DNA of 32,941 bases from an uncultured Lachnospiraceae bacterium (GTDB lineage Bacteria > Bacillota > Clostridia > Lachnospirales > Lachnospiraceae), in NCBI GenBank assembly GCA_902777355.1, contig CACYTU010000042.1, forward strand, positions 1 to 32,941, in the 5' to 3' direction. Below the pieces are notes generated by a model, which was given only the letters and a program-made list of their open reading frames with translations, searched no databases and was not told where the DNA came from. Positions 1 to 32,941 of the stretch are shown piece after piece (position 1 is the first letter of the stretch; each line of letters begins with the position of its first letter). The position numbers were made by a program, and so were the translations under genes.

Positions 1-1206
1 GGGAACAATGCTGGTGCCCTGATGCAGGAGCTGATAGAAGGAGTGCTGGCCGTTGGTGCCGGGCTCACCGAAGATGACGGGGCCTGTCTCATAGTTGACC
101 GGCTCGCCGAAGCGGTTGACGGACTTGCCGTTGGACTCCATATCCAGCTGCTGCAGATGTGCGGGGAAGCGGGACAGGGCCTGGGAATAAGGCAGGACTG
201 CAGTGCACAGATAGCCTTCGACGTTGCGCTCGTAAGCGCCGATCAGGGCATCGAGCAGAGCCGCGTTCTGGCGGATATCGGGATTGAGGGCAGCCTTGTC
301 GGACTCAGCCGCGCCGTTCATGACACGCGCGAAGATCTCGGGGCCGAAGGCCAGGGAGAGGATCACAGCGCCGACGCAGGAAGAGGAGGAATAGCGGCCG
401 CCGATGTAGTCATCCATGAAGAAGGCTTCCAGATAGTCTGAGCTGGATGCCAGAGGGGATGTCTCGCTTGTGACTGCCAGCATATGTCTGGAGGGATCCA
501 CACCTGCGTTGCGCAGAGCGTCGCGGACGAATGCCTCGTTGGTCAGAGTCTCCAGCGTTGTGCCGGACTTGGAGACAACGATGAACAGGGTGTGGGGAAT
601 GTCGACGGATTTCAGGACTGCACTCGCGTCGTCGGGATCGACGTTGCTGATGAAGCGGGCTTCCATCTTGAGAGTGTCGTTTTTCTTTGCCCAGTTCTCC
701 AGAGCAATATAGATGGCGCGGGGGCCCAGGTCACTTCCACCGATACCGATCTGAACTGCGGTGGTGAACTTCTCGCCTGCCGCGTTTGTGATCTCGCCGG
801 CATGGACCTTGTTTGCGAAGTCCGCGGCCTTTTTCTGCTGGGAGGTATAGAAATCACGCTTATTGACGCCGTCCGCGATGACCTCGCCCAACTGCTGGGC
901 ACGGCAGAGTTGGTGAAGGACCAGACGCTTCTCACCGGTATTGATCACTGCGCCGTTCAGAAGCTCTTTGTACTTGTCAATGAGCTGGTGCTCGTCCGCA
1001 AGCTCCTGAAGGACTTCGAGAGCTTTGTCGTCGACGGCCTTCGCCGCGAAGTTGTACTTCATTCCGCATGCCATGGGAACGCTGTACTCCGCGACACGCT
1101 TTGCGCCGTTTTCGCCGGCCATGGCTTCGACGATATTGACGCGGCCCTTCAGAGCAAGAAATTTATCGTAGACTGCAAGCGTGTCAAGATTTTTCCAGGA
1201 AATCAT
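1..1206 (-). CDS. pgi: Glucose-6-phosphate isomerase, N-terminal 402 residues (runs off window)
   Basis: Interconverts glucose-6-phosphate and fructose-6-phosphate in cytoplasmic glycolysis and gluconeogenesis. Read on the minus strand, the frame stays open from an ATG at 1206 to the window edge. It carries the family sugar-phosphate binding signatures: IGIGGSDLGP near residues 153-162, SKSGTTLET near 212-220, and GGRYSSSSCVGA followed by an NGQHSFYQLLHQGT stretch close to the cut end. A strong AAGGAGGA ribosome binding site lies just before the ATG and fixes the start. The C-terminal part, with the family's later catalytic residues, is outside the window, so intactness cannot be judged. No partner gene is visible. 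The upstream leader contains hairpins at 1264-1300 and 1302-1333. The family call is certain; the organism-specific role is housekeeping by inference. Confidence 0.96.
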   Translation of the reverse strand, partial: MISWKNLDTLAVYDKFLALKGRVNIVEAMAGENGAKRVAEYSVPMACGMKYNFAAKAVDDKALEVLQELADEHQLIDKYKELLNGAVINTGEKRLVLHQLCRAQQLGEVIADGVNKRDFYTSQQKKAADFANKVHAGEITNAAGEKFTTAVQIGIGGSDLGPRAIYIALENWAKKNDTLKMEARFISNVDPDDASAVLKSVDIPHTLFIVVSKSGTTLETLTNEAFVRDALRNAGVDPSRHMLAVTSETSPLASSSDYLEAFFMDDYIGGRYSSSSCVGAVILSLAFGPEIFARVMNGAAESDKAALNPDIRQNAALLDALIGAYERNVEGYLCTAVLPYSQALSRFPAHLQQLDMESNGKSVNRFGEPVNYETGPVIFGEPGTNGQHSFYQLLHQGTSIVP

Positions 1207-1263
1207 AAGAAAATCCTCCTTACTAAAAAAATATGAATTGGCTTCATACAGCACAGAAAACTG

Positions 1264-1333
1264 CCGCCGGCATCGCCCTTGGGCGAAGCACTTCAGGCGG
1301 TTTACACAGGCACAGACACAAAACCCTGTGTAA
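1264..1333 (-). promoter_or_regulatory. Two hairpins upstream of pgi
   Basis: CCGCC at 1264-1268 pairs with GGCGG at 1296-1300 and encloses TCGCCC/GGGCGA (1273-1278/1281-1286) with a two-base loop. Next to it, TTACACAGG (1302-1310) pairs with CCTGTGTAA (1325-1333). Read on the minus strand they would lie 60-130 nt upstream of the pgi start. The same strand reads CCGCCTGAA in this stretch, the core of the dispersed repeat described at 1419-1566. Neither hairpin has a T-run on the pgi side, so a terminator is unlikely. A regulatory role is inference. Confidence 0.4.
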
Positions 1334-1418
1334 GAGATATGAATAGATTCATTATAATAATTCTTGTGCAGAATGTCCAGAATTGAAAGGGTATGTCGCC
1401 ATAACGTCTGTGAAAATT

Positions 1419-1566
1419 CGTTACAGCCTGCTCGAAACTCGAGGCGTTTTTCGCGGCTTTTTCGCGAAAAACCCGAGTTGTACGGCGTTTGGCGGCGCAT
1501 AAGCGCATTGGAATCGCCAAACGCGTCGTTACATGTCCACGCCTTCGATAGGGCGTGGACAGTAAC
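1419..1566 (+). repeat. Dispersed three-hairpin repeat element, copy A
   Basis: About 148 bp non-coding element with three consecutive hairpins. Stem 1 is GTTTTTCGCG (1446-1455) with CGCGAAAAAC (1463-1472), extended outward by AACTCG/CGAGTT. Stem 2 is GCGTTTGGCG (1485-1494) with CGCCAAACGC (1515-1524) around a loop containing GCGCATAAGCGCATTGG. Stem 3 pairs GTTACATGTCCACGCC (1528-1543) with a GGCGTGGACAGTAAC arm ending at 1566. Copy B at 10226-10373 has the same order and loops but different, still complementary, stem bases. It may be a structured RNA or a palindromic mobile repeat. Confidence 0.8.
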
Positions 1567-1580
1567 GAAAATTCTATTAA

Positions 1581-1790
1581 ACCACAGATTCGCCTGAACT
1601 TCGAGGCGCTTTTGTAATCAGGAGCGCACAAAAAACCGAAGTTAACGGAAATATTGTTAAAATACAGATCCGCCTGAACTTCGAGGTACTTTGCGCGTGA
1701 TTTTCGTGTAAAAACGAGTATAACAGCTGTTTACCACACCGCAGACCCGCCTGAAACACGAAGTTTTCTGCGTGTTCTCCGGCGCAAAGT
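1581..1790 (+). repeat. Three degenerate partial copies of the dispersed hairpin repeat
   Basis: Three copies of the element's leading motif follow copy A. They contain CGCCTGAACTTCGAGG (from about 1590), CCGCCTGAACTTCGAGG (from about 1670) and CCGCCTGAAACACGAAG (from about 1749), each preceded by CAGA. Each is followed by a GC-rich, partly self-complementary stretch. For example, AACTTCG in the first copy pairs with CGAAGTT near 1640. They lie in the cysK upstream region but are far from its ribosome binding site. Stems 2 and 3 of the full element are missing. Confidence 0.65.
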
Positions 1791-1939
1791 TCCGGCGCAA
1801 AACCCCGGCTATTGGGGGCGGATGTCTTGCAATCATTGCCTCTCAATGGTATTCTGAGCGGGAACCCCCAAAGGACGATGGAAAACCCATAGTCTGGTTT
1901 TACAATAATAGATATAGATAGCAGAAAGGAAGACACATC

Positions 1940-2869
1940 GTGATTTACAAAAATATTCTGGAGGCTGTCGGAAATACACCCATGGTCGAGCTGCAGCGCA
2001 TGCCCGAACCGGGAAGTGCCCGTGTGCTGGTCAAGGTGGAAGGCCTTAATGTCGGAGGGTCGATCAAGACCAGGACAGCCCTCAATATGATCGAGCAGGC
2101 GGAGAAAGATGGTGTGATCGGACCGGATACGATTATCGTGGAGCCCACCAGCGGAAACCAGGGGATCGGACTGGCCCTGGTCGGAGCGGTCAAGGGATAC
2201 AGAACGATCATCATCATGCCGGATTCTGTCAGTGAGGAAAGAGCCAAACTGGTCCGTCACTACGGCGCGGAAGTCCGTCTGATCCACGACGCGGGCGACA
2301 TCGGCGCATGTATCGATGAATGCCTGCAGACAGCACTCCGGATGCAGAAGAAGAACCCCAGGGTCTTTGTGCCCCAGCAGTTCTCCAATCCCAATAACAC
2401 GCTGGCACAGAAAAATTATACAGCCCTGGAAATCCTGGAGCAGGTGGACGGGCCGATTGACGGTTTCTGCAGCGGCATCGGGACCGGCGGTACCCTGACC
2501 GGAATCGGCGAAGTCCTCAAGGAGCACAACCCGCAGATCGAGATCTGGGCGGTCGAGCCCGAAAACGCCGCGATCCTGGCGGGAGGCACGATCGGGACCC
2601 ATATTCAGATGGGAATCGGCGACGGCATTATCCCTGATATCCTCAACCGGGAGATCTATGATGATATCTGTGTCACGACGGATGCCGAGGCCATCGAGAC
2701 ATCCAAGAGACTGGCCAGGGAGGAAGGCCTCATGGTCGGCATCTCTTCGGGAACCAACGTGACGGCAGCCCTGAAGCTGGCGAAAAAACTCGGCGAGGGC
2801 AAAACCGTCGTAACAGTACTGCCCGACACGGCCGAGAGATATTTTTCCACACCTCTTTTCGGAGAATGA
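1940..2869 (+). CDS. cysK: Cysteine synthase family PLP enzyme (O-acetylserine sulfhydrylase-like)
   Basis: Fold-type II PLP enzyme expected to replace the acetyl group of O-acetylserine with sulfide to give cysteine, in the cytoplasm. The 309-residue length is normal for CysK. The PLP lysine is K43 in NVGGSIKTR; the phosphate loop is GIGTGGTLTG; the C-terminus has the typical VVTVLPDT...YFSTPLF ending. Two positions differ from the usual signatures. The lysine loop normally reads NPxGSVKDR, and the substrate loop normally reads TSGNTG but here is TSGNQG (Q74). The family is secure, but the exact substrate (O-acetylserine or another beta-substituted amino acid) is less so. The start is GTG at 1940, with GAAAGGA about 10 nt upstream. 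It ends 47 nt before the next gene and is probably cotranscribed with it. Confidence 0.9.
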   Translation: MIYKNILEAVGNTPMVELQRMPEPGSARVLVKVEGLNVGGSIKTRTALNMIEQAEKDGVIGPDTIIVEPTSGNQGIGLALVGAVKGYRTIIIMPDSVSEERAKLVRHYGAEVRLIHDAGDIGACIDECLQTALRMQKKNPRVFVPQQFSNPNNTLAQKNYTALEILEQVDGPIDGFCSGIGTGGTLTGIGEVLKEHNPQIEIWAVEPENAAILAGGTIGTHIQMGIGDGIIPDILNREIYDDICVTTDAEAIETSKRLAREEGLMVGISSGTNVTAALKLAKKLGEGKTVVTVLPDTAERYFSTPLFGE

Positions 2870-2916
2870 TCGGGGAACAACAGATAAAGGCCCGGCGCAC
2901 CGCGGCAGGGAGGTAA

Positions 2917-4167
2917 ATGATGGAAGACAGGAGCCGCAGACGGCAGTTCCGCAAGATCGTTGTCACAGGAGGACCCTGTGCCGGCAAGACGACCGGACTG
3001 ACCTGGATCCAGAATTCTTTTGAAAAAATGGGTTACACAGTCCTGTTTCTGCAGGAGCCTGCCACGGAAATGATGACGGCGGGAGTCACGCCGGCGCGCT
3101 GCTCGTCTCCCATGGCTTACCAGGAGTTCCAGATGGAACTCCAGTATGAAAAAGAAAAGCTTTTTGAGCGGGCGGCACTGGACATTGCCTACGCGCATCC
3201 GGAAGCGGACGCGGAGGAGAAGGGAACAGAGGAGAAGGGCACAGAGGAAGAGGGGAAGACGCCCCTCGTCCCCAGAAAGGTGCTGGTCGTCTGTGACCGC
3301 GGTTTTTTTGATAACCTCGCCTACATGAGCGGCGAGGAGTTCAGACAGGTACTCGAAAAGCTGAATGTCACGGAGGAAAAGCTTCTGGCGGGATATGACG
3401 GGGTCTTCCATCTGGAGACAACGGCAAAAAACGCGACTGTATTTTACGGAAACGCAAATAATGCGGTCCGCGGCGAGACACCCGAAGAAGCGGCCCGGCT
3501 GGATGACCGCCTGATCGAGGCCTGGTCAAGGCATCCGCACTTTCGGGTGATCGAAAATTTCAGCGGTTTCGAGGACAAGATGAGGCTGCTGGTCGCGGAG
3601 ATCGCGGCATGTCTGGGAGAGCCTGTTCCGCCTGAGATACGGCGCAGATACCTGATTGACTATCCTGATACGGAAATGCTGGAAGGCCTTGAGGACTGCC
3701 ACCGGATCGAGATAGAGCAGGCGTATCTCCGGTCCGCGGAGAATGTGGAGATCCGCATCCGCAGCCAGAAGAGCGGCGCGGACAGCATGTTCTATGAGAC
3801 CAGGTATCTTCTGTCTGAAGGAAAGAGACGCCTGGATTCGGAGCTGAGGCTGTCAGCCCACAATTATCATAAGATGCTGGCACATGCGGACCCGGACCGA
3901 GGAAGGCTGAAAAAGACCCGCTACCGTCTGAACTGGAAAGGAACCAATTTTGACATAGATCTGTATGAAATGTGGGGGGACCAGGCTCTGCTGGAGGTCT
4001 CTCTGCGGGATGAGGATCAGCAGATCGACTTTCCTCCTTTTTTAAGCATCAGGAAAGAAGTGACCGGTGACGAGCGGTATGAGATTTCTCATCTGGCAAG
4101 GCACTATGCTGCGCTGAACGCATCACCATCGTCAGACCCCGCACAGGGCGCAGCGGAAAACCATTAA
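2917..4167 (+). CDS. P-loop NTPase fused to a CYTH-like domain (TTD14-like architecture)
   Basis: The N-terminal half (about 1-235) is an AAA_28/NadR-type P-loop domain with Walker A GGPCAGKTT at residues 18-26 and a LVVCDRGFFDNLAYM stretch resembling the Walker B/lid region of nucleoside-kinase-like proteins. The C-terminal half (about 240-405) looks like a CYTH (triphosphate tunnel) domain: an IEIEQAYL strand near 263-271, then alternating charged strands such as VEIRIRSQK, KTRYRLNW and ALLEVSLRDED. This order matches the TTD14 family, whose insect member binds GTP and phospholipid. The bacterial function is unknown. A charged insert of repeated EEKGT units lies near residues 92-108. AGGGAGGT precedes overlapping ATGs at 2917 and 2920, and either could be used. 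The gene follows cysK by 47 nt, but no functional link to sulfur metabolism is evident. Confidence 0.8.
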   Translation: MMEDRSRRRQFRKIVVTGGPCAGKTTGLTWIQNSFEKMGYTVLFLQEPATEMMTAGVTPARCSSPMAYQEFQMELQYEKEKLFERAALDIAYAHPEADAEEKGTEEKGTEEEGKTPLVPRKVLVVCDRGFFDNLAYMSGEEFRQVLEKLNVTEEKLLAGYDGVFHLETTAKNATVFYGNANNAVRGETPEEAARLDDRLIEAWSRHPHFRVIENFSGFEDKMRLLVAEIAACLGEPVPPEIRRRYLIDYPDTEMLEGLEDCHRIEIEQAYLRSAENVEIRIRSQKSGADSMFYETRYLLSEGKRRLDSELRLSAHNYHKMLAHADPDRGRLKKTRYRLNWKGTNFDIDLYEMWGDQALLEVSLRDEDQQIDFPPFLSIRKEVTGDERYEISHLARHYAALNASPSSDPAQGAAENH

Positions 4168-4192
4168 GGCGAATATAAAGAAGGTAGGAGCA

Positions 4193-4252
4193 GGTACGGA
4201 AAGGTACTGAAGGGTACGAAGAAGTACGAACAGATACGAAGAAGTACGAGGA
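4193..4252 (+). repeat. Six 10-bp direct repeats abutting the lipoprotein ribosome binding site
   Basis: Six consecutive 10-bp units of the form GGTACGAAGA, each with TAC at the same phase, run from 4193 to 4252. The last unit merges into the GAGGAGG ribosome binding site of the lipoprotein gene. A 10-bp period places the same bases on one face of the helix. The array could be a stack of protein-binding sites or simply a slipped repeat. Confidence 0.8.
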
Positions 4253-4262
4253 GGTGCTCACA

Positions 4263-6071
4263 ATGGCGAAGGTATGTCTGCGAACAAAAAGGAACAGGCG
4301 GATAGGCGCCTTTGTCCTGCCTCTGGCACTTGCGGCCGCGCTTGTGGTATCCGGATGCGGGGCGAAGACAGACAATAATGGCGGCGGTACGGAAGCGGTC
4401 AGCGGGACAGGCAGCCAGGAAAATGGATCCGGAGAGGATGGAAAAGACTCTTCCGGAACTGACGGCGGGACTGCTGCTGCAGCGGATGCCGCTGCGGAAA
4501 AGAAGGATGCCGGGGCAGCCGCGAAAAAGAAAGAAGCAGAGGCCTCAGCGGTCAGTGGGACCGGAACTGAGACTGCTGCCGCCGGCAGTACGGACAAGAA
4601 AGCCGGAAAGAAGGACGCTGAGGCTGATGCCAAAAAAAAGGACGCCGAAGCTGATGCCAAAAAGAAGGCCGCCGAGGCCGCCGCAGGAAGCGGGACCGGC
4701 GCTGCAGCGGATGCCGCTACGACAAAAAAGAGCGCTGAGGCAGCCAAAAAGAAGGCCGCCGAGACTGCCGCAGGGGGCGGGACCGGCACTGAGGCTGCTG
4801 CCGCCGGCAGCACGGACAAGAAAGCCGGAACCAAAGGCGCCCTCACCGAAAAGGCGGGGGGAGGAAGCGTTGATGAGAAAAGCGGATCCGGAAACCCTGA
4901 AGAAGACAAATATGCCGGCTTCAGCGATTTCACAAGCTCCAAGATGGGCTTTTCTTTCAAATACGATCCGGCAAATACAGCGAAAGACACGGAGACCGGC
5001 GCCTGTGAAATGGTGATCGGCAAGGAAAAGAATCTGACAGGCTTATTTGTCAGCAGCCTCTCCGCGGAAGGCATGAAGGAACCCGCGGAGATTCTCAAAG
5101 AGGAAGCCGGCGACGTCAATCAAAAATATAAGAACGCCATGGTGTCGGGAATTGAAAAGAGCAGATTTACGGTGGACGACCATGATCTGACCGGGCAGAC
5201 CTGGGCTTACAGCCTCCCTTCCGGAGGAACTGTCGAGTGCGCTTCTTATATTGAAGTCAGAGGGGGCCGCTACATCTTCTTTAAGACAGAGGCGATGAGG
5301 GGAGATACAGCTCCCGCCGATGAAGCCCTGAAGCTGGCCATCCGCACTCTGAAGATCGCAAGGGAAGAAGGAAAGGGAGCAGCAGCCGGTTCTGATGACG
5401 CATCGACGGCGGCCGCAGCCGATTCCTCCACTTCCAAAAAGTCAGAGGATTCAAAAGATTCAAAGGATTCAAAAGATTCGAAGGATTCAAAAGATTCAAA
5501 GGATTCAAAAGATTCGAAGGATTCAAAAGATTCGAAGGATTCAAAAGATTCAAAGGATTCAAAGAAGGACAGCGCCAAGACAGTCGGCATCTCCGACCTT
5601 ACAGGCGGCGGCAAAGACGAGAAGGAAGGAAAAACAGAGGAGTTCGGAGGAGCATATTCCTTTGACATCGACGAAAAGTGGCTGGTAGTTCCTAAGGACA
5701 CCTCTACAACTGTCTACACCAGAGGTTCCATGCAGGGCGCCTACTTTGTAGTGGACAAGATTGAGCTGGAAGAGAAGCCTGCCAATTACCTTTCCAACAG
5801 AGCAGAAGAGATTAAGGAAAATCTCGGCGCAAGACTTCTCGCAGAACCCTCCGTCAGGACTGTGGAGCTGGGAGAAAGGAAGCTGACAGGAATCGAGTAC
5901 GAATACGCGTCGGCGGACGGAGCCAGAAATCTCTATCAGGCCGAATACATCGAGACAACAGCGCTGGGAACCTATTCCTGGGAGCTTGCCTGCAACCAGG
6001 GGGATAATGAGTCCGTCGCGGCTATGTTGAGCGCTATGGAATCCTTTATGCCCAACGCCAGCGCCAACTGA
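4263..6071 (+). CDS. Repeat-rich secreted lipoprotein with two similar beta-rich domains
   Basis: The function is not recognised. ATG at 4263 is chosen over the in-frame GTG at 4254 because GAGGAGG lies about 7 nt before it. The protein (about 602 aa) has a basic N-terminus, a hydrophobic segment and the lipobox VVSGC (lipidated Cys32), so it should be anchored outside the membrane. A low-complexity Ala/Lys/Glu region (about 70-200) contains duplicated blocks such as STDKKAG and KKKAAE. Domain A is about 215-365. Thirteen DSK tripeptides occupy about 396-434. Domain B (about 458-602) begins FGGAYSFDIDEKWLV, which parallels SSKMGFSFKYDP in domain A. Both resemble PsbP/Mog1-like folds by general pattern only. 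The Lys-rich and Ser/Asp-rich segments look like wall-spanning spacers. A terminator follows at 6205-6262. Confidence 0.85.
   Translation: MAKVCLRTKRNRRIGAFVLPLALAAALVVSGCGAKTDNNGGGTEAVSGTGSQENGSGEDGKDSSGTDGGTAAAADAAAEKKDAGAAAKKKEAEASAVSGTGTETAAAGSTDKKAGKKDAEADAKKKDAEADAKKKAAEAAAGSGTGAAADAATTKKSAEAAKKKAAETAAGGGTGTEAAAAGSTDKKAGTKGALTEKAGGGSVDEKSGSGNPEEDKYAGFSDFTSSKMGFSFKYDPANTAKDTETGACEMVIGKEKNLTGLFVSSLSAEGMKEPAEILKEEAGDVNQKYKNAMVSGIEKSRFTVDDHDLTGQTWAYSLPSGGTVECASYIEVRGGRYIFFKTEAMRGDTAPADEALKLAIRTLKIAREEGKGAAAGSDDASTAAAADSSTSKKSEDSKDSKDSKDSKDSKDSKDSKDSKDSKDSKDSKDSKDSKKDSAKTVGISDLTGGGKDEKEGKTEEFGGAYSFDIDEKWLVVPKDTSTTVYTRGSMQGAYFVVDKIELEEKPANYLSNRAEEIKENLGARLLAEPSVRTVELGERKLTGIEYEYASADGARNLYQAEYIETTALGTYSWELACNQGDNESVAAMLSAMESFMPNASAN
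5448..5564 (+). repeat. 13 x 9-bp in-frame tandem repeat (DSK)n
   Basis: Thirteen consecutive GATTCNAAR units encode Asp-Ser-Lys. Third-position differences alternate in an 18-bp pattern (GATTCAAAG then GATTCAAAA), with GATTCG variants interspersed, suggesting expansion by duplication of two-unit blocks. Copy number changes would keep the frame and alter only the linker length between the two domains of the lipoprotein. Confidence 0.95.
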
Positions 6072-6204
6072 AGCAGTTCCGGCTGCCGGAAACCGCCGGC
6101 AGAAGCACGGGCTTTTTGTAAAAAGCGAAAGAACAGGAAACAGAAAACCATATAAAACCATATAACAGAAAAAAGAAGACTATATAGAAGACTATATATA
6201 GAGG

Positions 6205-6262
6205 AAAGCCTCCTGAGCGGCGGGGAAACAAACAGATTTCCCCGACTGCCGGGAGGCTTTTT
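6205..6262 (+). terminator. Rho-independent terminator after the lipoprotein gene
   Basis: AAAGCCTCC (6205-6213) pairs with GGAGGCTTT (6252-6260), with an inner GGGGAAA/TTTCCCC stem (6222-6228/6237-6243), and ends in a T-run. It lies 134 nt past the stop. Directly after the stop there is also a GTTCCGGC/GCCGGAAC-type hairpin without a T-run. Confidence 0.8.
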
Positions 6263-6395
6263 ACAGAGCTGTTACAGCGTTATGTTACAAAGTTTTACCA
6301 GGCAGTATGCCGGGCGTTTTTACAGAGCTTTTTACAGAGCTGTTACAACGTTTTAATTACGAAGTTTTAATTACGAAGTTCATAATACGGAGTTT
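6263..6395. repeat. Duplicated AT-rich segment between convergent genes
   Basis: TTTACAGAGCTGTTACA followed by a GCGTT or ACGTT occurs near 6261 and again near 6329, with a short extra TTTTACAGAGC between them. ATTACGAAGTT is also duplicated (from about 6357 and 6370). No gene is seen. It lies between the lipoprotein terminator and the 3' end of the acyltransferase gene. Confidence 0.6.
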
Positions 6396-7583
6396 TCATC
6401 CGGCCGCATGCCGGCGCAGCATATAGAGGGAGACCGGAAGTCTCTTGTTTTTTACATGTGATGTGGCGGCCAAAAGTCCCGCCGCAAGAAGCAGAGTCCC
6501 CGCATAGATCAGGAAGCACTGTGTCCACTGGGTGGTTTTTCCGAAGACACAGGGGACCAGCATACGCAGGAGGGTCTGTGATACATACATGGGAAGGCTG
6601 ACTGCGCCAAGCCATGTGAAGAAAGGACTGCGGAAGATATCCGCCCTGCTGATCAGTCCCTCCCCGCTGAAAGTGATCGCGACAAGGAGGAAGAGCAGAT
6701 AGAAGACAGCGAATCCGTATCTGCCGTCCGCTGCGCTGCACATATACATGATCGACAGCACCAGGCTTGCCAATGCCGTGAAGGTGAGCGCCGCGCGGGC
6801 GGGAAGGGAATGTACACGCCCCCGGATCAGACGGCTCAGTTCGAAAGCCGTGGTGCCCATGGATATTTCGGCGAAGGCACGGATATTGGTCTTGTAGGTG
6901 AAAAAGAACCAGTCATCGATGTCGCCCAGAGATCCCGTGAGAGAGATGATTGACCACAAAAGCACTGCGCACAGAAGTGGTGAAACCACCCGGGTATAGG
7001 TCCTGTAATATTTCCTGCAGAGAGGGTAGACGAAGGGAAGCGCTATGAACAGGGAACTCAGATACCATGTGCATCCGATAAAAGGCCTGCCCAGACCCAG
7101 CCGCTGCAGAAACAGGAGAGAGGGAAGTCTTTTCAGGAAATAAGAGAAGCCCAGGTTTTTCCCGACGATCAGGCGCACGAAGGGTGTCATCGCGCAGGCG
7201 GCCAGATAGCAGGGAAAGACTGCTTTTGCCTTGTGGACGATGAACTGCAGAGTTTCCTGCGAAAGGTTGACAGCCATCCCGGGATGCGCTTTGTCCTCCT
7301 GTATTTTTTTATGGACCGACCTGGCCAGCAGGTATCCGGTCACCAGAAAAAAGAATTCGACCCCCAGGTTTCCGTGCATAAAAAAGGTGACGGGGACGCC
7401 GCGGATGACCGCGATTACTTTGTCCTGATCCCACAGGTCCAGATTGACATGAAAAAAGATAATGATGGCAGTGAACAAAAAGCGAAGCAGCTCGATGCTG
7501 TTGTTTCTCTTTTCTTTCCTGATTTTTTCTGCAGGTTCTTCACTCAGGGTATCTTTCGTCCCTTCCATAGTATTTGTGTTCAA
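6396..7583 (-). CDS. Acyltransferase-3 family integral membrane protein
   Basis: A polytopic membrane protein of 395 residues with about ten hydrophobic segments. Its N-terminal signature SIELLRFLFTAIIIFFHV holds the conserved Arg34 and the proposed catalytic His45. Family members (OafA/NodX-like) transfer acetyl or other acyl groups from the cytoplasm to sugars of surface polysaccharides, peptidoglycan or macrolides. Substrate cannot be deduced here. The start is a TTG at 7583 with AAAGGA about 11 nt upstream. An ATG five codons downstream (7568) is an alternative but lacks a good ribosome binding site. It stands alone on the minus strand; its relation to the glycan operon at 16617-23036 is only thematic. 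A 44-bp tandem array lies upstream of it. Confidence 0.88.
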   Translation of the reverse strand: MNTNTMEGTKDTLSEEPAEKIRKEKRNNSIELLRFLFTAIIIFFHVNLDLWDQDKVIAVIRGVPVTFFMHGNLGVEFFFLVTGYLLARSVHKKIQEDKAHPGMAVNLSQETLQFIVHKAKAVFPCYLAACAMTPFVRLIVGKNLGFSYFLKRLPSLLFLQRLGLGRPFIGCTWYLSSLFIALPFVYPLCRKYYRTYTRVVSPLLCAVLLWSIISLTGSLGDIDDWFFFTYKTNIRAFAEISMGTTAFELSRLIRGRVHSLPARAALTFTALASLVLSIMYMCSAADGRYGFAVFYLLFLLVAITFSGEGLISRADIFRSPFFTWLGAVSLPMYVSQTLLRMLVPCVFGKTTQWTQCFLIYAGTLLLAAGLLAATSHVKNKRLPVSLYMLRRHAAG

Positions 7584-7677
7584 GGTGTCTTTCGTCCTTT
7601 CTTAATCTGTAAGAATCTATATGAATTTATAAGATCAATCTACAAAAGCAATAAGAAGCAGTAAGTGGCCGGCACAT

Positions 7678-7853
7678 GGTGCCGTTTGTCTTTTTTACAT
7701 GTCGGCAGGTGTATCGCGCCTGGTGCCGTTTGTCTTTTTTACATGTCGGCAGGTGTATCGCGTTTGGTGCCGTTTGTCTTTTTTACATGTCTGCAGGTGT
7801 ATCGCGCTTGGTGCCGTTTGTCTTTTTTACATGTCTACAGGTGTTTCGCATTT
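7678..7853. repeat. 4 x 44-bp tandem repeat array
   Basis: Units start at 7678, 7722, 7766 and 7810. Each begins GGTGCCGTTTGTC, then T6, ACATGTC, and ends near a GGTGTATCGCG block, with only scattered substitutions. The 44-bp unit is not a multiple of three, so the frames that cross it shift at every copy and are not real genes. The first copy is preceded by GGCAC so that GGCACATGGTGCC forms a small hairpin before a T-run. The array lies between the MATE gene's 3' end and the acyltransferase start. Confidence 0.95.
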
Positions 7854-7964
7854 TGCGCAAGGTGTGTTCTGTTTTTAATACAGATTCTTTGCTTTTGCAT
7901 AAAAATATCTTTCGTTCCCTTTTTATATTTCTCCGGAGGACCGGATGACCATCAGAAAACTCTT

Positions 7965-9317
7965 TTAAGATTCTCCGGTGATCCCTGCGGTCAGGCGGCC
8001 GATCATCCAGCGATAGGCCAGGAGGGTGAAGAGGCCTGCAGTGATCCAGGCGGCGGCGTCACACCCGGCTGACAGTTTGTAGCTGTGAAAGTACATGCCT
8101 GCAATGGCGCAGAGAGCTCTCGATACCATTTCCACAATGCCTCCCATGAGAGGCAGGAAAGAGTAGCTGCAGCCCTGCATGGCATTTCGGAAGATGAAAA
8201 TAAAGCTCAGGGGGATGAAACAGACAGCGCTCTCCACGGTGTAAGTCATTGCCCATGGCATAAGGGCTTCCAGGTCAGCGCCGGAGGAGAAAAACAGTCC
8301 CATGATGGGGCGGAGAAAGAGGATGACTACGGCACCCGCGGCAATGGAATAGAAAACCTCCAGCCGCACGGCGGTCCGGACCCCCGCCTGAATCCTGCCG
8401 AAGTCTTTTTTGCCGAAGTTCTGCCCGCAGAAGGAGGCCATTGTCTGTCCCATGGCGATCATACCCTGTGTGAGGACGTTCTGGATCCTCCAGGCAGCTG
8501 TAAATGCCGCGACTGCAGTGGAGCCGAAGAGGTTGATCGCAGCCTGCATTACGATCGTTCCGGCGGCGGTGACAGAAAACTGGAGAGCCATCGGGACTCC
8601 CATATGAAGCTGATGCTTCGCGGCTTCTGAGTGGAATCTCCACTGCCCGGGGGCGGGCACGAGGACACGAACAAAGAACAGGATGTAGAGAAGGCAGAGA
8701 AGAGCAGAGACGCCCTGGGCAGCGACTGTCGCCAGAGCCGCGCCCTCCACGCCCATACCGAGGCGGACGATAAAAAAGAAGTCCAGAAAAATATTCAGGC
8801 AGGAGGACAGGACCAGAAAGAACAGAGGGGCCCGGCTGTTCCCGACAGAACGCAGAAATGCCGAGAAGAGGTTGTAAAACATGGAGGCTGTCAGTCCTCT
8901 GCACAGAATCAGCATGTACTTGAGGGAATCTGCCAGAATATCCGGGGGAGTCTTCATGAGATGCAGCAGGCCGGGGACGATCAGGAGACCGGCTGCTGTC
9001 AGGACGGCGGAAAAGAGGATCGTGAGCAGCACACCGCTGGCGACACTGATCCCGACCCCCTCCCCGTCGCCGGCTCCGAACCGCTGCGCCGTGAGAACAG
9101 CGAAACCGGTAGCCAGTCCCATGGCGAAACCGAGCAGCAAAAAAGAGACCGTGCTGGTCGCGCCGACAGCCGCGAGAGCTGAGGCGCCCAGACAGCGGCC
9201 TACGATCACCGTGTCAGCCATATAGTAAAACTGCTGGAAGATATTCCCGAAAAACAGCGGCATGGTGAAGCGCAGTATAACGGGAAGGATGCTTCCTTTC
9301 GTCATGTCATGCTGCAT
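7965..9317 (-). CDS. MATE family multidrug/toxin efflux transporter
   Basis: Twelve-helix inner-membrane antiporter expected to export cationic or planar compounds using an Na+ or H+ gradient. The 450-residue length is usual for the DinF/NorM-type branch. The N-terminus MTKGSILPVILRFTMPLFFG and the following FQQFYYMADTVIVGR match the family's first-helix signature, and the second half repeats the pattern around LQFSVTAAGTIVMQAAIN. ATG at 9317 has a GAGGAA ribosome binding site. A perfect 11-bp-arm hairpin at 9356-9383 sits in its upstream region. Tandem arrays flank it on both sides. Substrate cannot be predicted. Confidence 0.93.
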   Translation of the reverse strand: MQHDMTKGSILPVILRFTMPLFFGNIFQQFYYMADTVIVGRCLGASALAAVGATSTVSFLLLGFAMGLATGFAVLTAQRFGAGDGEGVGISVASGVLLTILFSAVLTAAGLLIVPGLLHLMKTPPDILADSLKYMLILCRGLTASMFYNLFSAFLRSVGNSRAPLFFLVLSSCLNIFLDFFFIVRLGMGVEGAALATVAAQGVSALLCLLYILFFVRVLVPAPGQWRFHSEAAKHQLHMGVPMALQFSVTAAGTIVMQAAINLFGSTAVAAFTAAWRIQNVLTQGMIAMGQTMASFCGQNFGKKDFGRIQAGVRTAVRLEVFYSIAAGAVVILFLRPIMGLFFSSGADLEALMPWAMTYTVESAVCFIPLSFIFIFRNAMQGCSYSFLPLMGGIVEMVSRALCAIAGMYFHSYKLSAGCDAAAWITAGLFTLLAYRWMIGRLTAGITGES

Positions 9318-9355
9318 AATTATTTCCTCATTCCCTCACTGCGGCAGCGCGCAGA

Positions 9356-9383
9356 CATCCCGGACCCCTGCAGGTCCGGGATG
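9356..9383. promoter_or_regulatory. Perfect inverted repeat upstream of the MATE gene
   Basis: CATCCCGGACC (9356-9366) is perfectly complementary to GGTCCGGGATG (9373-9383), with a CCTGCA centre. It is 38 bp upstream of the MATE ATG and has no T-run on either side. It could be an operator for a dimeric repressor or a leader hairpin; the sequence alone does not decide. Confidence 0.55.
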
Positions 9384-9432
9384 CGGGGAATCAGAATATT
9401 GGTCTCAGCCGCCGGCGGGGGTGTCCGCCGGT

Positions 9433-9633
9433 CGGATGTTCACTGCGAAGGACTATCGGGTCAGTGCGTCCGCCGGCCGGATGTTCACTGCGAAGGACTA
9501 TTGGACCGGTGCGTCCGGCGGCCGGATGTTCACTGCGAAGGACTATTGGGCCAGTGCGTCCGCCGGTCGGATGTTCACTGCGAAGGATTATTCGTCCCAG
9601 CCGTCCGTCAGGCGGATGGTCACTGCGATTGAC
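9433..9633 (-). repeat. 5 x 45-bp tandem array made from the 3' end of the HicB-like gene
   Basis: Units containing CGGATGTTCACTGCGAAGGA start at 9433, 9478, 9523, 9568 and (diverged) 9613. The 9613 unit is part of the HicB-like coding sequence. On the minus strand each unit encodes SFAVNIRPADA-like residues ending in an in-frame TAA, TAG or TGA, parallel to the authentic SIAVTIRLTDGWDE ending. The array thus repeats about 14 C-terminal codons plus the stop codon, in the same frame, four extra times downstream of the gene. Confidence 0.93.
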
Positions 9634-9863
9634 CTGACAAATTCTCCCTTTTTCAGGACCAGGTCATTCGGATGCGTGACAGGAGGGAGTTCAAAGGTAT
9701 CCTCGAGTTCCACCTGGATCCATGTCCTTGCCTCTTCTATGGCGCTGTTGAGTACCTCATCCAGGGTATCACCCTCGGCAAAACACTGTTCGAGGTCCGG
9801 AAAATAACCGTGATACCTGCCGTCTTCTTTTTTGCAGAATACTGCCGGATAAATAAATTGCAT
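9588..9863 (-). CDS. HicB-family antitoxin-like protein, without a visible HicA
   Basis: A 91-residue protein with the HicB partial RNase-H-like fold: YPAVFCKKEDGRYHGYFPDLEQCFAEGDTLDEV near residues 5-37 and the following helix NSAIEEARTWIQ. Canonical HicB neutralises the HicA mRNA interferase and represses its own operon. No HicA-sized gene (double-stranded-RNA-binding-like, about 60-80 aa) lies on either side, so it is an orphan or a HicB-fold protein with another role. The C-terminus (about 70-91) is a beta-strand-type tail, not a clear HTH or ribbon-helix-helix. ATG at 9863 has GAGAGGA upstream. A palindromic promoter-like site lies at 9904-9959, and its 3' end is duplicated in the 45-bp array. 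Confidence 0.82.
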   Translation of the reverse strand: MQFIYPAVFCKKEDGRYHGYFPDLEQCFAEGDTLDEVLNSAIEEARTWIQVELEDTFELPPVTHPNDLVLKKGEFVRSIAVTIRLTDGWDE

Positions 9864-9903
9864 ATCAATGTCCTCTCTATAGAAATAAAAGATTACCGTT
9901 CCT

Positions 9904-9959
9904 GATATAATGGATCACCGCCACTGGATACAGGCGGCTCTCTGTTTATCCATTATATC
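9904..9959. promoter_or_regulatory. 12-bp perfect inverted repeat upstream of the HicB-like gene
   Basis: GATATAATGGAT (9904-9915) and ATCCATTATATC (9948-9959) are exact reverse complements, with an inner CCGCC/GGCGG stem. TATAAT-type boxes occur on both strands inside the arms. The site is 40 bp upstream of the HicB-like ATG. It fits an autoregulatory operator overlapping a promoter, as HicB proteins often have, or a hairpin. Confidence 0.5.
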
Positions 9960-10020
9960 CTTTTCATAATTGAGAGTGCAACATCTCCGGACAGGTTAAG
10001 GGATGAAGAGATATTTTCGG

Positions 10021-10216
10021 GTTACAGTTCAGGCCCACCTGATTCTTGGAGCGCCTTTTGTGCATTGCTGTAGAGGTGGGCCTTGAAAAACGCCGGTACT
10101 TGCTTTTTGCAAGCCCTGGCTTTAGTATCCGCTGCGTTTTTCACGGAGCGGGAGCGTCCCACCGAAGCAGTGATGCACAAAAGGCGTATTGTTTTCAGCA
10201 GGGCCTGAACTGTAAC
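10021..10216. repeat. 196-bp element with perfect 16-bp terminal inverted repeats and nested internal stems
   Basis: GTTACAGTTCAGGCCC (10021-10036) is exactly complementary to 10201-10216. Nested inside are CGCCTTTTGTGCAT (10052-10065) with 10173-10186, GGTGGG (10075-10080) with CCCACC (10158-10163), AAAAACGC (10086-10093) with GCGTTTTT (10134-10141), and CTTGC/GCAAG at 10099-10113. All pairs nest without crossing, so the whole element can form one long interrupted hairpin. It encodes nothing credible. Its left part resembles the dispersed repeat motif (CCCACCTGA versus CCCGCCTGA). Confidence 0.88.
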
Positions 10217-10225
10217 ATTTTCGGA

Positions 10226-10420
10226 GTACAGACCCGCCTGAAATTCGAGGTGTTTTGCGCGGCTTTTTCGCGCAAAACACGAGTTGTACGGCGCGCGGCG
10301 GCGCATATGCGCATTGGAATCGCCGCGCGCAGCGTTACATGTCCACGCCCTTCGAGGGGGCGTGGACAGTAACTATTTTCGTTGTTAAAGTCCACGCCCC
10401 CGACAGGGCGTGAACAGATA
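10226..10420 (+). repeat. Dispersed three-hairpin repeat element, copy B, plus an extra stem-3 hairpin
   Basis: Same order as copy A at 1419-1566. Leader motif CAGACCCGCCTGAAATTCGAGG. Stem 1 is GTGTTTTGCGCG (10250-10261) with CGCGCAAAACAC (10269-10280). Stem 2 is GCGCGCGGCG (10291-10300) with CGCCGCGCGC (10321-10330) around GCGCATATGCGCATTGG. Stem 3 pairs the GTTAC..CACGCCC arm with the GGGCGTGGACAGTAAC arm (10334-10373). A second stem-3-like hairpin, TCCACGCCC/GGGCGTGAAC, follows at about 10391-10420. Stem bases differ from copy A yet stay paired. Confidence 0.82.
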
Positions 10421-10503
10421 ACATAGTTTCCGTGACTTTCTCTTCAGAGATTCTTCAGAGATTCTTCCCCGTTCAGACAGTGTTTTTTTATTCTGCGATG
10501 GGG

Positions 10504-10509
10504 TATAAT
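10504..10509 (+). promoter_or_regulatory. Candidate -10 box of the xpaC-telA operon
   Basis: TATAAT lies 89 bp before the xpaC start. The expected -35 position (about 10481-10486) reads TGTTTT, a weak match, so the assignment rests mainly on the -10 hexamer and its place between the repeat cluster and the gene. Confidence 0.4.
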
Positions 10510-10597
10510 AAAGAGTCAGGTTATGTAAGTGCCGGCCGTCCGTAATACAGACGGAACGGACGGTACCGGAATCTGTCCGGAAGGCAGGTGGTATATT

Positions 10598-12160
10598 ATG
10601 GATAACAAAGATATTATCGGTGTCGGAAGCGATATTATGAATGCTGTGGACGATGCTGTTAACAGGGGGGATTTTTCGGGTCTGAACGAAACACTCCGCA
10701 ATGTGACCGGAGCCGCGGCGGGTACAGCAGCTGACGCGCTTCATGGTCTGCAGGAGCACCTGCAGGGATCCGGGAGCGGCGGCGGACAGGGATATCCGGC
10801 GGGAGGACCGCAGCAGGAGAGAACATACGGACACGCTGGCAGATCCTCCGGGAATTTGACAGAAGAGTATATGAACAGGGCGCCCGGAGCCCGGCATCAC
10901 ACGAGATATACCAGCAGAATCTCGCCTTTTCTCCAGAGGAAGGTGAGCAGGTCAGGCGGGATCGGAAAGATCATAGGAGGCGTCACCAGCCTGGTATTCG
11001 CAGGGATAGCTTTCCTCGAAACGGTCGCGTCGGGCTTCCTGGGGCTGTTCTCTCCCGTAGGAAGCGAAGTCTTTTCGGCCTGGAGCATTGTCTCGCTGAT
11101 TTTCTGCGTGGGATTGGGAATCCTGGGAGGGATTCTGGTCAAAAAGGGACAGGAACGCAGGCAGCTGATACGGGAATATTATGAGTACGGTAAAGTCGCG
11201 GGGACCAGCGAGTACATTGAGATCAGTAAGCTGGCCCGTGCTGTGGGCGAGAGCCGTGAGACCGTTCTGAACAACCTCGAGAAGATGATGAGCGAGGAAA
11301 TGCTGCCCGCCGCCTGGTTTGACAGACAGAAGACGACTCTCATGCTGTCGGAAGATATCTACAATGAGTACCTGAGACTGGAGAGGGAGCGCCTGGAGCA
11401 CGAGGCTGAGGAGGCAAAAGCCCGGATGGCAGCTCAGGGGGCAGGACCTGCCCCGGCGGCAGCCGCGCAGGTGGTTGACGATGACCTGAAGCTTAAGCCG
11501 GAAGACGATAAGCTCCCGTCACAGGCCAGGGCGATCGTTGAGGAAGGCCTCCTTTATATAGGAAAAATCCGCAATTTCAACAGGGATATCGGAGACGAGG
11601 AGATCTCCTCCCAGCTCGCTCATCTTGAGATTACGATGAAGCGCATTATCGATCAGGTCCGCAAAGACCCGTCCAGCGCATCCAACCTCAGAAGGCTGAT
11701 GGTCTATTATCTGCCCACGACAATGAAACTGCTGGAGGCTTACGGGGAACTGGACCGCCAGCCTGTGGAGGGAGAAAATATCATCTCCACCAAGCAGGAG
11801 ATCAGAGAGGCGCTCGGTACGATCAACGATGCCTTCGAAAGGCTGCTCGACAGTATGTTCCAGGATATGGCATGGGATATTTCCTCTGACATTTCCGTCA
11901 TGAAGACGATGATGGAACAGGACGGTCTGACCGGCGAAGGAATAAGACAGACGGCTTCAGGAAGGCCGGGCAGCAGTGAGCAGACTGTGTCCGGTACGCC
12001 TGCTCAGCCTCAGTCTCAGCCTTCCGGTTATATGGACGGATATACAGAAGGGTATACGGAGGGCTACTCCGAAGAATCGGGTGCCGCACAGGCGGCTGCG
12101 CCGCCGCAGGAAGCCGCCGAGGAGTCCGCAGGCGGAATCCATCTCACTTTCGGAGAATAA
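10598..12160 (+). CDS. xpaC: XpaC-family membrane protein (5-bromo-4-chloroindolyl phosphate hydrolysis family)
   Basis: A 520-residue protein from ATG 10598 (AGGTGG ribosome binding site; the open frame extends further upstream without one). The N-terminus (1-115) is Gly/Gln-rich and disordered-looking. Two membrane helices follow (about 120-150 and 157-182), then a cytoplasmic helical region with EYIEISKLARAVGESRETVLNNLEKMM and a conserved DDKLPSQARAIVEEGLLYIGKIRNFN block that begins the XpaC domain. The tail has YMDGYTEGYTEGYSEE repeats and ends in HLTFGE. The family name comes from a phosphatase-indicator phenotype, not a shown reaction. XpaC is typically encoded next to TelA, as here (101 nt), suggesting a joint envelope-stress or toxic-anion role. 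The second gene's SLSFGEPE motif echoes the C-terminal FGE. Confidence 0.85.
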   Translation: MDNKDIIGVGSDIMNAVDDAVNRGDFSGLNETLRNVTGAAAGTAADALHGLQEHLQGSGSGGGQGYPAGGPQQERTYGHAGRSSGNLTEEYMNRAPGARHHTRYTSRISPFLQRKVSRSGGIGKIIGGVTSLVFAGIAFLETVASGFLGLFSPVGSEVFSAWSIVSLIFCVGLGILGGILVKKGQERRQLIREYYEYGKVAGTSEYIEISKLARAVGESRETVLNNLEKMMSEEMLPAAWFDRQKTTLMLSEDIYNEYLRLERERLEHEAEEAKARMAAQGAGPAPAAAAQVVDDDLKLKPEDDKLPSQARAIVEEGLLYIGKIRNFNRDIGDEEISSQLAHLEITMKRIIDQVRKDPSSASNLRRLMVYYLPTTMKLLEAYGELDRQPVEGENIISTKQEIREALGTINDAFERLLDSMFQDMAWDISSDISVMKTMMEQDGLTGEGIRQTASGRPGSSEQTVSGTPAQPQSQPSGYMDGYTEGYTEGYSEESGAAQAAAPPQEAAEESAGGIHLTFGE

Positions 12161-12228
12161 TAATCTTGAGAATGATAACGTTGCGAAGAGCAGAGAGCAG
12201 GTAACAAGGCACTGCTTTATCACATGAG

Positions 12229-12256
12229 TCTGTGAGCTATGCTCATAACCACAAGT
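12229..12256 (+). promoter_or_regulatory. Small hairpin plus conserved tail before telA (shared with the glycan operon leader)
   Basis: TGAGC (12233-12237) pairs with GCTCA (12241-12245) around TAT, followed by TAACCACAAGTA just before the telA ribosome binding site. The leader of the aminotransferase gene at 23036 (minus strand) has the same arrangement with a changed but still paired stem: TGAGT/ACTCA, then TAACCACAAAGTA. A common leader element is inferred. Confidence 0.5.
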
Positions 12257-12261
12257 AAAAC

Positions 12262-13500
12262 ATGGAGGGAAAAATGGCAGACGAGATAAGAACAGATGTA
12301 CCGGAGATGATGACAGGGACTGCTTCCGCAGCCCAGGCTGATCCAGCAGCCGATCCGCTTGCCGGACTGGCAGCTGCGGCGCCTTCACTCTCGTTCGGAG
12401 AGCCGGAACCCCAGGCCGTGCAGGAAGCTCCTGCTCCTGCCCAGCAGGAGGCCCCCCAGGCGGAGCCGGAAGAGGCAGTGCTCACACCTGAAGAGATCAA
12501 AATGGTGGATGCCTTCGTCAAGCAGATTGATATCACCAATACGCAGGCTGTCATGACCTACGGTGTGGGAACCCAGAAAAAGATGGCAGATTTTTCCGAG
12601 AAGACTCTGGACAGCGTCAGGACCAAAGATCTGGGAGAAGTCGGCGGAATGATCACATCCCTGGTGACCGAGCTCAGGAATTTCGATGTGGAGGAAGAGG
12701 AGAAGGGCCTTTTCGGCTTCTTCAAAAAAGGCTCCAACAGAATGCAGGAGATGAAGACCAAGTACAGCAAGGTCGAGACAAATGTCGAGGCTATTGCAGG
12801 GGAACTGGAGAAGCATCAGGTCCAGCTGATGAAGGATATCGACCTGCTTGACAGAATGTATGAACTGAATCTGGGCTACTACAAGGAACTCACAATGTAT
12901 ATCCTGGCGGGCAAAAAGAAACTCAAGGAAGCCCGTGAGACAGAGCTGAAAGCTCTCCAGGAGAAAGCGCAGAAATCCGGCCTTCCCGAGGACGCGCAGG
13001 CGGCCAAGGACTACGCAGAGATGTGCGACCGCTTTGAGAAAAAGCTGCATGACCTTCAGCTCACAAGAACTGTCGCCATGCAGACCGGACCCCAGATCCG
13101 CATGATCCAGTCCTCGGATTCTGTCATGGCTGAGAAGATCCAGTCCACGATCGTCAACACCATTCCCCTCTGGAAGAGCCAGATGGTCATCGCCATCGGC
13201 GTCGAGCATGCCAACAAGGCGGCCAGGGCGCAGCGCGAAGTCACGAATATGACAAATGAACTCCTGAAAAAGAACGCGGACGCGCTCAAACAGGCTACGG
13301 TTGAGGCGGCCAAGGAGTCCGAGCGCGGAATCGTCGATATCGAGACCCTCAAGCACACAAATGAAATGCTGATCTCCACGATGGACGAAGTGCTCTCGAT
13401 CCAGGCAGACGGCAAGCAGAAGCGCAAAGAGGCAGAGGCGGAGCTGGCAGGAATCGAGACCCAGCTGCGCGAGAAGCTCCTGCAGGCTTCCAGAATGTGA
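12262..13500 (+). CDS. telA: TelA-family toxic anion resistance protein
   Basis: A 412-residue soluble, mostly helical protein of the TelA/KlaA family, linked to tellurite and other toxic-anion or cell-envelope antibiotic resistance; the molecular mechanism is not established. The first 70 residues are an Ala/Pro/Glu-rich linker containing SLSFGEPE. The TelA core begins LTPEEIKMVDAFVKQIDITN (about 75-94) and includes EKGLFGFFKKG (about 152-162), YYKELTMYILAGKKKL and the family hallmark IPLWKSQMVIAIGVEHANKA (about 302-321), then long coiled-coil-like helices to the end. A GGAGG site precedes ATG 12262, although an upstream in-frame start cannot be fully excluded. It forms an operon with xpaC. 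A 28-bp tandem array begins 9 nt past the stop. Confidence 0.94.
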   Translation: MEGKMADEIRTDVPEMMTGTASAAQADPAADPLAGLAAAAPSLSFGEPEPQAVQEAPAPAQQEAPQAEPEEAVLTPEEIKMVDAFVKQIDITNTQAVMTYGVGTQKKMADFSEKTLDSVRTKDLGEVGGMITSLVTELRNFDVEEEEKGLFGFFKKGSNRMQEMKTKYSKVETNVEAIAGELEKHQVQLMKDIDLLDRMYELNLGYYKELTMYILAGKKKLKEARETELKALQEKAQKSGLPEDAQAAKDYAEMCDRFEKKLHDLQLTRTVAMQTGPQIRMIQSSDSVMAEKIQSTIVNTIPLWKSQMVIAIGVEHANKAARAQREVTNMTNELLKKNADALKQATVEAAKESERGIVDIETLKHTNEMLISTMDEVLSIQADGKQKRKEAEAELAGIETQLREKLLQASRM

Positions 13501-13508
13501 CGGCTGAT

Positions 13509-13635
13509 GCTGACAGAGCGAAATGTGACGTTTGATGCTGACAGAGCGCAATGTGACGGTTGACGCTGACAGAGCGTTATATGAAGGGGAGACAGAGCGC
13601 AATGTGACAGTTGAGACAGACAGAGCAGACAGAGC
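13509..13635 (+). repeat. About 4 x 28-bp imperfect tandem array after telA
   Basis: Units GCTGACAGAGCGAAATGTGA start at 13509, 13537 and 13565. A partial unit (GACAGAGCGCAATGTGACAG) follows near 13591, then shorter GACAGA repeats. The unit length is not a multiple of three and there is no gene. It has no terminator-like T-run. Confidence 0.85.
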
Positions 13636-13795
13636 GGATTCGGGATGTTCCCGGCATTGCCGGAGAGCCCGCGGACCGGAAAAATGCACAGTTTTCTACA
13701 TATGGTATACGAGCATTTTTTAAACACAATTATGTATAAAAAAAGGGTAAAATATGTAGATTCTGTGAAAAAAACATATGGAAATTGTAATTAAT

Positions 13796-13813
13796 CCATA
13801 GTATTATCTATGG
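13796..13813. promoter_or_regulatory. Palindrome in the leader/promoter region of the transpeptidase pair
   Basis: CCATAG (13796-13801) and CTATGG (13808-13813) flank TATTAT in an AT-rich zone that also contains TAAAAT and TATAAA boxes. It could be an operator or part of the promoter of the gene at 14155. No confident -35/-10 pair is assigned. Confidence 0.35.
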
Positions 13814-13859
13814 TACACACTAATTTGAGAAAACGGCTGGCGTAAATGCCTGAAACAAT

Positions 13860-14070
13860 CCCGGAATCATGGAGACAGAAAATCCTTCATGGTTTCGTGG
13901 GCAGCAGGTCTGCCGGAATTATGAGGGCGGATTTCCTGTTTCATAGCGCAGCATCGGTGACAACGGTCATTTTGCCGCGCGGGGGCACTGATTTCAGGAA
14001 TCCGCCGTTCTGCGGAAGAAAACTCCGGAGGACGCAGCTCCTTTCCGGAGTGAGCAGGTAAAACGGCAGC
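13860..14070 (+). other. Structured, apparently non-coding leader upstream of the L,D-transpeptidase pair
   Basis: Several stems lie in a 210-bp stretch: GGCAG/CTGCC at about 13900-13914; a long-range pairing of GCGGATTTCCTG (about 13927-13938) with CAGGAATCCGC (about 13994-14004), with one bulge; and CTCCGGA/TCCGGAG at about 14023-14060. The small open frames here have no ribosome binding sites. No known riboswitch consensus was recognised. A cis-regulatory RNA is possible but unproven. Confidence 0.4.
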
Positions 14071-14154
14071 CGGAAACTGCACTGTTTTCAGGTACAGTCA
14101 ATTGGAACGAGGCATTTATTTCAGAAACAACTATTTCAGAAGGAGGGAAAGAAA

Positions 14155-15168
14155 ATGAAAAGAAGCCTTGCTATACTTTTCATCCTGGTCATGATCGTAT
14201 CCTGTATGCCCGTCATGGCGTCAACAGGAACCAAAAGCGCAGACGGCACAGACAAAGCAGTGACTGTCCAGGCCAAGAGCGGATGGGTCGTATCCAACAA
14301 AAGGTGGATGTATTACGTCAACGGCAGAGCCCTGAAAGATACAGCCAAGAAGATCGGCACATATTATTATGGCTTTGACAAAGACGGCTATCTCTGCACC
14401 GGATTTTTCAACCTGCACGGCAAAACCTATTACGGAAGTAACAGGGTCGGAGCAAAGAAGTGCGGCGCTATCCTGAGAGGTTACTATCATATCGGAGACG
14501 GCTACTATTATTTCAATCCTGCCAAGTACGGTCTTCTGACCAAGGGATTTGCCAAATTTGGCGGCAAGCTCTATTTCTTCAGCACCAAGAACGGAAAACA
14601 GCGCCGCACCAAAGGCTGGTTCACCTATGGCACAGCAATGTATTATGTAAAGGCTGATGGCACAATCGCCACCAACACTACAATCGACGGCGTCAAGGTC
14701 GGTCCTGACGGCGCATGCAGGGATCTTTACGGAATGGACCGCAAGGCTCAGGGCTATGACAGCAATACCAGATACCTGATCCTTGTTAATAAGAGCAAAT
14801 ACTCTGTCAACTTCTACAAGGGATCCAAGGGACACTGGAGCATCATCAAGAGGGATATCCCCTGCACGATCGGCAAGAAGTCCTCTCCTTCCAAGTCCGG
14901 CAGCTTCAAGCTCTCCATCAAGAGTGTCCGCGCTTACGGCTACAAGGATTTCTCCGGTTCAACAGCATTCTATGCTACCAGAATCAATGCGGGTAACTTC
15001 TTCCACTCGATTCTCTACAAGCTCGGCTGCAGAAATCCCTACACACACAGCCCCAAGGATGCAAGACTCAGAAAGAGCATTTCCAACAGCTGCATCAGAC
15101 TTCCTCTTGCGGATGCCAAGTACATCTATGACAAGTTCCCTCGTTACACAAGAACAGTTGTGTACTGA
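14155..15168 (+). CDS. Secreted L,D-transpeptidase (YkuD) with glucan/choline-binding-type repeats, paralogue 1
   Basis: A 337-residue secreted protein. The signal peptide (MKRSLAILFILVMIV, cleavage near the VMA-S site at about 22-23) is followed by aromatic-rich cell-wall-binding repeats (about 42-175) of the GWxxxxxxxYYVNG, GYYHIGDGYYYFN and GGKLYFFSTKNGK type. The catalytic YkuD domain is about 200-337, with H284 (FHSILY) and nucleophile C313 in SNSCIRLPL, where many homologues have SHGCxR. Such enzymes make or exchange 3-3 peptidoglycan crosslinks or attach proteins to the wall. AGGAGGG lies 8 nt before the ATG. It is followed 51 nt later by a close paralogue, and both may share one promoter and the structured leader upstream. 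Confidence 0.9.
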   Translation: MKRSLAILFILVMIVSCMPVMASTGTKSADGTDKAVTVQAKSGWVVSNKRWMYYVNGRALKDTAKKIGTYYYGFDKDGYLCTGFFNLHGKTYYGSNRVGAKKCGAILRGYYHIGDGYYYFNPAKYGLLTKGFAKFGGKLYFFSTKNGKQRRTKGWFTYGTAMYYVKADGTIATNTTIDGVKVGPDGACRDLYGMDRKAQGYDSNTRYLILVNKSKYSVNFYKGSKGHWSIIKRDIPCTIGKKSSPSKSGSFKLSIKSVRAYGYKDFSGSTAFYATRINAGNFFHSILYKLGCRNPYTHSPKDARLRKSISNSCIRLPLADAKYIYDKFPRYTRTVVY

Positions 15169-15219
15169 TAGCTTATATGTGATTCAGAACACAATGATCT
15201 GGAAGGAGGACACAGAAAT

Positions 15220-16227
15220 ATGAAAAAGAGACTTGCGCTTCTGCTGGCAGTGCTCATGCTTGCGGCAAGTATGCCTGTTATGGCAATGGCAGCACCGACA
15301 ACAGGTGCAGAACAGGTGTCTGTCCAGGCGAAGAGCGGATGGGTAAAGTCCAACAGCAGATGGATGTATTATGTTAACGGCAGAGCCCTGAAAGATACAG
15401 CCAAGAAGATCGGCACATATTATTACGGCTTTGACAAAAACGGATATCTGTGCACCGGATTTTTCACCCTGCACGGAAGAACCTATTACGGAAGCACCAG
15501 GGTAGGCACCAAGAAATGCGGTGCTATCCTGAGAGGCTACTATCATATCGGAGACGGCTACTATTATTTTAATCCTGCCAAGTATGGCGCTATGGCCACG
15601 GGCTTTGTCAAATTCGGAGGCAAACTCTACTTCTTCAGCTCCAAGGACGGAAAACAGCGCCGCACAAAAGGATGGTTCTATCATGGCAGCGCCATGTACT
15701 ATGTGAAATCAGACGGCACGATTGCAACCAATACCACTATTGACGGCTACAAGATCGGCGCCAACGGCGCTGTGACAGATGTCAACGGCATGGATAAGAA
15801 AGCTCAGGGCTACAGCAGCAGCACCCGTTATCTCATCCTTGTCAATAAGGGAAAACACCTTGTCAACATCTACACAGGCTCCAAGGGCTCCTGGTCTGCA
15901 GTCAAGAGGAATGTTCCCTGCACGACAGGCAAACGCTCCACACCCAGCCCTTCCGGAAGCTTCCGTCTTGACCACAAGAGCCATAAAGGCCCTTACGGCT
16001 ATAAGGATTTCAAGGCTTCCACAGCCTTCTACGCAACCAGAATCTCAGCAGGAAACTATTTCCACTCGATTCTCTACAGGCTTGGCTGCAGAAATCCCTA
16101 CACACACAGCCCCAAAGATGCGACACTGGGAAAGAGCCGCTCTAACAGCTGCATCCGTCTGCCTCTTGATATAGCCAAATATATCCATCAGGTAACACCG
16201 ACGGGCACCCGTGTTATTGTTTATTGA
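15220..16227 (+). CDS. Secreted L,D-transpeptidase (YkuD) with glucan/choline-binding-type repeats, paralogue 2
   Basis: A 335-residue tandem paralogue of the preceding gene, collinear along the whole length. The signal peptide is MKKRLALLLAVLMLAA with a probable cut after the MAMAA region. The wall-binding repeats (about 40-173) are nearly identical to those of paralogue 1. The YkuD domain starts at about 198, with the conserved His in FHSILYRLGC and nucleophile C311 in SNSCIRLPL. The strongest divergence is in the substrate-side stretch before the His (SIKSVRAYGYKDF versus DHKSHKGPYGYKDF) and in the C-terminal 20 residues, which may mean different acceptor preferences. GGAGGA precedes the ATG. 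It is followed by a GGGGATT/AATCCCC hairpin at 16281-16299 without a T-run, then by the bidirectional terminator at 16494-16536. Confidence 0.9.
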   Translation: MKKRLALLLAVLMLAASMPVMAMAAPTTGAEQVSVQAKSGWVKSNSRWMYYVNGRALKDTAKKIGTYYYGFDKNGYLCTGFFTLHGRTYYGSTRVGTKKCGAILRGYYHIGDGYYYFNPAKYGAMATGFVKFGGKLYFFSSKDGKQRRTKGWFYHGSAMYYVKSDGTIATNTTIDGYKIGANGAVTDVNGMDKKAQGYSSSTRYLILVNKGKHLVNIYTGSKGSWSAVKRNVPCTTGKRSTPSPSGSFRLDHKSHKGPYGYKDFKASTAFYATRISAGNYFHSILYRLGCRNPYTHSPKDATLGKSRSNSCIRLPLDIAKYIHQVTPTGTRVIVY

Positions 16228-16493
16228 TTTGACCATCTGAGCTGATCAATCCGATCGGTCAGACTGAGACAGATCACATAGGGGATTCAGGTAATCCCCC
16301 ACTGCTGCTGAGACGGCCATCTGCCGCGGAGCAGAGCGTGGCATCACGTAATTAATTAATCTAAAACATCTGCACAGGCGGATATGTCAGCCGGATTTGA
16401 CGGGTCTGACTCAAGGACCGCCCGGTGAAGAAGGCTTCATAAGACTTCTGAGGACAGCAGCCATTCAGGCAGCCGAGGAACTGAAAGATGAAT

Positions 16494-16536
16494 AAAAAGG
16501 ACCGCCGGTTCATTTCGAACCCGGCGGTCTTTTTTC
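16494..16536. terminator. Bidirectional terminator between the transpeptidases and the glycan operon
   Basis: GACCGCCGGTTC (16500-16511) pairs with GAACCCGGCGGTC (16517-16529), with one bulge. It is flanked by an A-run on the left and a T-run on the right. It can stop rightward transcripts from the transpeptidase pair and leftward transcripts from the glycan operon, whose last gene ends at 16617. Confidence 0.9.
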
Positions 16537-16616
16537 GTCTTTATTTGTTTCTCTGTTTGTTCCCGGCAGAGAGACACCTGATCTTCCCGGTAAATTTCCC
16601 GGTAAATTGTTGGTTC

Positions 16617-18317
16617 TCAGTCGAGCCTGCCGACACAGACGAGCAGGTAATCACCTCTGTCGAGGATGTTAAAAGGCTTCATTTCCAGGCTGAGGGCTTC
16701 TTCGTTGTAAGGCTCCAGGTCTTTGCGGGAGAGGGCGCGGACATCATAATCATAGCCGTAATAAGCCAGGAACTGTCCCATGAGTTCTCCGTCAAACTCC
16801 CAGTGATACCAGTCGATCGCGGAAGAGACCGTGGTCTGCACGAGAGCAGGGGATTTCCAGAGCTCCGTTCCGTCTATTTTATGGCGGATACGGCGGTAAA
16901 GATTCCCCGCCCTGGTCTTTCCGGTGTCGTGAGTGACATTGTAGAAAGCATCTCCGTTGGAGAAGTTTCCGACAAAGATGATCGGTTTTGAAGTATCGTA
17001 GTCGCTGGCCAGCTTGAAGCCAATCTGCTGCATGACGGCAGCCTCGTTGTCATACCTCTGGTTGTTGAGGGCCAGAAAACGGTGCAGGTGGGCTGTCTGG
17101 CGCCAGGTGATAAAGAGCAGGAGGACAAGGCCGCAGCGGCCAAGGACGACCGGCAGACGGTTTCTGTTCAGGATGCCGTTGTCGATCAGCCTGTAAAAGT
17201 CTTCCGCAGCCAGATAAAAGACGAATGCGCAGAAGACCATAAGGGTGATCGCGGTCCGGTAATACATGACAGTGCCCTGGATGATCGTGATCAGAAACAG
17301 GGAGAGGCCGGTGCAGATCCCCAGAAAAACGGGGAGTATACTCTTTCTTTTTACACAGAGAACGATGCACCTGACTGCGAAGAGAATGGTACACACAATG
17401 AAAATCGTGATCGGAAGATTGATGAGGGCGGCAACGCCATAATCGATCAGCACTCCCTTGAACAGGTCCATGAGTTCCTGCCCGGAGAGGGGCCAGCTGA
17501 TCCGGGTGGCGCCTGTGTGCTGATAAGTGAGATGCAGGACACCCATGATCCCGTACCCGATGACAAGGCGCAGGATAAAGGAGATGACCAGAGGGATTGC
17601 GAACCGCACGCCCTCAAAGAACCAGGCGGTCTTGCGGCCGGGAGCTGTCCCGCGGACGCAGTAGCGATAAAAGAGTATGATCAAAACGGTGGTGACATAG
17701 ACCGGCGCGATGGACTCAGCGCTGGAGATCACAGGGGTCAGGAGAATTCCCGCGAGCAGACATGTCCTGGCCTGTGACTGCAGGATACGCTGAGACTTGA
17801 TCCTGCGGGCAATGGAGCTTTTGCCCTCCGGCGGCTGCAGGTTTTCCTGTGCTGAGAGGAGCCAGAGCAGGATGACGAAGGTGCAGAAAAAGTCCCCCGG
17901 AACGATCAGGGTACCGCCGCAGGTGAACTCCCAGATCTCACAGATAATCGGGAAGGTGATAAAAGAACAGGCCGCGACCGTATAGAGCAGCGGGCGGTCT
18001 TTTTTTCCGTTGATCATAAAGAGGATGCAGGAGAAAGCGGTTCCGGCCAGCATCAGTAGACAGACGCTGAGGAATTTGTCCAGAAAAGGGACACAGGCGC
18101 CGAAGGAAAACAGCTTTTTCCAGAGAACGGCGCCCCAACGCAGTTCCCTGAGCCAGTAGGTGTCGTTGACATAGAGGGGAGTGGCCAGATCGTCCGCGCC
18201 CACAGTTCTGTTGAGCATGGAGAAACCATAGGCTCCAAATGTGTAAAAGAGCAGGGGAATCCAGTATTCCTTCCTGCCCGCAATTTTTTCGTTGAATTCT
18301 TTTATAAGTGAGCGCAT
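16617..18317 (-). CDS. GtrII-type membrane glycosyltransferase
   Basis: A 566-residue integral membrane protein with about eleven hydrophobic segments and a C-terminal extracytoplasmic soluble part (about 450-566). The N-terminal YWIPLLFYTFGAYGFSMLNRTVGADD, with an acidic pair after the first helix, and the overall layout fit the glucosyltransferase II (GtrII) family, which moves a sugar from a polyprenyl-phosphate carrier onto a surface glycan outside the membrane. It is last in the six-gene operon. The upstream EamA pair and GT2 supply exactly such a lipid-linked sugar, so this is the probable final transferase, analogous in role, not in sequence, to ArnT. ATG 18317 has AGAGGAAAA upstream. 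The acceptor is unknown (wall polysaccharide, teichoic acid or lipid). Confidence 0.8.
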   Translation of the reverse strand: MRSLIKEFNEKIAGRKEYWIPLLFYTFGAYGFSMLNRTVGADDLATPLYVNDTYWLRELRWGAVLWKKLFSFGACVPFLDKFLSVCLLMLAGTAFSCILFMINGKKDRPLLYTVAACSFITFPIICEIWEFTCGGTLIVPGDFFCTFVILLWLLSAQENLQPPEGKSSIARRIKSQRILQSQARTCLLAGILLTPVISSAESIAPVYVTTVLIILFYRYCVRGTAPGRKTAWFFEGVRFAIPLVISFILRLVIGYGIMGVLHLTYQHTGATRISWPLSGQELMDLFKGVLIDYGVAALINLPITIFIVCTILFAVRCIVLCVKRKSILPVFLGICTGLSLFLITIIQGTVMYYRTAITLMVFCAFVFYLAAEDFYRLIDNGILNRNRLPVVLGRCGLVLLLFITWRQTAHLHRFLALNNQRYDNEAAVMQQIGFKLASDYDTSKPIIFVGNFSNGDAFYNVTHDTGKTRAGNLYRRIRHKIDGTELWKSPALVQTTVSSAIDWYHWEFDGELMGQFLAYYGYDYDVRALSRKDLEPYNEEALSLEMKPFNILDRGDYLLVCVGRLD

Positions 18318-18391
18318 ATTTGATTTTCCTCTTTAGAGAACTGATCACAGAAACCAGTGACATCAGGCAGCAAGGCAAAGGAAAGAGCGGA

Positions 18392-18748
18392 TTATAACCT
18401 GGAGATAATCACGCCCGCGATGATGATCGCGACTCCCAGAGCCTTGCGGGGGGACACTTTTTCCTTCAGAATCAGGGCGCCCATGACAAAGACCCAGACA
18501 AAGCTTGTCGCGGTGATGCAGGGCATGACCGAGAGCGGGACATAGCGCAGGGCCACCTGATTGACGGCGAGTGTCAGGAACAGGAGTCCGTAGGAAACGA
18601 TGACGCGAACATTCAGGAATTTGCTGAAAAATCCTTTTCCGCCGGTCGTATTGGCCTGTGTTTTGAGCAGGATCTGGCTGAGTGCCGTGATGAAGGCGCC
18701 GATGATGGCTGCCGCATAGCAGACCTGAGGGGAGAGAAATGAACTCAT
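18392..18748 (-). CDS. EamA/SMR-like four-helix half-transporter, subunit 2
   Basis: A 118-residue protein with four hydrophobic helices and the EamA/DMT pattern ITALSQILLK in helix 1 and FVWVFVMGALILKEKVSPRKALGVAIIIAGVII at the end. Four-helix members of this superfamily work as dimers. ArnE and ArnF, which flip polyprenyl-phosphate aminoarabinose, are the nearest role model given the neighbours. It lies 48 nt after subunit 1 in the operon. ATG 18748 has AGAGGT upstream. The GtrII gene starts 74 nt later. A drug exporter is an alternative reading of the fold, but the operon context argues for lipid-sugar flipping. Confidence 0.8.
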   Translation of the reverse strand: MSSFLSPQVCYAAAIIGAFITALSQILLKTQANTTGGKGFFSKFLNVRVIVSYGLLFLTLAVNQVALRYVPLSVMPCITATSFVWVFVMGALILKEKVSPRKALGVAIIIAGVIISRL

Positions 18749-18796
18749 GGATGACTTACCTCTTTGTCTTTCAGAAAACCGGAGGATCAGAAAAAA

Positions 18797-19156
18797 CTAA
18801 TCGTCAGAGACACTGATGACCATTCCCAGCGAGATCACGGCGATGCCGATAATCTGCCTGATCGTGATGGTCTCGTGAAAAATCAGCGTGGACCAGATAA
18901 AGAGAAGGATATAGCTGAAGCCGCGGCGCAGATAGGCCGTTGTCAGTGGAATCTTCTCCAGAATCAGCTGCCAGCAGACGGCATAGATGCCGAGGATGAC
19001 GACGGCAAGCCCGAACCAGAAGAAATAGCCGAGCGAAAAGGTCTCATATCGCTGGGAGCCGATTTTCAGGCAGGGAGAGGTAAGGCTCTCCATGAAAACG
19101 GCGAAAGCGGCGAGGAGAAAGACATTGCTCCGCTTGTCGAGAAAATGCGTATTCAA
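18797..19156 (-). CDS. EamA/SMR-like four-helix half-transporter, subunit 1
   Basis: A 119-residue, four-helix protein with an EamA-type ending (FIWSTLIFHETITIRQIIGIAVISLGMVI) and an N-terminal NVFLLAAFAVFMESLTSPCLK helix. It is different enough from the next gene to suggest a heterodimer, as with ArnE/ArnF. The start is a TTG at 19156, chosen because GGAGGT lies just upstream and no ATG is close. The 95 nt before it, up to the ATP-grasp stop, contain a 19-bp repeat. Its predicted job is moving the lipid-linked sugar made by the GT2 across the membrane. Confidence 0.8.
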   Translation of the reverse strand: MNTHFLDKRSNVFLLAAFAVFMESLTSPCLKIGSQRYETFSLGYFFWFGLAVVILGIYAVCWQLILEKIPLTTAYLRRGFSYILLFIWSTLIFHETITIRQIIGIAVISLGMVISVSDD

Positions 19157-19196
19157 AAAAACACCTCCGTAAAAGACCCGGGATCCGATACCCTGC

Positions 19197-19251
19197 CGGG
19201 AATCTGCAGCCAGACCGGGGATCTGCAGTCAGACCGGGGATCTGCAGCCAA
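19197..19251. repeat. About 3 x 19-bp direct repeat in the operon gap
   Basis: GGGATCTGCAGNCAGACCG-type units follow one another at a 19-bp period between the ATP-grasp stop codon and the first EamA gene. It has no hairpin with a T-run and is probably a slipped repeat in untranslated mRNA. Confidence 0.75.
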
Positions 19252-20652
19252 TTATTCCCAGATCGGGCCGGTCACTGTGCCGTCAGGGGACTGGATTTCG
19301 ATCTGCAGGGTGTTGCGCACCTCCTGCATATTGGCTTCGAGTTCCTCGCGGGTCTTACCCGATACGATGACAGCAAGACGGGAAGTCTTGTCTGTTGCTC
19401 CCTCGCGATTTTCAAGGCCTGCGTGCAGCTTTGAAAGCTGATTGCGGTGCACAAAGGGGAGAGCGCACACTTTTTCAATTCCGTCCGCCCGGATGACGCG
19501 GCCGACGGGAAGATAGAAGGCCATGTAACCGCAGTACTGAAGCTGGGGGTGAATGACCGGCATTTCTTTCTGCTGTCCCAGAGCTATGTTGACCAGGAAC
19601 TGCTCGGTCTCCAGACCGCTGGAGAGATGGATCAGGTCGGAAGAGATGAAGACTCCGCCGCCGCGGGCGGCTGTCTCGATCAGGTAGACCTCATCTCCCT
19701 CCATTATATATTCACTGTGAGTGATTCCCTGACGCAGGCCGAAACCGCGGATGATTTTTTCATCCAGCTCGAGCACCTTCCGGCGAAGGGCGTCATCGGC
19801 TGTTGTCGGGAATATACGGCTCTTTGCCGCAAAGGCATCGGGAATATCAAAATAGAGAGTATCTCCGATACAGAGAGTGCGGTATTCATAGCCCAGCACC
19901 AGCGATTCCACGACAAACTCGCGGCCGGTGGCAAACTGCTCCACGATGACTTCCCGGCTGCTGGACCAGCGGGAGGCCTCCTCATATTTTTTTCTGATCT
20001 CCTGCTCGTCTGCGCAGACCTGTACGCCGCGGCTGCCCTGTGTGTCCAGAGGCTTGATGATCACTTTGACGGGAGGAAGAGCCGATGATGTTTCTGACTT
20101 TGCCGCATCCGCGGAATTATCTCCTCTGTTATCTCCGATATTATACCCGGTATTATTTCTGGTATTATTCGAGGTTTCCTGGGCCTTTGCCGCATCTGAG
20201 AGCGCCTGTTTTTCCTGCCTTTCCCGGCAGAGCTCCCGGTAAAATCCGACGGCCTGGTCCACAGAGGACACAGTCCTGTTTTTCAGCTGGGGGATTCCAA
20301 GTTCCGCCAGGCGGGCCCGCATGAGGCTCTTGTCGGTGAAAAGAATACCGGTTTCACAGCCGATTCCGGGAAGGCCCATTTTCTCAGAGACATAGGCGAC
20401 GCTCCGGACGGCGATGTCGGTCTGGTCGGTGATCACACCATCGATACCCTGGTCTTTCGCGAATGTCAGGATCGCCTCTTCATCGCGGACATCTTTGAGC
20501 AGTCTGCCCTTGATATAGGGGTAAAAGGCCTCGGAAATGACCGGCGCGGCCAGAAACACATCGCAGGTTTCAGATGCCTTTTGTACCAGGGGCAGCTGAA
20601 AGTCGCCGGCACCAATCACCAGCAGTTTTTTGCGTTTATTTAACTCAGACAT
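19252..20652 (-). CDS. ATP-grasp ligase of the glycan operon
   Basis: About 466 residues. The N-terminal preATP-grasp domain starts KLLVIGAGDFQLPLVQKA (about 9-26). The ATP-grasp core has VKVIIKPLDTQGSRGV (about 190-205), a VIVEQFATGREFVVES metal/nucleotide segment, and VYLIETAARGGG (about 322-334), where the first Glu is the Mg-binding residue. The family forms amide bonds through acyl-phosphate intermediates. Here the amino sugar made by the upstream aminotransferase is an attractive acceptor, but this is inference. A low-complexity Asn/Asp-rich insert (about 150-189) interrupts the N-terminal part. The start at 20652 is preferred because GGAG lies 7 nt before it; an ATG at 20664 is also in frame. 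A terminator-like hairpin ends 2 nt before that upstream ATG. Confidence 0.8.
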   Translation of the reverse strand: MSELNKRKKLLVIGAGDFQLPLVQKASETCDVFLAAPVISEAFYPYIKGRLLKDVRDEEAILTFAKDQGIDGVITDQTDIAVRSVAYVSEKMGLPGIGCETGILFTDKSLMRARLAELGIPQLKNRTVSSVDQAVGFYRELCRERQEKQALSDAAKAQETSNNTRNNTGYNIGDNRGDNSADAAKSETSSALPPVKVIIKPLDTQGSRGVQVCADEQEIRKKYEEASRWSSSREVIVEQFATGREFVVESLVLGYEYRTLCIGDTLYFDIPDAFAAKSRIFPTTADDALRRKVLELDEKIIRGFGLRQGITHSEYIMEGDEVYLIETAARGGGVFISSDLIHLSSGLETEQFLVNIALGQQKEMPVIHPQLQYCGYMAFYLPVGRVIRADGIEKVCALPFVHRNQLSKLHAGLENREGATDKTSRLAVIVSGKTREELEANMQEVRNTLQIEIQSPDGTVTGPIWE

Positions 20653-20665
20653 TGTTTTCTCCATA

Positions 20666-20724
20666 AAAAATGATTAAAGCATTGCGGAGGCGCCCGGGGC
20701 GCGGCGCAATGCGGCTTTAATCAT
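20666..20724 (-). terminator. Terminator-like hairpin immediately before the ATP-grasp gene (possible attenuator)
   Basis: On the minus strand ATGATTAAAGC (20714-20724) pairs exactly with GCTTTAATCAT (20670-20680). Inner GCATTGCG/CGCAATGC arms (20679-20686/20705-20712) and a GC-rich tip complete it, and it is followed at once by a T-run that abuts ATGGAG, the ribosome binding site region of the ATP-grasp gene. There is no room for a separate promoter between the T-run and the gene, so transcripts of the four distal genes must start upstream and read through it. Confidence 0.75.
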
Positions 20725-20764
20725 ATGTTAAAAGCTGCGGAAAAAGGCAGCCCCTGCCGTCACA

Positions 20765-20916
20765 CATCAGACTGGCGGGTTCTTTGTACAGAAGCCGGGA
20801 TACATCAGACCGGCGGGTTCTTTGTACAGAAGCCGGGATACATCAGACCGGCGGGTTCTTTGTACAGAAGCCGGGATACATCAGACCGGCGGCTTCTCAG
20901 TACAAAAACAGGCACA
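20765..20916. repeat. 4 x 38-bp tandem array between GT2 and ATP-grasp genes
   Basis: Units start at 20765, 20803, 20841 and 20879 with CATCAGACCGGCGGGTTCTT and end AGAAGCCGGGATA; the last is degenerate. It lies just past the GT2 stop and before the terminator-like hairpin. The unit is not a multiple of three, so the frames crossing it are spurious. Confidence 0.95.
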
Positions 20917-20926
20917 CATCCACGCA

Positions 20927-21907
20927 TCAGGCGATGCGTTTTGGGGGCGCTTCGTCCGGCAGATTGATCTTGTCACGGATCACGAACTGGGGCGAATTAT
21001 TCAGGGATATATAAATTCGTCCGACATATTCTCCGATCAGTCCCAGCATAAACATGATCATGCCGGTGGAAAAGAGCAGTACGGCCATGGTGGAACTGTA
21101 TCCCAGCGGAATTGCGGGATTCAGAAGCTTTTTGATCACGGTCCTCATACCCATGAGTACTCCCAGGACAGCCCAGAGCACGCCGATCCCTGTCGCGATG
21201 CGCAGGGGCTTGACCGAAAAAGCGGTGAAGCTGTTCATCCACAGGGAAAAGGACTTGCGGAAGCTGTAGTGGCCGACACCGATGGTGCGGACCCGCTCCT
21301 CCATATCCACATTGATGACGCGCTTTGTCGCCCGGAGCATCAGGCCGGAGAGATAGGGATAGGGATTTGTATATTTGATCACTTCGTCCTTGACGAACTT
21401 TTTCATCACGGAGAAGTTTGAGAATTTCAGCTTGGGGTCTTTGCCCAGCAGCCAGGTGGCGACGCGGTCATTTACTGCTGATCCGAAGTTTTTGAAGCCC
21501 GACTGCGTCTTTTTGCGATATCTGGCGATAGAGACGTCATAATCTCCATTAATCAGGGGATCCAGAAGATCCCAGAGCCTGTCCGCGGGACACTGCTGGT
21601 CGTCGTCGATGAAGACGACATAGTCGCCTGCCGCATAGTGGCATCCGCAGATCAGGGCGTTGTGACGGCCTCCGTTTTTGGCCAGGTCGATGACGCCCAC
21701 TTTGGGGTCCTTAGCGGCGATTTCCTGCAGGACACTCAGCACGTTGTCGGGAGAGCAGTCGTTGACAGCCACGATCTGATAGTCAAAGTCGGGCTTCTGT
21801 GCCACGACATCGCGGATCTCGTCGATCACCAGACCGACGGAACCCTCGCTGGCGTAACAGGGGATGATGAAGGAGATAATGGACTTCTTGTCTGTGCTAT
21901 TACTCAT
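20927..21907 (-). CDS. Polyprenyl-phosphate glycosyltransferase, GT2 family (GtrB/ArnC/DPM1-like)
   Basis: A 326-residue membrane-bound enzyme that should transfer a sugar from a nucleotide donor to undecaprenyl phosphate on the cytoplasmic face. The GT-A domain begins ISFIIPCYASEGSVG, has the nucleotide-binding VNDCSPD (about 48-54) and the metal-binding DDD at 101-103, and ends near 220. Two C-terminal helices follow (about 225-250 and 262-288), the second carrying the hallmark GLIGEYVGRIY of ArnC/GtrB proteins. Its start overlaps the end of the aminotransferase gene by 8 bp, so the two are translationally coupled; the ribosome binding site is weak. The probable donor is the amino sugar produced by that enzyme. 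A 38-bp tandem array follows directly. Confidence 0.92.
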   Translation of the reverse strand: MSNSTDKKSIISFIIPCYASEGSVGLVIDEIRDVVAQKPDFDYQIVAVNDCSPDNVLSVLQEIAAKDPKVGVIDLAKNGGRHNALICGCHYAAGDYVVFIDDDQQCPADRLWDLLDPLINGDYDVSIARYRKKTQSGFKNFGSAVNDRVATWLLGKDPKLKFSNFSVMKKFVKDEVIKYTNPYPYLSGLMLRATKRVINVDMEERVRTIGVGHYSFRKSFSLWMNSFTAFSVKPLRIATGIGVLWAVLGVLMGMRTVIKKLLNPAIPLGYSSTMAVLLFSTGMIMFMLGLIGEYVGRIYISLNNSPQFVIRDKINLPDEAPPKRIA

Positions 21908-23036
21908 TTTCTTTGAAATACTCCATGGCAGTGCGGATGACGTACTGCTGATCCTCGGGGGTCAGGCCGTAATAGAGAGGCAGGCGCACCAGACGGTCGC
22001 TCTCGGATGTGGTATAGCGGTCCTCCCCGTGGAAGCGGCCGAATTTCTCTCCGGCGGGAGAGGAGTGGAGAGGCACATAGTGGAACACAGTGACGATGCC
22101 CCTGTCCTTCATATACTGGATGAATGCGGAGCGGTCTTCCAGGTCGCGCAGCTTGATGTAGTACATGTGGGCGTTGTGGACACAGCCTTCGGGAATGAAG
22201 GGAACTTCGATACGGCCTGCTTCGGCGAGCGGAGCGAAGGCATCGGAGTAAGTTTTCCAGATCGCCAGCCTGTTGTCATTGATCTTGTCCGCCTCCAGGA
22301 GCTGGGCCCAGAGGTAGGCCGCGTTCATGTCGCTGGGAAGATAGCTGCTGCCGTAGGCTACCCAGGTGTATTTGTCCACCTGTCCCCGGAAGAAACGGGC
22401 GCGGTTGGTCCCTTTCTCGCGCAGGATCTCCGCGCTGTCATTGTCTTCGGGATTGCGGATGATCAGCGCGCCGCCCTCGCCCATCGAGTAGTTTTTGGTC
22501 TCGTGGAAGGAATAGCAGCCGAAGTCGCCGATCGTGCCGAGCGGCCGGCCCTTATATGTGGACATGACTCCCTGCGCCGCGTCTTCGATGACTTTCAGGT
22601 TGTGGCGGGCAGCTATGTCCATGATCGTGTCCATCTCGCAGGCGACACCTGCGTAATGAACGGCCATGATCGCGCGGGTTTTGTCTGTGATCGCCTCCTC
22701 CAGCTTCGTCTCATCGATATTCATAGTGTCCGGGCGGACATCGATGAAGACCGGTGTGGCCCCTGTCAGGACGATGGCTGTTGCCGTGCTGGAAAAAGTG
22801 AAGCTGGGTACCAGGACTTCATCGCCTGCTTTCAGGCCGCACAGAAGCGTCGCCATCTCGAGCGCGGTCGTTCCGCTGGTGGTCAGCAGGGCCTTCTGCG
22901 CACCGAAGCGCTCCTCCAGAAAGGAGTGGCACTTTTTGGTGAAGCTTCCGTCACCGCAGATCTTGTGAGCATCGATGGCCTGTTTTACATAATCAAGTTC
23001 AGTCCCGATGAACGGGGGGACATTGAAAGGAATCAT
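21900..23036 (-). CDS. rffA: DegT/DnrJ/EryC1 sugar aminotransferase (dTDP-4-amino-4,6-dideoxygalactose transaminase-like)
   Basis: PLP enzyme expected to convert a nucleotide-linked 4-keto-6-deoxy sugar to the 4-amino sugar using glutamate. At 378 residues it is normal for the RffA/WecE branch. The N-terminal MIPFNVPPFIGTELDYV is typical of that branch. TSGTTALEMA (53-62), EDAAQ (151-155) and FHETKNYSMGEGGAL with the PLP lysine K181 are all present. No dTDP-sugar dehydratase or thymidylyltransferase is in the window, so the keto-sugar precursor must come from elsewhere. It is the first gene of the minus-strand operon. ATG 23036 has AGGAG about 12 nt upstream, and the leader carries the hairpin-plus-tail motif at 23076-23100. 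Confidence 0.92.
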   Translation of the reverse strand: MIPFNVPPFIGTELDYVKQAIDAHKICGDGSFTKKCHSFLEERFGAQKALLTTSGTTALEMATLLCGLKAGDEVLVPSFTFSSTATAIVLTGATPVFIDVRPDTMNIDETKLEEAITDKTRAIMAVHYAGVACEMDTIMDIAARHNLKVIEDAAQGVMSTYKGRPLGTIGDFGCYSFHETKNYSMGEGGALIIRNPEDNDSAEILREKGTNRARFFRGQVDKYTWVAYGSSYLPSDMNAAYLWAQLLEADKINDNRLAIWKTYSDAFAPLAEAGRIEVPFIPEGCVHNAHMYYIKLRDLEDRSAFIQYMKDRGIVTVFHYVPLHSSPAGEKFGRFHGEDRYTTSESDRLVRLPLYYGLTPEDQQYVIRTAMEYFKENE

Positions 23037-23075
23037 ATTTATCTTTTATCTCCTGAATTTTTAGTGTCTTTCGTA

Positions 23076-23100
23076 CTTTGTGGTTATGAGTACAACTCAA
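23076..23100 (-). promoter_or_regulatory. Leader hairpin plus conserved tail of the glycan operon
   Basis: On the minus strand TGAGT/ACTCA (23095-23099/23087-23091) is followed by TAACCACAAAGTA, about 40 nt before the first gene. It matches the telA leader motif at 12229-12256 in stem position and tail, with changed but still paired stem bases. A weaker, tail-only relative (CCCCACAAGTATAAC) reads on the plus strand at about 23163-23177. Confidence 0.5.
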
Positions 23101-23221
23101 AGACCCGGATGATTTAAGCTGCGCACTGCTTCTTTACAAAGAAATCGCTGAATCATACCCATACCCCACAAGTATAACACGACTTGCATATGTTTGCACC
23201 TTTATCATTTTCTCCGCTGCC

Positions 23222-23375
23222 CGATCGTGCCGGATCCGCCGCCCGATCGTGCCAGGTCCGCCGCCCGATCGTGCCAGGTCCGCCGCCCGATCGGGCCAGG
23301 TCCGCCGCCCGATCGTGCCGAATCCGCCGCCCGATCGTGCCGAATCCGCCGCCCGATTGTTCCGCTGCCTGATCG
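23222..23375. repeat. 7 x 22-bp tandem array
   Basis: Units CGATCGTGCCAGGTCCGCCG start at 23222, 23244, 23266, 23288, 23310, 23332 and 23354. Each carries the palindrome CGATCG or a close variant. It is GC-rich and non-coding, since the 22-bp unit breaks any frame. It lies between the divergent aminotransferase and AroK-like genes. Confidence 0.95.
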
Positions 23376-23399
23376 GTGCCTGTTCGTTACAGATCAGGC

Positions 23400-23537
23400 C
23401 TTTGACAGCAGGATTATTTTGCAGGTTTTTCTGCGCGGAACCGGTCTTTGGCAACAAGGATTTTTTGCAGATTTTTCTGCGCAGAACCGGCCTTCGACAG
23501 CAGGATTATTTTTGCAAATTTTCCTGCAAATATTCGG
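23400..23537 (+). repeat. 3 x 46-bp imperfect tandem array upstream of the AroK-like gene
   Basis: Units start at 23400, 23446 and 23492 with CTTTGACAGCAGGATTATTT-like sequence and share TGCAGRTTTTTCTGCGC. The last unit ends about 58 bp before the AroK-like start, so the promoter of that gene probably overlaps or directly follows the array. Confidence 0.88.
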
Positions 23538-23594
23538 ACTATGGCAAAATGTGATATACTGATACTATCGTTGAAAAGCAAGGAGAAGAAGCGG

Positions 23595-24119
23595 ATGGAC
23601 AGATGGAAAAAAAGGAATAATCTGATCCTGATCGGAATGCCTGCATCGGGCAAGAGCACGGTGGGAATCATTCTCGCGAAGGTGATTGGCTATGACTTCA
23701 TCGACTCCGATCTGCTGATTCAGCGGCGCGAGGGGATGCGTCTGCCGGAGATCATTCAGAAAAAGGGCGTGGACGGATTTCTTGAAGTGGAGAATGAGGT
23801 TAATTCATCCATCGAAGCTTCGCGCTGCGTCATCTCCACGGGTGGAAGTGCTGTCTACGGGGAGGAAGCCATGCGGCATTTCCGGGAGATCGGCGCCGTT
23901 ATTTATCTGCAGGTGGATTTTGAAGTCATCAGGAAGCGTCTGCACAATATCAAGCGGAGAGGGGTCGTTCTCCGGGACGGACAGACCCTCAGGGACCTGT
24001 ATGATGAGCGCTGCGCTCTGTATGAAAAATACGCGGACATGGTCGTCCGGGAGGCAGACGGAGAGATTGAAGACGTCGTAGCGGAAATTATATGCCGGAT
24101 CAGGGAAAATCAACCCTGA
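23595..24119 (+). CDS. Shikimate kinase-like P-loop protein
   Basis: A 174-residue P-loop kinase with Walker A GMPASGKST (14-22), the DSD motif (37-39) of shikimate kinases and STGGSAVYG (81-89) in place of the usual TGGGxV. The shikimate-binding FRxxE motif reads FLEVE (L63 instead of Arg), and the lid has RRGVVLRDGQTL rather than the common RPLL. Clostridial genomes carry many such proteins annotated as AroK. The missing Arg makes shikimate an uncertain substrate, and no other aromatic pathway gene is near. The open frame extends upstream into the 46-bp array, but AAGGAG about 11 nt before ATG 23595 sets the start. Confidence 0.82.
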   Translation: MDRWKKRNNLILIGMPASGKSTVGIILAKVIGYDFIDSDLLIQRREGMRLPEIIQKKGVDGFLEVENEVNSSIEASRCVISTGGSAVYGEEAMRHFREIGAVIYLQVDFEVIRKRLHNIKRRGVVLRDGQTLRDLYDERCALYEKYADMVVREADGEIEDVVAEIICRIRENQP

Positions 24120-24422
24120 AAGGATATCGGATCTGAAGGACAGGGGCAGGAGTACGGCACATGGAGGGCCGCCGGAGCCGGAGCGTCATCAGGGGGAAGC
24201 CGGATCTGAAATCGGATTCCCATGGAGCATCCGGAGCGTCTGGGGGCAGCCGGAGCCGTGACCGGGATGTCTGGAGAATAAAAGACGGAAATAGCAGGGG
24301 ATCCGGGACGGAAAGCATCCCGGAACATATACATAAGACGGAAAGGATTCGAAATATAAAGAAGTATTGAACCTGAAGGGAACCGGATCCCTCAGGGTTC
24401 GGGGAGGACCGGGACAGAGAAG
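24120..24422 (+). other. Non-coding gap with GC-rich direct repeats and a hairpin
   Basis: There is no credible gene. CCGGAGCG and GGAGCCGG-type blocks recur between 24170 and 24260. CCTGAAGGGA pairs with TCCCTCAGG (about 24372-24398), about 25 nt before the hybrid kinase ATG and without a T-run. A GGGAGGACCGGGACAGAGAAG stretch supplies a modest ribosome binding site for the next gene. Confidence 0.5.
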
Positions 24423-27400
24423 ATGAAGTATGACAGACAGAGAAGAGAGGAACAGCCCGGCTGTGTGGTCGGGATCGGATCATCTGCCGGAGGCCTTGAG
24501 GCGCTTCAGCAGTTTCTGACTTTTCTTCCTACGGATACCGGAATGGCTTTTGTGATCATCCAGCATCTTTCACCTGATCACAGAAGTCTGCTGGCGGATA
24601 TCCTTGGGAAATATACCGCTATGCCTGTTCTTGAGGCCAAAGAAGGAATGCATGTGCGGAAAAATACGGTCTATATGCTTCCGCCCAAATATAACATGGA
24701 GATTGAAAACGATGTACTGCGCCTGAAGGAGTACAATCATCAGCATATCAATCATCCAATCGATATTTTCTTCCGCTCACTGGCCAAATCCTACGAGAAC
24801 CGGGCGGTGGCGATCATCCTTTCGGGGACGGGCTCGGACGGCACGAACGGAATCCGCTCGGTCAAGGACCGCAACGGGCTGATCATCGTCCAGGCTCCGG
24901 AGAGCGCCAAGTTTGACGGCATGCCGCGGAGCGCGATCGCGACGGGCTTCGCCGACCTGATCCTGAATCCGGACAGCATAGCGCGTGAGATGGCCCACAT
25001 CTCCCGTTCGATCGCGGACGCGGGACAGCGCCTGCAGCTCTCGGACGGCGACCTGATCTCCCAGGTGTTTTTCATCCTGAAAAAAGTGACGAATATCAAC
25101 TATTCCTACTACAAACAGACTACGGTGCTGCGGCGGATCGAGCGCAGGATCGTCGTCACGCACAACCGCAATCTTCAGGAATACGTCAACTATATGTCCA
25201 ATAATCCGGAGGAAGTGCGTCTTCTGGCCAAGGAGGTCCTGATCGGTGTCACATCCTTTTTCCGCGACCCCGATTATTTTGATGTCCTCAAGGAGAGGGT
25301 CGTCAAGGATCTGCTGACCAGCCATCGGGCGTCCGACCAGATCCGTGTCTGGGTGGCGGGCTGTTCCACAGGTGAGGAAGCCTACTCCATCGCCATTCTC
25401 TTCGCGGAGGCCATGGACGAAATGGGCCTTCGAAGGGATGTAAAAATATTCGCGACGGACCTGGACGGGGATTCCATCGGTGTCGCCGGAAGAGGAGTCT
25501 ACGGAGACAGTATCCTGGAGGACGTCTCGGTCAGCCGTCTTAGCCGGTTCTTTACCAAAAAAGGCAACCGCTACATCATCAATCATGATATCCGCAAGAT
25601 GATCGTGTTCGCCCAGCACAATGTCTTTCAGGATCCGCCTTTCGGCAGACTGGATCTGGTCAGCTGCAGGAATCTGCTGATTTATTTTCAGAATATACTT
25701 CAGAGAAACCTGTTCGCGATTTTCCACATGGCTCTCAACGACGGAGGCTACCTCTTCCTGGGCCGCTCGGAGTCTGTCATAGACTACGATGATGTCTTCC
25801 ATGTACTCTGTCCCAGTGAGAGGATTTTCGTACACAACAGTTCGGGGCGCACACCGTCCCACGAGCATATCACCTACTCGCTGCAGGGGATCGAGAGCCA
25901 GCTGACTCCCCAGTACTACAGGACGGATTCTTCCGATATGGATTCCAAATATCAGGCGTCCGAGATGGAGACAAGGGCTCTGGAGATCCTGATGCCGGCC
26001 TGTGTCCTGGTCAATGAGAAAAATGAACTCTGCCACTCCTATGGGAAATGCTCCGACTTTATCACGATCCCTGTCGGGAATGTCACCCTGGATATATTCT
26101 CTCTGATCCGGAATGACCTCAAGATTGCGGTCTCCAAGGCACTGAAGGAAAGCCGGGAAAAGCAGGGCCTGGTCGCCTATGACCGCATTCCGGTCAAGAT
26201 CGGGGAAACTCCGGAGTACATTTCTCTTGTCGCCCAGCCTATTACCGACAAGATGGGGGCTGATACGGGAGTGACGGCCATCGCCTTCCTGCGCTCGACC
26301 CAGAGCGGGGCAGAAGAGGTCGATATGGACCACTATAACGTGGACACTGCCGCCTCACAGCGAATTGCTGATCTGGAAAAAGAACTTCATGTCTCCCAGG
26401 ACAACCTCAGCCACACGGTCACGGAACTGGAGTCCGTGAACGCCGAGCTTCAGGCTGCCAACGAGGAACTTCTGACCGCAAACGAAGAACTGCAGAGCTC
26501 CAACGAAGAATTGCAGTCGGTCAATGAAGAACTCTATACCGTCAATTCCGAATACCAGGCAAAGGTCGGAGAACTTGCCTCCGTGAATGACGACATGGCC
26601 AACTTCCTGGCGACGACACTGGTCGGGATCGTCATGGTGGACCGCAAGCTCAATGTGCGGAAATTTACAGAATACATCGCGGATGAATTCAGCGTGACGG
26701 AGCACGACGTGGGCAGATCCCTGCGCTACATCGCCTATCACTTCGCGACAGTCGATCTCATCTCGCTCTGCCATGAGGTCCTGCAGAGTATGCAGCCTGT
26801 AGAACTCACCTGTGTCTCGGTCGCGGGCAAGACTTATCTGGTCCGCATTGCTCCCTACAGGACCCACGGGAAGAAGCTGGCGGAAGCAGATCTTCCGGAG
26901 GAAAGTGTACAGGTGATGGGACCTCCCGCCCTGAAGGAAAGCACTCCTGTATCCGGCAGCAGAGGCGGGCAGGAAGTTGACGCGTCAATCTTCAGGAGCG
27001 GGGAGTATGTCAGCGGCCTGGTCCTGACCTTTATAGATACTTCTCAGAAGATCGACGATCAGCAGCAGATTGAGGAGATGGAGAAGGCTCTCCGTGCCGC
27101 AGTCAGGTCGGGACAGGAAAAGGAAGCCTTCCTCTCCCATATGAGCCATGATATGCGAACGCCGCTCACGGCGATCAAGGGACTGGTCCAGCTCTCTCTC
27201 AAAGAGGACCTGCCCGAAAATATCCGGGATAATCTGGAGAAGGTATTCTCTTCGACACACTACCTGACCAGCCTGATCGACGAGGTCCTTGAGACCAGCA
27301 GGATCAACGCCGGCAAGGTCGTCACTGTCGCCTCGGCGGTCCGGGAGCGCGACGTCCTTGATGAGGTCTCCGCGATCATGTCAGAGAAAGTGCGCACGGC

Positions 27401-28262
27401 AAACCTGCAGATGAAGACCAGGATCGATGGCTGCGAGAACCGCTATGTCATGATGGACTCCGAACATGTGACCCGCATCATCGTCAACCTGCTCGGCAAC
27501 GCTGTTAAATTTACCCCGCCCGGAGGCAGAGTGGATTTCGAGGTCAGTGTTCTTTACACGGAGACCCATGCCAGACACACTTATACCATTCGTGATACCG
27601 GAAGAGGGATCAGCGAAGCTTTCCAGAAAAAGATGTTCAGACCCTTCGAGCAGGAGATGCCCAATGAAACCGGCCTCAGGGACGGCACCGGCCTGGGCCT
27701 GTATATCTGTAGAAATCTGGTCGATCTTTTGGGCGGTACGATCAGCTGCCACAGCAAACCGGGTCACGGGTCGACATTCATCGTCTCCCTGGAGTACGAT
27801 CTGGCGACCCCTGATCAGATCCGCAATCAGAGCCGCCGAAACTCCACCATCGAAGGCCGGATGCTCTACGGAAAAAACATTCTGGTCGCGGAGGACAACA
27901 ACCTCAATGCCGAGGTTATCATGAAAATCCTGGAGACCAGGGGAATTCATGCCGAACTTGCCAGAGACGGCGAGGAGGCAGTCTACCTGTACAGGAGCAG
28001 CGGAGCCTACCATTTCCAGGCGGTCCTCATGGATGTGATGATGCCCATTATGGACGGAATGGAGGCGGCGCGGGCCATCCGTGCCTGTGACCTTGAAGAC
28101 GCGAAGACGATTCCGATCATCGCGCTCTCGGCGGATATTGACCCGACCAACGAGAAAAAATGCCTGGAGTCCGGTATGAATTCCTGCCTGGGCAAACCCA
28201 TCAACACCGTGGATCTGTTCTCGACCCTGTTCCGGGAGATTGAGAAAAATGAGCTACAATGA
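24423..28262 (+). CDS. CheB-CheR-PAS-histidine kinase-receiver hybrid sensor
   Basis: A single 1279-residue cytoplasmic protein. CheB-type methylesterase, about 10-200, with intact triad S21 (GIGSSAGG), H48 (QHLSP) and D139 (GTGSDG) and no receiver in front. CheR-type methyltransferase, about 215-470, with the SAM motif AGCSTGEEAYS near 311-321. A PAS-like region, about 520-640. A coiled coil of repeated N-E-E-L-Q units, about 650-720. A second PAS, about 725-860. HisKA with H909 (MSHDMRTPL), HATPase with NLLGNAVKF, DTGRGIS and GTGLGLYICRN, and a C-terminal receiver with phospho-acceptor D1204 (LMDVMMPIMDG). All catalytic residues are present. No chemoreceptor, flagellar or output-regulator gene is nearby. 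It has no membrane segments, so the signal is cytoplasmic or comes through a partner. Confidence 0.93.
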   Translation: MKYDRQRREEQPGCVVGIGSSAGGLEALQQFLTFLPTDTGMAFVIIQHLSPDHRSLLADILGKYTAMPVLEAKEGMHVRKNTVYMLPPKYNMEIENDVLRLKEYNHQHINHPIDIFFRSLAKSYENRAVAIILSGTGSDGTNGIRSVKDRNGLIIVQAPESAKFDGMPRSAIATGFADLILNPDSIAREMAHISRSIADAGQRLQLSDGDLISQVFFILKKVTNINYSYYKQTTVLRRIERRIVVTHNRNLQEYVNYMSNNPEEVRLLAKEVLIGVTSFFRDPDYFDVLKERVVKDLLTSHRASDQIRVWVAGCSTGEEAYSIAILFAEAMDEMGLRRDVKIFATDLDGDSIGVAGRGVYGDSILEDVSVSRLSRFFTKKGNRYIINHDIRKMIVFAQHNVFQDPPFGRLDLVSCRNLLIYFQNILQRNLFAIFHMALNDGGYLFLGRSESVIDYDDVFHVLCPSERIFVHNSSGRTPSHEHITYSLQGIESQLTPQYYRTDSSDMDSKYQASEMETRALEILMPACVLVNEKNELCHSYGKCSDFITIPVGNVTLDIFSLIRNDLKIAVSKALKESREKQGLVAYDRIPVKIGETPEYISLVAQPITDKMGADTGVTAIAFLRSTQSGAEEVDMDHYNVDTAASQRIADLEKELHVSQDNLSHTVTELESVNAELQAANEELLTANEELQSSNEELQSVNEELYTVNSEYQAKVGELASVNDDMANFLATTLVGIVMVDRKLNVRKFTEYIADEFSVTEHDVGRSLRYIAYHFATVDLISLCHEVLQSMQPVELTCVSVAGKTYLVRIAPYRTHGKKLAEADLPEESVQVMGPPALKESTPVSGSRGGQEVDASIFRSGEYVSGLVLTFIDTSQKIDDQQQIEEMEKALRAAVRSGQEKEAFLSHMSHDMRTPLTAIKGLVQLSLKEDLPENIRDNLEKVFSSTHYLTSLIDEVLETSRINAGKVVTVASAVRERDVLDEVSAIMSEKVRTANLQMKTRIDGCENRYVMMDSEHVTRIIVNLLGNAVKFTPPGGRVDFEVSVLYTETHARHTYTIRDTGRGISEAFQKKMFRPFEQEMPNETGLRDGTGLGLYICRNLVDLLGGTISCHSKPGHGSTFIVSLEYDLATPDQIRNQSRRNSTIEGRMLYGKNILVAEDNNLNAEVIMKILETRGIHAELARDGEEAVYLYRSSGAYHFQAVLMDVMMPIMDGMEAARAIRACDLEDAKTIPIIALSADIDPTNEKKCLESGMNSCLGKPINTVDLFSTLFREIEKNELQ

Positions 28263-28330
28263 AGGCCGGAAATCAGGCCGGACATAAAAGTCACTGGATT
28301 CGGAGCAGGTGTGCTGCCTCCTGAGCCGCA

Positions 28331-28386
28331 GGACAGTTGCTGTCACGCTCCTGAGAGAGTGTGACTGAGGCAAAAAACTGTCGTCC
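28331..28386 (+). other. Stem-loop structure after the hybrid kinase gene
   Basis: GGACAGTT (28331-28338) pairs with AACTGTCGTCC (28376-28386, one bulge) around GTCACGCTC/GAGTGTGAC (28342-28350/28357-28365). It lies 70 nt past the kinase stop. There is an A-run but no T-run on the plus strand, so terminator activity is doubtful. Confidence 0.45.
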
Positions 28387-28527
28387 GTATGGTATGAAAC
28401 AGGAGACACTTCCACACAGCCTTCCATATCACTTTCCATGCAGCCTTTCACACAGCCGACCGTGTCCGGAAATGCCAGAGAGCATAGCTGTGCCACGGCC
28501 GGCTGTGATGCGCTGAGCAGACACTGT

Positions 28528-28623
28528 GCTAAAGCGATATTATGCTGAAGCGATAATATGCCAAAGTGATACCGTGCTAAAGCGACACTGTGCTAAAGCA
28601 ATATTGTGCTAAACATGCGCTGT
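28528..28623. repeat. 6 x 16-bp tandem array upstream of ftsH
   Basis: Consecutive 16-bp units of the form GCTAAAGCGATATTAT run from 28528 to 28623, diverging in the last. They lie about 180 bp before ftsH, upstream of a TTGACA box at 28739-28744 for which no well-spaced -10 was found. The remaining gap 28263-28803 shows no gene. Confidence 0.9.
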
Positions 28624-28803
28624 GCCGGACAGGTGCAGCATTAAGCAGGTTTTTACCGGGCAGGTACTGCGCCAATCAGGCACGAAACAGATTCTGAAAG
28701 AGACAGGTAATATTTTTTTTATAAGAAATTTATGGGATTTGACAGGAAACTGTGCTATCATCCTTAGAACATATACTACACGCTGGGAAAGGAAGTAACA
28801 GCA

Positions 28804-30843
28804 ATGAAAGAAGTAAAACCACCCCGCAGGTCAATGATGTACTACAGCCTGCTGGTCATTCTCTTCATGATGATCATCAACGCGTTTATCATGCCGTCTG
28901 TCGAGAGGGCCAAGATCGAGGAAGTGGATTATGGAACATTCATGACCATGACGGAAAACAAGCAGATTGAGAAAGTGGAATTCCGGTCCAACGACATCCT
29001 TTTTACAGACAAGGATGGCAAGGCCTACTGCACAGGCCACATGTCGGATGACGGTCTGGTAGAGAGACTGTATAAGGCGGGAGCGAAATTCGGAAGCGAT
29101 ATCATTCCCGAGACGTCTCCGATGGCGGCCTTCCTCATTAACTGGGTTCTGCCGATCGCGATTTTCGGCGGAATAGGATATTATTTCAATAAGAGGCTGA
29201 TGGACCGCGCGGGAGGCGGAGCCTCCTCGATGATGTTCGGCATGGGCAAGAGCAATGCCAAGGTCTATGTAAAATCGACAGAAGGCATCCGCTTTTCCGA
29301 TGTCGCGGGCGAAGAGGAAGCCAAGGAGAATCTCATGGAGATCGTGGAGTATCTGCACGATCCCGGAAAATACAAGGAAATCGGCGCGACAATGCCCAAG
29401 GGCATTCTGCTGGTCGGACCTCCCGGAACGGGCAAGACCATGCTGGCCAAAGCGGTCGCAGGCGAATCCAATGTCCCCTTCTTTTCCATGTCCGGTTCTG
29501 AATTCGTGGAGATGTTCGTGGGCATGGGCGCTTCGAAAGTGCGCGACCTCTTCAATCAGGCCCAGGAAAAAGCACCCTGCATCGTCTTTATCGATGAGAT
29601 CGACGCGATCGGCAAAAAGAGGGACGGAAGCGCTCTGGGCGGCAATGATGAGCGCGAGCAGACGCTGAACCAGCTGCTGACAGAGATGGACGGCTTCGAG
29701 GAGAACCTGGGAGTGGTCATTCTGGCGGCGACCAACCGGCCCGAAGCCCTGGATCCCGCTCTGACCAGACCCGGCCGTTTTGACAGGCGCGTCCCCGTGG
29801 AACTCCCCGATCTCCAGGGAAGAATCGATATCCTAAAAGTCCACGCCAAAAAGATTAAGATCGGCGCGGATGTGGACTTCGGCAAGGTCGCCCGCATGGC
29901 AGCCGGTGCCTCCGGCGCGGAACTGGCCAATATCATCAATGAAGCTGCCCTGCGCGCAGTGCGCGACGGCAGAAAATTTGCCACCCAGGCAGATATGGAG
30001 GAGAGCATAGAGGTCGTCATCGCCGGATACCAGAAAAAGAACGCCATCCTGTCTGACAAAGAGAAGCTCATTGTCTCCTATCATGAGGTCGGACACGCCC
30101 TGGTGGCTGCCATGCAGACCCACAGTGCCCCCGTGCAGAAGATCACGATCATTCCCCGCACATCCGGCGCCCTGGGCTATACCATGCAGGTCGAAGAAGA
30201 GGGCAACCACTACCTGATGAGCAGGGAGGAGATCGAAAACAAGATTGCGACGCTGACGGGCGGCAGAGCCGCTGAGGAAGTGGAGTTCGGAACGGTCACA
30301 ACAGGAGCTGCCAATGATATTGAACAGGCAACACGCCTGGCCAGGGCTATGATCACCCGCTACGGCATGAGCGATGAGTTTGACATGGTCGCGATGGAGA
30401 CGGTCACCAACCAGTACCTGGGCGGCGACACCTCTCTGGCCTGCTCCGCGGAGACACAGGCCCTGATTGACCGCAAGGTCGTGGAACTGGTGCGCACCCA
30501 GCATGAGAAGGCTCTTAAAATACTGCGGGATAACAAACGAAAGCTTGACGAGATAGCCGAGTACCTGTATTTTAAAGAGACAATTACCGGAGAGGAATTC
30601 ATGAACATTCTGAACCGGAAGCCCGAGCCCAGGCTGATCGGCACGTCCGAAGACAAATCTTCAGATATATCCGAAAATATATCTGAAGACACGGCGGAAG
30701 CCGGACAGAACCCTGACGAAACGGACAAGGCAACAGACCATGCAGCAGATTCTATGAAGACCGGACATGCAGAAAATGGTCATGCAGCAGAAGAGCATGA
30801 TCTAGAGGTTCAAGACGCAGAATCAGATGATTCGGGTGTCTGA
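28804..30843 (+). CDS. ftsH: ATP-dependent zinc metalloprotease FtsH
   Basis: Membrane-anchored AAA protease that unfolds and degrades membrane and short-lived cytoplasmic proteins as a hexamer. It is 679 residues long. TM1 is about 12-30 and TM2 about 110-129, with a small extracytoplasmic domain between. The AAA module has Walker A GPPGTGKT (about 205-212), Walker [13 protein letters not shown] and the [22 protein letters not shown]. The protease zinc motif is H427-E428-V-G-H431, with D505 as the likely third ligand; the common HEAGH reads HEVGH here, which keeps the ligands. The last 65 residues are a low-complexity acidic tail with His-rich [10 protein letters not shown] repeats, longer than usual. 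GGAAAGGAAG precedes ATG 28804. The gene is followed by a small FakA-like gene after 104 nt. Confidence 0.97.
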
Positions 30844-30905
30844 GCTGCGGCAGCGGATGCGTGATCAAATGATTCAGATGCCTGAGCTGCGGCAGCTGAC
30901 GGCAG
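30822..30905. repeat. Direct duplication at the ftsH 3' end
   Basis: Two roughly 53-bp copies of a block containing ATGATTC, a CTGAGCTGCGGCAGC core and a following GC-rich stretch occur back to back, the first overlapping the last codons and stop of ftsH. As with the HicB-like gene, the 3' end of a coding sequence has been copied downstream. Confidence 0.7.
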
Positions 30906-30947
30906 GACTGACTGCGGAAACTGACAGAATTCATTTTGGAGGAGAGT

Positions 30948-31220
30948 ATGATACCGGAACAGACAATCGAATTCAGATATGATACACAGCTTTTGATCGA
31001 CGGATATGAAGACCTGGATGAAGACGAAGTCTTTGACTATATCGCAAACAACTTCAAGGGCGACAGCCTGCTGGCTGTAGGCGGAGACGGAGATCCGATC
31101 AAAATCCACTATCACACCAATGAACCCTGGCTGGTGCTGGAGTACTGCCGCTCTCTGGGCGAGATCTATGACATCGTCGTTGAGGATATGGACCGCCAGG
31201 CGAGAGGCCTGCAGGGATAA
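30948..31220 (+). CDS. Stand-alone FakA/YloV C-terminal-type domain protein
   Basis: A 90-residue acidic protein. The segment IEFRYDTQLLIDGYEDLDEDEVFDYIANNFKGDSLLAVGGDGDPIKIHYHTNEPWLVLEYCRSLGEIYDIVVEDMDRQ aligns by eye with the C-terminal half of DAK2/YloV (FakA) fatty-acid kinase proteins, where the pattern is typically YCTEFLLEG then [28 protein letters not shown] and ENMREQ. The FakA nucleotide-binding DAK2 domain is absent, so it is a free-standing domain. It could interact with FakB (fatty-acid carrier) or be a regulatory remnant. GGAGG directly precedes ATG 30948; a TTG at 30936 is a poorer choice. It lies 104 nt after ftsH, so cotranscription is plausible. The strong terminator at 31419-31472 ends the unit. 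Confidence 0.7.
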   Translation: MIPEQTIEFRYDTQLLIDGYEDLDEDEVFDYIANNFKGDSLLAVGGDGDPIKIHYHTNEPWLVLEYCRSLGEIYDIVVEDMDRQARGLQG

Positions 31221-31418
31221 GCCAGGGAATGAGCTGAGGACAAAGCTGAAGGATAAACCCAAAAGCAGAGAAGCTCAAAAGCAGAATAAAACCAAAAAAC
31301 AGATTTAGCTCAGGAATAAGTTCAGAAGCAGCTGCGGAGCGATGCGCGGCAGCTGCAAAATAACCGGCTGCAAAGTGACCGGATGCAGGGGCAGAGGAAG
31401 AGCCCGCACCCGGAGCGA

Positions 31419-31472
31419 GGGGCTGCTGTATCAGCTGACATATATCAGCGATACAGCGGGCCCCGTTTTTTT
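31419..31472 (+). terminator. Strong rho-independent terminator
   Basis: GGGGC (31419-31423) pairs with GCCCC (31460-31464) and encloses GCTGTATC/GATACAGC and GCTGA/TCAGC arms with one bulged A. A T-run follows at 31466-31472. It ends the ftsH transcript and lies between convergent genes. The 200 bp before it are Ala/Lys-codon-like low-complexity sequence with no gene. Confidence 0.85.
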
Positions 31473-31533
31473 CGGATATTCAAAGTCCTTTTTTTCAAAG
31501 GAAGACTGCGTCTGCTGAAAGAAGCTGCGGTTT

Positions 31534-32391
31534 TCAGAGCTTTGCCAGAATCCCGGCAAAGTCCACCAGGCATTTTCCTTCCCAGATACCTACGGGTACA
31601 GGGGTCCCGAACCCTATTATGTGCGGAAGAGCTTCGTGTTCGAAGTCGTAGACAACAACATTCTGTGTGTCTATATCCACGATCCAGTATTCCCGCACTC
31701 CGGCAGCGGCATATTTGGCATGCTTGATCATCAGGTCCCGGCGCCTGGTGGATGGAGAGAGAATCTCCACGACCAGATCCGGTGCTCCTTCACAATATCC
31801 TCTCCTGAGTTTAGCCGGGTCACATACAACCATCACATCGGGCTGTACGACGGTGTATTTGTCTGTGAGATCCGGTATGACATCAAATGGCGCTGTAAAG
31901 ACGCGGCATTCTCCACGGTTGTCATCCACGTAAGCAAGAAACCGGGCTGCCAGGCGCAGGCTCATGCCCTGATGGAGGGCCGTGGGAGAAGCCATATCAT
32001 AAATCACCCCGTCGATCAGTTCGCATCTGTTTCTGCCGGCAGGAAAATGAAAATAGTCAATGACCGAGTACTTCACCTTTCTTTTTTCAGCAGGCCCGGC
32101 TTCATACCGGCTGCCTGCTTCTCTCAGCAGATCCCTGTTTTCCCCCCTGTTTATCATTTTGGAAGAGTCTGTGTAATCAGTCTGAACCTTTTGATCTGTC
32201 TCGTGATCTGATGTGGTATCTGCGCCCTTTAGAACCTTCTCAAGTGCGGCAATTGTGACCCTCCTGGGATACCGGGTCGTTCCACCGAAAATTTTCTGGA
32301 TCGTACTGCAGGGAATCCCCGACAGCTCCGACAGATGTTCGTATGAAAAACCCAGTTCTCTTTTTCTGTCCCTCATTTCCTGAATTGTCAT
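31534..32391 (-). CDS. XRE-type HTH fused to a Uma2-family (DUF820) endonuclease-like domain
   Basis: A 285-residue protein. Residues 1-55 form a lambda-repressor-like HTH (FSYEHLSELSGIPCSTIQKIFGGTTRYPRRVTIAALEKVL), with the recognition helix around PCSTIQKIFGG. A Ser/Asp/Glu-rich linker (about 56-100) leads to a Uma2 domain (about 105-285) with YELIDG-like CELIDGVIYDM, PDVMVV (about 185-190), APDLVVEILSPST (about 204-216) and the lysine-bearing IKHAKYAAAGVREYWIVD. These Asp, Glu and Lys residues are those of the PD-(D/E)xK nuclease fold. Uma2 proteins are abundant but their targets are unknown. The fusion suggests sequence-specific DNA recruitment or self-repression. ATG 32391 has GGAGA upstream. 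No toxin, restriction or CRISPR partner is nearby. Confidence 0.87.
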   Translation of the reverse strand: MTIQEMRDRKRELGFSYEHLSELSGIPCSTIQKIFGGTTRYPRRVTIAALEKVLKGADTTSDHETDQKVQTDYTDSSKMINRGENRDLLREAGSRYEAGPAEKRKVKYSVIDYFHFPAGRNRCELIDGVIYDMASPTALHQGMSLRLAARFLAYVDDNRGECRVFTAPFDVIPDLTDKYTVVQPDVMVVCDPAKLRRGYCEGAPDLVVEILSPSTRRRDLMIKHAKYAAAGVREYWIVDIDTQNVVVYDFEHEALPHIIGFGTPVPVGIWEGKCLVDFAGILAKL

Positions 32392-32497
32392 GTCTCTTCT
32401 CCTGTTGCTGTCTGATTTCCCGTTTTTGCTGTTTTATATCCTTGTTTATACCATAATTATACCGAATGGACAGATGGTGGTCAAGAACGAATGTTCG

Positions 32498-32542
32498 GAT
32501 TTGGATATTCGCGATTTAGCTATTCGCGATTTGGATATTCGG
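32498..32542. repeat. 3 x 15-bp tandem repeat
   Basis: GATTTGGATATTCGC, GATTTAGCTATTCGC and GATTTGGATATTCGG follow without gaps. A frame across them exists (32390-32662) but has no ribosome binding site or family resemblance, so I do not call a gene. Confidence 0.85.
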
Positions 32543-32549
32543 TTTGCCG

Positions 32550-32615
32550 GGAATTGTACAAAAACTTCCGGGTTTCAGGCGGGGCAGTACTGTGACTCTG
32601 CATTTAAAAAATGCA
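32550..32615 (-). repeat. Partial copy of the dispersed hairpin repeat, minus strand
   Basis: The minus strand reads CAGTACTGCCCCGCCTGAAA followed by CCCGGAAGTTTTTGTAC, matching the leader motif (CAGAnCCGCCTGAAnnnCGAgG) of copies A and B. Stems 2 and 3 are missing. Confidence 0.55.
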
Positions 32616-32941
32616 TTACGCCTTTAAAAAACGGAAAGCGAAATTTACGGAATATGAGATAAACAGCTGCTGTCTGTGGTAGAATTGTAACTGACGGCAG
32701 AGCGTGTGACTGCAATGCCTGAGAAGGTCACAGGATGACTGTGCAGCGGCATCAGCGGCATCAGGAAGATATCCGGCGGCCTGCCGGGACAGAAAAATGC
32801 GGCATGGTTATAGCGGCCTTTCCGGAGGCAGGGACTTCATCAGGTAGTGTCAAGTGACCTATGAAAAAGCCAAAGCAAAAAAAAATGACACCGGGGAACC
32901 TTGAAAAGCAGTAACTGCAGATTGCCGCAAACAGGCAGTGC
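32616..32941. other. No gene recognised at the right end
   Basis: No open frame with a plausible start is seen. GTGTCAAGTGACC at about 32848 and TGACACC at about 32888 form a loose TGTCA/TGACA inverted pair around an A-rich stretch. This could be the edge of an insertion sequence or a promoter region of a gene beyond the window, but nothing decides it. Confidence 0.3.

Follow-up and report, generated by a model that had tools for sequence, protein, structure and literature searches.

Within a 32,941-nucleotide contig from an uncultured Lachnospiraceae bacterium (hereafter the window), six open and co-directional genes run along the minus strand from 23036 to 16617. They combine a sugar aminotransferase, two glycosyltransferases, two small membrane proteins and an ATP-grasp ligase, raising the question of what they make and where it goes. 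The original prediction held that they supply every role of the Arn pathway, with the ATP-grasp enzyme added. We find it more probable that their product is an N-acylated Fuc4N decoration, exported through a three-component glycosylation system.

Operon conservation and probable sugar identity

The predicted gene families held in profile searches, and the presumed Gram-positive host agrees with its relatives, which according to their record titles are Lachnospiraceae, Sarcina sp. DSM 11001 and other Clostridia. Among 146 relatives, 27 genomes (the source genome counted in) carry this ATP-grasp, and in 25 of these the aminotransferase, GT2 and ATP-grasp genes lie together on one contig, arguing that the operon is not a chance arrangement. 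The two exceptions are genomes G021, where the ATP-grasp gene is cut by the end of a contig, and G043, where the ATP-grasp lies elsewhere. Both EamA genes come next in 24 of the 27 genomes (on a second contig in G021), while the GtrII gene follows in 10, making GtrII the least fixed member. The six-gene operon is strongly conserved. A promoter and terminator scan gave three promoter-like sites against a shuffle mean of 4.4 and 11 terminator-like sites against a shuffle mean of 7.0 (sd 2.8), and was not used.

The first gene (21900-23036, minus strand) encodes a DegT aminotransferase (DegT 300.5 bits) that exceeds both curated WecE cut-offs (NF008687, 621 bits against 375; TIGR02379, 620 bits against 434.85). 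The ArnB model NF008658 reaches 188.7 bits, below its cut-off of 631, and on these scores we rejected the ArnB role originally assigned to this enzyme. Its best solved relatives are 4piw (further entry 4zah; 579 bits) and 6blg (552 bits), over residues 1-374, and a SFHETKNY segment, which we take to surround the PLP lysine, is identical in the alignment with 4piw. By these matches the aminotransferase is a WecE ortholog, a predicted dTDP-4-keto-6-deoxyglucose 4-aminotransferase.

The source genome also encodes RmlB (500.6 bits) and RmlA (471.7 bits), both over cut-off. In 11 of the 27 genus genomes an RmlB gene lies next to the operon in convergent orientation, and an RmlA gene lies within the related operon L044. 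Given the WecE-type aminotransferase and the RmlA and RmlB genes of related operons, the sugar is most likely dTDP-Fuc4N, derived from dTDP-4-keto-6-deoxyglucose, rather than Ara4N.

These observations bear on the Arn-like reading, in which an Ara4N-type sugar and the ATP-grasp enzyme would give a positive surface charge against cationic peptides. Part of that reading stands: the operon shares with the Arn pathway (ArnB, ArnC, ArnE/F, ArnT) a predicted 4-amino sugar on a lipid carrier, an ArnC-like GT2, a proposed ArnE/F-like flippase pair of SMR type and transfer by a GT-C enzyme. The Arn sugar itself most likely does not. The operon has a predicted dTDP-hexose in place of a UDP-pentose, GtrII or YfhO in place of ArnT, and an added acylating pair; ArnA and ArnD find no match among its six proteins, so that "every role" was an overstatement. 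With the aminotransferase scoring as WecE rather than ArnB, RmlA and RmlB carried by relatives, and a sugar whose own amine would be masked by acylation, we regard an Arn-like pathway as very improbable.

Proposed lipid loading, flipping and final transfer

The second gene (20927-21907, minus strand) overlaps the aminotransferase gene before it by 8 nt and encodes a PgfS/ArnC-like polyprenyl-phosphate GT2 (Glycos_transf_2, 88.5 bits). Its tail contains the GEYVGRIY sequence noted originally, and hydrophobic segments at residues 235-253 and 274-292 form C-terminal membrane helices. The best NCBIfam models, PgfS (135 bits, cut-off 500) and ArnC (107 bits, cut-off 529), both score under their cut-offs; solved relatives are sll0501 and ArnC.

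Two further genes on the minus strand encode EamA/SMR-like four-helix proteins. Subunit 1 (18797-19156, TTG start; EamA 27.5 bits, cut-off 28.2) is predicted to be N-in, and subunit 2 (18392-18748; EamA 28.3 bits, same cut-off) N-out. With helix boundaries placed by hand, the K/R bias of subunit 1 was zero or positive in 36/36 rows (positive in 35/36), and that of subunit 2 was negative in 36/36 (35 distinct). We propose that the pair forms an antiparallel heterodimer that flips a lipid-linked sugar.

Opposite charge bias is also a property of SMR heterodimers, and the pair could in principle be an SMR-type drug or cation exporter unrelated to any glycan. EbrA models that match both proteins weakly (22.5 and 21.4 bits) and an invariant Glu23 in subunit 1 point the same way. 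Lipid-flipping SMR proteins often carry Asn at the central Glu position, as described in PMC9574504. Aligned with solved SMR proteins to place Glu23 on their central glutamate, subunit 1 reached E 0.26 at best, in a match that started past this residue, and we therefore make no claim that the two are equivalent. Against export of drugs, EbrA/QacC-type models reach 22.5 bits at most (cut-off 160), whereas ArnE/F models score higher: the ArnE model gives 41.3 bits for subunit 1, where EbrA gives 21.4, and 35.4 bits for subunit 2 (cut-off 92). The pair also stays with GT2 or WecE across several lineages (L099, L121, L190). We accordingly consider the exporter reading very improbable, and retain the proposed flippase.

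The last gene (16617-18317, minus strand) encodes a GtrII-family GT-C glycosyltransferase (57.1 bits, cut-off 30), the proposed enzyme of final transfer to an outside glycan. GtrII as a fixed last step is weakened by its place in 10 of 27 operons and by its replacement with YfhO elsewhere. The YfhO version of the operon is found in L121 and L190. Six related operons (L121, L123, L124, L127, L129 and L130) share the order YfhO-aminotransferase-GT2-ATP-grasp-PaaK-like-EamA-EamA, the Pfam YfhO assignment having been run on L121; L124 has one extra ATP-grasp-like gene past GT2, and L118 shows YfhO-aminotransferase-GT2-ATP-grasp, where the stretch ends. In L118, L121, L123, L129 and L130 the ATP-grasp ORFs are long (507-643 aa). 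We rejected this as a sign of a missing GT2, since tblastn places GT2 normally in all five and the extra length is read-through in another frame. One genome (G086) carries a single gene run, YfhO-RmlB-RmlA-EamA-EamA-PaaK-like-WecE-GT2-ATP-grasp. A 601-amino acid membrane protein encoded past the second EamA gene in L196, like its L201 counterpart, had no Pfam match.

A GT2 with C-terminal helices, a small membrane flippase and a GT-C enzyme are thus encoded in one operon, as in three-component glycosylation systems. YfhO and GtcA take part in teichoic-acid glycosylation of Listeria, Bacillus and Staphylococcus (PMC7389260), and the CsbB-GtcA-YfhO and Lmo2550-GtcA-YfhO systems likewise comprise a small membrane flippase, a GT-C enzyme and a cytoplasmic GT2 whose proposed task is the loading of undecaprenyl phosphate; YfhO itself occurs in operons homologous to ours. 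By comparison with these GtcA-type systems, the source genome has the EamA pair in place of GtcA, adds a dedicated WecE together with the ATP-grasp and PaaK-like enzymes, and uses GtrII. Because YfhO holds the GT-C place in other lineages, we read the architecture as Gram-positive three-component glycosylation rather than Arn.

The ATP-grasp ligase and its PaaK-like partner

The remaining gene (19252-20664, minus strand) encodes an L-amino-acid-ligase-like ATP-grasp enzyme (ATP-grasp_4, PF13535; 36.4 bits, cut-off 27). In the suggested comparison with amino-acid ligases, the closest fold is an L-amino-acid ligase, identity with BL00235 (3vot), RizA (4wd3) and BacD (3vmm) is 17-21%, and catalytic residues K112, K204, E242, E330 and R334 are conserved. 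None of the top named sequence matches is an amino-acid ligase: one is a model of ATP-grasp/argininosuccinate-lyase type at 83 bits, the other the entry 4dim, filed as a phosphoribosylglycinamide synthetase. LAL_C2 scores 23.7 bits, under its cut-off of 29.4 (a diverged partner ATP-grasp, L197, passes at 56.4 bits), and we therefore describe the enzyme as working like L-amino-acid ligases rather than as a filed member. Where those ligases differ is in the amine substrate, here proposed to be an amino sugar.

We examined 68 WecE loci over a 6 kb range (three of the original 71, L054, L058 and L060, were dropped for want of a 300-bit aminotransferase match). An ATP-grasp gene was near WecE in 31, a PseH-like N-acetyltransferase gene in 21, both in none and neither in 16. 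That the two are never found together points to the ATP-grasp as the enzyme that N-acylates Fuc4N. The alternation also tracks two lineages of WecE operons and could reflect descent rather than function. Together with the ligase-like fold, it agrees with the original suggestion that this enzyme, which has no Arn counterpart, could acylate the amino sugar; we take such acylation, proposed as aminoacylation, to be its most likely role.

A PaaK-like adenylating enzyme, absent from the original prediction, is encoded on another contig of the source genome (C47), unlinked to the operon. Of the 27 genomes with this ATP-grasp, 26 have a close ortholog, and none of the other 119 does (E 6.4e-162 or lower, weaker matches being 2.3e-141 or higher; the cut was chosen after the list was seen). 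Among genus genomes with this ATP-grasp, the PaaK-like gene is inside the operon in only one (G046), a placement that, like its separate location here, weighs against the joint pathway. Elsewhere it sits between ATP-grasp and EamA (L044, L131) or, in G442, on the other strand and separated by a single gene. In a Clostridia-wide sample of 391 genomes, both proteins (E 1e-60) occur in the same two, the source genome and G812, so that class-level statistics rest on two genomes (ATP-grasp in 2/391). Fisher values ignore shared descent and are not taken as proof. The linkage and co-occurrence point to a partnership rather than to its chemistry.

In L044 protein numbering, the AMP-binding motif reads T110SGSxGxP117, the YGxxET motif Y258GxxETG264 and the C-terminal NGK motif G431KLR434, in 14/14 PaaK-like rows (13 distinct). 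The match to solved PaaK proteins has an E value of 7.5e-11. PaaK NCBIfam models reach 53 and 51 bits against cut-offs of 700 and 646, and Pfam AMP-binding gives 17.5 bits for the source protein (cut-off 29.9) and no match at 0.001 for the L044 protein.

The pair might instead act on another partner, such as an acceptor polymer or peptide, and merely share an operon with a free-amine Fuc4N core. Several cassettes lack the pair (L099, L078, L085); that of L099 reads GtrII, two ORFs, then GT2-EamA-EamA-WecE-RmlA-RmlB. The pair can also stand away from WecE (G812, G018, G019), and in G812 the two genes are adjacent with no GT2, EamA or WecE within the 20 kb read. Operons without ATP-grasp are L061, L070, L077, L078, L085, L088, L099 and L187; six of seven genus genomes with such an operon (G043 aside) carry a diverged ATP-grasp elsewhere, G033 having weak matches only. 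Against a free amine, a PaaK-like match (E 1e-30) occurs in 34 of the 146 genomes, every one of which has WecE (E 1e-90), compared with 70 of 146 overall. In 24 of 27 genomes (in one case across two contigs) the ATP-grasp is flanked by GT2 and the EamA pair, and it alternates with the acetyltransferase. We therefore think a free-amine product unlikely, though less so than either the Arn-like or the exporter reading, and prefer acylation of Fuc4N.

A predicted pathway for acylated Fuc4N

From these families, linkages, co-occurrences, folds and the alternation of acylating enzymes, we infer each reaction, the order of acylation relative to lipid loading, the acyl donor and the acceptor. RmlA and RmlB, whose genes lie outside the operon, would supply dTDP-4-keto-6-deoxyglucose, which the WecE-type aminotransferase would convert to dTDP-Fuc4N. 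The ATP-grasp and PaaK-like enzymes would acylate the 4-amino group, most likely with an amino acid first and a further carboxylate on top. GT2 would place the sugar on undecaprenyl phosphate, the antiparallel EamA heterodimer would flip it, and transfer to a glycan outside would fall to GtrII, or to YfhO in other lineages.

In enterobacterial common antigen, WecE makes dTDP-Fuc4N, WecD acetylates it and the product is incorporated into a Wzx/Wzy polymer. The predicted pathway would likewise N-acylate WecE-made dTDP-Fuc4N, here through an ATP-grasp ligase and a putative single-sugar route. The ATP-grasp amino acyl ligase CA_C2189 of Clostridium acetobutylicum belongs to a surface-polysaccharide operon (PMC4000134, Table 2) and, like ours, lies among sugar-nucleotide and glycosyltransferase genes; its authors discuss whether a peptide or glutamine is transferred onto an amino sugar, a step that a different protein encoded there would carry out. 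The passages of PMC4000134 consulted name no WecE, EamA pair or PaaK-like gene. An operon such as ours was not found described in the open-access papers searched, where absence is a weak sign; the pathway type is recognizable, and it is probably the acylating pair that is unusual.

More tentatively, the ATP-grasp and PaaK-like proteins may work as a dedicated pair of enzymes, assembling a side chain of two units (acyl-aminoacyl) on the Fuc4N amine while the sugar is on a nucleotide or lipid carrier. This possibility, which we consider doubtful, would define a previously undescribed class of surface decoration, in which a sugar bearing an amino acid is added singly from outside by interchangeable GT-C enzymes and the genes are scattered in some lineages yet kept as a set.

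The analysis predicts acylated Fuc4N surface chemistry in a group of mostly uncultured Clostridia, several from animal-gut samples according to their record titles, and would extend WecE chemistry to single-sugar decoration in Gram-positives. It offers a candidate function to test for one ATP-grasp and one PaaK-like subfamily, and the separated PaaK-like gene illustrates how a reading confined to the operon leaves out part of the predicted pathway. Should the side chain include an amino acid, it may matter for surface charge, for phage binding and for recognition by the host.

Layout and predicted sugar of the operon

All six open reading frames lie at the positions originally predicted and belong to the expected families, running along the minus strand (23036 to 16617) from the aminotransferase through GT2, ATP-grasp and two EamA genes to GtrII. 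The aminotransferase and GT2 genes overlap by 8 nt, and the gaps after GT2 measure, in order, 262, 95, 48 and 74 bases. A tandem repeat of 38/76-bp units (20761-20920) sits in the 262-base GT2/ATP-grasp gap, repeats of 22-bp (23213-23364) and 46-bp units (23390-23527) lie upstream of the aminotransferase gene, and the window holds two further repeats with 44-bp (7677-7849) and 45-bp units (9423-9628). No tRNA was found in the window, and base composition does not set the operon apart. The ATP-grasp protein (19252-20664) carries a low-complexity, Asn-, Gly-, Asp- and Ser-rich insert at residues ~146-197 that is absent from 407-residue relatives; pLDDT falls below 50 at residues 169-194.

The original prediction cast the aminotransferase in the ArnB role of an Arn-like pathway. 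This assignment failed, with the ArnB model scoring 189 against a cut-off of 631, while the WecE models were passed at 620 and 621 bits (cut-offs 435 and 375). The PseC (203.5 against 423.5) and LegC (190 against 420) models also stayed below their cut-offs. The nearest solved structures bear the names of TDP-4-keto-6-deoxy-D-glucose and dTDP-4-amino-4,6-dideoxygalactose transaminases, and the SFHETKNY segment is identical in the closest of them. RmlB and RmlA score above cut-off in the same genome, on other contigs. In 11 of the 27 genus genomes with this ATP-grasp, the operon faces a convergent RmlB gene (L043, L046, L048-L053, L055, L056 and L058; one gene intervenes in L046), and in L044 an RmlA gene lies inside it. 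L099, a locus from another family of the order, reads GtrII, two further ORFs, then GT2-EamA-EamA-WecE-RmlA-RmlB. Together, the WecE scores, the transaminase structures and the presence of RmlA and RmlB in the genome and beside or inside related operons point to dTDP-Fuc4N as the most likely sugar.

Conservation and genomic surroundings

We identified the ATP-grasp protein (matches to the protein query at E 1e-20 or better) in 27 of 146 relatives, the window's own genome included, all within its genus. In 25 of these, the aminotransferase, GT2 and ATP-grasp genes are adjacent on a single contig. Of the two exceptions, G021 has its ATP-grasp gene cut by a contig end, and G043 carries it elsewhere on the contig, with a GtrII-aminotransferase-GT2-EamA-EamA operon standing without it. 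The EamA pair is then present in 24 of the 27 genomes, after a PaaK-like gene in G046 and on a second contig in G021. For G043 there was no match to the pair in the 640 bases left to the contig end; G024, whose contig ends there, was counted as lacking it; and in G035 the first EamA was unmatched and the second matched over 40 residues. A GtrII gene follows in 10 of the 27 operons.

A scan of named genomes returned 53 loci. The close ones bear Lachnospiraceae, Eubacteriales or Clostridiales names, including one Sarcina sp. DSM 11001, in which the operon is found on contig NZ_FNFZ01000005.1 (L104). Among the more distant loci are Bacteroidota records as well as one Oscillospiraceae and one Coriobacteriia. 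Eight loci (L135, L136, L143, L146, L147, L149, L150 and L151; by title six Bacteroidota, one Bacillota and one Clostridiales) hold two ATP-grasp genes that are adjacent or almost so, and several of these loci have a DegT aminotransferase or RmlA/RmlB nearby.

Outside the operon, the window contains two similar tandem genes (14155-15168 and 15220-16227). Pfam, run on the first of them, identifies a YkuD L,D-transpeptidase and, weakly, a choline-binding repeat. The window also has a TelA toxic-anion-resistance family gene (12262-13500; 424 bits) that stands after a PF10112 gene (10529-12160; 53 bits). In many genus genomes, relatives of the tandem genes adjoin the operon and a TelA-like gene flanks it.

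A PaaK-like partner of the ATP-grasp enzyme

In L044, ATP-grasp is separated from the EamA pair by a gene for a PaaK-like, adenylating-enzyme-like protein, which occupies the same position in L121, L123, L124, L127, L129, L130 and L131; L196 and L201 likewise read ATP-grasp, PaaK-like, EamA, EamA. The own-genome ortholog (78.9% identity over 460 residues to the L044 protein) lies on contig C47. Despite an assembly contamination rating of 5.1%, C47 is probably not a stray, because the surroundings of its PaaK-like gene are shared with other genus genomes.

PaaK-like proteins were matched in 34 of 146 genomes at E 1e-30, and WecE (E 1e-90) was found in 34/34 of these versus 70/146 overall. Close orthologs, defined by a cut chosen after the list was seen (E 6.4e-162 or lower), occur in 26/27 ATP-grasp genomes versus 0/119 others; the sole ATP-grasp genome without one is G021, which is 77% complete. 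The eight weaker matches fall in G086 and in seven genus genomes (G001, G018, G019, G031, G033, G047 and G057), the very ones with a close aminotransferase (74-79%) but without a close ATP-grasp. Six of these seven encode a diverged ATP-grasp, directly before the PaaK-like gene in five; the matches in G033 are all weak, at 1.2e-13 in a 1063-aa frame and 2.9e-11 in one of 509 aa. Searches for the diverged ATP-grasp in comparison genomes G014, G015 and G061, which are of the GNAT type (WecE loci with a PseH-like N-acetyltransferase gene) or its lineage, gave nothing better than 2.9e-12. G086 combines the genes in one run: YfhO (a GT-C enzyme of other lineages), RmlB, RmlA, EamA, EamA, PaaK-like, WecE, GT2 and diverged ATP-grasp.

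Among 392 genomes sampled across the order, PaaK-like (E 1e-60) occurs only in the own genome and G442, where it lies one gene away from a diverged ATP-grasp, on the opposite strand. Among 391 sampled across the class, ATP-grasp and PaaK-like both occur only in the own genome and G812, where they are adjacent; GT2, EamA and WecE were absent from the 20 kb read around this pair. WecE lies on other contigs in both G812 and G442.

Motifs of adenylate-forming enzymes are conserved in all 14 PaaK-like rows (13 distinct), and no PaaK or AMP-binding model reached its cut-off on the protein. L197, a diverged ATP-grasp partner, passes the L-amino-acid-ligase model LAL_C2 at 56.4 bits; the window's ATP-grasp stays below it (23.7 against 29.4). 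Directly before the own-genome PaaK-like gene stands a UDP-galactopyranose mutase gene (L165:8049-9212; PF03275, 267 bits), and genes alike to it in their first residues precede PaaK-like at L176:786-1979, L182:6057-7244 and L190:3621-4715 (the G086 operon), a hint that galactofuranose may be part of the acceptor or chain. A long open frame (L198:8847-10469) fuses a weakly matching TetR-like regulator (20.5 bits, cut-off 26.1) with a PaaK-like portion that stops at residue 339 of the L044 protein; it may encode an enzyme-derived sensor. Comparable long frames occur in L200, L203, L205, L206 and L208.

Proposed pathway

The operon core is of a known kind, three-component glycosylation, and an ATP-grasp amino acyl ligase is already tabulated in PMC4000134 for a clostridial surface-polysaccharide operon. 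Our searches of a library of open-access papers found no description of a WecE sugar and EamA pair combined with an interchangeable GT-C and an ATP-grasp/PaaK-like pair. The analysis shows gene content, linkage, co-occurrence and folds; we infer the individual reactions, their sequence, the acceptor and which acyl groups are added. In the favoured reading, RmlA, RmlB and WecE would produce dTDP-Fuc4N, ATP-grasp and the PaaK-like enzyme would N-acylate Fuc4N, GT2 would perform the loading step, the EamA pair the flipping step and GtrII the transfer step. The original prediction had proposed a charged surface modification, for instance against cationic peptides; an aminoacyl group on the sugar would retain positive charge, and a second acyl group on top would abolish it.
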